From positions 1-55,387 of the forward strand of contig JAOABX010000013.1 of the NCBI GenBank assembly GCA_026418175.1: a stretch of DNA of 55,387 nt, read 5' to 3'. A program made the translations under genes and the position numbers. Origin of the DNA: Flavobacteriales bacterium. Its GTDB lineage: Bacteria > Bacteroidota > Bacteroidia > CAIKAF01. The notes beneath the pieces were generated by a model that saw only the letters and a list, made by a program, of their open reading frames with translations, ran no database searches and had not been told where the DNA came from. The number at the start of each line of letters is the position of its first letter. The stretch's first letter is position 1. Of this stretch, positions 1 through 55,387 are shown piece after piece.

Positions 1-471
1 TGCATAGGTTGTAACAATACTCAAAACATTGGCTTTGATTTTATTTTCAATCCAGTATTTACCAAACGCTAACGAGCAATTGTACGAGCCTTTTAATACA
101 ATATCTACCACACTATCAAATGCCCGGTAACTTAAACGTTCTGTTGGACTAATAAAATTTCCGGCAGCATTATTTACCAATCCGTTTACCACGCCAAACT
201 CATCTACCGATTGCTTCAATACAGCTTCCACCGCTTCGTAATTTCTCACATCGCAGGGAATGCCCAAACATTGCCCACCTGTTTCATCCCGTAGTTCTTT
301 AGCAGCCTGTTCAATCACATCTTTTTTTCGACTGCATATTACAACCTGTGCCCCCAGTTCCAAAAAATATTTACTCATGGCACGGCCCAAGCCAGTTCCC
401 CCACCTGTTACAACTATTGTTTTACCATTCAGGCTTCCTTCTTTCAGCATTGGTTCTGTGTAGTGTGGCAT
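1..471 (-). CDS. SDR-family oxidoreductase, 2,4-dienoyl-CoA reductase-like (truncated by window edge)
   Basis: The first 157 codons of a short-chain dehydrogenase/reductase; the C-terminal part lies outside the window. The N-terminal Rossmann motif TGGGTGLG (about residues 22-29) binds NAD(P)H, and NNAAG (about residue 103) is the usual structural motif. The CSRK stretch after beta-strand 2 suggests NADP preference. The family member most resembled is the 2,4-dienoyl-CoA reductase type, by the short leader before the Rossmann motif and the NNAAGNF wording, so a role in fatty acid beta-oxidation is inferred. The catalytic Tyr-x3-Lys is not visible. Start chosen at the ATG at 471; a perfect -7 box (TACCTTTG) lies on this strand at 539-546. 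Confidence 0.85.
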   Translation of the reverse strand, partial: MPHYTEPMLKEGSLNGKTIVVTGGGTGLGRAMSKYFLELGAQVVICSRKKDVIEQAAKELRDETGGQCLGIPCDVRNYEAVEAVLKQSVDEFGVVNGLVNNAAGNFISPTERLSYRAFDSVVDIVLKGSYNCSLAFGKYWIENKIKANVLSIVTTYA

Positions 472-561
472 AATAATTTTTTTAGTTCAAACAATAAATA
501 ATAAACCAATTCGCGGAATAAATGTTCCGACATGCAGGCAAAGGTATAAAATCACAAACGA

Positions 562-1278
562 TTACAGGTAAAAATCAGTGGTAAGTGTATTATAAGCTTC
601 AGATCGTTGACCATCTCTTTGATATAGATATAATATGGTTTCATCTAGTTGATTAGGTTTTCCCTGCCTGAATTCAGCCAACGTTCGAATAGGTTGTGAA
701 TCTTTAAAACTACTTACTAAACATCGGCGATGCATATACCATCCCCTTCGTTCGCCCCATGTGGTAAATTGTTCCATTTCATGTACCGGTAAAATCAATG
801 CTAAAGTAGCCTGTGAGTGCATAATTTGTAATGCGGCTTGCCACAAGTTTTGAAAAGAAAGTGTTTCTACATGACGTGCTCTGGAAATACGAATGTCATT
901 GTTTTTTAACGAATGATTAAAATACGGTGGATTGGTTATCACTAAATCTACCTGTAACAAGTTTTTAGCATGAAAATTTGAAAAATTTTCTATGTGAAGT
1001 ACTATACGATCTTTCCAAGGAGACGACTCAAAATTGTATTCAGCATCTTTGGCTGATAAAGGATCAATTTCAACGGCATGAATAATAGCATTATCACATC
1101 GTTGTGCCATCATCAAGGCTAAGACACCCGTTCCTGTCCCAATGTCAACAATTGTATTTATATTTTTAGGAATCGTTACCCAACTACCCAACAGTACCGA
1201 ATCGGTGCCAACCTTGAAGGCAGCATGGTGCTGTCGAATAACAAATTTTTTAAAAACGAATGGGGAAGAAACCTTCAT
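562..1278 (-). CDS. trmN6: tRNA1(Val) (adenine(37)-N6)-methyltransferase
   Basis: A 238-residue Class I SAM-dependent methyltransferase of the TrmN6/YfiC family, which makes m6A37 in tRNA-Val. Visible features are the SAM-binding IGTGTG loop at residues 46-51, the acidic end of beta-2 (HAVEID, about 68), and the amino-methyltransferase motif NPPY at 116-119 followed by the family-typical stretch with RHVETLSF. Length matches the family. It is transcribed alone, divergently from dps. A perfect Bacteroidota -7 box lies only four bases upstream of the ATG, so the message may be leaderless. Assignment rests on the NPPY context and overall layout; confusion with another N6-adenine methyltransferase is possible but unlikely. 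Confidence 0.9.
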   Translation of the reverse strand: MKVSSPFVFKKFVIRQHHAAFKVGTDSVLLGSWVTIPKNINTIVDIGTGTGVLALMMAQRCDNAIIHAVEIDPLSAKDAEYNFESSPWKDRIVLHIENFSNFHAKNLLQVDLVITNPPYFNHSLKNNDIRISRARHVETLSFQNLWQAALQIMHSQATLALILPVHEMEQFTTWGERRGWYMHRRCLVSSFKDSQPIRTLAEFRQGKPNQLDETILYLYQRDGQRSEAYNTLTTDFYL

Positions 1279-1282
1279 TAAA

Positions 1283-1290
1283 CAAAGATA
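1283..1290 (-). promoter_or_regulatory. -7 promoter box of trmN6
   Basis: TATCTTTG on the minus strand is a perfect match to the Bacteroidota -7 consensus TAnnTTTG. It ends four bases before the trmN6 ATG. No clear -33 TTTG is seen at the normal distance. Confidence 0.5.
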
Positions 1291-1403
1291 TTTTTAACCT
1301 TTAAAACGAAATTATACCAAACAAGATATTTTAAGAAATTACCTGTAATTGGGAGTAGTTTTAAATAGCTGAAATATTTACCTTCGATTATAAAATTTAG
1401 GTT

Positions 1404-1880
1404 ATGAAAAAAGTGAATGCAATAGGATTAGATGAAAAAAAATGTGAAAAATTAGCAGGTAAGCTCAACGAATTACTAGCTAATTATTCCATCTTTTATC
1501 AAAACGCCCGTGGGTACCACTGGAACATTCGAGGCGATAAGTTTTTTGAACTACATGTAAAGTTTGAAGAACTATATAACGATCTGTTAATTAAAATTGA
1601 TGAAGTAGCAGAGCGAATTCTTACCTTAGGATATGCGCCTCAACACAATTATTCAGCTTACCGAAAAATAGCTACCATCCAGGAAAGTGAACAAGTAAGT
1701 GACGGTAAGAAAGCGGTTCAGGAAATATTGAATTCATTTAAAGTGATCATCAGCTTGCAAAGAGAACTTTTGGAGCTTTCTGCAGATGCCAACGACGAAG
1801 GTACTAATGCACTGATGAGTGATTACATTCGTGTACAAGAAAAGCTGGTATGGATGTATTCGGCGTATTTGAATAATTAA
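1404..1880 (+). CDS. dps: Dps-family DNA protection / ferritin-like protein
   Basis: A 158-residue member of the Dps family, which forms 12-subunit shells that oxidise and store iron and protect DNA in starvation or oxidative stress. The inter-subunit ferroxidase ligands are all visible with the exact family spacing: His39 (in YHWNIRG), His51, Asp66 and Glu70. The protein is nearly full family length and starts at an ATG preceded by a near-consensus box (TACCTTCG, 1379-1386). It converges on the small membrane protein gene, whose stop codon is only three bases away. The Lys-rich N-terminus could contribute to DNA binding, as in other Dps proteins; this is inference. Confidence 0.92.
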   Translation: MKKVNAIGLDEKKCEKLAGKLNELLANYSIFYQNARGYHWNIRGDKFFELHVKFEELYNDLLIKIDEVAERILTLGYAPQHNYSAYRKIATIQESEQVSDGKKAVQEILNSFKVIISLQRELLELSADANDEGTNALMSDYIRVQEKLVWMYSAYLNN

Positions 1881-1883
1881 AAA

Positions 1884-2156
1884 TTACTTTTGCATTGTTT
1901 TTTTTCGTTGGTTTGAAACCAATTGAACCAATGAAAACAAAGCAATCACTGCCCAAATAGTATTTACCGTTGCCGGAGGGAAAGCTCGTTTATAGAGCGT
2001 AAATACTATTAATAAAGTACTTCCGATAAAGTTCATCAATTGATAAATAATATCTGACGACTTCCATTTATTCATCGAAAGCATTGCATACGCCAACACC
2101 ACCAAGGCAGAGCCGGCCCATCCGGCCACTTCCATCCAAATATCAACATTAAACAT
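1884..2156 (-). CDS. Small membrane protein, CBU_0592-like
   Basis: A 90-residue protein with three hydrophobic segments (about residues 10-28, 38-55, 64-83) and a short basic C-terminus. The pattern AGWAGSALVVLAYAMLS followed by NFIGSTLL resembles the CBU_0592-like family of bacterial inner-membrane proteins, whose function is unknown. Its start lies two bases after the namZ stop codon, so the two are almost certainly co-transcribed, with namZ first. A link to cell-wall recycling is suggested only by this arrangement. Confidence 0.75.
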   Translation of the reverse strand: MFNVDIWMEVAGWAGSALVVLAYAMLSMNKWKSSDIIYQLMNFIGSTLLIVFTLYKRAFPPATVNTIWAVIALFSLVQLVSNQRKKTMQK

Positions 2157-2158
2157 AT

Positions 2159-3370
2159 TTATTCAAAATCAGGATATAATAAATATTTTTTTCGAATTAC
2201 TTTAAATTCATCAATTGCTGGCTTCCATGATTTTCGAATCTCTTCTTCTGTTTTTCCTGCAATAATATCATTTTTTAACCGATCTGTGCCCGCTAACGTA
2301 CTAAAATAAGAATTAAAAAATTCCGATTTCTTTTCATACCGGTTGTATAAATCTATCAACCAATACAAGTAAATCATTCCCGAATCACGAATAAAGCCAT
2401 TCCCAAAATTAGTCAAGTCATATCCATAACATACTTGCCCTTCATACTTTGGATTTTTCGCTCCAGTCCTGCTTTCAGGAGTAAATTTATAGGGAGCATC
2501 TTTAAGTGACGGATGACCAACAATCTGAAACGGTTTGTCAGTTCCCCGGCCAACGCTGATAACAGTACCTTCAAAAAAACAAAGCGACGGATACAAATAT
2601 ACCGCAGCCATTGATGTTAAGTTGGGTGAAGGTTTAACTGGTAGTTGGTACAACGTACGATGATCATAATTTTTACACTCAATCACTGTTAAATCGCATT
2701 TTTTTCCTCCTTCCAGCCATTTTTCCTCACTAATCATGCAAGCATACTCTCCAATCGTCATACCATGTACCACCGGTACCCGGTGTAATCCAACAAACGA
2801 TTTAAATTTATCTTCCAAAACAGGACCGTCTATATAATGGCCATTAGGATTTGGGCGATCCAACACAATCATTTTTTTATTCAGTTTAGCTGCGGCTTCC
2901 ATTAAATAAGTCATAGTAGAAATGTAGGTATAAAATCGCGTCCCAACATCCTGCATATCGAAAAGGATGATATCAACATCAGCTAGTTGTTCATCGGTAG
3001 GTTTTTTATTTTTTCCGTAGAGCGATATAATGGGCAAGCCGGTTTTCTTATCCGTGCTGGTTGTAACATGCTCACCAGCATCAGCATCTCCGCGAAACCC
3101 ATGCTCTGGACTAAACACTTTCACTACCTGAACTTTTAATGTAAGAAGTGAATCAACCAAATGGGTATTCCCAATCATGGAGGTATGATTACCGGCTACT
3201 GCTACTCGCTTTCCGGCAAGTAACGGTAAGTATACATCCGTGCGTTGTGCCCCAACGGTAATTTGTGATGCATCTTTTACAACTAACGCGGGCCGCTGGA
3301 GTTTCTGCCCTAATCCAAATCCGCTCAATAAAATCCAAAAAGCAATAAAAATTTGAAAACGTGGATGCAT
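2159..3370 (-). CDS. namZ: NamZ-type exo-beta-N-acetylmuramidase (DUF1343)
   Basis: A 403-residue exported protein of the DUF1343 family, shown in Bacillus and Tannerella to be an exo-lytic N-acetylmuramidase (NamZ) that releases MurNAc from peptidoglycan fragments. The N-terminus is a signal peptide (hydrophobic residues about 5-20). The family motif SPEHGFRG is present, with Glu89-His90, followed by a DMQDVGTRFYTY block and a DRPNPN block, all highly typical. It leads a two-gene operon with the small membrane protein. Role inferred: peptidoglycan turnover and amino-sugar recycling in the periplasm. Confidence 0.88.
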   Translation of the reverse strand: MHPRFQIFIAFWILLSGFGLGQKLQRPALVVKDASQITVGAQRTDVYLPLLAGKRVAVAGNHTSMIGNTHLVDSLLTLKVQVVKVFSPEHGFRGDADAGEHVTTSTDKKTGLPIISLYGKNKKPTDEQLADVDIILFDMQDVGTRFYTYISTMTYLMEAAAKLNKKMIVLDRPNPNGHYIDGPVLEDKFKSFVGLHRVPVVHGMTIGEYACMISEEKWLEGGKKCDLTVIECKNYDHRTLYQLPVKPSPNLTSMAAVYLYPSLCFFEGTVISVGRGTDKPFQIVGHPSLKDAPYKFTPESRTGAKNPKYEGQVCYGYDLTNFGNGFIRDSGMIYLYWLIDLYNRYEKKSEFFNSYFSTLAGTDRLKNDIIAGKTEEEIRKSWKPAIDEFKVIRKKYLLYPDFE

Positions 3371-3495
3371 AGATTAATAGTATCTTCGTGTTATGAATAA
3401 ATTAAAGAATTAGATGCAAAAATAACACCGGAAAAGAAACAAGATACGAATCTTGAATTCGGCATGAACGTACAAATTAATTAAAGACGTTAAAT

Positions 3496-4806
3496 TTGAA
3501 AACAGAAATTTTTATTACCCGACGAATCTTAACAACCCGGCATCCTGCTGGTTTTTCCCGACCGATTGTGAGGTTTGCCATTGCCAGCATTTCATTGGGG
3601 CTGGGAATTATGATTTTGGCTGTATCCATTGTGAATGGATTTAAAAAAGGAATTACCGAAAAACTCACCGGTATAACTTCCCATATTCAGATTACAAAGC
3701 TTTCTGCATCCTCGTCGCTCGAAACGGAACCTATTGACAGTAAGCCTGCATTTTACAATGAAATTAAATCCATGCCAGAGGTGAATCATATCCAATCGTT
3801 TGTTGTAAAACACGGAATTTTAAAAACCAAAAAAGAGATACAGGGAGTAGTTATCAAAGGGGTTGGAGATGATTTTAATTGGAAGTTTTTTCAACAGCAT
3901 CTTAAAGAAGGAGCAATACTTACCTCATTAGAAAATGAAGAATCTATTAAAAATATTATTATCTCTAAATTAATTGCAAATAAATTAAACGTCTCAGTAA
4001 ACGATAGCTTATATGTTTATTTCTTAAGTCGAATTAAAAAGCCATTGTATCAAATTCCGGATGATTTTCCACATGATGAATACTATGAAATGCTAATTAA
4101 GGACAGCATTACTGAAAGCAAGCCGTATGCCATGAAACTACGGGTAACCGGGATTTATGAAACCGGAATGTATGAAATGGATAATCAATTAATTTTAGCA
4201 CATCAGTGGTTAGTACAAGATATGTACAAATGGAATCGTAATCAAATAAGTGGTTTTGAAATTACATTAAAAGACTATCGAAACTTGGATGATATTACCT
4301 GGGTAATTGACAGTAAAGTTCCGGTGGATTTGTATGTGAGCAACATTCGAGAAAACTATCCGGAAATTTTTGAATGGTTACCAACTATTGACATCAACAG
4401 CATTATAATAATCATTTTAATGATTCTGGTTTCTATCATGGCCATGATTTCTACCCTGCTGATTCTTATCCTTGAAAAAACGAATATGATTGGTATTTTA
4501 AAAGCCCTTGGAATGAGTAATTTTCAAGTGAGAAAAATTTTCATTTTACAAGCTGCATATATTATAATACAAGGCCTTATTTTAGGTAATATATTTGGCA
4601 TTGGCTTGTGTTTAATTCAGTTTCATTTTGGTATAATTAAATTAGACCAGCAATCGTATTACTTATCAGAAGTACCTGTGCTAATTGATTGGTTAAAAAT
4701 TGCAGGAATAAATTTGCTCACGTTCATCAATTGCATATTTGTTTTAATTTTTCCTAGTTATTTAATTACCAGAATTTCTCCAGTACAAGCAATTAGAGTT
4801 TCATAA
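3496..4806 (+). CDS. ABC transporter permease, LolC/LolE (FtsX) type
   Basis: A 436-residue permease with the LolC/E-MacB topology: one transmembrane helix near residues 25-47 (ending SIVNGFKKG), a large periplasmic MacB-like domain, then three helices in the C-terminal FtsX domain (about 300-430). The conserved ILKALGMS coupling segment is present. In the family such permeases extract lipoproteins or drive other mechanotransmission with a separate ATPase; no ATPase gene is adjacent. The start is TTG: there is an in-frame stop at 3478 and no ATG before the first helix, and the N-terminal wording FITRRI is conserved in relatives. Confidence 0.85.
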   Translation: MKTEIFITRRILTTRHPAGFSRPIVRFAIASISLGLGIMILAVSIVNGFKKGITEKLTGITSHIQITKLSASSSLETEPIDSKPAFYNEIKSMPEVNHIQSFVVKHGILKTKKEIQGVVIKGVGDDFNWKFFQQHLKEGAILTSLENEESIKNIIISKLIANKLNVSVNDSLYVYFLSRIKKPLYQIPDDFPHDEYYEMLIKDSITESKPYAMKLRVTGIYETGMYEMDNQLILAHQWLVQDMYKWNRNQISGFEITLKDYRNLDDITWVIDSKVPVDLYVSNIRENYPEIFEWLPTIDINSIIIIILMILVSIMAMISTLLILILEKTNMIGILKALGMSNFQVRKIFILQAAYIIIQGLILGNIFGIGLCLIQFHFGIIKLDQQSYYLSEVPVLIDWLKIAGINLLTFINCIFVLIFPSYLITRISPVQAIRVS

Positions 4807-4877
4807 CAATAATTAAAAATTTAATGCATAATTAAATTTAATATTAAAACGGAAATAGCAATGTGTAATAAAAACAA

Positions 4878-6380
4878 ATGGATATTAAATTTCTAACCTC
4901 TTCGAAAAAAGATATCATTCTCATTATTATACTATTATTAATTAATTTTTTAATAAAGGGAATGTATATTAATAAAGGGTCACTAAGTGGTGATGAACCT
5001 TTTAGTGTATATCATGCTCAAATGAATATTCCATCTATTATTTCACAACTCTCTCAAGGAAATAATCCTCCGCTTTATGAAATCGTTCTTCATGGATGGA
5101 TTAGTTTTTTCGGAATATCTGAACCCTCTGTTCGTTTCCCATCCTTACTTTTTAACTGTATAACTTTATTTTTTATTTTTAAAATTGGAAGTAAATTTTT
5201 AAATCAACGAATTGCTGTTTACGCAAGCATTCTTTTTATTTTTTCAAACTATCAAATTTATTTTTCGCATGAAGCAAGAGTATATAGCTTACTAGGAATG
5301 TTAACTTCTATTTCAATGTATGTATTCATGCATATCATTTATAATGATGAAAAAAAATTACAAGGTATTAATTTAAAAAAAACTAATAATTCAAACCTCT
5401 CGTTCATAATATTGGCTCTGGTAAATACTTTAATAATTTATGCTCATTATTTTGGATTTTTTATTATCGCTACACAATTCACATTTACATTTTTATATCT
5501 ATCATTCTTAAAAAGAAACTGGAAAAAATTATTGATAAGTACAGGTATTATGATATTCTTGTATGCTCCAAATATACCAATAGTTATAAATAGATTTTTA
5601 GCATCTTATGAAGAAACTTGGGTAAAACCACCGAAAGGAATTGAAAGTATATACAACATGTTATGGTCATTTTCTAATGCACCCCTTGTAGTTGTTGTTA
5701 TTTTAATTTTATTATTTGCTTCATTCATCAAATGGGCTTATCATTATAAAAAACAAGAAAAAAGCATTCATTTTGCATTTATCGCATATTGGTTCGGTTT
5801 TATTTTTTTTACCATGTTTGGATTATCGTATTGGGTACCGATGTTTCTTGATCGTTATCTAATGCCGGCATCTGTTTCTTATCCGTTACTAATTGCAATT
5901 TGTGCAGATTATTTTAAAATAAAAAAAATGAAATTTAACTTTATAATACCTATCGTTATATGTTCTTTATTTATTGTTACAGTAAAACCTGATTCATATA
6001 ACAAAAGAGATGTAAAAAGCCTTGTAGCTAAAATCAAATCTTTAAAAACAAAAAACACAATCATTTATATTTGTCCGGATTGGTTCGAATTGAACTTTGT
6101 TTATTATTATCAGCCTTCCTGGTTTATAGAAACAGCAAGTAATAAGAAAAATAACTTGAACGAATATTTACACGCTGACAATATATATCCAATTAATCAT
6201 TATAAACAAATTGACACAACATCAATTTCCGGAAAAGATAAAATCATATACATTGATGCTGGATCAGATTTTGTACTTCCTGATAATAATATTAAACAAT
6301 TTTTAGATTTAAATTTTAATGCAACTGAGTACCTTTCAATACAAGATATATTTAAGGTATATATCTATAATTTAAAATAA
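4878..6380 (+). CDS. GT39-like polytopic membrane glycosyltransferase
   Basis: A 500-residue GT-C fold enzyme with about ten transmembrane helices. It has the family signature near the N-terminus: GDEPFS in the first periplasmic loop (the acidic catalytic loop) followed by NPPLYEIVLHGW and SVRFPSLLF. The family transfers sugar from a polyprenyl-phosphate donor to lipid, protein or glycan in the membrane. The C-terminal ~110 residues are soluble and periplasmic. The gene is markedly richer in A and T than its neighbours and its codon use looks different, which may mark horizontal transfer. Its last nine bases overlap the end of the convergent MORN-like gene. Acceptor unknown. Confidence 0.8.
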   Translation: MDIKFLTSSKKDIILIIILLLINFLIKGMYINKGSLSGDEPFSVYHAQMNIPSIISQLSQGNNPPLYEIVLHGWISFFGISEPSVRFPSLLFNCITLFFIFKIGSKFLNQRIAVYASILFIFSNYQIYFSHEARVYSLLGMLTSISMYVFMHIIYNDEKKLQGINLKKTNNSNLSFIILALVNTLIIYAHYFGFFIIATQFTFTFLYLSFLKRNWKKLLISTGIMIFLYAPNIPIVINRFLASYEETWVKPPKGIESIYNMLWSFSNAPLVVVVILILLFASFIKWAYHYKKQEKSIHFAFIAYWFGFIFFTMFGLSYWVPMFLDRYLMPASVSYPLLIAICADYFKIKKMKFNFIIPIVICSLFIVTVKPDSYNKRDVKSLVAKIKSLKTKNTIIYICPDWFELNFVYYYQPSWFIETASNKKNNLNEYLHADNIYPINHYKQIDTTSISGKDKIIYIDAGSDFVLPDNNIKQFLDLNFNATEYLSIQDIFKVYIYNLK

Positions 6381-8711
6381 ATCTCCGCCTTCCTGGAAGC
6401 CTTTATTAAAACGAATCTGCTTGGTGAGCTTCCCTTCTTTATCATAAAATTTCCACATGCCTTCTTTTTTACCATTTTTATAATTGCCTATTACTTGTAT
6501 GCCTCCGTATTCATAATAACGAACATATTTACCGTGAAACGTATCGCCTTTTTTGCTGTATTCCCCTGATTTGTTTCCATTGGGATAAAAAAATTCCCAT
6601 TTGCCATCTTCTTTATCATTTTTATATTTTCCTTTACGAAGTACTGTACCATCTTTGTAATATTCAATCCAATTTCCATGTTTTAATCCGTTATTGTATG
6701 CTCCTTTTTCTTTTACAGTTCCGATAAGATGCCAATATGTCCAAGTGCCGTTTCGCGAACCTTTGAAGTAAGAACCTTCATATTTTCGATTGCCATTTTC
6801 ATAATACCCTTTCCAAATACTGTCCATTACCCCAAAATAAAAAAAGCCTTCGTCTTTGGGTTTTCCATTTTCATAGTACGAAATAAAATATCCATGTTCT
6901 GAACCTCCTACAAAATTGCCGGTATGTTCAATTTTGCCATTTTCATAATAATATGTCCATTTTCCGGTTTTATCATCGTGCTTAAAAGCACCTTCTTTCC
7001 ATTTTTTTCCTGATTCATAATAATACGTCCATACGCTATCACGCTTACCCAATTTATAAAAACCTTCATAGTGCTTTTGGCCATTGGGATAATATTCTTC
7101 CCAGGGTCCATGCTGTAAATTATTTTCAAATGTGCCTTTCATTTCTATCTTTCCATCAGGTAAATACCATATCCAGGTACCGGTTTTTATTCCCATATTG
7201 TAAATAAATATCCCTTCAGGCTTTCCATCCGGATAATATGTTTTCCAAATACCATGAGCCGAATCAGATTCGTAGCTAGCTTCTTCCATTAAGGAGCCAT
7301 CTTCATAATAACTTAACCATACTCCTTGTTTCTTACCATTCACCCTTTTACCTCGCATCTTAATACCGCCTTTTTCGTACCAAATCCAGGTAGAGTCGTT
7401 TTCATAATTGATAATACTTTTTTTTGCCCCGCTTTTATACCAGTATTTCCAAATTCCTTTGGGTTTTCCTTTTTCGTAGTATTCTTCGGCAGCCAGATGC
7501 CCTTCATTAAACCATGTTTTCCACACTCCATGTTTTTCGCCTTGTATGTAATTTTTTATTGCTTCCGGCTTGCCATCCATATAAAACGTTTTGTATTCGC
7601 CATTCAGTTTACCCATTGAAAAAACACACTCTTCCTGTAATTGACCGTTTTGGTACCAGGTTTTCCAGGTTCCGTCTTTGAGGGTATCTCGTTCGGTGCC
7701 TTGTATTTCTATTTGACCATTGTCAAAAAAGCGTTTTAATTCACCAGTATCATAATTTTTTTCTTCATAAATTTTTCCATTGGTATGATAATGTTTCCAA
7801 ACACCAACTTTTTTATCATTCTCATAACGGCCTTCTGTTTCAATTTTTCCATCAGCATACCAAGTTTTCCATTCACCGGTTTTAACTCCGTTTTTATATT
7901 CGCTAATGCTTTTTTTCTTCCCATTATCCCATAGTTCCTGCCACTTATCATGTGGAAGATTATTTACATATTCACTTTTTAGCTGGGGTTTTCCATTAGG
8001 AAAATAGCTAGTCCACTTGCCGTTTTTAAATTCAGGTACTCCTTCCCCTTCCAATTGTAATTTCCCATTTTCATGATAAACTTTTGTAGTTCCTCTATCG
8101 TAATCAATTTCGCTACGAAGTTGTCCGCTATCAAACCATTGCTTCCAAATTCCTCTCTTTTCATCATTTACATAAATTCCATCAGACTGTAATTTGCCAT
8201 TGCTAAACCACATTTGCCAACGACCCGATTTTTTTCCGTCAGTATAATAAAATACACTTTCTTTTTTCTTATTTCGGTAAAAGGACTCCTGTTTACCATG
8301 AAGGATACCGTTGCGATAAGTTGATTTTTGTTTCACTTCGCCGGATGAATAATAGCTTATCCAAACCCCATGACGTTTTCCGTCTTTTATAGTTCCTTTA
8401 TCACTAATGTTACCAGTTTCATTATAGAGGATAATGATCCCTTTATCATAATCAGCCTGAAGCTTTATTCGTCCGGTAATGTACCATTCAGTCCACTTTC
8501 CGGTTTTACGATTATTTTTATAATTTCCTACTGATGCAGGGGCTCCTGTGTGATAATATTCTTTCCAAATACCGTTTTTTTCACCGTTTACTAATTGTCC
8601 TTCAATTTTCAATACACCGTTTTCATAATATTCACGTACCGGCTGCTGCGCCCACATTGATTGCAAAAATAGAGCAAGAAAAAAAACACATTGAACTGCA
8701 AAAAACCTCAT
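6372..8711 (-). CDS. Exported MORN-like (YwqK-type) repeat protein, 32 repeats
   Basis: A 779-residue protein with a signal peptide (cleavage near AQQ, residues 21-23) followed almost entirely by 24-residue repeats of the form W-x-YY-x-NG-K-x-x-x-G-x-Y-x-NG-x-x-x-G. I count 32 units spanning residues 25-771, leaving an eight-residue tail. These belong to the MORN_2/YwqK repeat class, sometimes annotated as an antitoxin; nothing here supports a toxin-antitoxin role. Units 3, 8, 13 and 18 are shortened to 18 residues and each is followed by a 26-residue unit, giving an exact five-unit super-period. No T9SS sorting domain is seen. Location is probably periplasmic or outer surface; function unknown. 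Confidence 0.85.
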   Translation of the reverse strand: MRFFAVQCVFFLALFLQSMWAQQPVREYYENGVLKIEGQLVNGEKNGIWKEYYHTGAPASVGNYKNNRKTGKWTEWYITGRIKLQADYDKGIIILYNETGNISDKGTIKDGKRHGVWISYYSSGEVKQKSTYRNGILHGKQESFYRNKKKESVFYYTDGKKSGRWQMWFSNGKLQSDGIYVNDEKRGIWKQWFDSGQLRSEIDYDRGTTKVYHENGKLQLEGEGVPEFKNGKWTSYFPNGKPQLKSEYVNNLPHDKWQELWDNGKKKSISEYKNGVKTGEWKTWYADGKIETEGRYENDKKVGVWKHYHTNGKIYEEKNYDTGELKRFFDNGQIEIQGTERDTLKDGTWKTWYQNGQLQEECVFSMGKLNGEYKTFYMDGKPEAIKNYIQGEKHGVWKTWFNEGHLAAEEYYEKGKPKGIWKYWYKSGAKKSIINYENDSTWIWYEKGGIKMRGKRVNGKKQGVWLSYYEDGSLMEEASYESDSAHGIWKTYYPDGKPEGIFIYNMGIKTGTWIWYLPDGKIEMKGTFENNLQHGPWEEYYPNGQKHYEGFYKLGKRDSVWTYYYESGKKWKEGAFKHDDKTGKWTYYYENGKIEHTGNFVGGSEHGYFISYYENGKPKDEGFFYFGVMDSIWKGYYENGNRKYEGSYFKGSRNGTWTYWHLIGTVKEKGAYNNGLKHGNWIEYYKDGTVLRKGKYKNDKEDGKWEFFYPNGNKSGEYSKKGDTFHGKYVRYYEYGGIQVIGNYKNGKKEGMWKFYDKEGKLTKQIRFNKGFQEGGDLF
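6399..8639 (-). repeat. 32 tandem MORN-like repeats with a 348-bp super-period
   Basis: The coding repeats run over residues 25-771 of the MORN-like protein. Most units are 24 residues (72 bp). Short (18-residue) units start at residues 74, 190, 306 and 422, exactly 116 residues apart, each followed by a 26-residue unit. The super-repeat covers about 7101-8492. From unit 20 to unit 31 every unit is 24 residues. Confidence 0.9.
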
Positions 8712-8818
8712 GTATCGTAGATTTAATAGATATAGACGACTAAGATCAAAAATAATTGCAAGTCATCAGCATAAGTTTGTAAAAAGATTTATATATTAAC
8801 ACTACCTTTTTAACAAGC

Positions 8819-9373
8819 ATGAATTTTTCCGTAGAAATAGACAGAGGTAAAATATTATATGCTAATCCGTTTTTACAAGAAACGATTTTCAGGCGCTCTG
8901 TCATTGTTTTAACAGATCACGGTCCGCATGGCACCATGGGTCTCATCATCAATAAGAAACTCGATATTCGGCTAAATCAACTTATCAAAGAAGAAATAAA
9001 AACCGACATAGAAGTTTATCTAGGTGGGCCGGTAGGCCAAAATGCTTTATTTTATCTCCACAACTTAGGCATTACAATTCCAGAAAGTAAGCCGGTAGCT
9101 GATGGGTGGTATTTTGGTGGTGACTTTGAAGTACTTCGTGATAAAATTAACAACCGGGAAGTGGATAAACACGATGTACGTTTTTTTATTGGATATAGTG
9201 GCTGGGGTGAACATCAGCTTGAAACAGAATTACGGGAAGAAAGTTGGGTGATAGATAGTGAAAAACTCTCAAATTTGCTAAATGAACAAGAATCCTGGCA
9301 AAAAAAGATGATTGCATTAGGCGATAAATATGCGCTGTGGGGAACATTTCCAGAAGGCCCTTTTTTGAACTAA
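8819..9373 (+). CDS. YqgE/AlgH family protein
   Basis: A 184-residue protein of the YqgE/AlgH family (DUF179). It shows the family hallmarks: GKILYANPFLQ, RRSVIVLTDH, the GTMGLIINK block (about residues 39-47), a YLGGPV block near 78, and the FIGYSGWGEHQLE block near 120, followed by a WG-F-P ending. The molecular role is not established; AlgH in Pseudomonas was linked to alginate regulation and structural work suggests nucleic acid or ligand binding. Expected to be cytoplasmic. It is divergent from the MORN-like gene and followed by the GT2 gene on the same strand with a 58-base gap. Confidence 0.92.
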   Translation: MNFSVEIDRGKILYANPFLQETIFRRSVIVLTDHGPHGTMGLIINKKLDIRLNQLIKEEIKTDIEVYLGGPVGQNALFYLHNLGITIPESKPVADGWYFGGDFEVLRDKINNREVDKHDVRFFIGYSGWGEHQLETELREESWVIDSEKLSNLLNEQESWQKKMIALGDKYALWGTFPEGPFLN

Positions 9374-9407
9374 ACGATTTAAGTATGGCGATTATCCACG
9401 AGTTTGC

Positions 9408-9415
9408 TACTTTTG
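9408..9415 (+). promoter_or_regulatory. -7 promoter box of the GT2 gene
   Basis: TACTTTTG matches TAnnTTTG and ends 16 bases before the ATG of the GT2 gene. No clear -33 element is visible, so this is a candidate only. Confidence 0.35.
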
Positions 9416-9431
9416 ATTGCCATCTTGAAGT

Positions 9432-10364
9432 ATGAAAATATCTGTTATTATACCGGCATACAATGAGTCAGGGAACATCATTCCACTAACTAATAAGCTT
9501 AATGAAGTACTTATTAACTACCCCAACCGGCAGATATTATTCATAGATGATGGAAGCACTGATAATTCGTTAGAAATATTACAAATGCTGCATCAGCAAG
9601 ACAACCGAATAGGATACATATCATTTTCAAGAAATTTTGGACACCAACATGCCTTGCGTTGTGGCATTGATCATGCTGATGGCGATTGTGTAATTTCGAT
9701 GGATGCAGATTTACAACATCCACCAGAACTTATTCCGGACATGATAAAAAAGTGGATGGAAGGATATGACATTGTTTATACCCAACGAATTGAAGAACAA
9801 GGAATCGGATTTTTTAAAAAAATCACATCAGCCATGTTTTACCATTTGATGAACCGATTAAGCGATGTAACACTTGAGCCGGGCACAGCTGACTTTAGAT
9901 TGCTGGATTGGCGGGTAGCTAATGTGATAAAAAACAGTCATGAACAAGGATTATTTGTTCGAGGTTTTATTTCGTGGATGGGTTTTAAGCAATTCAAAAT
10001 TACATACAGTGCAGCCCCGCGCCATTCAGGAAAAAGCAAATATTCTTTTCGAAAAATGTTGAGTTTTGCCTTGAATGGTATTACATCATTCAGCATAAAA
10101 CCATTGCGTTTTTCTATTATAGCTGGAAGTATTATTTCAGCTTTAGCTTTTGTTTATGCATGTTATGCTATTGTGGTATATTTATTTTACCCTGAAAAAA
10201 TTGTTCCGGGCTGGGCATCTGTATTGGTAAGTGTATTGTTTATCGGAGGAATACAGCTTTTATTTTTAGGTGTGTTGGGCGAATATTTAGGAAAATTATT
10301 CATGCAAGCCAAACAAAGGCCAGGATACATCATTAAAGAATCTTCCATCCATGCAAAATCCTGA
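9432..10364 (+). CDS. GT2 polyprenyl-phosphate glycosyltransferase (DPM1/GtrB-like)
   Basis: A 310-residue family 2 glycosyltransferase. The GT-A domain has IPAYNESGNI at the N-terminus, IDDGSTDNS (about residue 37-45) and the metal-binding MDADLQHPPE motif near residue 91. Two transmembrane helices follow (about 220-255 and 262-285). This architecture is typical of enzymes that load a sugar onto undecaprenyl phosphate at the cytoplasmic face. The product would be the donor for a GT-C enzyme such as the next gene, whose start codon overlaps the end of this one by 14 bases. The sugar is unknown. Confidence 0.88.
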   Translation: MKISVIIPAYNESGNIIPLTNKLNEVLINYPNRQILFIDDGSTDNSLEILQMLHQQDNRIGYISFSRNFGHQHALRCGIDHADGDCVISMDADLQHPPELIPDMIKKWMEGYDIVYTQRIEEQGIGFFKKITSAMFYHLMNRLSDVTLEPGTADFRLLDWRVANVIKNSHEQGLFVRGFISWMGFKQFKITYSAAPRHSGKSKYSFRKMLSFALNGITSFSIKPLRFSIIAGSIISALAFVYACYAIVVYLFYPEKIVPGWASVLVSVLFIGGIQLLFLGVLGEYLGKLFMQAKQRPGYIIKESSIHAKS

Positions 10365-11928
10365 ACCAAGCAGGTTTAAACAACCGGAAGTATTTATATA
10401 CAGCATTGCCATCGCATTACTGTTTTTGCTCATGAAGGGCTATGAATTCAACAGTGGCGATCAAGCTGAACATTTGCCTTTAGTTTATAAAAAACTACAA
10501 CCTGAATTATATCCTCACGATTATTTTGTAAAAGCAAATCAAGGCAACTATACGGTACGTTTTTTTTATGTAGAAACAGTGTATTTCTTTTCAAAGATTT
10601 TGGGAGTTGACGTTGCTGTATTTTTACTCACCATTCTTTGTATCAGCTTAAGTGCCTGGGCATTCTGGATTATAGGTTATACCTTATCAGGGAACTGTAT
10701 GGCAGGTTATTTATCTCCACCGCTCGTTTTATTGGTTTTTTATAATTATTTCAGCTTGGGTACTAATTTCATTCAAGAAAATTTGTTGGTAAGCGGATCA
10801 TTTGGTTTAGCTTTTACTGCATTAAGTATTGCCTGGTTTGTCATGCAGAAGTTTCGGGGAGCATTTTTATGGCTGGGCATCGCAGGTTTATTTCATGTAA
10901 TGTTTGCATTTAATATGTTTCTCATACTCTTTAGTGCATATGTTTTTCTTTACCGCAAACTTCGACCAAGTTCTGAAATAATTATTTTAAGTGGTATTTT
11001 CATCACACTTTCATCTGCCATGCTGATTCCCATGATTTTTAAACAACTTTATGATTCATATACATACAATCACAACTTGTATTATAAAATACAATACATT
11101 TTTCGGAATTATCATCATTTTATGCCCTCGTTGTTTAAAACCACACATTATATCAAGTTCATTGCAATTTCAATTTGTGGAATTGTTTTAATAGAGTTAG
11201 TAAGAACACACGAAAAAGCATTTCTACGATACTTTTATTTCATCGTGTGGTTGGGGTTTATAGGGTATTGGATAGGTTTAGAACATTTGCAATGGATGGC
11301 CATAGGAAAAACCCAATGGCCAAAAGGAACTACCCTTTGGATTTCAATGTTCAGTGCTATTTTATTTGCAATTGTTATTTCAGAAATTCTAAATGGCAAA
11401 TTATTAACTCATATTACACGTGGAATGATAATAATTATATCATTGCTAATAATAATTCCATCGCTAATTATCATCACTCATTCTGCCTGTATACCTGTAC
11501 ATGCATTGCAAGGAAAATATAAATTCATGAAATATAGGATGGATGATTTGGGAAAGATGCACCGTTGGATAGAAAAAAATACCGCCACTGATGCTTTATT
11601 TTTAGTACCTGCTACCAATGACCGGTTTCAATGTGAAGCCAAGCGAAGCATTGTAAGCGGATACCGTGCCATTATTCATGAACCTTGGTTTATGATGCCT
11701 TGGTTTAAAAACTTTTGCACTATTTATCATGTAACCCTGGAAGATGGGTTAACTCAAAATGTTTATAATATATTGGATGAACGATACAATACGTTTAATT
11801 TAAAAAATAATCCCAACGCTAATTATCCTATTAATTACCGGCTGGTAAATACTTCCACCTGCAAGTATTTAAAGGAACTGGGACAACCTGTGCATGTAGA
11901 AGGAAATTGGGGATTATATTACTATTAA
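10351..11928 (+). CDS. Polytopic membrane protein, possible GT-C glycosyltransferase
   Basis: A 525-residue protein with about ten or eleven hydrophobic helices up to residue ~385 and a soluble C-terminal domain of about 130 residues. The N-terminal loop after the first helix carries GDQAEHLP, reminiscent of the acidic first-loop motif of GT-C enzymes. The C-terminal part (MHRWIEKNTATDALFLVP onward) resembles the DUF6798 type of membrane protein. Translational overlap with the upstream GT2 gene argues that the two work as a donor-synthase and transferase pair, but no catalytic assignment can be made. It converges on the tolC gene, nine bases away. Confidence 0.6.
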   Translation: MQNPEPSRFKQPEVFIYSIAIALLFLLMKGYEFNSGDQAEHLPLVYKKLQPELYPHDYFVKANQGNYTVRFFYVETVYFFSKILGVDVAVFLLTILCISLSAWAFWIIGYTLSGNCMAGYLSPPLVLLVFYNYFSLGTNFIQENLLVSGSFGLAFTALSIAWFVMQKFRGAFLWLGIAGLFHVMFAFNMFLILFSAYVFLYRKLRPSSEIIILSGIFITLSSAMLIPMIFKQLYDSYTYNHNLYYKIQYIFRNYHHFMPSLFKTTHYIKFIAISICGIVLIELVRTHEKAFLRYFYFIVWLGFIGYWIGLEHLQWMAIGKTQWPKGTTLWISMFSAILFAIVISEILNGKLLTHITRGMIIIISLLIIIPSLIIITHSACIPVHALQGKYKFMKYRMDDLGKMHRWIEKNTATDALFLVPATNDRFQCEAKRSIVSGYRAIIHEPWFMMPWFKNFCTIYHVTLEDGLTQNVYNILDERYNTFNLKNNPNANYPINYRLVNTSTCKYLKELGQPVHVEGNWGLYYY

Positions 11929-11937
11929 TATACCATG

Positions 11938-13326
11938 CTAAAACAATAAACGACCGGTAGATTGCATAAGGCCGTAATAAGCTTTATTATATTTACCGAT
12001 GATTTCATAAAGTTTTAATTCTGCTTCAATCAATTTAAGTTCACGAGCATTCACCAGAAACACGGAGCTCTCTCCCAACTCAAACTTAGACAATTCAGCT
12101 AAAAATAACATTCTGTAATTTGCAAACATTTGCTGATACAACGATACCTGTTCGGTATAATTCACAAATTCGTTGTAATATGCTTTGATTTTATTAGCCA
12201 CTTGCAATGATTTAGATTCTAATTTATATTGGTTTTCTAGAATTTTTACGCGGGTCATACCCAAACTTCCACGAGCTTCACGAAGTGGAATAGGAATTTT
12301 AAAATCAACACCAAACTTATAATTATCCGTAAAAAACACTATTTGATTTGGATTGTATAAAAAATTATAATTTACATCCAATTGCGGAAATAGTTTAGAT
12401 ATCTTTAACTTTCTTTCTACTTCCAGCATATCGCCTTTCATAGCAATTAATCGTATTTCAGGATGATAATCATTCAAATTTGCCAGTGAAGCAGTAAGGC
12501 TGTCTTGTGTCCATTCACGTTTTGCAGCCAAGGTAATCATACTGGCTGGAAACACATTATCGCGTAACTCAGCCGGCTTTTCATCGTCAGTCCATAAAAA
12601 ATTACTTAGTTGATACCGGGCATTGGTATATTCAATTTGAGCCTGTAATAATCCAGCTTCACGTGATTGCAATAAAAGGTATGCTTCCAATGTATCTACA
12701 GCTGGCCGATCCCCTTGCTGAAAGCTAATTTTAATTCCATTGAATCGAATTTTTGCTAATTCTGCTGCATTTTGAAATATTTTATATTGCGCATATGAAA
12801 CTGACCATTCCACATACGCTTTTACTGCTTCATAATACAATTCATTTAAATAAAGTATTTGTTCATACACACTGGCCTGGTTAAATATTTTTGCTTGTTT
12901 TAGAGCAGCTCTTCGTTCATCCATGTATAAGCCTTTCCCCAGTGTAACTGCTACACCGGCCTGCGGCAAACCTATATCAGGAAAAGTACGAGATGGATCT
13001 AAGTATGTACCGGCCGCATATTGATAACCACCCTGAAACGTAATTCCATACCAGGTAGGTATTTGTAGTTTGCTCTCTAAAATCATCCAATAATTTTTGG
13101 AATCAAAACTTTTTTGGTCATACATTGCCCCCAGCACCGGATCGAAACCACCACGGGCCATGCGTAAATTTTGTTTTGCAAACTGTGGAATCAAAGCACC
13201 TTGCTTGGCTACCGGATGATAATTTTTTACAGCCAGCATAAACTGTTCAAAGGTAAGCGTATCGGGTTGTGAATATAACACAACCCCATGCATACTGAAT
13301 ATAAACAACAATACAAGCCTTTTCAT
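11938..13326 (-). CDS. TolC-family outer membrane channel
   Basis: A 462-residue outer membrane efflux protein with a signal peptide (residues 1-19, ending in SQ) and two homologous, largely helical halves, each with long heptad-rich segments. This is the TolC layout: a trimeric beta-barrel with a periplasmic helical tunnel. It is the last gene of the minus-strand operon ABC exporter - HlyD - TolC; its ATG shares one base with the HlyD stop codon. Hence it most likely serves that exporter rather than an RND pump. The conserved ESSVFLVNARELKL near the C-terminus resembles the family's GxxxxxVLDAQ-type end. Confidence 0.88.
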   Translation of the reverse strand: MKRLVLLFIFSMHGVVLYSQPDTLTFEQFMLAVKNYHPVAKQGALIPQFAKQNLRMARGGFDPVLGAMYDQKSFDSKNYWMILESKLQIPTWYGITFQGGYQYAAGTYLDPSRTFPDIGLPQAGVAVTLGKGLYMDERRAALKQAKIFNQASVYEQILYLNELYYEAVKAYVEWSVSYAQYKIFQNAAELAKIRFNGIKISFQQGDRPAVDTLEAYLLLQSREAGLLQAQIEYTNARYQLSNFLWTDDEKPAELRDNVFPASMITLAAKREWTQDSLTASLANLNDYHPEIRLIAMKGDMLEVERKLKISKLFPQLDVNYNFLYNPNQIVFFTDNYKFGVDFKIPIPLREARGSLGMTRVKILENQYKLESKSLQVANKIKAYYNEFVNYTEQVSLYQQMFANYRMLFLAELSKFELGESSVFLVNARELKLIEAELKLYEIIGKYNKAYYGLMQSTGRLLF

Positions 13327-14681
13327 TATTTTTCTTTTTTAACAGGCTTATCTTCCGGCTGATAAAAATTAGGTGGGAAACCGTTAATTCTTCGCCATAT
13401 TTCATACCATACCGGCACATCATTTAGCAGTGCTATTCCCTGCGCACCGGCTCCAACACGAATTTCTTTAGGCCAGGGATGTTCGTCAGGGTCGGGTTTA
13501 ACCAAAATGCGATACTTCCCGTTAGGGCTAATATCGCTATCAATAGCAGCAACCCTTCCTCCAAAAGTACCGTAAGAAACTCCTGGCCAACCAGAAAATA
13601 CAATGGTAGGCCATCCATCAAAGATCACTCGAACTTTTTTGTTGATTTTCATTAAAGGTACATCTACCGGATTGATATATAATTCTACTGCCAGTTGTGG
13701 ATTCAATGCTGTAATGGTAGCAATGGGTTCATCAGCTTTTACATTTTCGCCAATTCCCGACTTAAATATTTTTACGATTTGACCATCGCGGGGAGCCGTT
13801 ATGTACCAATATCTTGAACGAATGCTGTAATTTGCGTATTGATTGTTTAGTTTAGCTATTTCTTCATCTGTTTTGAAAAGCTCAGAATTAGCCGACTGTA
13901 TATCGGATTCAATTTTAAAAATCTTAGAAAAATATTCTGCTTCAATAGCATTGAGATCAATCATCGCATTAATGAGTTCCTGCTGAGCATTGGCCAACTT
14001 ATTTTCTGCTGCAACCATTTTAGCGGCTGTTTCCTGCTTTTTGTTTCGACGGTCTTCTAAATCTTTAAGCGATATAATACCTTGTTCTGAATACATTTTT
14101 TCAGCCCGCTTGTACTGTTCTTCAGCTATTTTATAAGCCACCTTGGCCGCTTCTACTTCGGCACTATCAATGGCTATTTTTTGGCGAGCAATTCTTACTT
14201 TATTTTGTGCCTGGTTTAATTTTAAATCTAGGTTTTTACGTTCAGCCTGAATTTGCTTTTCCAAGCTGAGTATCTTTTTCTGGTAGGCTTCTCCCATGGA
14301 TTCTTTGGCTACTAGCTGCTCTTTTGTACGAACTAGTAATTGAGGATCCCAATACTGATCTTTTATTTCAGAAATAAACACGATGGTATCGCCGGCTTTT
14401 ACAGTATCACCTTCGCGAACATACCATTTTTCAATTCGGCCATCTATACGTGAATGTAATTCCTGCGGACGATCTTCCGGGGTTAACGTAGTTGTTCTTC
14501 CTTTAGCACGTATGTTCTGTGTCCAAGGAACAAACATAAACAAGATAAGAAATACTAACATCCCCAACAACCAATAGGTTAGTTTTTCAGCTGCTCCGGG
14601 ATTCGTAATATGCCCAAACGCCCCAAATCGACGGGACTGCACTTTACTTAAAGGAATCCTGTTCTTGGTTACATTTAGCAT
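13326..14681 (-). CDS. HlyD-family periplasmic adaptor
   Basis: A 451-residue membrane fusion protein. A single N-terminal transmembrane helix (about residues 35-52) is followed by a first half-lipoyl segment (RIDGRIEKWYVREGDTVKAGD), a long coiled coil (about 100-275, rich in Glu, Lys and Ala), the second half-lipoyl segment (APRDGQIVKIFKSGIGENV) and a beta-barrel domain. This bridges an inner-membrane ABC exporter to a TolC channel in type I secretion. Its start overlaps the ABC gene stop by seven bases and its stop overlaps the tolC start, so the three genes are translationally coupled. Confidence 0.9.
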   Translation of the reverse strand: MLNVTKNRIPLSKVQSRRFGAFGHITNPGAAEKLTYWLLGMLVFLILFMFVPWTQNIRAKGRTTTLTPEDRPQELHSRIDGRIEKWYVREGDTVKAGDTIVFISEIKDQYWDPQLLVRTKEQLVAKESMGEAYQKKILSLEKQIQAERKNLDLKLNQAQNKVRIARQKIAIDSAEVEAAKVAYKIAEEQYKRAEKMYSEQGIISLKDLEDRRNKKQETAAKMVAAENKLANAQQELINAMIDLNAIEAEYFSKIFKIESDIQSANSELFKTDEEIAKLNNQYANYSIRSRYWYITAPRDGQIVKIFKSGIGENVKADEPIATITALNPQLAVELYINPVDVPLMKINKKVRVIFDGWPTIVFSGWPGVSYGTFGGRVAAIDSDISPNGKYRILVKPDPDEHPWPKEIRVGAGAQGIALLNDVPVWYEIWRRINGFPPNFYQPEDKPVKKEK

Positions 14682-16864
14682 ATTCTAGATTTAAAGATAT
14701 GGGGGAATTTATTCAATAATTCCAATTCATTGTAAGCGTCGAAATAGCATACTTTTCCATTTTCTAAAACCAACACCTTATCGCATTTGGAAGCAAAGTT
14801 CAAATCGTTAGAAACTGCAAGCACAGTCATGCTAGTTGTTTTGCCGGTAAGTAATTGCAATACCTGATCTTTTTGTGCTTGATCAAATACATCCAAAAAA
14901 TCTTCAAGCAACAAGAGTTTAGGACGTTCGGCGAGACAGCGAGCTAATACTATTTTACGTAATTCTCCAGAAGGAATGCTTCGGTCATCTGGAATTAATA
15001 CCGTTTCAAATCCTTTGGGCAATGATTGAATAAAGGGTTTAAGACCGGTTATCTCTACAGCCCATTGCACATTATCCCACGTTATATTTTTTCTTCCAAC
15101 GGTAATATTATCATAAACTGACCCTTTAAAAATCATTTCATTAGAAAAATTTTCAGCCACATAATCATGCAGGCTACGAAGGTTAATGTTGTTCATAGGG
15201 ATTCCATTGAACGTAATGACTCCCTGATAATTTTCATACAATCCACCAATTAACCCCAACAAGGTACTTTTTCCTGAACCACTGCGCCCTGAAATGCAAA
15301 TCACCTCCCCTGGATTTACTTTTAAAGTAACATCATCCAGAATTAAATTATTTGTAATGCAAGATTTATACGTAAGATGATTTACTTCTATTTCAATACC
15401 TGAGCCAGTATCAATCAAATTAAAATCTACTCCATCTTCACGCTCTAGTTCCAAATCTGTCACATTCCCAATTTTCTCAACCGCAGTAATCATATCATAG
15501 ATATTCTCCATGGATAAAATTACTTTCTCTACAGAGTTTAATATTAAAATGATTATAATCTCGGCTGCTACAAATTGCCCGATGTTAATTTGTTCATTCA
15601 TTACCAAGGTGCTTCCTAATATCAATAAACCGCCGGTAATAATAGTTTTAAATAAAATGATAAAAGCATACTGATTTACCAAAGCCCTGAATTTTTCTTT
15701 CCTGGCACCTAAATAATTAGTTACATAATAATCGGAACGTTCAATGGGCAAATTTGTATTACCAGCCAATTTAAAGATTCGCATGGTACGGGCCAATTCT
15801 TCCAGCCACCAGGCTGTTTCGTATTTATACTTTGACTCTTTCAAACTCGCTGTAAGAACTCTGGGGCTAGTAATACGAAAAATTAAAAAGATAAATGCAG
15901 ATAATACTAGACTCAAAAACACAAATGCCGGATGATAAAATGATAACAACAATAATCCAAAAATTATTTGGAGCAAAGCGGTAGAAAAATCAATTAACAA
16001 TTTGGGCAATCCTTTTTGAATAGTAAGTGTATCAAAGAATCGGTTCATTAACTCCGGGGCATATGTATTGGTCAATGCATCAAGCTTGATACGTGGGATG
16101 CGATAAGCAAACTCAAAGGTAGAACGTACAAAAACCCGCTGTTGCATTGCTTCCACTATCCATTGTTGCATAATGGTGAGCACTCCTGAAAATATCACAC
16201 CTAATATCACTAAGGTTACCAATACAATTAATGATGTAGAAATTTGAGCTCCCATCACCAAACCAATAATGGCCTGAACCCCAACAGGTAGTGAAAGGCT
16301 CATCAATCCATTAATTACAGCATAGATGTAGAGATAAATAATATCCCTTCGCTCTACTTTTAGTAATCTAAAAAAACGTTGTACTGGAGTATATTTTTTT
16401 TCTATAATTGGCTTAGTATTCAAATTTCCACCAAAGATGGAAATGTGTTTAACCGGCACGATAACTACAAATTTTCCTTCGTGCTGATAAAAATCATCCA
16501 AGTGAATTTGTCGAACAGAAACTACATCTTCCTGTACAATGTGAGAAAATTTATGTATCCTGATTTTTTTTCTCTTATATGGTTCTAAATAAACCAGAAT
16601 ATCCAATGATTTTCCAAACAACAATACCGGTTCTTCCAGGTCGTTAATTACAGCATATAATTCATCAGCTGTAAGCTGAAAAGGAGTATAGGTTATTCCT
16701 ATTCGGCTTCCATGCTCAAAAAGCATGGATTGTATATCTATTATATTATCAAGCTTATTAACAGTATCAAGATGAATAAACGTTTTATCGGGAATTTGAT
16801 AGCCTTCCTTCGCAATTTTTTGTTCAAGAAAATCAATGTATTTTAAAATAACTTCCCGTTGCAT
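14675..16864 (-). CDS. Type I secretion ABC exporter with degenerate C39-like N-terminus and altered NBD motifs
   Basis: A 729-residue fused exporter. Residues 1-150 look like a catalytically dead C39-type domain: no N-terminal Cys, but a LDILVYLEPYKRKKIRI core aligned to the peptidase fold, as in HlyB-like exporters. The six-helix membrane domain follows (about 180-470), then the ATPase. Walker A is intact (GRSGSGKST, 526-534). The signature is SIPSGEL (629-635). Walker B ends LLLLED (650-655), so Asp-Glu is reversed to Glu-Asp; no Gln is seen in the Q-loop (about 570-576); and the H-loop position carries Ser (AVSND, about 685). It heads the export operon. Substrate unknown; no small precursor peptide gene is seen nearby. 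Confidence 0.85.
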   Translation of the reverse strand: MQREVILKYIDFLEQKIAKEGYQIPDKTFIHLDTVNKLDNIIDIQSMLFEHGSRIGITYTPFQLTADELYAVINDLEEPVLLFGKSLDILVYLEPYKRKKIRIHKFSHIVQEDVVSVRQIHLDDFYQHEGKFVVIVPVKHISIFGGNLNTKPIIEKKYTPVQRFFRLLKVERRDIIYLYIYAVINGLMSLSLPVGVQAIIGLVMGAQISTSLIVLVTLVILGVIFSGVLTIMQQWIVEAMQQRVFVRSTFEFAYRIPRIKLDALTNTYAPELMNRFFDTLTIQKGLPKLLIDFSTALLQIIFGLLLLSFYHPAFVFLSLVLSAFIFLIFRITSPRVLTASLKESKYKYETAWWLEELARTMRIFKLAGNTNLPIERSDYYVTNYLGARKEKFRALVNQYAFIILFKTIITGGLLILGSTLVMNEQINIGQFVAAEIIIILILNSVEKVILSMENIYDMITAVEKIGNVTDLELEREDGVDFNLIDTGSGIEIEVNHLTYKSCITNNLILDDVTLKVNPGEVICISGRSGSGKSTLLGLIGGLYENYQGVITFNGIPMNNINLRSLHDYVAENFSNEMIFKGSVYDNITVGRKNITWDNVQWAVEITGLKPFIQSLPKGFETVLIPDDRSIPSGELRKIVLARCLAERPKLLLLEDFLDVFDQAQKDQVLQLLTGKTTSMTVLAVSNDLNFASKCDKVLVLENGKVCYFDAYNELELLNKFPHIFKSRIC

Positions 16865-16929
16865 GTTTTCATCTACATAATAATCATCACGTTTCTAAAC
16901 AATGGAATACATACTAAGTTTATATTTCA

Positions 16930-16937
16930 CAAAAATA
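16930..16937 (-). promoter_or_regulatory. Candidate -7 box of the ABC-HlyD-TolC operon
   Basis: TATTTTTG on the minus strand, 65 bases upstream of the ABC exporter ATG, matches TAnnTTTG. A TTTG lies 14 bases further upstream (16952-16955), closer than usual. Candidate only. Confidence 0.3.
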
Positions 16938-16999
16938 TCATTCTACATATACAAAACACTCAATCATTGAATGTTAATATCATTTAACTGCTCTACACA

Positions 17000-18313
17000 T
17001 CAAAAAAACCTGAATCCACCGCCAATTCCAGGCCAAATAGCAAACTGAAAGTCTCCAAATTTACCATACGCAGTTCGAAAAGTAGGAGCAAGCTCTATTC
17101 CGTTCTTTCCATTTACTAAGTTATTATTATCGGATAAAATCATATTTATCATGGGCCCGATAAATAATGCTACCCGTCTGTGCAAGCTAAAACCAGCCAT
17201 AAATCGCGACTGATTTAGAAGGGTCATTTTACCTTTCCCCAATGAAATAGGTTCGTTGATATGTACTAATGAAATTGAATTATCAACATCTACATAAAAA
17301 CGTTTACTGATAGATATATGAGTTCCAATACCCCAACCAGTAGTCCAGAAAATATTTTCATTAAATGGGTTAATTCCAAAATTAAGCATGGAATATATTC
17401 TTCGCCCACCTGTTTTAATGGCAATATTAAACGACTGTAATTCGCCCCCCCAAAGTTCCAGTTTATTATACCCCCGTTTAACTATGTTTATTAAACCAAT
17501 TGTAGCAACTGAGCTATCGCCCGAATAATTAACCAGTCCGACCTGTAATGCACCACTTTTACGGGCTATGTTAACTATACCCCCTTGAAATGCATTACTT
17601 ATACCAGTGTAATTAAACAATCCTGCCTGAATACCGGCTATCTCGGGAGCCAAGTTGATAGAACTCAGTTGAAAGCCCTGTGAACTTTTAGCATAATTAG
17701 CCAAAAAGGAAAATTGAACACCCACATGGTTCTGCCTGGCATAATTTATCGTAGCGGAAAATTGAATACCATATGCATTTTCACGAACAGTATTAGGCCC
17801 TAAAGCAAACTGATGACCATACATACTTTTTTGTGCATGATTCCAAAGATGACTTAGTTGAGCACCATACACATTGCCCCATGAGGTATTGCCAAACCAT
17901 GAAAATTGAAATCCCGTAAAATCGCCATGGTTGTGTGTCCACAAACCTGAAAGCTGAAATCCTTTGGTGGAAGCAAGGTTAACGTTAGTGAGCAGCCCTA
18001 CCTGAAACCCGTTGAAAGGCCCTTTCACCACATTCACACCACCCACCTGCATGCCGTTGAATTTACCTAAAGTGATATTGCTAATTGGCCCTATTTCTAC
18101 CCCATTTATCCCACCCGTAATACCATTGAATACATTGAGTGAAAAATGATATGTTTTAACTTTAGATGATTTCCAAGATGTACCTAGTGGATAGAATAAA
18201 CTGGCTTGTACAAATCCATTTTTAGGAAGAGAGTCAAGTGTTTGTGCTATTACAAGCTCATGGGAAAATATAAATATTACTATTAATAATATGCCTATAA
18301 GCTGAACTTTCAT
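17000..18313 (-). CDS. LA_2272-like surface repeat protein
   Basis: A 437-residue exported protein. I place the start at the ATG at 18313, which gives a clean signal peptide (MKVQLIGILLIV... ending VIAQ); the frame is open to 18382 but the extra 23 residues lack sense. The middle (about residues 45-260) consists of degenerate ~20-residue repeats of the form NGFQVGLLTN / FQLSGLWNHA, the pattern seen in LA_2272-type surface repeat proteins of Leptospira and Bacteroidota, probably a beta-helix or barrel-associated stack. The C-terminal third (VALFIGPMINMIL..., GIGGGFRFF) looks like outer-membrane beta strands ending in Phe. Function unknown. Confidence 0.7.
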   Translation of the reverse strand: MKVQLIGILLIVIFIFSHELVIAQTLDSLPKNGFVQASLFYPLGTSWKSSKVKTYHFSLNVFNGITGGINGVEIGPISNITLGKFNGMQVGGVNVVKGPFNGFQVGLLTNVNLASTKGFQLSGLWTHNHGDFTGFQFSWFGNTSWGNVYGAQLSHLWNHAQKSMYGHQFALGPNTVRENAYGIQFSATINYARQNHVGVQFSFLANYAKSSQGFQLSSINLAPEIAGIQAGLFNYTGISNAFQGGIVNIARKSGALQVGLVNYSGDSSVATIGLINIVKRGYNKLELWGGELQSFNIAIKTGGRRIYSMLNFGINPFNENIFWTTGWGIGTHISISKRFYVDVDNSISLVHINEPISLGKGKMTLLNQSRFMAGFSLHRRVALFIGPMINMILSDNNNLVNGKNGIELAPTFRTAYGKFGDFQFAIWPGIGGGFRFF

Positions 18314-18488
18314 AACAAAATTTAAATAAACGAAAGTAGCTAGCATTTTCCAATTCATCATGTTTTTGTAAATAATTAACAATCAACAATGAATCACACA
18401 AATAATAAAAATTGTATTATAAATACCTACAATTCTATGTAACAAGGAGCATAATAACGACATTTGAAAAATATAAACTTACACATCT

Positions 18489-18887
18489 ATGGAAATTCGT
18501 AACTCCAATCACATTTATCAAAACTTATTGAATAAATCTGAAAAGTTTGCCGTTTGGATTACAGAAAAAGTAGGGTCAATGGGATTTTTTTTACTAATAT
18601 TTTTTTGGACAGTTGGCTGGTTAAGTTGGAACATTTTAGCACCACAAGAATTACGTTTCGATCCCTACCCTGCTTTTGTATTATGGCTATTCATATCGAA
18701 TATGATTCAAATTTTTTTGATGCCTTTAATCATGATTGGCCAGAACCTGCAAGGCAAACATGCAGAAATTAGAGCAGAAAATGATTATCAAGTCAATTTA
18801 AAAGCTGAAAAAGAAATTGCTGAAATAAAACAAGAACTAGCAAACTTAAAAAAGCTTTTAGAGGAAAATGTATTAAAAAAATCTTGA
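18489..18887 (+). CDS. DUF1003 membrane protein
   Basis: A 132-residue protein of the DUF1003 family with two transmembrane helices (about residues 33-53 and 66-87) joined by a short loop containing FDPYPAF, then the family hallmark IGQNLQGKHAEIRAENDYQVN and a C-terminal helix rich in Lys and Glu that should form a cytoplasmic coiled coil. Function of the family is unknown. The gene stands alone and converges on acnA; a strong 20-bp hairpin separates them. Confidence 0.9.
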   Translation: MEIRNSNHIYQNLLNKSEKFAVWITEKVGSMGFFLLIFFWTVGWLSWNILAPQELRFDPYPAFVLWLFISNMIQIFLMPLIMIGQNLQGKHAEIRAENDYQVNLKAEKEIAEIKQELANLKKLLEENVLKKS

Positions 18888-18976
18888 ATACATTTTAATA
18901 GACCTGTTAGAATATATATATATGATTTTATATTAAAATCTTATACAAGTGTTCCTAAATAACTTTAATAGAGAAT

Positions 18977-19021
18977 TTTAAAAACATGTGTTAATTCATA
19001 AAATTAACACATGTTTTTAAA
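18977..19021. terminator. Bidirectional terminator between DUF1003 gene and acnA
   Basis: A perfect 20-bp inverted repeat: left arm 18977-18996, five-base loop 18997-19001, right arm 19002-19021. The arms begin and end in A/T runs (TTTAAAAA ... TTTTTAAA), so either strand yields a hairpin with U-rich flank. It sits between two convergent genes (stops at 18887 and 19061), as expected for a shared terminator. Confidence 0.8.
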
Positions 19022-19060
19022 TAGTCTCACATCAGCCTCTTTTAATGACTGCTAGTATCA

Positions 19061-21766
19061 CTACGCTTTTAAAAACTGACGAAGCACATAATTTAATATG
19101 CCTCCATTTTTGTAGTATTCAATTTCAATTTGAGAATCGAGTCGTGATTTGGTATTAAATTCAATCACTTTACCATCGTTAGCTACCGCTTTCACTTTAA
19201 TAATTTGTTGTGGTGTAAGCCCTTCTTCTATGCCTGAAATAGTAAAAGTTTCATGACCAGTTAATCCCAATGATTCAGCATTTTGTCCATCCATATATAA
19301 CAATGGCAATATTCCCATACCTACCAAATTACTACGATGAATGCGTTCAAACGACTCTGCAATCACTGCCTTTACTCCCAGCAAATTAGGGCCTTTAGCC
19401 GCCCAATCGCGGCTACTTCCATTACCATATTCTTTTCCACCTAAAATTATAGTTGGAATATTATGCTGAATGTAATATTCTGCAGCTTCAAACACAGTAG
19501 TTTCTTCCCCTGTAATATGGTTCAAAGTATACCCACCTTCTTTAGAAGCCAATTTGTTTTTTATTCGCACATTAGCAAAGGTACCCCGCATCATTACTTC
19601 ATGATTACCACGACGGGCACCGTAGCTATTAAACTCTGATTTGGGAACACCACGTTCAATTAGATACTTTCCTGCAGGACTAGTTTCTTTGAATGAACCC
19701 GCAGGCGAAATATGGTCAGTAGTTATAGAATCACCCAACACTAAAAGTGTTCTGGCATTTACAATATTCCTGGGTTGTTCTACAGTTTCAGAAATATTCT
19801 GAAAGAATGGTGCCTCTTTAACATAAGTTGAATTCGGATCCCATTCAAATAATTGACCGGTAGGTGCCTGTAATGCCTGCCATGCTGCATCACCATCAAA
19901 GGCTTTTGCATAATTGGCAGCATAATCATTTGGATCAAGTGCACTGTTCATCACAGCAGCAATTTCTTCATCGCTTGGCCAAATATCTTTCATGTACACA
20001 GGCTCGCTGTTTCCATCTAAACCGATGGGTTCATTGTATATATCAATATCTACCCTTCCGGCAATAGCATATACCACCACTAACATGGGCGAAGCAAGGA
20101 AATTCATTTTTACATTTGGATGAACACGAGCTTCGAAATTACGGTTCCCACTCAATACAGAAGCAACTGTTAAGTCTGCTTCGGTAATGGCTTTATCAAT
20201 ATGAGGAGGTAATGCGCCAGAATTGCCAATACAAGTAGTACAGCCATAACCTACGGTATGAAATTTCAATGCTTCCAAATACTCCATCAATCCTGCTTTT
20301 TGCAAATAGTTTGTTACAACGCGAGAACCTGGAGCTAACGATGTTTTCACCCATGGTTTTACATCCAATCCACGCTCAACTGCTTTTTTAGCCACCAAAC
20401 CGGCTCCCAACATTACACTGGGGTTTGATGTATTGGTACACGATGTAATGGCTGCTATTACCACTGATGCATCGCTCAATTGATATTGCTGCGCACCCTG
20501 TGTAATGGTAACCGTTTTCATTTTACCTGAATCAGAAGTATGTGTCCAACGGTCTTCAATGGCAACATATTCACGCTGATATTGTTCTGCCAATATTTTA
20601 CGGACTGTTTTATCCAAATCTCGTAACAAGATTCTATCCTGTGGACGCTTCGGGCCAGAAACAGCAGGCTCAATGGAATTTAAATCAAGCTCTAAAACTG
20701 TGCTATATTCAATTTCATTTTCATTTTCGCGCCAGAGCATATTTTCTTTACAATAAGCCTCTACAGTACCTATTATTTTTTCATCACGTGCTGTACGACG
20801 TAAAAATTCAATAGTCTGGGCATCTACCGGGAAATAAGTAATGGTACAACCAAATTCAGGGCTCATGTTACTAATGGTAGCACGGTCGGTTACTGCCAGA
20901 TTATTCAATCCATCTCCAAATACTTCAACAAATTTACCCACCACTCCATGCTTGCGAAGTAATTGAGTAACAGCCAATACTAAATCGGTTGCAGTAGCTC
21001 CATGTGGAAGTTTGCCGGTTAATTTTAACCCTACCACTTCGGGCATTATAAAGTATGAAGGTTGGCCTAACATAGCTGCCTCAGCTTCAATACCTCCTAC
21101 TCCCCATGCAACTACACCAATTCCATTTACCATTGGTGTATGACTGTCTGTTCCAAAACAAGAATCAGGGAAGGCAACTCCATCACGTACAAGAACTACC
21201 TTACTAAGATATTCCAGGTTTACCTGATGGCAAATTCCCATTCCGGGAGGAACAGCAGAAAAATTATTAAATGCTTTTTGAGCCCATTTCAACAGCATGT
21301 AGCGCTCAGCATTGTTTTTGTATTCTAACTCCACATTTTTCTTCAATGCCAGGTTGCTTCCAAAATATTCAACCTGAACAGAATGGTCTATCACAAGATC
21401 AACCGGTATAAGCGGATTTATCTTGCTTACATCTTTTCCTTTACGGGCAGCTTCAGCGCGAAGAGAAGCCAAATCTACTACACAAGGAACGCCGGTGAAG
21501 TCTTGCAATAAAACACGGGCCGGCATAAACGGAATATCTTTATCACTGGCTTCTTTTGCATTCCAGCTCAACACTGTTTTTACATTTTCTTCTGTAACCC
21601 TTAATCCATCATGATTTCGTAAGGCATTTTCCACCAATACTCGGATTGAAAATGGCAATTTGGAAATCTGAAATCCCTGCATTTGCAGTTCTTTCAAACT
21701 GTAATATTTTACTTTCCCTACGGGTGTATTCAGCTCTCTGATTACATTAAAAATGTCTTGATTCAT
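19061..21766 (-). CDS. acnA: Aconitate hydratase (AcnA/IRP type)
   Basis: A 901-residue [4Fe-4S] aconitase that isomerises citrate and isocitrate in the TCA cycle. The three cluster cysteines are visible in ITSCTNTSNPS (one) and GYGCTTCIGNSG (two). Other landmarks are DHSVQVE, CFGTDSHTPM, and the C-terminal domain block LGDSITTDHISPAG and GGKEYGNGSSRDWAAKG. Length and order of blocks fit the AcnA/IRP class rather than AcnB. It follows proC on the same strand with a 49-base gap. A -7-like box (TAGTTTTG, minus strand, 21811-21818) overlaps the proC stop and may give acnA its own promoter. Confidence 0.97.
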   Translation of the reverse strand: MNQDIFNVIRELNTPVGKVKYYSLKELQMQGFQISKLPFSIRVLVENALRNHDGLRVTEENVKTVLSWNAKEASDKDIPFMPARVLLQDFTGVPCVVDLASLRAEAARKGKDVSKINPLIPVDLVIDHSVQVEYFGSNLALKKNVELEYKNNAERYMLLKWAQKAFNNFSAVPPGMGICHQVNLEYLSKVVLVRDGVAFPDSCFGTDSHTPMVNGIGVVAWGVGGIEAEAAMLGQPSYFIMPEVVGLKLTGKLPHGATATDLVLAVTQLLRKHGVVGKFVEVFGDGLNNLAVTDRATISNMSPEFGCTITYFPVDAQTIEFLRRTARDEKIIGTVEAYCKENMLWRENENEIEYSTVLELDLNSIEPAVSGPKRPQDRILLRDLDKTVRKILAEQYQREYVAIEDRWTHTSDSGKMKTVTITQGAQQYQLSDASVVIAAITSCTNTSNPSVMLGAGLVAKKAVERGLDVKPWVKTSLAPGSRVVTNYLQKAGLMEYLEALKFHTVGYGCTTCIGNSGALPPHIDKAITEADLTVASVLSGNRNFEARVHPNVKMNFLASPMLVVVYAIAGRVDIDIYNEPIGLDGNSEPVYMKDIWPSDEEIAAVMNSALDPNDYAANYAKAFDGDAAWQALQAPTGQLFEWDPNSTYVKEAPFFQNISETVEQPRNIVNARTLLVLGDSITTDHISPAGSFKETSPAGKYLIERGVPKSEFNSYGARRGNHEVMMRGTFANVRIKNKLASKEGGYTLNHITGEETTVFEAAEYYIQHNIPTIILGGKEYGNGSSRDWAAKGPNLLGVKAVIAESFERIHRSNLVGMGILPLLYMDGQNAESLGLTGHETFTISGIEEGLTPQQIIKVKAVANDGKVIEFNTKSRLDSQIEIEYYKNGGILNYVLRQFLKA

Positions 21767-21815
21767 AATTGAGAAATATTGAAAAGTTATATGCTTTTTA
21801 AATATGGGTGCAAAA

Positions 21816-22622
21816 CTAACAAAATTCGCTCAGCTCCTGCGCTCTTTTTTTAGCTTTTTTCAATGCTTCTGCAATGTGCCTGTCCACCCCTTGAGCATTC
21901 AAATATGCAATGGCGGCTTCGGTAGTTCCTCCTCGCGATGCCACTACCTGAATCAGATCATCCAATGACTGTGAAGTGCTATTAAGAACAAGAAAAGAAC
22001 CAAGCATAGTTTGTTTAACAAGCAAGGAAGAAGTTGCTTCATCCATTCCCATTTCTCGTGCAGCTCTAATCATACTGTTAACAAAATAATAGAAATAAGC
22101 CGGCCCACTACCACTGATAGCTGTAACGACATCTAACAAGCTCTCCTTTTCAAAGTAAACAGCCCTACCAGTAGTAGAAAGCAATTGCTCTGCCCGATGA
22201 AGATCAGAAATTGATAATTCAGACGATGCTGTGTATCCTGTAATACCCATTCCCAACTCTGCAGGAGCATTGGGCATAGCTCGAATGATCCGGTTGATTT
22301 GTAGTTTTTTTTGAAGGCAGGATATTGTAATACCTCCCATAATTGAAATAACAACCGAAGAAGATGGTATCTTCCCAAATAAACTTGGAATAACAGAAGG
22401 GAAATCTTGAGGTTTAACCGCTAAAATGATAACATCTGGTGTTATGGTACCTAATTCATTAGGAGTTATTACATTGCCTAACTTAAGTTCGCACAAAGCT
22501 TTCTTTCGTTCTTTATTTTTTTCTACCAGCCATAATGAATTGGTATGTACTAAATTGTATTAAATAAATGCTCGGGCGTATATCACTCCCATGTTTCCAC
22601 ACCCTACAATTGCTATTTGCAT
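21816..22622 (-). pseudogene. proC: Pyrroline-5-carboxylate reductase interrupted by one in-frame stop
   Basis: Reading from the ATG at 22622 gives MQIAIVGCGNMG with the Rossmann motif GxGxxG, then a TAA at codon 21 (22560-22562), after which the same frame continues without any shift to 21816. Ignoring the stop, the product is 268 residues, the normal ProC length. Downstream blocks are intact: AVKPQDF, the GGI and RAMPNAP blocks, and ISGSGPAYFYYF with the conserved catalytic-domain residues. ProC catalyses the last step of proline synthesis. A restart at the TTG at 22496 would lack the NAD(P)H site. A -7 box (TACTTTTG, minus, 22643-22650) precedes the ATG. Real nonsense mutation, recoding and sequencing error are all possible. 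Confidence 0.85.
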
Positions 22623-22724
22623 AGAAGTTAATTCGTTTTTTACAAAAGTACAGTTATGATTTTAGTTTTATTAAATGGCATAACTCACGTTTTTAATTAT
22701 CTTCGTTACTGATACTTATATCCC

Positions 22725-23435
22725 ATGAGTTGGACTACCCGTCTTAAACAGCGAATACGCCGCGAACTTCGATGGAACTCTAAAGAATACGGAATTATCA
22801 CTCCGTTTTTTATGTTATTATTTCGTTTCCTTCAATTTCTTCCATTCCAGCTATTTTATGGTAATAAAACTGATTATTTCCACAAATTCCTTCAGGGAAA
22901 AACGCCCGGTGAAAAAAGAACGTTAGCTAGAAAAAGAGCAATTTATATTGAAATTATTCTCATTGCTTTTCTGATTATTGAACTAACCGTACCTTATGTT
23001 TACGCCAACTATCTACAAACTAGATGGTTCAAAATTGTATGTACGGTTATATTAACCCTAAGATTAATAGACATTATTCAGGTAAATGTAAACCTCTTGC
23101 TATTTGATATAATCCGCACCACAAGTACATCACTTATTACAAAATATACCCGGGCAATCATTCTTATCATCTGGAATTATTTTGAAATTATTTTAATTTT
23201 TGGTTTTTATTACCTTTCAAACAATCATTTGCTCAAGGGATATTCAGTATGGAGTGATGCTTATTATTTTAGTGGAATTACTCAAATCACCATAGGATAT
23301 GGGGATCTTTCACCAAGTGGTTATCTCCGGTTGGCCACTTTTTGTCAAGGGCTTATCGGTACAATTTTTTTGGTTTTTATCATTTCAAGAATTATATCCC
23401 TAATCCCTGAACTTAAAGAGATTGACAAGGATTAG
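22725..23435 (+). CDS. Potassium channel family protein
   Basis: A 236-residue ion channel with the K+ selectivity filter TIGYGD at residues 189-194, preceded by the pore helix (WSDAYYFSGITQI) and followed by a final helix (about 205-228). Two or three further hydrophobic helices lie upstream (about 72-95, 102-130, 143-165), so it has an abbreviated voltage-sensor-like region rather than the bare two-helix form. No RCK or cyclic-nucleotide domain is present. The N-terminal 60 residues are cytoplasmic and basic. It is divergent from proC and is followed by the ZIP transporter 44 bases later. Confidence 0.85.
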   Translation: MSWTTRLKQRIRRELRWNSKEYGIITPFFMLLFRFLQFLPFQLFYGNKTDYFHKFLQGKTPGEKRTLARKRAIYIEIILIAFLIIELTVPYVYANYLQTRWFKIVCTVILTLRLIDIIQVNVNLLLFDIIRTTSTSLITKYTRAIILIIWNYFEIILIFGFYYLSNNHLLKGYSVWSDAYYFSGITQITIGYGDLSPSGYLRLATFCQGLIGTIFLVFIISRIISLIPELKEIDKD

Positions 23436-23455
23436 CATTTGTTTAAAAATAATTT

Positions 23456-23463
23456 TAGATTTG
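23456..23463 (+). promoter_or_regulatory. Candidate -7 box of the ZIP transporter gene
   Basis: TAGATTTG matches TAnnTTTG and ends 16 bases before the ATG at 23480. A TTTG at 23438-23441 is 14 bases upstream, shorter than the usual spacing. Confidence 0.35.
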
Positions 23464-23479
23464 TCTAATCTCGATATAT

Positions 23480-24304
23480 ATGCAATCTTTTATTGATTTT
23501 TTTTCTGCAATCGGTCCTGTGTATTCTGCCTTATTTGCCACTGTGTTTACCTGGTTTCTAACAGCCTCCGGGGCATCTTTTGTATTCTTTTTCAAAAGTA
23601 TGAACCGTAAAATACTTGATATAATGCTTGGTTTTACTGGTGGAGTAATGATTGCTGCCAGCTTTTGGTCACTTCTCAATCCCGCAATCGAAATGAGCGA
23701 AACACTTTATCCTTCCATAAAATGGATGCCGGCAGCGGTTGGCTTTTTATTAGGAGCTATTTTCATTTATGCCTTGGATAAATACATGCCCCACTTGCAT
23801 ATCAATTTTGGAGAGGAGGAAAAAGAAGGTGTAAAAACAGAATGGCATCGCTCTACCTTACTTATTTTAGCAATTACTCTTCATAATATTCCCGAAGGTT
23901 TAGCAGTAGGAGTTTTGTTTGGTGCAGCTGCCTTAGGATTGGAGGGTGCTTCCGTAGAAGGAGCCGTAGCTTTGGCAATTGGTATTGGCATTCAAAATTT
24001 TCCGGAAGGCATTGCCGTAGCTATGCCCTTGCGTAGGCACGGTGTAAGTAGGTTTAAATCATTTTGGTTTGGTCAATTATCAGCTGTTGTAGAACCCGTA
24101 GCCGGTGTAGTTGGAGCATTAGCCGTTATTTATATCCAGGCAGTGCTTCCATTTGCCTTGGCTTTTGCAGCCGGAGCAATGATTTATGTTGTTGTAGAAG
24201 AAGTAATTCCTGAAACACAACGAGATAAATACACCGATGTATCAGTACTAGGGTTTATAGGTGGTTTTTTAATTATGATGATTTTAGATGTAGCGTTGGG
24301 TTAA
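23480..24304 (+). CDS. ZIP-family divalent metal transporter
   Basis: A 274-residue transporter of the ZIP family, GufA-like branch, which imports Zn2+ and related metals across the inner membrane. The two metal-binding helices are clear: HNIPEGLAVG (about residues 138-147) and QNFPEGIAVAMPLRR (about 174-188), together with an EEVIPE motif near 240. About eight transmembrane helices are predicted. A His/Glu-containing loop (MPHLHINFGEEEKEG) lies between helices 3 and 4. No Zur-type operator was recognised upstream. Confidence 0.92.
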   Translation: MQSFIDFFSAIGPVYSALFATVFTWFLTASGASFVFFFKSMNRKILDIMLGFTGGVMIAASFWSLLNPAIEMSETLYPSIKWMPAAVGFLLGAIFIYALDKYMPHLHINFGEEEKEGVKTEWHRSTLLILAITLHNIPEGLAVGVLFGAAALGLEGASVEGAVALAIGIGIQNFPEGIAVAMPLRRHGVSRFKSFWFGQLSAVVEPVAGVVGALAVIYIQAVLPFALAFAAGAMIYVVVEEVIPETQRDKYTDVSVLGFIGGFLIMMILDVALG

Positions 24305-24390
24305 TTCCATTAAAACAACCTTGTTTAAAAATCATATCCAAGTAAATGTAATAAGGGCAAATTGAAACGTTACTTTGAAAAAAAATTCAT

Positions 24391-25335
24391 ATGAATCGTT
24401 TCCTACTATTTTTCGGGATTCTTTTAAGATTTTTCAACCTGCATGCTCAAAAAAATACAGCTGAAGATTATATACGTATGTATAAAGATGCAGCCATTGA
24501 AAATATGAAATTAAAAAAAGTACCGGCAAGCATTACCCTGGCACAAGGATTACTTGAATCAGGGAATGGAAACAGCGAACTGGCCATCAAGGCTAATAAT
24601 CATTTTGGTATTAAATGCCATGCAGAGTGGAAAGGTGAAACTTATTACAAAGACGACGATAAGCCAAACGAATGTTTCAGGAAATATAAATCAGTATTGG
24701 ATTCATACAAAGACCATGCAGACTTCCTTACATCACGAGACCGGTACAAAGGTTTGTTTGAACTGGAAATTACCGACTACAAAGGTTGGGCTCGAGGCTT
24801 GAAAGCAGCCGGTTATGCCACCAATCCAAATTATGCAGAACAACTAATTAATTTAATTGAACGATATAAACTGCATGAATATGACCAACCACAACAAATT
24901 GTAGAAAAAAATAAACCATATAATTCCACACAACTTCCAAACGATATCAAATCAAATCAAAGCGGAACGGGTATTATATTTTTCATCAATGGACTGCGGG
25001 CTATCAAAGTAGCAAAAGACCAAACAAAACAAGGAATCGCAACAGATTTTGGCCTAAAAGTAAAACACTTAGAAAAATACAACGAACTGGGAACAAGCGA
25101 CGAGTTGTACGAAGGTCAACTCATTTTTTTGGAACCCAAACGAAATGCAGCTGAACCTGAAAAGAACATACATATTGTAAAAGAAGGAGAAACCTTTTAC
25201 AGCATTGCTCATATGTATGGGATGACAGTAAAAGCCTTACTGCAAAAAAATAGAAAGGGGCTAGGTAGCATTCTTACACCGGGTGAAAAATTGTATCTTA
25301 GAAAAATGAAGCCTAAAACTTCAACAGGTAATTAA
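24391..25335 (+). CDS. Glucosaminidase (GH73) with LysM domain
   Basis: A 314-residue exported peptidoglycan hydrolase. Residues 1-19 form a signal peptide ending in HAQ. Residues ~33-160 are a GH73 (FlgJ-like) domain with the catalytic-Glu region LAQGLLESGNGNSELA, then NNHFGIKC and YKDHADFLTSRDRY blocks. A first, degenerate LysM-like segment spans about 205-250 and a clear LysM lies at about 262-308 (HIVKEGETFYSIA ... LTPGEKLYL). It should cleave GlcNAc-MurNAc bonds in the periplasm or at the cell surface while LysM binds peptidoglycan. Its last four bases overlap the end of the convergent esterase gene. Confidence 0.9.
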   Translation: MNRFLLFFGILLRFFNLHAQKNTAEDYIRMYKDAAIENMKLKKVPASITLAQGLLESGNGNSELAIKANNHFGIKCHAEWKGETYYKDDDKPNECFRKYKSVLDSYKDHADFLTSRDRYKGLFELEITDYKGWARGLKAAGYATNPNYAEQLINLIERYKLHEYDQPQQIVEKNKPYNSTQLPNDIKSNQSGTGIIFFINGLRAIKVAKDQTKQGIATDFGLKVKHLEKYNELGTSDELYEGQLIFLEPKRNAAEPEKNIHIVKEGETFYSIAHMYGMTVKALLQKNRKGLGSILTPGEKLYLRKMKPKTSTGN

Positions 25336-26096
25336 TTTCTCTTTTTGGAAAATACCCACGTTAATAACCCTGGTTCTTTCATAGCAAAATCCCAGGCATT
25401 ATGCCCAACTCCTTTCAATAAACTAAATCGTGAATCTAATTGTTTGCATTGTAGCGATTCTAGTTCATGCATGATTTCTAAAGTAAACCGAAAAGAAACC
25501 ACCTGGTCCTTTTCGCCGTGAAACGCCCAAACGGGCATCTGTTTTAGCAAACTAGCCTTGGTTGGATCGGCCCCACCACATATAGGAACAATGGCTGCAA
25601 ATATTTCCGGATAGCGCATGGCTATATCCCATACCCCAAAACCTCCCATCGATATACCAAACAAATAAATCCTTTGCCGATCAATTTTTTCATTTTTTAA
25701 AAGATCGTTTATCAATGCCATCAAAGTATGTTGTACAGGTGGGGCATCAACGGCCATTTTAATACGGAGTTGATTTTTGTCATAATAACTCCAAGTAGAG
25801 TGTAGCCCACACTGTGGAATTAACAAATAGCCTTGATATGCCGTATTTAATAGCATTGAATCAAGTAAAATTTCAACCCCATTCTGAAATTGCGACTGAT
25901 TATTTTTTCCACGTTCTCCCTTACCATGAAGCCAAATTACTAATGGATATTTTTCAGATGTCCCCGAAGGAGTATGAAGTAGATATGGGAGCGTATCTTG
26001 GCCAGAAACAAACCATCGCTTTTCAGGTAGCTTAGTTTGTGCTACCAAAAAAAAACTAGTTATTACCAATATAAAAACAACACATGTATGTTTCAT
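25332..26096 (-). CDS. Exported alpha/beta-hydrolase, prolyl-oligopeptidase/esterase type
   Basis: A 254-residue hydrolase. The frame is open upstream to 26171, but that extension would run through the terminator at 26113-26138 and into the previous gene; the ATG at 26096 gives a proper signal peptide (MKHTCVVFILVITSFF, ending VAQ). The oxyanion region VIWLHGKGERG, the nucleophile elbow GISMGGFGVWD (Ser), an Asp region GEKDQVVSF and the His in KGVGHNAWD form a complete catalytic triad. This resembles dienelactone hydrolase-like / PHB depolymerase-like esterases that often act on carbohydrate esters. Substrate unknown. Confidence 0.85.
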   Translation of the reverse strand: MKHTCVVFILVITSFFLVAQTKLPEKRWFVSGQDTLPYLLHTPSGTSEKYPLVIWLHGKGERGKNNQSQFQNGVEILLDSMLLNTAYQGYLLIPQCGLHSTWSYYDKNQLRIKMAVDAPPVQHTLMALINDLLKNEKIDRQRIYLFGISMGGFGVWDIAMRYPEIFAAIVPICGGADPTKASLLKQMPVWAFHGEKDQVVSFRFTLEIMHELESLQCKQLDSRFSLLKGVGHNAWDFAMKEPGLLTWVFSKKRN

Positions 26097-26105
26097 AATA
26101 GTTTT

Positions 26106-26138
26106 AAAAAACAAAAGGCTTGCCAACGCAAGCCTTTT
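26106..26138 (-). terminator. Rho-independent terminator of the T9SS type A cargo gene
   Basis: Stem of 11 bp (arms 26113-26123 and 26128-26138, sequence AAAAGGCTTGC and its complement) with a CAAC loop, followed on the minus strand by a T-rich run. It lies 20 bases beyond the stop codon at 26158. Confidence 0.85.
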
Positions 26139-26157
26139 ATCTTTTACTTGGTAATAA

Positions 26158-27198
26158 TTAATGTTGTACAATCAACTTTTTAACCACAGAGCCTTGCATT
26201 CCGGTAAAGCGTACCAAATAAACGCCGCTAGCTAAACCATCTGTTTGAATTTGAGTAAATGGCGTGGTATTTTTTGTTAGTAATATCTTTCCTGCCTGAT
26301 CCATAATTTCTACTGTAAGCGAAGAAATTGTATTGGCATCGTATGCAATGTTTACAAACTGATTGGCAGGATTAGGATACATACTTACAGCAAAACCTGA
26401 CTGCTGGTCTTCAACACTGAAATAAATATCTGTAACTTCTTCTACTACTATATCGTCTATAGATAATAAGTTGTCATCAATTGAATGGTGTAAGAATGCA
26501 ATATAAATTTTTTGATTATCATAATTAGAAAGCGAAACGTTGAACTCACGTAAAATTCCAATATTTCTTGCTGTATCGCCGGCAGATGGAGTAGAAATAT
26601 CACCATCTCCATTTGGATTATGCTGAATATACGTGCCATCTAAGCCATGAACAAAACCAGGAGAGAATGTATAAGCCGCGTAATTTCCTCCTAAACTAGA
26701 AGCTCCTGAAATATATTCAGCAGCCACAAATACAGTATCAGTAAACGCATCTATCGCATTGGTAGTAGTAGAGATCAATACTTTATAACCATCCAGGTAA
26801 TAAGGTGTTTGATAAGGCGCAGACTTCCAGCGAAGAACAGCCGTAGCACCATCCGTAATCTGAATAGCAGGAAGAATAAACCAATTTTTTACTGGCGTAC
26901 TTCCGTTGTTTGTCCATGAATTACTTGCAAATACAACAGAGTTTGAATCTACATCAGCAAATCCATAGGCTAAAAACCATACTCCAGGACGGCTACTGGG
27001 GCTTCCATCTGGAAGTTGATCTTCATCATAAATATACGCATACTGATCATTCAATATACCCGGAGGAATATCTTCATAAATATAATCCAACTGGCTATTA
27101 TCTTCAAAGTTTTCAGAAAACAATATGCTTAACTGAGCATGAGTTGTAATGCTTATTAAAAAGGCCGTTAATAATAGATAAAGTTTATTCATAAACAC
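26158..27198 (-). CDS. T9SS type A sorted protein with choice-of-anchor J domain
   Basis: A 346-residue secreted protein. A signal peptide (residues 1-21, ending THAQ) precedes an adhesin-like domain with FSENFED at its start, ATLRW-like core SAPYQTPYYLDGYKVLIST and a SIDDIVVEE end, the choice-of-anchor J (cleaved adhesin/MAM-like) pattern. The C-terminal ~75 residues (MYPNPANQFVNI ... GLASGVYLVRF ... KKLIVQH) are a type A T9SS sorting domain. The protein should therefore cross the outer membrane through the T9SS and be anchored or released by PorU, encoded in this window. Ligand unknown. Confidence 0.9.
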   Translation of the reverse strand: MFMNKLYLLLTAFLISITTHAQLSILFSENFEDNSQLDYIYEDIPPGILNDQYAYIYDEDQLPDGSPSSRPGVWFLAYGFADVDSNSVVFASNSWTNNGSTPVKNWFILPAIQITDGATAVLRWKSAPYQTPYYLDGYKVLISTTTNAIDAFTDTVFVAAEYISGASSLGGNYAAYTFSPGFVHGLDGTYIQHNPNGDGDISTPSAGDTARNIGILREFNVSLSNYDNQKIYIAFLHHSIDDNLLSIDDIVVEEVTDIYFSVEDQQSGFAVSMYPNPANQFVNIAYDANTISSLTVEIMDQAGKILLTKNTTPFTQIQTDGLASGVYLVRFTGMQGSVVKKLIVQH

Positions 27199-27218
27199 AT
27201 TTTTAATTTAAATTTAAG

Positions 27219-27226
27219 CAAATTTA
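27219..27226 (-). promoter_or_regulatory. Candidate -7 box of the T9SS cargo gene
   Basis: TAAATTTG on the minus strand, 20 bases upstream of the ATG at 27198, matches TAnnTTTG. The region is very AT-rich, which raises the chance of a random match. Confidence 0.3.
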
Positions 27227-27250
27227 ATTTAATCTTTTAAATTAATAAAC

Positions 27251-27835
27251 CTATCCATGAATGGTTTCTTTCTTTCCATATCCGGCAATTACTTTTGCTT
27301 CGTACTCCAGAAATTCATTCCATCGGGCATCCACTTCTTCTCGTGGAGCCAGTGATCGTGCCAAAGTAATAAACATGGTATAATGACTTGCCTCGCTTTC
27401 CATCAATTCGCGGTAAAATTCAGCCAATTCTTTATCCTGAATATTTTCAGATAAAACCTTAAATCGCTCACAGCTTCTGGCTTCAATCATAGCAGCAAAT
27501 AGTAATTGATCAATCAATCGTATTTTTTTATCATGATGTCCCTTTCTTAAAAACTTCATCAAATCATTAACATATGGATCTTTTCGCTCTTTTCCTAGAG
27601 TATATCCCCGTTTCAGTAAGAAGTCATGCACACGTTTAAAATGCTCCATTTCTTCTTGAGCAAGATCTGCCATATTTTTTACTAATTCTGGATATTCCGG
27701 GAAATTTACAATTAAAGAAATTGCAGTTGAGGCAGCTTTTTGTTCACAATACGCATGATCTGTGAGAATTTCTTCCACATGCTGTTCAGCAATGGTTGCC
27801 CAGCGAGGATCCGTAGGTAATTTTAAGCGAAACAT
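27251..27835 (-). CDS. miaE: tRNA-(ms2io6A)-hydroxylase MiaE
   Basis: A 194-residue non-haem diiron monooxygenase that hydroxylates the isopentenyl group of ms2i6A37 in tRNA, an O2-dependent reaction. The ferritin-like four-helix bundle has the ligand pairs visible as EQHVEEIL, EEMEHFKRVH, EARSCERF and ESEASHYTMF. Length and the N-terminal DPRWATIAEQHVEEILTDHA block are typical. It is divergent from purK; on its own strand it precedes the T9SS cargo gene by 52 bases, but the two products are unrelated. A perfect -7 box (TAATTTTG, minus, 27862-27869) lies 26 bases upstream. Confidence 0.93.
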   Translation of the reverse strand: MFRLKLPTDPRWATIAEQHVEEILTDHAYCEQKAASTAISLIVNFPEYPELVKNMADLAQEEMEHFKRVHDFLLKRGYTLGKERKDPYVNDLMKFLRKGHHDKKIRLIDQLLFAAMIEARSCERFKVLSENIQDKELAEFYRELMESEASHYTMFITLARSLAPREEVDARWNEFLEYEAKVIAGYGKKETIHG

Positions 27836-27910
27836 ACATTAACTCTTGCCCTGCGAAATTACAAAATTAAGAGGCCTTTGAATCAACTTTTATTTTATCA
27901 GTGGGAAAAT

Positions 27911-27918
27911 TACCTTTG
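27911..27918 (+). promoter_or_regulatory. -7 promoter box of purK
   Basis: TACCTTTG matches the consensus perfectly and ends only four bases before the purK ATG, leaving essentially no 5' untranslated region. Confidence 0.5.
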
Positions 27919-27922
27919 AGCT

Positions 27923-29062
27923 ATGAAGAAGAGGCTTCAAGATTTATCAATCGGATTATTAGGGGGCGGACAATTAGGACGCATGTTATTGCAAGAGGCT
28001 GCCAATCTAGATTTAAAAATTGCGGTGATGGACCCTTCGGAAGATGCTCCTTGCAGACATCTTACCTTTGAATTTGTACATGGGGACTTTCGAGATTTTG
28101 ATGCTGTTTATGCATTTGGAAAAGATAAAGACATTGTAACAATTGAATTTGAAGATGTAAATGCAGATGCCTTGGAAGAATTGGAGAAAAATGGAGTACA
28201 AGTTTTTCCCGAACCTCGAGTACTGAAATTGATAAAAGATAAAGGGCTTCAAAAACAATTTTATAACAAACACCAAATTCCTACAGCACCCTTTGTACTC
28301 ATTAAAAACAAAGAAGATATTCTAAATTCCGGCATGCAGGCTCCATTTTTTCAAAAACTTCGTACCGGTGGATATGACGGATACGGAGTTAGAAAAATCA
28401 CTACACTTGAAAATCTGGAGCATGCTTTCGACAAGCCCTCTGTACTGGAAGCAACGGCTGATATTGAAAAAGAAATTTCTGTGATTGTATCCAGAAATAC
28501 CCAGGGAGAAATTGCCACGTTTCCGGTAGTAGAAATGGAATTTAATCCTGAATCAAACATGGTGCAGTTTTTATTTGCTCCTTCTACCCTGCCACAAGAG
28601 AAACAAGATGAAGCAAGAAATTTAGCTGTTAGAATAATTGAAGCACTAAAAATGACCGGAATTTTAGCAGTTGAAATGTTTTACCTCAAAAACGGGGAAA
28701 TTTGGGTAAATGAAATGGCTCCACGTCCACATAATAGCGGGCATCATACCATTGAAGCAAATTTCACCTCGCAATATGAACAACACCTGCGTGCAATAAC
28801 CGGACTTCCTCCAGGAAATACGGGAACCATTATGCCTTCAGTGATGGTTAACTTGTTAGGCGAAAAAGGCTATACCGGCAAACCTGTTTATCATGCATTG
28901 GATGAGGTGCTAAAATTACCGGGGGTGTACATTCATCTGTATGGCAAATCCACAACCAAAGATTTCAGAAAAATGGGACATGTAACAATTTTAGCTCCTA
29001 CATTACAAGAAGCCAAAGAAAAAGGGAAATATATCCTGAATACTCTCCGGGTAAAGGCATAA
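27923..29062 (+). CDS. purK: 5-(carboxyamino)imidazole ribonucleotide synthase
   Basis: A 379-residue ATP-grasp enzyme that converts AIR, bicarbonate and ATP to N5-CAIR in purine synthesis. The N-terminus has the PurK motif LGGGQLGRMLLQEA. The central ATP-grasp region shows KLRTGGYDGYGV and the EKEISVIVSR block, and the metal/active-site stretch NEMAPRPHNSGHHTIEA is diagnostic. PurE, its usual partner, is not adjacent here. It is convergent with purT, a second ATP-grasp purine enzyme, across a 202-base gap. Confidence 0.96.
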   Translation: MKKRLQDLSIGLLGGGQLGRMLLQEAANLDLKIAVMDPSEDAPCRHLTFEFVHGDFRDFDAVYAFGKDKDIVTIEFEDVNADALEELEKNGVQVFPEPRVLKLIKDKGLQKQFYNKHQIPTAPFVLIKNKEDILNSGMQAPFFQKLRTGGYDGYGVRKITTLENLEHAFDKPSVLEATADIEKEISVIVSRNTQGEIATFPVVEMEFNPESNMVQFLFAPSTLPQEKQDEARNLAVRIIEALKMTGILAVEMFYLKNGEIWVNEMAPRPHNSGHHTIEANFTSQYEQHLRAITGLPPGNTGTIMPSVMVNLLGEKGYTGKPVYHALDEVLKLPGVYIHLYGKSTTKDFRKMGHVTILAPTLQEAKEKGKYILNTLRVKA

Positions 29063-29264
29063 AAGAAAAGGTTACATACAACCTTGTTTAAATTAAAGGG
29101 TTGTGTTAATCAAACTTTTTTAATAAAAACTAAGAATACTACGGTTATAAGTAATAGCTAATCGTAAAAAAATAATTGAATTTCATCTTTATTTTCGGAA
29201 AATAAAAAAACAAATGTTGGATGGTAATTATATTGGAATTCAATGATGATTTTGAATTCAATTA
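29063..29264. other. Gap between convergent purK and purT, weak hairpins only
   Basis: A 202-base AT-rich gap. Two weak inverted repeats are visible: ACAACC/GGTTGT near 29084-29105 and an eight-base GAATTCAA/TTGAATTC pair at 29236-29243 and 29252-29259, beside the purT stop. Either might act in termination, but neither has a clear U-run. No reading frame or RNA gene is seen. Confidence 0.4.
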
Positions 29265-30437
29265 TTACATCGGAATAGTGTAAATTTTAATTTTTTGAGC
29301 AGTATCAATGGCTTTTTGAACCACTTTTTTAACATCATTCCCCAAATGATCATATGCCAATGCTACACCCATTCGACGATATGGCCGTGTGGTAGGTTTT
29401 CCAAAAATTTTTACATCTGTTTTAGAACTTTTCAACGCCTCTTGCATGCCAAGATATACCGGATTTTTACCATGCACATTCGCTAAGATCACAGCGCTTG
29501 CACCAATTCGTTCCAAGGTAATTTCAGGTATTGGTAGGCCAAGAATGGCACGGGCATGCAATTCAAATTCTGAGAAATTTTGTGTACCAGCCAAAGTTAC
29601 CATGCCTGTATCGTGTGGACGTGGAGATAATTCAGAGAAATAGACACCATCATCCGTTAAAAAAAACTCTACTCCCCAAATTCCGGCACCGGTCAAAGCA
29701 CGGGTAACCTTCTCTGCCATGCGTTGTGCTTCCTGCAAATGTTGGTCAGAAAGGAAAGCCGGCTGCCAACTTTCCTGATAATCTCCCCTTTCTTGGCGAT
29801 GGCCAATGGGAGGGCAAAATAAAGTTGGGCCATTTTGTTGAGTAACAGTTAGAAGAGTAATTTCTGTATGGAATTGAATAAATTCTTCTACAATTACTTC
29901 AATGATATCTCCCCTGCTTCCTTCCACCGCATAATTCCAGGCTTTTAAAATATCATCGGTTGATTTAATGACAGACTGCCCTTTCCCTGATGATGACATC
30001 AGTGGCTTTACCACACAGGGAATACCGAGTTTTTGCACAGCCGAAGCCAGTTCTTCTTGCGAGGTAGCATAGGCATAACGGGCAGTTTTTAATCCCAATT
30101 CTTTCGCTGCCAAATCGCGGATGGCTTTTCGGTTCATGGTAAAGTTAGCGGCACGGGCACTGGGCACTACCTGAATTCCTTTTTTCTCATAATCATAAAA
30201 CCGTTCTGTTCGTATGGCTTCAATTTCAGGAACAATTATATCTGGTTGATGTTTGTGAACCACCGCATCCAATGCAGTACCATCCAGCATGTTAATTACT
30301 TCAAAGGTATCGGCCACTTGCATAGCAGGTGCGCCTTCATACGAATCAACAGCAATTACATATTGCCCCAGTCGTTTAACGGCAATTACAAATTCTTTTC
30401 CGAGTTCACCGGAACCTAATAACAATATTTTTTTCAT
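29265..30437 (-). CDS. purT: Formate-dependent phosphoribosylglycinamide formyltransferase
   Basis: A 390-residue ATP-grasp enzyme that formylates GAR with formate and ATP, the folate-independent alternative to PurN. The N-terminus carries [11 protein letters not shown]; the ATP-binding region has [16 protein letters not shown]; the acidic metal site appears as [29 protein letters not shown]. Length is typical. A near-consensus -7 box ends about five bases before the ATG. The nrdA terminator lies immediately upstream on the same strand, so purT has its own promoter. Confidence 0.96.
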
Positions 30438-30459
30438 CGGCCTAAAATTAACAAAACAA

Positions 30460-30486
30460 AAAATCCCGGCATAAACCGGGATTTTT
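30460..30486 (-). terminator. Rho-independent terminator of nrdBA
   Basis: A 10-bp stem (arms 30460-30469 and 30476-30485, AAAATCCCGG with its complement) and six-base loop, followed on the minus strand by a T-rich run. It lies 19 bases beyond the nrdA stop and before purT. Confidence 0.85.
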
Positions 30487-30503
30487 AAATATCAATGCGG
30501 TAA

Positions 30504-32930
30504 TTAGCTGCCACACATTTCACAACCTTCCGGATTATCGAGCGAACATTGCAGTTCTTTCTGCACTTGTTCGTTTACCATAAATGCATCAATGTTAGAT
30601 GGCGATGTTTGGTTGTATGAAGCTGAAGTTGTCTTAACATCTGGCTCGGTTTGAGCAAGCAAGTTATGGTCAACAGTAAACTTATGTGCAGAAACTGTTT
30701 TTGTACGCAGATAATACATTCCAGTTTTCAACCCTTTACGCCAAGCATAGAAGTGCATTGAAGTCATCTTGGCATAGGTTGGGTTTTCCATAAAAATGTT
30801 GAGCGACTGGCTTTGATCAATAAATGCTCCGCGATCAGCTGCCATATCAATCAAATCCTTTTGCTTGATTTCCCAAACAGTTTTATAAATCGCCTTCAAG
30901 TTTTCAGGAATTTCGGGAATGTTTTGAATAGAGCCATTGTGAGCCATAATTTTTTGTTTCATTTCGTTATTCCATAATCCCAATTCCACCAAGTCTTTCA
31001 ATAAATACTTATTTACTACCGGAAATTCTCCGGAAAGTACTCGGCGCATATACATGTTGGAGGTGAATGGTTCAAAACATTCGTTATTACCGAGTATCTG
31101 GGCAGTAGAAGCAGTTGGCATAGGAGCCACCAAGAGTGAATTTCTTACTCCATACTTCATAATTTCATCCCGAAGAATATCCCACTCCCACCGATCAGAA
31201 GGCTTAACCCCCCACATATCAAATTGAAAGATACCTTGGGAAATTGGCGATCCATGGAATGTTTCATATGGACCGAATTCTTTAGCTAGATCTTTAGAAG
31301 CCGTAAGCGCTGCGTAGTAAATTGTTTCAAAAATTTCTTTATTCAACTGCTTGGCTTCATTAGAATCAAACGGAAGACGAAGTTTTACAAACGTATCAGC
31401 CAACCCTTGAACACCTAATCCAACAGGACGGTGACGCAAGTTGGAATAACGGGCTTCTTTCACCGGATAATAGTTACGGTCAATAATTTTGTTCAGGTTT
31501 TTGGTAGCTACATACGTTACCTCAAAAAGGCGCTGGTGATCAAATTTGCCATCTATAACATATTTGGGTAGCGCAATAGATGCCAGGTTGCACACAGCTA
31601 CTTCATCCGTGGCAGTGTACTCAATAATTTCTGTACAGAGGTTACTGCAACGAATGGTTCCGAGGTTTTTCTGGTTTGATTTGCGGTTGGCATGATCCTT
31701 ATAGAGCATGTAAGGCACCCCTGTTTCAATTTGAGCCTCAATAATCCTCGCCCATAGATCACGGGCTTTAATTTTTCGGCGATAGCGGCCTTCCTCTTCA
31801 TACCGGGTGTAGAGAGCCTCAAATTCTTCACCGTAGCAATCCGGCAGGCCAGGTGCTTCATTGGGGCAAAACAACGACCATTCGCCATCTTCATCTACAC
31901 GCTTCATGAATAAGTCAGGAATCCACAACGCCAAGAACAGGTCGCGTGCTCTAAGTTCCTCGGCTCCTGTATTTTTCTTTAAGTCGAGGAAATCTAAAAT
32001 GTCATCATGCCAGGGTTCCAGGTACACGGCAAAAGAACCTTTACGTTTTCCGCCTCCCTGATCTACGTAGCGAGCTGTATCATTGAATACCCGAAGCATC
32101 GGAACAATCCCGTTGGAAGTTCCGTTGGTTCCCTTAATGTACGAACCCTTAGCACGGATATCATGAATGGCAAGTCCAATACCGCCGGCAGATTGTGATA
32201 TTTTGGCGCACTGCTTTAAGGTATCATATATACCTTCAATACTGTCTTCCTTCATGGTTAGAAGGAAGCAGGATGACATCTGCGGCTTGGGTGTTCCGGC
32301 ATTATAAAGGGTGGGCGTAGCATGGGTAAACCATCCTTCTGATAACAAGTGATACGTTTCGATCACTGCATTGATATCGTCTTTATGAATACCCACAGCA
32401 ACACGCATATACATGTGCTGCGGACGCTCAGCAATTTTACCGTCTATTTTGAGTAAATAAGATTTTTCTAGGGTTTTAAAGCCGAAGTAATCGAAATTAT
32501 AATCTCTGTCGTAAATAATGGTTGAATCAAGCAGCTCAGCATTAGCTGCAATGATTTCATATACATCTTCCGCTATCAAAGAAGCACGTTCACCGGTTTT
32601 GGGATCAACATAATTATATAACTTTTCCATGGTACGGGAAAACGACTTCTCTGTATTTTTATGCAGATTAGAAACTGCAATTCGAGAGGCTAATAGCGCA
32701 TAGTCTGGATGAATTACTGACATAGCAGCAGCTTCCTGAGCCGCCAAATTGTCCAAATCAGTAGTTTTTACGCCGCGATACACGCCGGTAACTACGCGCT
32801 GCGCTACTTTCACCGGGTCTACAAAGTTCCGGTCCAATCCATATGACAATTTATTAAGACGCGCTGTAATTTTATCAAATTTCACGGATTCTTTGCGTCC
32901 GTCACGCTTTATTACATACATTTCAGACAT
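30504..32930 (-). CDS. nrdA: Class Ia ribonucleotide reductase, alpha subunit (eukaryote-like)
   Basis: An 808-residue catalytic subunit that reduces ribonucleoside diphosphates. Residues 1-90 are an ATP-cone ([16 protein letters not shown]) for dATP control. The active-site region includes [13 protein letters not shown] (first redox Cys), [10 protein letters not shown] and [11 protein letters not shown] (thiyl Cys and partner Asn/Glu), and [15 protein letters not shown]. The C-terminus ends in CEMCGS, the CxxC shuttle for thioredoxin. Many blocks (for example [18 protein letters not shown] and [15 protein letters not shown]) are nearly the same as I recall for human RRM1, much more than for E. 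coli NrdA. It follows nrdB by 46 bases. Confidence 0.97.
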
Positions 32931-32976
32931 ACTGTCAACGCTTAAATGAGTTAGTAAATTAATATCGGGTTGTTAT

Positions 32977-34005
32977 TTAAAAATCTTCGTCGGTTGTGAA
33001 TTCTGCTACATTCAATTCAGCCTTTTTGTATTCACTCACCCGCTTCTCGAAGAAGTTGGTTTTACCCAGCAGCGAAATATAATCCATAAAAGCAAACGGA
33101 TTTTCTACATTGTACACTTTTTTGCATCCCAAAATGCTCAACCAGTGGTCTGCCACAAATTCAATGTATTGACTCATCAAGGTGCTATTCATTCCAATTA
33201 ACTCAACAGGCAGTGCATCGGTAACAAACTCTTTTTCAATTTCTACTGCATCGCAAATAATTTCTTTAATTCGCTCTTCGCTTAGTTTATTTTTGATATG
33301 ATAATTGTAAATGTGGCATGCGAATTCGCAATGGAAACCTTCATCACGTGATATAAATTCGTTTGAAGTAGCCAAACCAGGCATTAAGCCACGATTTTTC
33401 AGCCAGAAAATAGAACAAAAAGAACCCGAGAAGAAAATTCCTTCCACCGCACAAAAAGCAATCAAACGCTCAGAAAAGCTAGGACTGCTAATCCAACGAA
33501 GCGCCCACTGTGCCTTTTTCTTCACACATTCAAGTGTATCAATTGCCTTAAATAGATTATTCTTTTCCTGAGGGTCTTTAATATACGTATCAATCAACAA
33601 GGAATACATTTCAGAGTGGATGTTTTCCATCATGATCTGAAATCCATAGAACATTTTTGCTTCTGTATATTGTACTTCTCGTACAAAATTTTCAGCAAGA
33701 TTTTCGTTTACAATCCCATCACTGGCAGCAAAAAACGCCAATACATGTTTAATAAAATGTTGTTCATTAGGATTCAATTTTGCCCAATCAGTCAAATCAT
33801 TAGCCAAATCCACTTCTTCAGCTCTCCAAAAATGTTCTTGTTGTTTTTTATACAATTGCCAAATGTCGTGGTGCTGAATTGGGAACAATACAAAGCGCTC
33901 AGGATTTTCTTCCAAAATAGGCTCATTTACTACAGGAGTGTTTGCTGGCAACACGGTCTCTAAGCCAGGTGTTTCGTTTTTTAGTTCAGGGGTTGATGCG
34001 TTCAT
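32977..34005 (-). CDS. nrdB: Class Ia ribonucleotide reductase, beta subunit (eukaryote-like)
   Basis: A 342-residue radical-generating subunit. Diiron ligands fit Asp96 ([10 protein letters not shown]), Glu127 and His130 ([10 protein letters not shown]), Glu188 (AVEGIFFSG), Glu222 and His225 (RDEGFHCEF), with the radical Tyr134 four residues after His130, so it is a tyrosyl-radical enzyme rather than class Ic. Blocks such as [16 protein letters not shown] and EGIFFSGSF match mammalian R2 closely by memory. The C-terminal tail ([11 protein letters not shown]) is the acidic end that docks on the alpha subunit. First gene of the nrdB-nrdA operon. No NrdR box was recognised upstream. Confidence 0.97.
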
Positions 34006-34374
34006 ACAAATACTTATTTTTATAAATTGGTTAGTTTATTTTTTAGAGAGCATAACCCTGTACGCCTTAATTTGCGAACTAAAGCGCATTCAGAACATGC
34101 TCAAAAATTCAACTGATTTTACAACCTTGAATTACAAAATTTGTTTTTCAAAAGTTGCACTACAAATGTTCGATGAAAATCTCAAAAAGACAATCTACAA
34201 TTTTTAACAAAGGAGTGGTTTTATTAACACGTTTTTAATGTTGAAAACATGTTGCTAAAATTTAATATTGACGGTATTTTCAGAAAAACAAGGAGATTGA
34301 ATGGATATTAACATCAAAGTGTGAATAGAACAATAAGAAGCTCAAATTTATGGTTTGCAATTTGAAATTTTTTT
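34006..34374. other. Intergenic region upstream of nrdB
   Basis: A 369-base AT-rich gap between the DUF3109 gene and nrdB, both on the minus strand. It presumably holds the nrdBA promoter, but I find no perfect TAnnTTTG box or paired NrdR-type palindrome. A short CAAATT/AATTTG inverted repeat followed by a T-run lies near 34344-34374, oriented for the plus strand. No convincing coding frame or RNA gene is seen. Confidence 0.5.
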
Positions 34375-34956
34375 TTAAGAGTGTGCCGATAACTTTTCGA
34401 TAAGTTTTGCCGCCTCTTCCACTTGGGCATAAAATTCAGATCCATATTTACGAATGATAGCATCTTTTAAGAACTTATAAACTGGCACATTAAGTTTTTC
34501 GCCACAACTGCATGCTGGAGAACAAATTTTCCATTCATCATAGTTAAGCGCCTCCATTTGCTTGGTTTTATGAATGCGAATGGGATATAAATGACAACTG
34601 ATAGGTTTTCTAAAATCTGTTTTGCCTGCTTTCCAGGCCTTTTCAATTGCACAATGAGCTATTCCGTTTTCAAATACAACATAAGCACATTGTTTATTTT
34701 GAACCAATGGAGTTACTTTATCACCATCATCATCCAATATATATGCCCCTTGCTCTTCTACTGCCATTATTCCTTCCATTTGCATAAAAGGTTTTACTTG
34801 CTTAAATATCTGGTCCATCATGGCAGCTTCTTCATCTTCAAGAGGAGCACCGCTATCACCTTCTATACAACATGCACCTTTACAAGCCTGAAGGTCGCAT
34901 ACAAATTTTCGTTCAAACAAATAACGTGAAATAATCTTTCCTTCTATTTCAATCAT
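34375..34956 (-). CDS. DUF3109 cysteine-rich protein
   Basis: A 193-residue cytoplasmic protein of the DUF3109 family (YkgJ-related Cys cluster). Cysteines are arranged as FVCDLQACKGACC near the N-terminus (about residues 19-31), then single Cys in NKQCAYVV, AHCAIE and ISCHLYPIR, and a final CSPACSCG cluster near 145-152. The spacing suggests binding of zinc or an iron-sulfur cluster; function is unknown. It is divergent from trpS with 52 bases between start codons. Its -7 box ends five bases before the ATG. Confidence 0.9.
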   Translation of the reverse strand: MIEIEGKIISRYLFERKFVCDLQACKGACCIEGDSGAPLEDEEAAMMDQIFKQVKPFMQMEGIMAVEEQGAYILDDDGDKVTPLVQNKQCAYVVFENGIAHCAIEKAWKAGKTDFRKPISCHLYPIRIHKTKQMEALNYDEWKICSPACSCGEKLNVPVYKFLKDAIIRKYGSEFYAQVEEAAKLIEKLSAHS

Positions 34957-34961
34957 GCAGG

Positions 34962-34969
34962 CAAATATA
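34962..34969 (-). promoter_or_regulatory. -7 promoter box of the DUF3109 gene
   Basis: TATATTTG on the minus strand, a perfect TAnnTTTG, five bases from the ATG at 34956. Confidence 0.5.
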
Positions 34970-34981
34970 CTTCAATTCTCG

Positions 34982-34989
34982 TATTTTTG
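34982..34989 (+). promoter_or_regulatory. -7 promoter box of trpS
   Basis: TATTTTTG on the plus strand matches TAnnTTTG and lies 19 bases upstream of the trpS ATG. It is only 12 bases from the oppositely oriented box of the DUF3109 gene, so the two promoters overlap back to back. Confidence 0.5.
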
Positions 34990-35008
34990 CCGATAACAAA
35001 TATGTAGC

Positions 35009-35989
35009 ATGGCACGAATTTTAACCGGAATACAAAGCACCGGAGTACCGCATTTAGGGAATGTATTGGGAGCAATCAAACCCATGATACGTCTTTCAGA
35101 AGAACCCGGCAATGAAGCATTTGCATTTATTGCAGACCTTCATTCGCTTACTGCCATTAAAGATGCCTCAGAACGAATGCAAAACATTGATGCAGTATCT
35201 GCTGCATGGATTGCCTGCGGGTTCGATTATAAAAGAAATACGCTATACCGGCAAAGTGATGTACCTGAAGTTACCGAACTGGCCTGGTATCTCAACTGTT
35301 TTACCCCTTTTCCGATGCTAGCCAATGCACACTCGTTTAAGGATAAATCCAGCAGACTCAGCGACGTTAATGCCGGATTATTTACATATCCTGTGTTAAT
35401 GGCTGCAGATATTATTGGATATGACGCCAACATTGTTCCGGTTGGAAAAGACCAACTGCAACACCTGGAGATAACGCGTGATTTGGTTGGAACATTCAAT
35501 TATCAATATGGCGAAACATTTATACTCCCCGAAGCATATATTTCGGAGGAAGTAATGATCATTCCGGGTACGGATGGCCAAAAGATGAGTAAGTCATATA
35601 ACAATACCATCAATATCTTTCTCCCAGAAAAAGAATTAAAAAAATCAGTAATGAGTATAATTACTGACAGCACCCCGCTGGAAGCTCCTAAAAATCCAGA
35701 TACCTGTAATGTCTTCAACATATATAAAGTAGTAGCATCAGCCGAAGATACCGCAGCACTTAGGGAGAAATATCTAGCCGGTGGTTTTGGTTACGGGCAT
35801 GCTAAAACAGCATTGTTTGAAGTACTCATGGAAAAATTCTCAAAAGAACGTGAAGTTTATCAGTATTTAATGAATGACCGTGAAGAACTGGATCGTATTA
35901 TGTTACAAGGTGCCGAAAAGGCTCGTGCTATAATTCACGATGTATTAAAGAGAGTACGAAAAAAATTAGGGTACAGGGTAAAACCATAG
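35009..35989 (+). CDS. trpS: Tryptophanyl-tRNA synthetase
   Basis: A 326-residue class Ic aminoacyl-tRNA synthetase that charges tRNA-Trp. The HIGH-like motif is PHLG at residues 14-17 (in STGVPHLGN) and the KMSKS loop is at 192-196 (GTDGQKMSKS). The DLHSLTAI and YPVLMAADIIGYDA blocks are typical of bacterial TrpRS. Length fits the compact bacterial form. It is followed after 76 bases by the MaoC-like gene; no terminator is evident between them. Confidence 0.97.
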   Translation: MARILTGIQSTGVPHLGNVLGAIKPMIRLSEEPGNEAFAFIADLHSLTAIKDASERMQNIDAVSAAWIACGFDYKRNTLYRQSDVPEVTELAWYLNCFTPFPMLANAHSFKDKSSRLSDVNAGLFTYPVLMAADIIGYDANIVPVGKDQLQHLEITRDLVGTFNYQYGETFILPEAYISEEVMIIPGTDGQKMSKSYNNTINIFLPEKELKKSVMSIITDSTPLEAPKNPDTCNVFNIYKVVASAEDTAALREKYLAGGFGYGHAKTALFEVLMEKFSKEREVYQYLMNDREELDRIMLQGAEKARAIIHDVLKRVRKKLGYRVKP

Positions 35990-36065
35990 TTGTTTGTTGA
36001 TTTTTTTTTATTGATTTTTTAATGGCCTCGATTAAGGCATTCTGTGTTTATTTGTAAAAAAATTA

Positions 36066-36503
36066 TTGATGAAGGAATTAGGGTTTTATGATGTTAAACA
36101 AGGAGATGTTTTTGATTTCGGCAGCGTAACACTTACAGAAAAAGACATTATGGACTTTGCAAAGGAATATGATCCCATGCCTTTTCATATTGATATGGAA
36201 GCCGCTTTGAAAAGTCCGTTTAAAGGACTTATTGCAAGCGGAGTGCATCTATTTCATCACTTTTATAAAACACACTGGGTTCCACTTTTTAAACATTCTG
36301 TATATGCAGGCAAAGGCATCACCGATTGGATGCTGCATCGTCCGGTTTATGCTAATCGTACTTCGTTTTGCAAGGTTGAAGTAAAAGAATGGGATCCAAA
36401 ACCAGAACGCGGATACGGCGTAATCGTATGGCATTTTCGATTTAAAGATGAAAATGACCAATTGCTTCAACACTTGGATTTAATTGTTTTTCATAAAATC
36501 TAA
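36066..36503 (+). CDS. MaoC-like hot-dog hydratase
   Basis: A 145-residue single hot-dog domain protein. The hydratase-2 motif is recognisable: AKEYDPMPFHIDMEAA (Asp and His of the active site, about residues 36-46) followed by FKGLIASGVHLFHHF. Family members hydrate enoyl-CoA thioesters, in fatty acid or PHA metabolism. It lies eight bases upstream of an SDR gene, a pairing that often places a hydratase beside a reductase, but the substrate cannot be told from sequence. Confidence 0.85.
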   Translation: MMKELGFYDVKQGDVFDFGSVTLTEKDIMDFAKEYDPMPFHIDMEAALKSPFKGLIASGVHLFHHFYKTHWVPLFKHSVYAGKGITDWMLHRPVYANRTSFCKVEVKEWDPKPERGYGVIVWHFRFKDENDQLLQHLDLIVFHKI

Positions 36504-36511
36504 AAACAATC

Positions 36512-37366
36512 ATGAAACAACCCATTTGCCTAATTACAGGAGCTACTGCCGGCATCGGATTAGAAACAGCCAAACAACTTGCTAAAAAAGGGTTTAATAT
36601 CTACATCACCGGGCGAGGTGAAGAAAAATGTGTAGATGCCATAAACCAAATAAATCAAACATCACCAGGTGCAGCTATGGGCTATATCCTTTGTGATTTT
36701 TCATCCCAACATTCCATCAGAGAGGCAGCTCAAAAAATTCGTAACACGATTTCTAATCTCCATATATTGATTAACAATGCCGGTGCTGTTTATCAGCAAA
36801 AAGAACTAACGGAAGAAGGCATTGAAAAAACATTTGCTACCAATCATCTGGGTTACTTTTTGCTTACTCATTTACTATTGCCTATCATGCCTGCCAATCA
36901 GGGATGCAGGATTATTAACGTAGCATCAGATGCTCATTTTAGTGCTAGGCTTAATCTGGAGGATATTACAAATCCAAAAAAATATTTCATTTTTCAAGCA
37001 TATGCAAACTCCAAATTGGCCAATATCATGTTTACTTTTCAATTGGCTGAAAAACTTAATCCTTTGGGGATAACAGCTAATTGTCTGCATCCGGGTGTAG
37101 TAAAAACACGAATTGGCAATAAGAATACAGCTCAGTGGATGGGATGGTTATGGAATGCTATGACAGCAATACGTGGAATTTCAGTGGAAAAAGGTGCAGC
37201 TACCTCAGTTTACCTGGCTTCATCGCAAGAAGTTTCATCCATTACTGGAAAATACTTTTCTCAATGCCGCGAATCCAAACCCTCTTCAATCTCCATGGAT
37301 GTTTCGTTACAACAGCAACTTTGGGGTCTGAGTGAAAAACTTTGTGGTATTCAATCCTACATCTGA
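36512..37366 (+). CDS. SDR-family oxidoreductase, retinol-dehydrogenase-like
   Basis: A 284-residue classical-type short-chain dehydrogenase. TGATAGIG at residues 8-15 is the dinucleotide loop; TGRGEEKC follows beta-2; NNAGAVY is the structural motif near 89; the catalytic YANSK (Tyr and Lys) lies near 164-168; and HPGVVKTRIG follows. The order and the SDAHFSARLNLEDI stretch fit the retinol dehydrogenase / WW-domain-oxidoreductase-like branch. It probably forms an operon with the MaoC-like gene upstream and marC 12 bases downstream. Confidence 0.88.
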   Translation: MKQPICLITGATAGIGLETAKQLAKKGFNIYITGRGEEKCVDAINQINQTSPGAAMGYILCDFSSQHSIREAAQKIRNTISNLHILINNAGAVYQQKELTEEGIEKTFATNHLGYFLLTHLLLPIMPANQGCRIINVASDAHFSARLNLEDITNPKKYFIFQAYANSKLANIMFTFQLAEKLNPLGITANCLHPGVVKTRIGNKNTAQWMGWLWNAMTAIRGISVEKGAATSVYLASSQEVSSITGKYFSQCRESKPSSISMDVSLQQQLWGLSEKLCGIQSYI

Positions 37367-37378
37367 TAATAACATACT

Positions 37379-38032
37379 ATGAATGAATTAATCTCTTTTG
37401 GTATCCTTTGTCTTACTACATTCGTTACTATTATCAATCCGCTAAGTACACTGCCTGTATTCTTAACAATGACGGCTTCCCTAACCGAAAACCGCAGGCA
37501 AGAAGTAGCCCTAAAGGCAGTAATAACTGCATTCGTTGCCATGATATTTTTTGCATTCACTGGCCAGTTTATTTTTGATTTTTTTCATATCACTGCTAAT
37601 GGGTTCCGTGTAGCCGGTGGAATATTATTTTTTTTAATGGGTTATGATATGCTCAATGCTCGAATAACCCGTATTAAAATTAGTAAAGCCGAAGTTAAAG
37701 AATACAGTACCGATATTTCAATAACACCTCTTGGAATACCAATGATTTGCGGACCTGGAGCCATCACCAATGCCATTTTATTGATGGAGCAAAGCAAAAC
37801 GTACGCTCAGGTTGGAATACTTATTTCATCCATGTTATTAGTTTGCCTCCTCATGCTTGTAACACTTTACGGAGGTAGCAGACTAGTAAAATTTATGGGG
37901 GAAACCACCATGAAAGTAATGATGCGTATCATGGGACTAATATTGATGGTTATTGCCGTAGAGTTCTTCTTTTCCGGCTTGAAGCCCATAGTTCAAGACA
38001 TATTAGCTATACAAACACCTACTCATGAATAA
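37379..38032 (+). CDS. MarC family (UPF0056) membrane protein
   Basis: A 217-residue protein with six hydrophobic segments and the MarC family marks: FVTIINPLSTLPVFL in the first helix, GGILFFLMGYDML, and TPLGIPMICGPGAITNAI in the middle. The family was once linked to multiple antibiotic resistance but its real function is unknown. The next gene begins eight bases before its stop codon, so the two are translationally coupled. Confidence 0.92.
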   Translation: MNELISFGILCLTTFVTIINPLSTLPVFLTMTASLTENRRQEVALKAVITAFVAMIFFAFTGQFIFDFFHITANGFRVAGGILFFLMGYDMLNARITRIKISKAEVKEYSTDISITPLGIPMICGPGAITNAILLMEQSKTYAQVGILISSMLLVCLLMLVTLYGGSRLVKFMGETTMKVMMRIMGLILMVIAVEFFFSGLKPIVQDILAIQTPTHE

Positions 38033-39098
38033 TAAAGAATACTGGAATATTGTCTGTATATCCACTAATGAGGTTTTGCCAATAGACGCCCCAATTTGGA
38101 ATAGCAGTAGCGGTAATTTACTTCAACTTAATCATGGTTTAGTTTTTACTCCAGATATGATTGATATTGAAGAACAAGGCTTGTGGAGATATAAGGCAAT
38201 GTTACCAGTTTTTAGTAAAGAGGCTGTGATAAGTTTTGGAGAAGGCATGACACCCTTAGTGCAAACAGAAATTAACAATAAAAAAATTACATTAAAACTA
38301 GAATACCTATTTCCCAGTGGTTCTTATAAAGACCGTGGAGCTACTGTATTAATTAGTCATATGCGTGAATGTGGCTGGCATAAACTAGTAGAAGATTCAT
38401 CTGGAAATGCCGGAGCAGCCATAGCTACGTATGCAGCTAAAGCTGGAATTAATAGCCAAATTGTAGTTTCTGAAAATACTTCACCTACCAAAATCCGGCA
38501 ATTAGAAATGTTAGGGGCCGAAGTAATTAAAATAGCCGGCAACCGAGAAGACGTAGCAGAAGAAGCAAAAAAACGGGCTAATAATAGTTATTACGCTTCG
38601 CATTGTTACAATCCTTTTTTCTTTCAAGGTACCAAAACATTTGCCTATGAATTATGGGAACAAACCGGAGGAAATTTACCAGAAGAAATATTTTTTCCTG
38701 TGGGTAACGGAACATTGATTCTTGGTTCTTTTATAGGCTTTATGGAACTGCTGGAAGCAGGCCTGGTTGAGGTTTTGCCTCGTCATACGGCAGTTCAGGC
38801 AGAAAATTGTGCAGCCTTAATACACCATGATAAAGAAAAATTAAGTGCTACAATAGCCGAAGGCATTGCCGTAAAAAAACCGATAAGAAAACCTGAAATT
38901 CTCAATGCAATACGATATACCAAAGGACGTATTATTACTGTTACAGAAGAAGAAATAATTTCCTGCTGGCAAAAACTCGCATCTTTGGGGTTTTATGTAG
39001 AAAAAACGGCCGCTGTGGGCGTAGCAGGTTGGATTAAAAGCGATTTCTCCCAAAAGTCATTAGTACCTTTAACCGGCCATGGTTTAAAAAACGGATAA
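38025..39098 (+). CDS. Threonine synthase-like PLP enzyme
   Basis: A 357-residue fold-type II pyridoxal-phosphate enzyme. The Schiff-base lysine is in SGSYKDRGA (about residues 101-109), the substrate-binding SSGNAGAA follows near 126-133, and the phosphate loop is the glycine-rich PVGNGTLILG near 226. The order and spacing fit threonine synthase. The N-terminal ~40 residues align with the small zinc-ribbon-like start of archaeal-type threonine synthases but have lost the Cys pairs. Threonine synthase is the best guess; diaminopropionate lyase or another family member is possible. It overlaps marC by eight bases. Confidence 0.75.
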   Translation: MNNKEYWNIVCISTNEVLPIDAPIWNSSSGNLLQLNHGLVFTPDMIDIEEQGLWRYKAMLPVFSKEAVISFGEGMTPLVQTEINNKKITLKLEYLFPSGSYKDRGATVLISHMRECGWHKLVEDSSGNAGAAIATYAAKAGINSQIVVSENTSPTKIRQLEMLGAEVIKIAGNREDVAEEAKKRANNSYYASHCYNPFFFQGTKTFAYELWEQTGGNLPEEIFFPVGNGTLILGSFIGFMELLEAGLVEVLPRHTAVQAENCAALIHHDKEKLSATIAEGIAVKKPIRKPEILNAIRYTKGRIITVTEEEIISCWQKLASLGFYVEKTAAVGVAGWIKSDFSQKSLVPLTGHGLKNG

Positions 39099-39113
39099 TA
39101 TTTTTTACATTTG
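39083..39113 (+). promoter_or_regulatory. Promoter of the type B adhesin gene
   Basis: A TTTA at 39083-39086 stands 19 bases upstream of a perfect -7 box TACATTTG at 39106-39113. This is one mismatch from the Bacteroidota consensus TTTG-N19-TAnnTTTG. It leaves a leader of roughly 40 bases before the ATG at 39158. Confidence 0.55.
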
Positions 39114-39157
39114 ATTTTCCGGAGATTAATTAATTACATATTGAATCCAAACACAAT

Positions 39158-42100
39158 ATGAAGAAATATTTATTTGTCTTACTCCTTGTAAACGTTCAAA
39201 TAGCTTTTTCTCAGTTAGTATTTCAAAAGAATTATGGTGGTGCTTCAAATGAAGAAGCCAACGGTATTATTGCAGAAAGCGACCATACTTTTTTTATTGT
39301 GGGTAGCACTGTTTCCTACGGACAAGGAGGTGGCGGAGAGGATGCCATGCATTTCAAAACTGATGCTGCCGGCAATATAATTTACAATACTACCTATGGA
39401 GTAGGTACACTTCGTGACCGCGCTAGGCATGTGATAAAAACCGCCGACGGTGGTTACTTGGTTACAGGAGACAAACTTTTTTCAGGTGCTGCCGATGATT
39501 ACTTTGTTCAGAAACTAAATTCAGCCGGTACTCAGACCGCCATGTATCTTTATGGAGATAATAATATTGAAGATGAAGAAGCTTTTGCCGGACAAGAGAT
39601 TCCAGCATTAAATTATTACATCAATTTTGGTTTTACTACACAATATGGTGGAGGCGGTCAAGATGCTTTTTTTAAAATCATCCAAAATACTGGTGCTCAT
39701 GTCGCTTCTCGTTACTTTGGTGGTGCTGGCTGGGCGGATGCAGCATTTGACGGATTTTTCAACACATTAAATGGTATTTTTTTAGCAGGCAGAACCAATA
39801 GTGTTGGTGCAGGAGGATTTGATGGAATGGTGATTAGAACCAGTAGCGTTAGCCCATATAATATTACATGGCAAAGAGCTATTGGAAGCACTGGAGAAGA
39901 GGAATTTCTTTCTATGAAGGAAGTAACAGCCGGTGGTGTCATATGTGTTGGATATACCACTGGACTGGGGGCAGTGGGCGAAGATATTTTTATCTGTCGC
40001 ATTGCCTTGGGTGGAGGTCTTACCTGGAGTCGCCGGATTGGAGGAGCTGGAAACGAACGAGCAAGAGCCGTTTGGCCAACAGCTGATGGTGGTTTTATTG
40101 TGGCAGGATATACCACTTCTGCAGGTGCGGGTGGTGAAGATGGATTTTTATTGAAATTAGCATCTGACGGAAGTACAGAATGGGCGCGGGTTTATGGTGG
40201 AGCTTCCAATGAACGTTTTAACGCACTTGCTATACGCCCTTCTTCTTTTGGGTATGCAGCTGTTGGTTATTCTGAAACATTTACTAATGGTGGTCGTGAC
40301 TTTTATTTTGTTGCTACAGATATTAACGGAAATACCAACTGCCACCAAGCCAATTGGAATCCAACTAATGTTACTGTAAGTCCAACTGTAACAACAACTG
40401 GAATTAACGTTGTTACAACAGGCCACAGTTCATTTAGCCAATCATTTCTCACCACGAATCCTAGCATGCCTGTTGGTTGTCGTTGTATTGAAGAGCGACC
40501 CAGAATTGACATTGCTGGGCCAAGTACTGTTTGTCGTAATCAAACCGGTGTTAACTATTCAATCACTCCTGTTACTGGTGTTACTAATTATAATTGGACT
40601 GCTACCAATGCAACGATCACTTCACCCACAAACGGAACAAACATTACTGTAAATTTTGGAACAAGTAATGCACAAATTATTGTCCAAGCAGTGTACGGTA
40701 ATTGTTCGAATTTTGATATAGATACAATAAATGTCACTATTGATCCAATTACAGCAACTATTTCCGGAACTAGTCCAATTTGCTTTAATCAGTCATCATC
40801 ACTTACTGCAAACGCAGTGAATCCACAAAGTGGTGTAAGTGCATACAGTTGGAGCAATCTAGCTACTACACAAACAATTTCAGTTACACCACCTGTTGGA
40901 TCAAATACATACACTGTAACTATAACTGATGGGTTAGGATGTACTGCCACATCTTCCTTTACAGTGAATGTTAACCCATTACCAACTCCTGGAATTATTA
41001 CTAACAGTCCGGTTTGTGCCGGCCAAACCATTGCCTTACAAGGCACTGGAGGAACCGGATATTCTTGGAGTGGCCCCAACGCATTTACCAGTTCCATACA
41101 AAATCCTACCATTGCCAATGCTCAAGCAATAAATGCCGGTACATACACAGTTACAGTGACAGGCGCTAATGGTTGTACTTCAACTACCACAGCCTCAGTG
41201 GTTGTTAATCCACTGCCTACCCCCACGGCAGGTAGCAATTCGCCGGTTTGTGTGGGGCAAACCATTACCCTCAATGCCAGCGGCGGGGTTTCTTACAGCT
41301 GGTCTGGTCCTAATGCTTTCTCTAACAATACTCAAAACCCTTCCATCTCTAATGCACAACTGGTCAATGCCGGCACTTATACTGTTACCGTTACCGATGC
41401 TAACTCTTGCTCTGCTTCGGCCTCTACTGCTGTAACAGTGAATCCTTTGCCTACTCCTTCCATTGGAAGCAACTCGCCGGTTTGCGTGGGGCAAACCATT
41501 ATCCTCAATGCCGGCGGCGGGGTTTCTTACAGCTGGTCTGGTCCGAATGCTTTCTCCAGCAATACTCAAAACCCTTCCATCTCCAATGCACAACTGGTCA
41601 ATGCCGGAACTTACACAGTTACTGTTACTGATGCTAATTCTTGTTCTGCTACTGCTACTACTGCTGTAACAGTGAATCCTTTGCCTACTCCTTCCATTGG
41701 AAGCAACTCACCGGTTTGTATAGGGCAAATCATTAATCTCAATGCCGGTGGTGGTGTTTCTTACAGCTGGTCTGGTCCGAATGCATTTTCTAGTACATCA
41801 CAAAATCCAGCTATATCCAATGCACAACTTATAAATGCGGGTACTTATACAGTAACTGTAACCGATGCAAATAACTGTTCATCATCAACATCTACAAATA
41901 TTATTATCAATTCACTTCCCAATGCTAGTGCAACGAACAATGGTCCACTTTGCGAAACCAATACATTACAATTAAATGCATCAGGTGGAGTTTCCTATGT
42001 ATGGATTGGCCCTAATGGGTTTAATGCCAACACACAAAATCCTTCCATTTCAAATGTTACATTAGCTGAAAACGGTATATATACTGTAACTGTTACCGGA

Positions 42101-43318
42101 GCTAATGGTTGTACCAATACAGCCACTACTACCGTGGTTGTAAGTCCAGATTTGGTTGTAAGTATAAACAGTAACTCACCTATTTGTGTAGGAAGTACTT
42201 TAACCCTAACTTCCATGCCGGGTAGTTCACACCAGTGGACAGGGCCAGCTTCCTTTAACAGTTCGGTTGAAAATCCTTCAATTAATAATGTAACCTTAGC
42301 CAATGCAGGCACTTACACAGTTATTGTTACCAATGCACAAGGATGTTCAGGAAGTGCTTCTGTAAATGTTATAATAAATTCAAATCCACTAGTAAACTTA
42401 GGGCCAGACACAACAGTATGTAATACACAAACCGTATTACTGGATGCAGGCAATGCAGGGGCTAACTTTTTCTGGAGCGACGGGTCATCTAACCAAACCC
42501 TTCTGGTTGGTTCTGCCGGGACTTATACAGTAACTGTAACTGATGGAAACGGATGTAGCTCTTCTGATGAAATTACTGTTAATTATCAACCTTTGCCCGT
42601 TGTTGATTTAGGAGCAGATCAAACACTTTGTTTGGGTTCTTCGATTCAAATTGGCGATACACATCCTGGAGCAACTTATACTTGGAATACTGGAGCTACT
42701 ACTGCTTTTATTACGGTAACTACCGGTGGTACTTATACCTTAACGGTTTCACTATGCAACACCAGTGTGTCAGACAACATCACCATTACTCTAGATTCAT
42801 TAAATGTTTTATTAGTTAGCACAGTAACCCCCGATTGCGGACAGAATAATGGATCAATTACTGTGAATCCAGTAAATGGAATTGGTACAATCTCTTTTAA
42901 CTGGCCGGCAGACCCTACACAAACTACAGCACAGCTTACTAATATTGCCAGTGGTTCATATACCGTAATTGTTACAGATCAAGCTGGTTGTACAGCTGCA
43001 CTCACTACTACATTAGGTTGTAATTCACCCAATTTAGACATCCCACAGTTTTTATCGCCAAATGGGGATGGAAAAAACGATGTTTGGGTGATTAATAACC
43101 TACCAACAGACTTCCCCAACAATCAGGTGAAAATATTTAACCGTTGGGGAAATGAGGTATTTGTTGCTAACCCATATTTAAACGACTGGGACGGAAGGCC
43201 AAATACAGTTATTTCATTAGGCAGTAATATACTTCCGGCCGGAACATATTTCTATGTACTTGACTTATACGGTGATGGTTCGGATGTACGTACCGGATTT
43301 ATTGAGTTAAATCCATAA
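39158..43318 (+). CDS. Large T9SS type B adhesin with propeller-like and Ig-like repeats
   Basis: A 1386-residue cell-surface protein. A signal peptide (1-19, ending AFSQ) leads into an N-terminal region (about 27-390) of ~55-residue repeats with motifs such as GGASNEEANGI and GGEDAFLLK, suggesting a beta-propeller. Next comes an Ig/PKD-like region, including six exact-length 78-residue repeats (606-1073) each holding SPVC, GGVSYSW and GTYTVTVT. The C-terminal ~90 residues (FLSPNGDGKNDVWVI, FNRWGNEVF, GTYFYVLDL) are the gliding-motility-associated type B sorting domain. The protein should be exported by the T9SS and attached at the surface, probably with a PorP/SprF protein. Ligand unknown. 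Confidence 0.9.
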   Translation: MKKYLFVLLLVNVQIAFSQLVFQKNYGGASNEEANGIIAESDHTFFIVGSTVSYGQGGGGEDAMHFKTDAAGNIIYNTTYGVGTLRDRARHVIKTADGGYLVTGDKLFSGAADDYFVQKLNSAGTQTAMYLYGDNNIEDEEAFAGQEIPALNYYINFGFTTQYGGGGQDAFFKIIQNTGAHVASRYFGGAGWADAAFDGFFNTLNGIFLAGRTNSVGAGGFDGMVIRTSSVSPYNITWQRAIGSTGEEEFLSMKEVTAGGVICVGYTTGLGAVGEDIFICRIALGGGLTWSRRIGGAGNERARAVWPTADGGFIVAGYTTSAGAGGEDGFLLKLASDGSTEWARVYGGASNERFNALAIRPSSFGYAAVGYSETFTNGGRDFYFVATDINGNTNCHQANWNPTNVTVSPTVTTTGINVVTTGHSSFSQSFLTTNPSMPVGCRCIEERPRIDIAGPSTVCRNQTGVNYSITPVTGVTNYNWTATNATITSPTNGTNITVNFGTSNAQIIVQAVYGNCSNFDIDTINVTIDPITATISGTSPICFNQSSSLTANAVNPQSGVSAYSWSNLATTQTISVTPPVGSNTYTVTITDGLGCTATSSFTVNVNPLPTPGIITNSPVCAGQTIALQGTGGTGYSWSGPNAFTSSIQNPTIANAQAINAGTYTVTVTGANGCTSTTTASVVVNPLPTPTAGSNSPVCVGQTITLNASGGVSYSWSGPNAFSNNTQNPSISNAQLVNAGTYTVTVTDANSCSASASTAVTVNPLPTPSIGSNSPVCVGQTIILNAGGGVSYSWSGPNAFSSNTQNPSISNAQLVNAGTYTVTVTDANSCSATATTAVTVNPLPTPSIGSNSPVCIGQIINLNAGGGVSYSWSGPNAFSSTSQNPAISNAQLINAGTYTVTVTDANNCSSSTSTNIIINSLPNASATNNGPLCETNTLQLNASGGVSYVWIGPNGFNANTQNPSISNVTLAENGIYTVTVTGANGCTNTATTTVVVSPDLVVSINSNSPICVGSTLTLTSMPGSSHQWTGPASFNSSVENPSINNVTLANAGTYTVIVTNAQGCSGSASVNVIINSNPLVNLGPDTTVCNTQTVLLDAGNAGANFFWSDGSSNQTLLVGSAGTYTVTVTDGNGCSSSDEITVNYQPLPVVDLGADQTLCLGSSIQIGDTHPGATYTWNTGATTAFITVTTGGTYTLTVSLCNTSVSDNITITLDSLNVLLVSTVTPDCGQNNGSITVNPVNGIGTISFNWPADPTQTTAQLTNIASGSYTVIVTDQAGCTAALTTTLGCNSPNLDIPQFLSPNGDGKNDVWVINNLPTDFPNNQVKIFNRWGNEVFVANPYLNDWDGRPNTVISLGSNILPAGTYFYVLDLYGDGSDVRTGFIELNP
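40973..42376 (+). repeat. Six tandem 78-residue (234-bp) Ig-like repeats
   Basis: Units begin at 40973, 41207, 41441, 41675, 41909 and 42143, every one exactly 234 bp. Units 2 to 4 (41207-41908) are very similar at the DNA level, with long identical tracts, while units 1, 5 and 6 are diverged. Local GC content looks higher in units 2 and 3 than in the flanks. The pattern fits recent tandem duplication inside an older array. Confidence 0.92.
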
Positions 43319-43349
43319 TACATTCGATATATTCTTGCAATAATTGCTG

Positions 43350-44123
43350 ATGGTAAGTAAAAAAATATTCTGGATCACTACCTCTACGTTGTGTTTCACC
43401 ATGTTTTGTACGATTGGCGTTTTGCTCATGGTTAAATCCAAAGCAGAAAAAAGACTTGCCAATGCCTCTAAATATTTAAGAGAACTAGGAGATCAGTATA
43501 TTGATTATGTAGTGCATGTTGACCAAGAGATACCTTTAAAAACCGAAGTAAATATTACACGATCCATACCAGTAAATATTGATATGAGTATTAACGATTC
43601 TGTCCAAATTAAAGCCAATATTCCTGTAAAGGACAGCATTGTTGTTCCAATCAATTTACAACTTAACGAAATGCTAGATGTGGACACATCAATAGCGGTT
43701 ACAAGGCAAGTAACGGTGATGCTGGAAACAGAAATTGCTATAGATCAAAAATTCAAAGCAAAACCATTGGGTGACAAATGGGGTATTGATATTCCCATTG
43801 AAGCTTTATTAAAACTAAACCAACCGGTTTTTATTTCATTTCCCGAAGCATTGCCTGTAAACAGTAGAATTCCTGTGAAAATCCCAATTAAACAAAACAT
43901 GCCCACCTTGATACAGATGAATGTACCCATGAATCAAAAAATTCCATTGTCTCTGCCTATTCGAAACCAACAAGCGTTAGTATCCTTTACCACCAGCATG
44001 CCTATTGAAGGACTAATCCCTATTGTAATGGACATCCCTGTAAAAATACCATTGCGTGAAACACCTATAAAAAAATATTTGGATTTGGTGGCAGACGAGT
44101 TGGATGATATGCTTTCGTTTTAA
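43350..44123 (+). CDS. Unrecognised anchored beta-rich protein with IPV-type repeats
   Basis: A 257-residue protein I do not recognise. I start it at the ATG at 43350 (two in-frame non-ATG codons precede it). One transmembrane helix (about residues 5-27) is followed by a short charged helix (KAEKRLANASKYLRELG), then about 190 residues of alternating polar/hydrophobic segments with recurrent Ile-Pro-Val/Ile/Leu motifs (IPVNIDM, IPVKDSI, IPVKIPI, IPLSLPI, IPVKIPL) spaced about 10-20 residues apart. This suggests many short beta strands outside the membrane. It lies 31 bases after the adhesin gene and ends directly against the convergent DUF2141 gene. Real coding is supported by length and amino-acid periodicity. 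Confidence 0.75.
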   Translation: MVSKKIFWITTSTLCFTMFCTIGVLLMVKSKAEKRLANASKYLRELGDQYIDYVVHVDQEIPLKTEVNITRSIPVNIDMSINDSVQIKANIPVKDSIVVPINLQLNEMLDVDTSIAVTRQVTVMLETEIAIDQKFKAKPLGDKWGIDIPIEALLKLNQPVFISFPEALPVNSRIPVKIPIKQNMPTLIQMNVPMNQKIPLSLPIRNQQALVSFTTSMPIEGLIPIVMDIPVKIPLRETPIKKYLDLVADELDDMLSF

Positions 44124-44540
44124 CTACCGAAGTTTAATGCTTATTTCTTTATTACCATCTACTTTTACAATACAATCTTCATAATCCGGGGGGCCAAAAG
44201 CACCCATGGCATCATTTGAAAATCCATATTTCTCCGTAGGAATACCTAAAAAGTTTTTATCCAGTTTATTGTTTTCATTAGCATCATGATAAACAGCAAT
44301 GGCATAATTTCCATGAGGGAGATCTGGTATATATACCGTCATAGTACCTTTTACTGCTTTTACTATTAGATTTTTAAAAGTATATTTTTCATCCCGAAAA
44401 CCTTCTTTTTTGTTATATACACCTATTAATATTTTACCCTTATCAGATGGTACACCACTAATTTTAATAGTGAGCATAGATCCTTGTTCAATACTCATAA
44501 GCTGCATAATTGAAAATAACGAAGCCAAAAAACACTTCAT
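44124..44540 (-). CDS. DUF2141 secreted protein
   Basis: A 138-residue exported protein of the DUF2141 family. A signal peptide (about residues 1-18) precedes a beta-sandwich-like domain with the family hallmarks ILIGVYN, FRDEKYTF, LPHGNYAIAVYHDANENNKLDKN and GIPTEKYGFSNDA. The DANENNKLD segment resembles a Ca2+-binding loop. Family function is unknown. Its stop codon abuts that of the convergent anchored protein with no gap. Confidence 0.9.
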   Translation of the reverse strand: MKCFLASLFSIMQLMSIEQGSMLTIKISGVPSDKGKILIGVYNKKEGFRDEKYTFKNLIVKAVKGTMTVYIPDLPHGNYAIAVYHDANENNKLDKNFLGIPTEKYGFSNDAMGAFGPPDYEDCIVKVDGNKEISIKLR

Positions 44541-44592
44541 AAAATTTGCGTAAATAAATTAAGTAACCAAAAAACAAACTGATTGTTGTATT

Positions 44593-44619
44593 AAAAACAA
44601 AAAAGGGGCCGAAGCCCCT
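44593..44619 (-). terminator. Terminator of the acyl-CoA ligase gene with UUCG loop
   Basis: On the minus strand AGGGGC-TTCG-GCCCCT forms a six-base-pair stem closed by a C(UUCG)G tetraloop, followed by a run of T (TTTTTTGTTTTT). It starts about six bases beyond the stop at 44625. Confidence 0.88.
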
Positions 44620-44624
44620 AAAAT

Positions 44625-46388
44625 TTATCCTCTATAAATGCGTTCAACCAACGCACTATACTTCGCCATAATTGGCTTACGTTTTAACTTTAAAGTAGGT
44701 GTCATTTCTCCTCCATCAATGGTCCATTCACCCGGTATTAACTCAAATTTCTTAATCATCTCCCAGTCACCAAATCCTTTGTTGTAATGATCTATTTCTT
44801 CTTGATATACATGTAAGACCTGTGGATTTTTAACCATCTCTTCTTTACTGCCCCATGCCACGCCATTTTTTTCACACCATAATTTTAAATAATCCCATGC
44901 CGGAACGATAAGTGCAGCCGGATGTTTTTCTCCTTCGCCTATCACCATAATCTGCTCAATAAATGGCGACTCTTTGAATTTATTTTCCATCACCTGTGGA
45001 GCTATGTATTTACCACCTGAAGTCTTAAATACTTCTTTCTTTCGATCAGTAATGACTAAAAATTTTCCTTCAAATTTTCCGATATCACCGGTATGAAACC
45101 AGCCATCGGCATCTATTGCTTCACGCGTTGCTTCTGGTAAATTATAATATCCTTTCATCACGTTTGGCCCTTTGCACAATATCTCACCGTCTTCAGCAAT
45201 TTTCACTTCTACCCCTTCTATCGGAATACCAACAGAACCAAACATACGATTTTCATGTTCCATACGGTTCACCGTAATTACCGGAGATGTTTCAGTTAAA
45301 CCATATCCTTCCAATACATTAATACCGGCTGCAGTAAATATACGAGCCAAACGGGGTTGTAAAGCAGCAGCTCCGGAAACTATTACTCCTACATTACCTC
45401 CCAGTGCTTCTCTCCATTTACTAAAGATGAGTTTATCTGCTATTTTTAATTGCTGATGATACCACCAACCATTTTTATTTCCGAGTTCATATCGTAGCCC
45501 TAAATCAACGGCCCAGAAAAACAATTTTTTCTTAATACCGGTAAGCTCGTGGCCTTTGGCTATAATTTTATCATATACTTTTTCAAGCAATCTAGGTACA
45601 GTTGAAAAAGCAAATGGTTTTACTTCTTTTAAGTTATCACCAATAGTATCCATGCTTTCAGCATAGTAGATAGCAGCCCCTACATAGTGATAGAGGTAAC
45701 AAATCATTCGTTCAAAGATGTGACAAAGTGGTAAAAAGCTCAACACTTTATGTTTATCGGTTACCGGACAAACTTTTTGAGCTGCACGTACATTACTCAA
45801 AATATTATTGTGAGTAAGCATAACTCCTTTGGGAGTACCGGTAGTTCCTGATGTGTAAATAAGCGTCATTAAATCATCCGGTTTTACTGCCGCTTTTAAC
45901 TCTTGCACTTTTTTTGGATTGGGATTATGTTTTCCTAGCTCCGTTAATTCAGTCCACATGGGTAAACCAGGAATATGATCAAAAGAATATATTTTTTGCA
46001 ACGAAGGCACCTGATCTTTTATGGCAGCAACTTTTAAATATATTTCTTCATTTTCTAGAAATATTATTTTTACCTGCGCATCATTCAAAATATGCTTGTA
46101 GTCTGCCTCACCTATGGTTGGATACATTGGAACTGTAACAGCTCCCAATTGGCTCACTCCAAAATCAGCAAAATTCCATTCCGGACGATTAAAAGAAATT
46201 ATGGCTACTTTATCCTGCGGGCCTATTCCCAGTTGCAATAATCCATAACTAATGTTATTAACTATTTCAGCATATTGTTGTGTACTATAGTTAACCCATT
46301 GCCCGGTACGTTTTCCTGCAATGGCTACTTCGCGTGAATGGTTTTTTACCAAATTATCTAATAAATCAAAATTTCTGGTGATGCTCAT
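44625..46388 (-). CDS. Long-chain fatty acid-CoA ligase (AMP-binding)
   Basis: A 587-residue adenylate-forming enzyme that activates fatty acids to acyl-CoA. The P-loop-like motif LIYTSGTTGTPKGVMLTHNN lies near residues 176-195; LEGYGLTETSPV near 360; the GWFHTGDIGKFEG hinge near 434; and the C-terminal domain contains the DRKKEVFKTSGGKYIAP block with the catalytic-lysine region. Layout fits the long-chain (FadD15/FAA1-like) branch. It is monocistronic, with its own terminator and a near-consensus box (TATTTTCG, minus, 46425-46432). Confidence 0.94.
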   Translation of the reverse strand: MSITRNFDLLDNLVKNHSREVAIAGKRTGQWVNYSTQQYAEIVNNISYGLLQLGIGPQDKVAIISFNRPEWNFADFGVSQLGAVTVPMYPTIGEADYKHILNDAQVKIIFLENEEIYLKVAAIKDQVPSLQKIYSFDHIPGLPMWTELTELGKHNPNPKKVQELKAAVKPDDLMTLIYTSGTTGTPKGVMLTHNNILSNVRAAQKVCPVTDKHKVLSFLPLCHIFERMICYLYHYVGAAIYYAESMDTIGDNLKEVKPFAFSTVPRLLEKVYDKIIAKGHELTGIKKKLFFWAVDLGLRYELGNKNGWWYHQQLKIADKLIFSKWREALGGNVGVIVSGAAALQPRLARIFTAAGINVLEGYGLTETSPVITVNRMEHENRMFGSVGIPIEGVEVKIAEDGEILCKGPNVMKGYYNLPEATREAIDADGWFHTGDIGKFEGKFLVITDRKKEVFKTSGGKYIAPQVMENKFKESPFIEQIMVIGEGEKHPAALIVPAWDYLKLWCEKNGVAWGSKEEMVKNPQVLHVYQEEIDHYNKGFGDWEMIKKFELIPGEWTIDGGEMTPTLKLKRKPIMAKYSALVERIYRG

Positions 46389-46470
46389 AATACACTATTT
46401 GAGGGTTTGTTATAATCAATGTCCCGAAAATAAAAAAAAACTCTTTTGTTTGCTGATAGCACTAAATAAA

Positions 46471-46494
46471 AAAAGGGAGACAAATGCTCCCCTT
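46471..46494 (-). terminator. Terminator downstream of porV
   Basis: A GGGAG/CTCCC stem (46475-46479 and 46487-46491) with a seven-base loop, followed on the minus strand by TTTTTTT. It lies about 27 bases beyond the porV stop codon. Confidence 0.7.
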
Positions 46495-46520
46495 ATTAAA
46501 ATAAATTCTTTAATCATTTG

Positions 46521-47807
46521 CTATTCTACTGGTGCAGATTTTCCGCCTTTGCTTTTTTTATTGCTGTCGCCACCAGTTTTCTTTTTAAATGCATCAAAAT
46601 TGAATGATAATGTAAAGCGAACCGTGTGTTCCAACGGATTACGCTGAACAGTTGGAATTAGGTATGAAAAATCCAATCCAAATATTTTATATCGTACTCC
46701 GGCACCAACTGTAAAATATTGACGGTTTCCACTTACACGAGGTTCATAAAAAAATCCTGCCGCGGCCCTAAAAAGGTTATTGTACCAATATTCTACTCCT
46801 GTGGCTATGGTAAATTCCAACATCTCACCATAAAAACCACGGGGTGAGTCCCAAAGTGAAGAAAACATTCCGGATATCACATTTCGATTAGGGTCCATAC
46901 CGGCTACTAATAGTGGTTTCCCATCAGGCCCATATTGAATTACTCCATTGGAATCACGATCATATACAGGCACAGATGGCACCATTAGTTTCGACAATTC
47001 TACTGATAAGGTAAACTTGTTATAATCATCAATTTGAATGGAATTGCTTGTCCCTAATCGCAAGTTTATGGGAATATAATCTCCGTTAGCCTGAACATCT
47101 GAATATTTAATTTTATTTCCGATGTTAGTAATCGCTACACCAAACCGCCATGTAACCGGCTTTTTAAATAATTTCTTATCCGGATTTTGATAAAAGAAAC
47201 CTACATCACCGGCCCCCGCCAACCCAGGATTTGTGGCAGCCCCCTGAACATTTTGACCCAGTGTAAGATTGGAATATATAAATCGGAAGGCTACTCCACC
47301 ACTCCAATATTCACTCAATTTAAGTGATGCGCCAGCATCGATAGCAAATTCATTGGGGTTATATTGGCCAATGGTGTTTCCGTTATTATCTGTAAACGTA
47401 ATGTCTCCCAATGAAAAATAACGCAAGGATGCTCCAATGGCCGTTCTACTTCCTATTTTTTTATAAAATCCTAAATATGCTAAGTTAATATCCGGAACCA
47501 ACTGACGAAGCCAAGGCGTGTACGAAACCGAAATACTCATGTCTTTGGGGGCATGAGCCAATTTTCCGATGTTCCAATGCATGGAGTTAGCATCAGCTTC
47601 AGTAGCAACTCCTTGGTCGGCATATCCACCGGCTTTAGCATCCGGCGAAATAATTAAGAAGGGTACAGCTGTAGTTATGGTTTGATTGCCTGTATTGGAT
47701 AAATCTTGTTCGCTGGGTTGCTGAGCAAAACCAAAAGTCACTGTACTACTTATTCCTCCTAAAAAAATAAGCCCTTTCTTTATTTTTTTCAAAAACATAT
47801 TCTTCAT
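46521..47807 (-). CDS. porV: T9SS outer membrane shuttle protein PorV
   Basis: A 428-residue FadL-like outer membrane beta-barrel of the PorV family. PorV binds the C-terminal sorting domain of cargo leaving the SprA translocon and carries it to the sortase PorU. The N-terminal mature region shows the family wording PFLIISPDAKAGGYADQGVATEADANSMHWN, followed by KDMSISVSYTPWLRQLVPDINLAY. The C-terminus ends in a strand (LEHTVRFTLSFNFDAF) followed by a Lys/Gly-rich tail. It lies 65 bases downstream of porU on the same strand and has a -7 box eight bases from its ATG, so it may have its own promoter as well. Confidence 0.93.
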   Translation of the reverse strand: MKNMFLKKIKKGLIFLGGISSTVTFGFAQQPSEQDLSNTGNQTITTAVPFLIISPDAKAGGYADQGVATEADANSMHWNIGKLAHAPKDMSISVSYTPWLRQLVPDINLAYLGFYKKIGSRTAIGASLRYFSLGDITFTDNNGNTIGQYNPNEFAIDAGASLKLSEYWSGGVAFRFIYSNLTLGQNVQGAATNPGLAGAGDVGFFYQNPDKKLFKKPVTWRFGVAITNIGNKIKYSDVQANGDYIPINLRLGTSNSIQIDDYNKFTLSVELSKLMVPSVPVYDRDSNGVIQYGPDGKPLLVAGMDPNRNVISGMFSSLWDSPRGFYGEMLEFTIATGVEYWYNNLFRAAAGFFYEPRVSGNRQYFTVGAGVRYKIFGLDFSYLIPTVQRNPLEHTVRFTLSFNFDAFKKKTGGDSNKKSKGGKSAPVE

Positions 47808-47815
47808 TACTAAGG

Positions 47816-47823
47816 CAAATATA
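47816..47823 (-). promoter_or_regulatory. -7 promoter box of porV
   Basis: TATATTTG on the minus strand, a perfect TAnnTTTG, eight bases from the porV ATG. No -33 element is clear. Confidence 0.45.
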
Positions 47824-47871
47824 TCAATACAATATCTACTTTTTACTATAAAAACAAACTATCTTCAAAAA

Positions 47872-50800
47872 TCAATCAATTAAAATCAATTTTGCTGTGC
47901 CAGTTTTTACTTCACCTTCAGCTGTGGTCATTTGTATCCGGCAAATATACACACCGCTTTGACGTTTGGGACCATTGGTACCTGTGCCATCCCAAGTAAT
48001 CTGTACCTGTCTGAATCCTTCCGGTATTTCATTTAATATCCAACGTTTTACAAGCCGACCATTCATATCAGATATTTGTACATCAAATACCGTATTTTTT
48101 CCTGCCTGATTATGTTCAAACGAAATTGTAACATTTTCAGTAAATGGATTAGGATATGCCTCTACACGTATTAAAGCAGCTTGCTGATTAGTAACTGTAA
48201 AATACAAGGTATCCCGTGTAAAGTTATTACATCCATCCCAAACCTGTACTACAACGAAATGCAAGCCAGAGCTAATATTTCCCAAGGGATAACGAACTAT
48301 ACCGCTTGTAAAATCATCGAGGTTGGCTTCATAATAATTATTCAATTTAATTTCATGAGTAGTATTACCATCCAAATAAGCCACTATATCATGGCCAATA
48401 CCACTACCTACCGTATTTATTCCACTTGAATCTGAAACATGAACTAACAGTACAGGATTTGCATGGGTTATTCCACCATTGCGAAATACCGTATCATTCA
48501 TAAAAATTTGTATTTCAGGGCCAATACCATCATTCAGACAATTATCTTCTGAGCCGCCCACCACGAAATTGTCATAATACCCATGTGCATCTGTCAACCC
48601 ATTTTCAGCATAATAACTGATTTTTCCTTTGCCCAACAAATAATTAATATCTAATGGAACCTTGAACGTAAATTCAAAATAACCGTTTATCACCGATGCT
48701 TTCCCTTTAAATATAACATTATTTTGAAGTTCAAAATTAAAGGATTGTGCCTGCGGATCGTTAGCCAGCGTAATGTACTGAGCCGGCTTATCAAATATGG
48801 TAGTGTACACCACACCGTTAAAATCATTCATTACATTGCCGTTCAAGTCAGCTATATGTCCTTTTATGGTAACTGTTTGAGAGGCTTTTAACGTATCTGT
48901 TGGTTGGGCTAAATCGGAAGTATCAGTCGCCAATCCGTTTATTTCATCAGTAAATACCTGAAACTTTGGGTATGCAAGTTTCATGGCTGGATCTCCGAAA
49001 AGCAAAATATTCTGTTCTCCAAAATCATTACCCGGCTGTTTTGCCAAACGAATAATATCCCCCAGTGTTGGAAGCGTTCCATCAGGCTTTCTCGAAAATG
49101 TAGCGTTGAAAAATTTTTGATTAAATCCGGGGACAATTGAGATAGGGCGAACTGTAGAAAATAATGCAATCCCTCCCCCATCTGGACGAAGCAAAATGAT
49201 TTCACCGGCGGAAGTAAATCCAGGATCATCAAAGCGGGTAAAAGTACATGTAGCAGTGGTAAATGCCGGCAATAAATTCATATTGTTCCAGCTCATCACA
49301 TCGCTAATTCGTAATAAACGCTCACTTGTTAATCCTGATTCACCACCATGCCCAATATAATTTACAAGCAGAGTTCCTTTATTCATTCGATCACTGAAAT
49401 AAGCCTCAGCATCCGGATACCGTTGGCCGGCATTGGTTACCTGTTTAAAAGCATCCAAATACACTTTGTCTATATTCCACACCGGAAAGTTAGTTTGCAT
49501 TTGAGAAGCTATGGCTTGACTGTTCGAGAAAAAAGATGATTCCCAAGCGGCTTCCATATCATCGGCTATTAACGTTACTACATTTCGCCAGTCTCTTAAA
49601 CATGCTGCATTCGATTCATAATAAATAATCTTATTTACAACATCCTTTGCTTCCTGAAGGGTACGAACTACCAATCTTCCTACGCCAATATCTATGGTTT
49701 GAGTAGGCCCGAGATTAATTTTTCCGGTAATGCCTTCGGTAGGACCTAGCAAAGCAAAAAAGTCGTCAGAAGTGTATGAGTTTCCACCCCGATCAAACGA
49801 TTCAGTAGTTTGAAAACTGGGCACATAATTAGTATTATTGGGTGTTCGGTTCAGATATGTTTTATAATCGTACGAACCATCTCCAAATAACAATAGATAC
49901 TTGGGCACATCTGAAGGGAGATGATTGTCAAAATACATTTTAACAAAATCGCGTATTGCGGTTACATCCTGTGCCCCGGAGGAGTACTCATTATAAATTT
50001 GATCCACTGTAACTGTATGCACTTTCATACCGTCGTTTAGTGTATGAAGGTCGGCCAGTTCTAATGCAGCAGGTAGAAAATCTTTATGAGTAACAATAAT
50101 TAAATCTGGAGCGGGTTGTTCTTGAGTTAGTGCATGCAGATTTTGATTAGGAACCTTTCCAATAAATGCTGGAGTTAATACTCCTGTTAAATTTGAATTA
50201 AAGGCAACAAAAGTTCGTAAAGTATCTCCGGGAACCCTGAAAGAAAAATTGGTACCGGAAGATGTTCCAAGCTGTCGAACTGGTTCTGTCTCTCTACTTA
50301 CATCCCAAACAATTACGTTTGAAACATTAGAAAGATTGTACTGCACAATGCTTCGCCCAATACTAAGTGAATCCCTAAAATGAATCACCGTGTTTGAAAC
50401 GCTGAGAGATTTTCTATAATTAAATTCTACAAAATCGAGCCATGCTTCCTGGCCACTTTGACGAACTACATCCAGTGTAAAAGAGGAAGAAGCAGGAGTC
50501 CATTCTCCAGTACCTGAACCAAACACAGCATAAGGTGCTGTATAAGAGGGGCTGGCTGCACTGATGTTAAAACTAACAAGGGTAGTTCCTGCAACACGAG
50601 CTAACATAGTTGTGCCGCAAGAAACACATCGGGCAGCAGCTTGTATTCGGATTTTTACTGGCGATGAACCGTTCCATCCACTTAAATTCACTGGATAACT
50701 ATAGGTACCCGTAAAATTAAAATAATCTCCCATCCATAAGCGGCCTGATCGAATTAAGTTTACCTTTTCATCATTAATTACATAAAATTCATCTGAATTA

Positions 50801-51708
50801 TTGGTGCTATATACAGGCATTCCAGATGCCTCAGCACGTGTTTGAATGCGCTTACCGCCGGTCCCCTGAGCAGTAAAAAAATAGTAGGTTGTATCTGTAT
50901 AAAAATGGTAAATGTATTTATACCTACGATCAGTGGGGTCAAAAATCCAGCGATGAGGAGCTTTCCCGTAAAATAAGAAATAATCACCGGGGCCAAAAGT
51001 ACCATCTCCCCCATCTTCCATCTGAATTGGATTTTCAAGAAGATCATCTGCTCGCCATAGCGCATTGGGCTCTGGCAACATACGGCCTCCATTTCCAAAT
51101 AATTTTACAGATGCTGAGGGGACTGGGCCTGTTAATGCCCCTGAAGAAACCAAATTTTCGTAGCTCACTTTGTAAACCCCATCTGTAGCAACTCCTAATT
51201 TAAACCAACTCCCCGATGATAATACCGAATTAGATGCTGATTTTATATTAGAAAGAATATTACTACTTGACTGAACTACAAAATGCATTTTTCCGCTTAC
51301 AAGCAATTCTATCTGCCCCAAACTATTTTTCCGTATAGGAATTATAGAAGCTCCAGATATTGGCTTGCGGCTAACTTCACCTGTAAAAACTGATATAACA
51401 GGTTCTGAAGATATGCTCCAACTCAAATGTACAATTTTATACCAGTTTTCTGGCATTGGTATATATTCAGCATCAAAAATCTGAACAGAAGAAGCTATTT
51501 GATTTTTAGAAGTAAATACATAGTAATATGGGAGATAATTTTCATCTAACGAAATTCCAGAACCTGTTAAAACCCAATTATTACCATCTTTAAGTAACTT
51601 CGGCTCACTCCAGCGTATACTAAATGGTACAACGTCAATGTCTTGAGCATTAAAAAAAACCGGTCTGGTAATAAAAATTATTACCAACATTAAATATCTG
51701 AATTTCAT
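47872..51708 (-). CDS. porU: T9SS sortase PorU (gingipain-like C25 peptidase)
   Basis: A 1278-residue protein. I start it at the ATG at 51708, which gives a signal peptide (MKFRYLMLVIIFI, ending FNAQ); the frame is open 16 codons further. PorU removes the C-terminal sorting domain from T9SS cargo and attaches the cargo to lipopolysaccharide. The C25 peptidase region is clear: a caspase-like His in YIGHGGESG (near 49348) and the nucleophile Cys in TTATCTFTRF (near 49245). An N-terminal adhesin-like region and a C-terminal FlgD-Ig/type A sorting-like domain (YPNPFTENVTISF ... SGVYICRIQM) complete the layout. It is divergent from porP. Confidence 0.95.
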   Translation of the reverse strand: MKFRYLMLVIIFITRPVFFNAQDIDVVPFSIRWSEPKLLKDGNNWVLTGSGISLDENYLPYYYVFTSKNQIASSVQIFDAEYIPMPENWYKIVHLSWSISSEPVISVFTGEVSRKPISGASIIPIRKNSLGQIELLVSGKMHFVVQSSSNILSNIKSASNSVLSSGSWFKLGVATDGVYKVSYENLVSSGALTGPVPSASVKLFGNGGRMLPEPNALWRADDLLENPIQMEDGGDGTFGPGDYFLFYGKAPHRWIFDPTDRRYKYIYHFYTDTTYYFFTAQGTGGKRIQTRAEASGMPVYSTNNSDEFYVINDEKVNLIRSGRLWMGDYFNFTGTYSYPVNLSGWNGSSPVKIRIQAAARCVSCGTTMLARVAGTTLVSFNISAASPSYTAPYAVFGSGTGEWTPASSSFTLDVVRQSGQEAWLDFVEFNYRKSLSVSNTVIHFRDSLSIGRSIVQYNLSNVSNVIVWDVSRETEPVRQLGTSSGTNFSFRVPGDTLRTFVAFNSNLTGVLTPAFIGKVPNQNLHALTQEQPAPDLIIVTHKDFLPAALELADLHTLNDGMKVHTVTVDQIYNEYSSGAQDVTAIRDFVKMYFDNHLPSDVPKYLLLFGDGSYDYKTYLNRTPNNTNYVPSFQTTESFDRGGNSYTSDDFFALLGPTEGITGKINLGPTQTIDIGVGRLVVRTLQEAKDVVNKIIYYESNAACLRDWRNVVTLIADDMEAAWESSFFSNSQAIASQMQTNFPVWNIDKVYLDAFKQVTNAGQRYPDAEAYFSDRMNKGTLLVNYIGHGGESGLTSERLLRISDVMSWNNMNLLPAFTTATCTFTRFDDPGFTSAGEIILLRPDGGGIALFSTVRPISIVPGFNQKFFNATFSRKPDGTLPTLGDIIRLAKQPGNDFGEQNILLFGDPAMKLAYPKFQVFTDEINGLATDTSDLAQPTDTLKASQTVTIKGHIADLNGNVMNDFNGVVYTTIFDKPAQYITLANDPQAQSFNFELQNNVIFKGKASVINGYFEFTFKVPLDINYLLGKGKISYYAENGLTDAHGYYDNFVVGGSEDNCLNDGIGPEIQIFMNDTVFRNGGITHANPVLLVHVSDSSGINTVGSGIGHDIVAYLDGNTTHEIKLNNYYEANLDDFTSGIVRYPLGNISSGLHFVVVQVWDGCNNFTRDTLYFTVTNQQAALIRVEAYPNPFTENVTISFEHNQAGKNTVFDVQISDMNGRLVKRWILNEIPEGFRQVQITWDGTGTNGPKRQSGVYICRIQMTTAEGEVKTGTAKLILID

Positions 51709-51717
51709 ACCCCGATT

Positions 51718-51725
51718 CAAACCTA
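51718..51725 (-). promoter_or_regulatory. -7 promoter box of porU
   Basis: TAGGTTTG on the minus strand matches TAnnTTTG and ends nine bases before the chosen porU ATG at 51708. This would place transcription start at or near that ATG and argues against the upstream start at 51756. Confidence 0.5.
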
Positions 51726-51949
51726 AGTCCGCAATAGTAAACTTTATTAGTAACAAAAAAGTATAACAATCGTTGAAAAAATTTTATTCACCTTTCTTTA
51801 CATTCATTATCAAAAATTTAGACCCTCAATATTATATAATTTCAACTGTAATCGTTTTAATTTTAAAGTAGCAAGATGTGAAATTTTAGTGAAAACATAC
51901 TAAAATAAAAAGAAAGGATGTTACTTAAAATAAATTTTGGCATTAAACT

Positions 51950-51980
51950 TTTGATGTTTTCAAAAATCATGTTATATTTG
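51950..51980 (+). promoter_or_regulatory. Complete Bacteroidota promoter of porP
   Basis: TTTG at 51950-51953, a 19-base spacer, then TATATTTG at 51973-51980: a perfect match to TTTG-N19-TAnnTTTG. It leaves a leader of about 45 bases before the ATG at 52034. This is the best promoter in the window. Confidence 0.75.
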
Positions 51981-52033
51981 AAATTCGGAAAAGTAGTAAA
52001 TACGGAGTAAAAACCAACAATTTTTCACCAAAA

Positions 52034-52999
52034 ATGAAGAAATTTTACCTGGCTGGATTATTAGTAATTTCGGGGCTAATGGGGCTTGAAAAAAGCTATG
52101 CTCAAGATCCTCAATTTACCCAATTTTATGCAAACCCATTATACTTAAATCCGGCATTTGCAGGATCAATCCGCTGTCCACGCATTGCATTGAATACACG
52201 TATTCAGTGGAGTGGTATATCAGGGAACTATAGAACATATGCAGCTTCGTATGATATGCATATTGATGCCATTCAAGGAGGTATAGGTATTCGTTTTTAC
52301 AGGGATGAAGCTGGTCAAGCCACCATTACCTCTCACAACGCTGCTTTAATGTACTCTTACCAGTTAAAATTATCAAGAAAAGTTTCGATGCGCTTTGGGG
52401 TAGAAGCTGGATTTTTACAGCGAAGCCTCGATACTCGAAACCTAACATTTGGCGACATGATTGACGATAGATATGGATTTGTTTATGCAACCCAGGAAGT
52501 TTTTGATAACGCCAACAAATTTATGTTTGATTTAGGTGCTGGCGCTATAGTTTATAGTGATATGTTTTATGGTGGTGTTGCATTCCATCATATCACTCAA
52601 CCCAACGAAGGATTTCTCGGGAATAGCAAATTACCCTTTAAGTTTACAGCCCATTTTGGTGCAATGATTCCGATTGGAACCAAGAAAAAATATGCCGGTG
52701 AAGCATTTATTTCGCCCAATGTATTATTCCAATTGCAACAATCATTCTATCAGGTTAATGTAGGGCTGTATGCAGGCAAAGGACCTTTTGTGGGCGGAAT
52801 TTGGTATCGTAGCAACGATTCATTTATTGCCTTAGTAGGCCTTCAAAAAGGAATTTTTAGAATTGGTTATAGCTATGATATCACGATATCTCGATTAACA
52901 AATGCTACTGCTGGTTCCCATGAAGTATCGTTGGGCTTGCAATTTGGTTGCCGCCAACCCAGAAAGAAATTCAGAACAGTAAAATGTCCATCTTTCTAA
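52034..52999 (+). CDS. PorP/SprF-family T9SS outer membrane protein
   Basis: A 321-residue outer membrane beta-barrel of the PorP/SprF family. A signal peptide (1-23, ending SYAQ) precedes the family start QDPQFTQFYANPLYLNPAFAGS, which is diagnostic. Members either join the T9SS/gliding apparatus (PorP) or assist surface attachment of a type B sorted protein (SprF). Here the gene is beside gldJ and divergent from porU, and not next to the type B adhesin at 39-43 kb, so either role is possible. It has an excellent promoter of its own. Confidence 0.92.
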   Translation: MKKFYLAGLLVISGLMGLEKSYAQDPQFTQFYANPLYLNPAFAGSIRCPRIALNTRIQWSGISGNYRTYAASYDMHIDAIQGGIGIRFYRDEAGQATITSHNAALMYSYQLKLSRKVSMRFGVEAGFLQRSLDTRNLTFGDMIDDRYGFVYATQEVFDNANKFMFDLGAGAIVYSDMFYGGVAFHHITQPNEGFLGNSKLPFKFTAHFGAMIPIGTKKKYAGEAFISPNVLFQLQQSFYQVNVGLYAGKGPFVGGIWYRSNDSFIALVGLQKGIFRIGYSYDITISRLTNATAGSHEVSLGLQFGCRQPRKKFRTVKCPSF

Positions 53000-53030
53000 A
53001 CAAAGCGTTAAAATTTAACTATTTATAATA

Positions 53031-53056
53031 TAAATTTGTATTTTCCGTTATATTTG
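53031..53056 (+). promoter_or_regulatory. Tandem -7 boxes upstream of gldJ
   Basis: Two perfect boxes, TAAATTTG (53031-53038) and TATATTTG (53049-53056), lie 40 and 22 bases upstream of the ATG at 53079. No -33 TTTG is seen at normal spacing for either. They suggest that gldJ can be transcribed apart from porP. Confidence 0.45.
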
Positions 53057-53078
53057 TAATTCTGTAATTCGCCAAAAC

Positions 53079-54620
53079 ATGAAATATCCATCAAAATTCA
53101 ATGTAGCCGGAATCCTTGCTCTTGGAGCAGCTGTGATGTTGATGCCAGCGTGCCAAAAAGAAGTATCCCGTACCACCGGATGGACTTATAACGATCCCCG
53201 TAACGGCGGGTTTGAAAAGATTCCTTACATCGAACAAGAAACCGGCCCCGGTTTAGTACTCATTGAAGGGGGTACATTTGCTATGGGACGTGTTGAACAG
53301 GAAGTGAATTATAACTGGGATAATGCGCCTAGAAGGGTAACTGTTTCTTCGTTTTATATGGATGAAACAGAGGTGACTAATATTGATTATCGCGAATACC
53401 TTTACTGGCTTAATCGTGTATTTGGAGAAGATTATCCGGAAGTTGTAAAAAAAGCGAAACCAGATACTTTGGTTTGGCGTTCAAAATTAGCGTTTAATGA
53501 ACCGTATGTAGAATATTATTTCCGTCATCCGGCTTATCAGGATTATCCGGTTGTGGGTGTTAGTTGGGTACAAGCTACTGATTATTGTGCATGGAGAACT
53601 GATCGTGTAAACGAAACAATTCTTATTCGTGAAGGTATTTTGCAAGTGAACCCAAATCAGATAGCAGAAGATAACTTCAATACTGAAGCATATTTGGAAG
53701 GCCAATACGAAGGCTTAATTACCAAAAGACAATTGAAAAATTTAGGCCCACAAGGTGGTGATCGTCGTGTTCGTATGGAAGATGGTATTCTTTTACCTAA
53801 ATATCGCCTGCCTACAGAAGCTGAATGGGAATATGCTGCATTATCGTTAGTGGGCAACACAGATCCAAGCACTGATCGTGAAATTGTAAGAGAAAGAAGA
53901 TTATATCCATGGAATGGACACATTGCTCGTAACCCCAACGATGCATTTAAAGGAGACTTCCTTGCTAACTTCCGGAGAGGGCGTGGCGATATGATGGGTT
54001 CTGCCGGACGATTAAACGATAACGCCGATATTACAGCTCCTGTGTTCTCTTATTGGCCTAACGATTTTGGATTATACAATATGGCAGGAAATGTATCCGA
54101 ATGGACCATGGATCTTTATCGTCCTCTGAATAGTTTAGATTTAGATGAGTTCCGTCCACATCGTGGTAACGTATTCAAAAAGAAATTGCTGGATGATGAA
54201 GGGAATATTGCAGAAAAAGATTCGTTGGGTAGAATTCAGTATGTTAACGTAACCGAAGATGATGCTTTAAACCGCAGAAATTACAAAAAAGCAGATTATC
54301 GTGATTATAAAGATGGAGATTACAAATCATCTATCTATTATGAAGATGAAAGCTATACCGACGAATCAAAGCAAAATGAGTTGATGTATGAATATTCGGT
54401 TGTTTCATTAATAAACAACAAAGCACGTGTAGTAAAAGGTGGCTCATGGAAAGATGTAGCCTACTGGCTGGTACCCGGTACCCGTCGTTTTATGGATGAA
54501 AATACAGGTGCTGACTGGATTGGTTTCCGTTGTGCCATGGATCGTTTGGGCAGCCCTGTTGGATTGGGTAACCGTCCAAGAAAAGGGCCTGGCGGTGGTC
54601 AGTATGGTAGTAAGAAATAA
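53079..54620 (+). CDS. gldJ: Gliding motility / T9SS lipoprotein GldJ
   Basis: A 513-residue lipoprotein with a type II signal peptide (Cys25 after LMPA) and a SUMF1/formylglycine-generating-enzyme-like domain. The segment TGWTYNDPRNGGFE followed by ETGPGLVLIEGGTFAMG and SFYMDETEVTN fits GldJ; GldK, its paralogue, usually starts this domain differently. GldJ is needed in Flavobacterium for gliding and stabilises GldK, part of the T9SS ring. As I recall, F. johnsoniae also has gldJ next to porU and porV, supporting the call. The insertion of about 120 residues and the acidic/Tyr-rich stretch (DYRDYKDGDYKSSIYY) lie in the C-terminal half. Confidence 0.85.
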   Translation: MKYPSKFNVAGILALGAAVMLMPACQKEVSRTTGWTYNDPRNGGFEKIPYIEQETGPGLVLIEGGTFAMGRVEQEVNYNWDNAPRRVTVSSFYMDETEVTNIDYREYLYWLNRVFGEDYPEVVKKAKPDTLVWRSKLAFNEPYVEYYFRHPAYQDYPVVGVSWVQATDYCAWRTDRVNETILIREGILQVNPNQIAEDNFNTEAYLEGQYEGLITKRQLKNLGPQGGDRRVRMEDGILLPKYRLPTEAEWEYAALSLVGNTDPSTDREIVRERRLYPWNGHIARNPNDAFKGDFLANFRRGRGDMMGSAGRLNDNADITAPVFSYWPNDFGLYNMAGNVSEWTMDLYRPLNSLDLDEFRPHRGNVFKKKLLDDEGNIAEKDSLGRIQYVNVTEDDALNRRNYKKADYRDYKDGDYKSSIYYEDESYTDESKQNELMYEYSVVSLINNKARVVKGGSWKDVAYWLVPGTRRFMDENTGADWIGFRCAMDRLGSPVGLGNRPRKGPGGGQYGSKK

Positions 54621-54639
54621 TGATGATTTAATAATTTCA

Positions 54640-54664
54640 GAGGGGCAAAAGCCCCTCTTTTTTT
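54640..54664 (+). terminator. Terminator of gldJ
   Basis: A seven-base-pair GC-rich stem GAGGGGC/GCCCCTC (54640-54646 and 54651-54657), an AAAA loop and seven T residues, 19 bases after the gldJ stop codon. Confidence 0.92.
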
Positions 54665-54714
54665 ATCATCAAATTTTGAACTGATATTTCTTATTTTTAT
54701 AAAAAAATATAGTT

Positions 54715-55387
54715 ATGGAGCAAGTGATTGAATATTTCAGACACATCCCATCTTCACACCGATCAGCCATTTTAATAGGAGGGTTAACTTTTTTCTTTTT
54801 ATTAGAATCAATTATTCCCATGTTTCGTTTTAAAAAAGGGCGTTTCGAGCATGCTGGAATCAACATGTTTTTTACATTTACTACAGTAGTTATCAATTTT
54901 ATATTTGCATTTATTATAGTAAAAATAAGCGACTACCTGGAGCAAGAAAAACTAGGTTTACTTTGGTTAATGGATATGCCTCTTTGGTTATTCATCATTG
55001 TTGGCTTATTGGGCTTAGATTTAATTGGAGCATGGCTAGCTCATTTTCTTGAACATAAAATAAAATGGCTTTGGATGTTTCATTTAATTCATCATTCCGA
55101 TCCATTGGTTGATACTACAACAGCTAATCGGCATCATCCTGGCGAATCAGTAATTCGGGTGATTTTTACCATGTTAGGGGTTGCAATACTAGGTGCTCCT
55201 ATTTGGTTGCTGATGATGTACCAATCACTTTCCGTCGCTTTATCACAGTTTAACCACGCCAACATCCAATTGCCTAAATGGCTAGATAGAGCTTTGAGTT
55301 GGATCATTGTTTCACCGGATATGCATAAGACCCATCATCACTTTAAACTACCATATACTGATTCAAACTATGGAAATATTTTTTCTA
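54715..55387 (+). CDS. Sterol desaturase / fatty acid hydroxylase family protein (truncated)
   Basis: The first 224 codons of an integral membrane diiron oxygenase; the C-terminus is outside the window. All the histidine clusters are present in order: HFLEHK, HLIHHSD, NRHHPGE and MHKTHHHF, the last followed by YTDSNYGNIFS. Four hydrophobic helices are seen. Family members hydroxylate or desaturate lipids with O2 at the cytoplasmic membrane face. In Bacteroidota such proteins may act on hopanoids, carotenoids or fatty acids; the substrate cannot be told. It starts 51 bases after the gldJ terminator and so is probably independently transcribed. Confidence 0.9.
   Translation, partial: MEQVIEYFRHIPSSHRSAILIGGLTFFFLLESIIPMFRFKKGRFEHAGINMFFTFTTVVINFIFAFIIVKISDYLEQEKLGLLWLMDMPLWLFIIVGLLGLDLIGAWLAHFLEHKIKWLWMFHLIHHSDPLVDTTTANRHHPGESVIRVIFTMLGVAILGAPIWLLMMYQSLSVALSQFNHANIQLPKWLDRALSWIIVSPDMHKTHHHFKLPYTDSNYGNIFS

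Follow-up and report, generated by a model that had tools for sequence, protein, structure and literature searches.

Gene content of the proC locus

The window, by which we mean the whole stretch of 55,387 nucleotides that was analysed, comes from a draft genome of 2.68 Mb (80 contigs, 99.7% complete), and the features around its interrupted proC frame are collected in Table 1. As a frame of reference, we used a family sample of 16 genomes, including the genome under study, with one genome per species; these are also all the sampled genomes of its order. For the divergent ORF with the ion channel domain, the 15 other family genomes offer no clear orthologue. The element that overlaps the proC stop codon resembles a Bacteroidota -7 promoter element (TAnnTTTG), presumably serving acnA. 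In particular, the string TTTGCA is common to six family genomes, and it is the sole shared element upstream of acnA in the other aligned members. At some distance from the locus, the window also encodes a 779-aa protein made up largely of MORN-variant repeats (6372 to 8711, minus strand).

Table 1. Features of the proC locus, with positions in the window
Feature	Position	Strand	Basis or remark
acnA (aconitate hydratase), next gene downstream of proC	19061..21766	-	Conserved in 16/16 family genomes
TTAGTTTTGCA, putative acnA promoter element overlapping the proC stop codon	21809..21819	-	Alignment of acnA upstream regions
proC (pyrroline-5-carboxylate reductase) pseudogene, whole frame	21816..22622	-	TIGR00112 full-length match, one internal TAA
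Longest post-stop frame with a possible start (TTG at 22496), 226 aa	21816..22496	-	Without the GxGxxG motif
Premature TAA, codon 21	22560..22562	-	Soon after the GxGxxG nucleotide-binding motif
20-codon short frame expected to be translated, MQIAIVGCGNMGVIYARAFI	22560..22622	-	Nucleotide-binding motif only
Divergent 236-aa ORF, C-terminal Ion_trans_2 (ion channel) domain	22725..23435	+	In segment absent from sister genome G001
ZupT-like transporter	23480..24304	+	Right edge, where G001 synteny resumes (23431)

A single stop codon in the proC frame

The first-pass annotation had described a minus-strand frame that starts from the ATG at 22622, carries a VGCGNMG motif, meets a TAA at codon 21 and then continues in frame to 21816, and this arrangement was found exactly as described. 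The frame ends at a TAG (21816 to 21818), leaving 247 codons open between the two stops, and no frameshift occurs between 22622 and 21816. In a profile search, TIGR00112 spanned the stop and matched over all 263 model positions with 220.3 bits (cut-off, 196.75), one TAA being reported; the post-stop part by itself reached 201.6 bits, which also exceeds the cut-off. In an alignment with 50 ProC relatives, the sequence retains 65 of the 69 columns in which conservation is at least 90%, so that the earlier statement that the remainder of the frame looks intact holds. The four departures are Q2, G96, V212 and L241, two of which fall in columns that are invariant in the other sequences; the other rows of the alignment depart from the conserved columns at 0 to 9 positions. 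Since 247 codons remain open after the stop, nearly all conserved columns are kept and the base composition by codon position is similar to that of the neighbouring genes, the frame cannot be attributed to chance.

In the nearest intact ProCs the column of the stop is occupied by Lys, in a few cases by Arg, and none of the 50 aligned relatives has a stop codon there. The inactivating change therefore sits where the orthologues have a sense codon, as in a unitary pseudogene. According to the first-pass annotation, one base change from a Lys, Gln or Glu codon would explain the stop, and relatives do have a sense codon here. A functional ProC would be encoded by an uninterrupted frame, and this one is broken at the TAA, which makes it a pseudogene of the family and not a working member. 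Furthermore, no second copy of proC, for which a search had been proposed, is present in the same genome.

Translation would end after 20 residues, and none of the starts further downstream brings the NAD(P)H-binding motif back, so that a working enzyme is not to be expected. Some functional ProC might nevertheless be produced by readthrough of the stop or by an internal restart, as the conserved downstream frame and the TTG start at 22496 could suggest. However, the GxGxxG motif for nucleotide binding is missing from the post-stop fragment, and among stop codons TAA usually leaks least. In addition, under table 11 the window's long ORFs terminate at ordinary stops, and the aligned relatives are free of stops at this column. 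We thus regard such a product as very improbable, in agreement with the first-pass annotation, which had already thought readthrough unlikely; we found no support for it.

A remnant of proC in the closest congener

None of the three congeners, one of which is about 100% complete, has proC, and one of them retains a 3' relic of it, so that loss of the gene is evidently tolerated in close relatives. This relic lies in G001, the closest congener, whose AcnA is 96% identical to that of the genome under study and which also has acnA and zupT as neighbours; the aligned DNA of the two genomes is 81 to 85% identical. From acnA the homology extends over the 12 codons at the end of proC, is lost beyond them, and resumes at position 23431 of the window, with the result that 1.58 kb of the window (21851 to 23431, comprising proC and the ion-channel-like ORF) corresponds to 527 bases in G001. 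The relic is in register with a shared TAG (29 of 36 bases match), and its translation reads KK*TSELIEFC* in G001, with an extra in-frame TGA, against KKRAQELSEFC* in the genome under study. Ahead of the stop, 26 out of 33 bases agree; among 200,000 random sequences, not one did as well. These 33 bases encode the end motif of ProC and find no match in the other family members. We also considered whether the match could merely reflect a shared acnA promoter, and rejected this, the promoter-like element covering TTAG..TTTGCA only. Since the relic codons encode the RAxELS end that is conserved in ProCs generally, the G001 stretch is proC-derived, and the common ancestor of both species thus had proC at the acnA-zupT locus.

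Where proC and the ion-channel ORF sit in the window, G001 has a G+C-rich repeat (about 90 to 150 matched bases; L110:4380-4640, contig G001:C171), further copies of which, at 95 to 98% identity, occur at L110:10495-10582 (inverted) and L169:342-488.

An error of base calling, assembly or binning, or a minority variant within a mixed population, could also place a stop in the gene of a living strain whose proC is intact, and the functional appearance of the rest of the frame, together with the draft state of the genome in its 80 contigs, would be in keeping with it. On the other hand, the change is a clean substitution, whereas errors in long-read drafts are more often indels, and the loss of proC from all congeners, with a relic at the same spot in the nearest one, means that decay is to be expected here. 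We therefore consider such an error unlikely. The best reading remains the one first proposed, namely that a nonsense mutation recently struck a proC that is otherwise intact.

Timing of the inactivation

Between 4.1 and 4.8% of the single-base changes in the proC frame would create a stop. At 5% neutral divergence, the probability of finding at most one stop and no frameshift is 0.06 to 0.07 with indels at 5% of the substitution frequency and drops below 0.01 with indels at 10%; assuming zero indels, the bound is weaker (0.02 to 0.04 at 15% divergence). With indels 5 to 10% as common as substitutions, neutral decay past about 5% divergence would be unlikely to leave a frame with a single stop and free of frameshifts; as against this, the identity to G001 is 81 to 85%, so that the inactivation is probably younger than the split from G001, and the two genomes are probably losing proC independently. 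The single stop, the lack of frameshifts and the 65 conserved residues kept out of 69 all indicate that the inactivation is recent.

ProC in the family and in the wider class

The only other family member with an intact ProC is G010, which belongs to another genus and is 77% complete. Its ProC is of a distant type (about 26% identical) and is encoded at a different locus (L119:6943-7788, contig G010:C75), and proA and proB are not above the cut-off there either, making this a second orphan proC in the family. Two further members gave merely weak, sub-threshold ProC matches. An ORF upstream of acnA in G006 was considered as a lost proC and rejected, being a response regulator by sequence. In the wider class, acnA was not found in the sampled stretches surrounding proC at about 50 related loci, and the acnA-proC pairing looks local to the genus under study.

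Among 395 genomes of the class, the best match to our ProC is 53% identical. In a maximum-likelihood tree the protein sits on a branch of 1.12 changes per column, long against the median of 0.17, and takes no firm place within a clade of Bacteroidota sequences. Purifying selection acted on ProC until recently, perhaps in a somewhat relaxed form; the long branch suggests that the constraint may have relaxed well before the stop arose. It is also possible to hypothesize that the genus did not inherit proC from the family ancestor and gained it by horizontal transfer without proAB, to lose it again now. The occurrence of this ProC type in only 1 of the 16 family genomes, and the low identity to its closest relatives in the class, would agree with such a gain; however, no close donor was found, and the protein branches deeply, as a long row, within the Bacteroidota sequences, which old vertical descent explains as well. 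We hold a transfer to be possible but rather doubtful. It concerns the origin of the gene only and is compatible with its recent inactivation.

Proline pathway genes

The first-pass annotation had also proposed looking for proA and proB. No match above the cut-off of either model (TIGR00407 for proA, TIGR01027 for proB) was obtained in the genome under study or in the 15 other family genomes, whereas 12 of 14 control genomes exceeded it for each model. Two weak proA matches in the genome under study, far below the cut-off, are other aldehyde dehydrogenases by sequence. As for other routes, ornithine cyclodeaminase (PF02423) was rejected as a bypass, since it is absent from 16/16 family genomes; ornithine aminotransferase RocD (TIGR01885) is above its high cut-off in all 16, and proline dehydrogenase (PF01619) is present in 15 of the 16.

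Because proA and proB are absent, the making of proline from glutamate by known enzymes was, judging from gene content, not possible even with proC intact. The absence of both genes throughout the sample suggests that the glutamate route was probably lost before the proC stop arose. Until recently, the most likely role of the orphan ProC was to form proline from ornithine via RocD, in a lineage that degrades proline as well. The window also encodes a 1294-aa protein (47872 to 51756, minus strand) in which a gingipain-type peptidase C25 domain is combined with a T9SS sorting tail; it would fit a life on proteins, with proline uptake replacing synthesis.

Discussion

The evidence leads us to conclude, with good confidence, that the orphan proC at this locus is a genuine pseudogene and was inactivated recently. 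The lineage would first have lost proB and proA, after which the single ProC could still have turned pyrroline-5-carboxylate, derived from ornithine through RocD, into proline. With proline presumably taken up from outside and degraded by the dehydrogenase, ProC would have become dispensable; in the genome under study the gene would then have been struck by one nonsense change, and in the nearest congener it would have disappeared save for the eroded remnant beside acnA. It follows that the null mutation suggested by the first-pass annotation remains the best reading, and that its further suggestion, that this mutation brought about proline auxotrophy, has to be revised: the glutamate route was probably already gone, proC is missing from all congeners too, and the stop closed at most the ornithine route. 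The causal story is thus reversed. The stop did not abolish the conversion of glutamate to proline, which had probably already vanished across the sampled family; it came late in an ordinary process of gene decay and did not itself bring about the loss of the glutamate route.

More broadly, a family without proB and proA may have kept orphan ProCs, of two distant types and in at least two members, together with ornithine aminotransferase, and the genus under study may now be losing its ProC in parallel; we consider the chances of this evenly balanced. If it is true, the steps by which a biosynthetic route erodes can be read from living species. The locus in any case offers a small example of stepwise pathway erosion: one species carries a fresh nonsense allele, while its nearest relative retains an eroded relic.

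Compared with ProC as defined by TIGR00112 and the dimerisation domain PF14748, the frame shows the full-length match, the N-terminal GCGNMG, the conserved SGSGPAY region and the RAxELS C terminus; it differs in being broken at codon 21 and in lying in a genome without its proA and proB partners. Work on proA mutants of Bacillus subtilis revealed a shunt from RocD to pyrroline-5-carboxylate reductase, by which proline is made from ornithine (PMC9245794). Likewise, the genome under study has RocD and no ProA, and ornithine-derived glutamate semialdehyde/pyrroline-5-carboxylate would be the main conceivable source for its ProC; however, the final enzyme is broken here, whereas B. subtilis has it intact and required regulatory mutations for the shunt (PMC9245794). 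Among gut reference genomes, 581 were scored as proline auxotrophs versus 2275 with ProA and ProB (PMC9026213, Table 1), and our literature search found no paper that links a loss of proA/proB to proline auxotrophy in Bacteroidetes. The missing proA and proB and the decaying proC resemble the stepwise amino acid auxotrophy described there (PMC9026213), with the difference that here the decay appears to have been caught while under way, a congener still carrying a relic.
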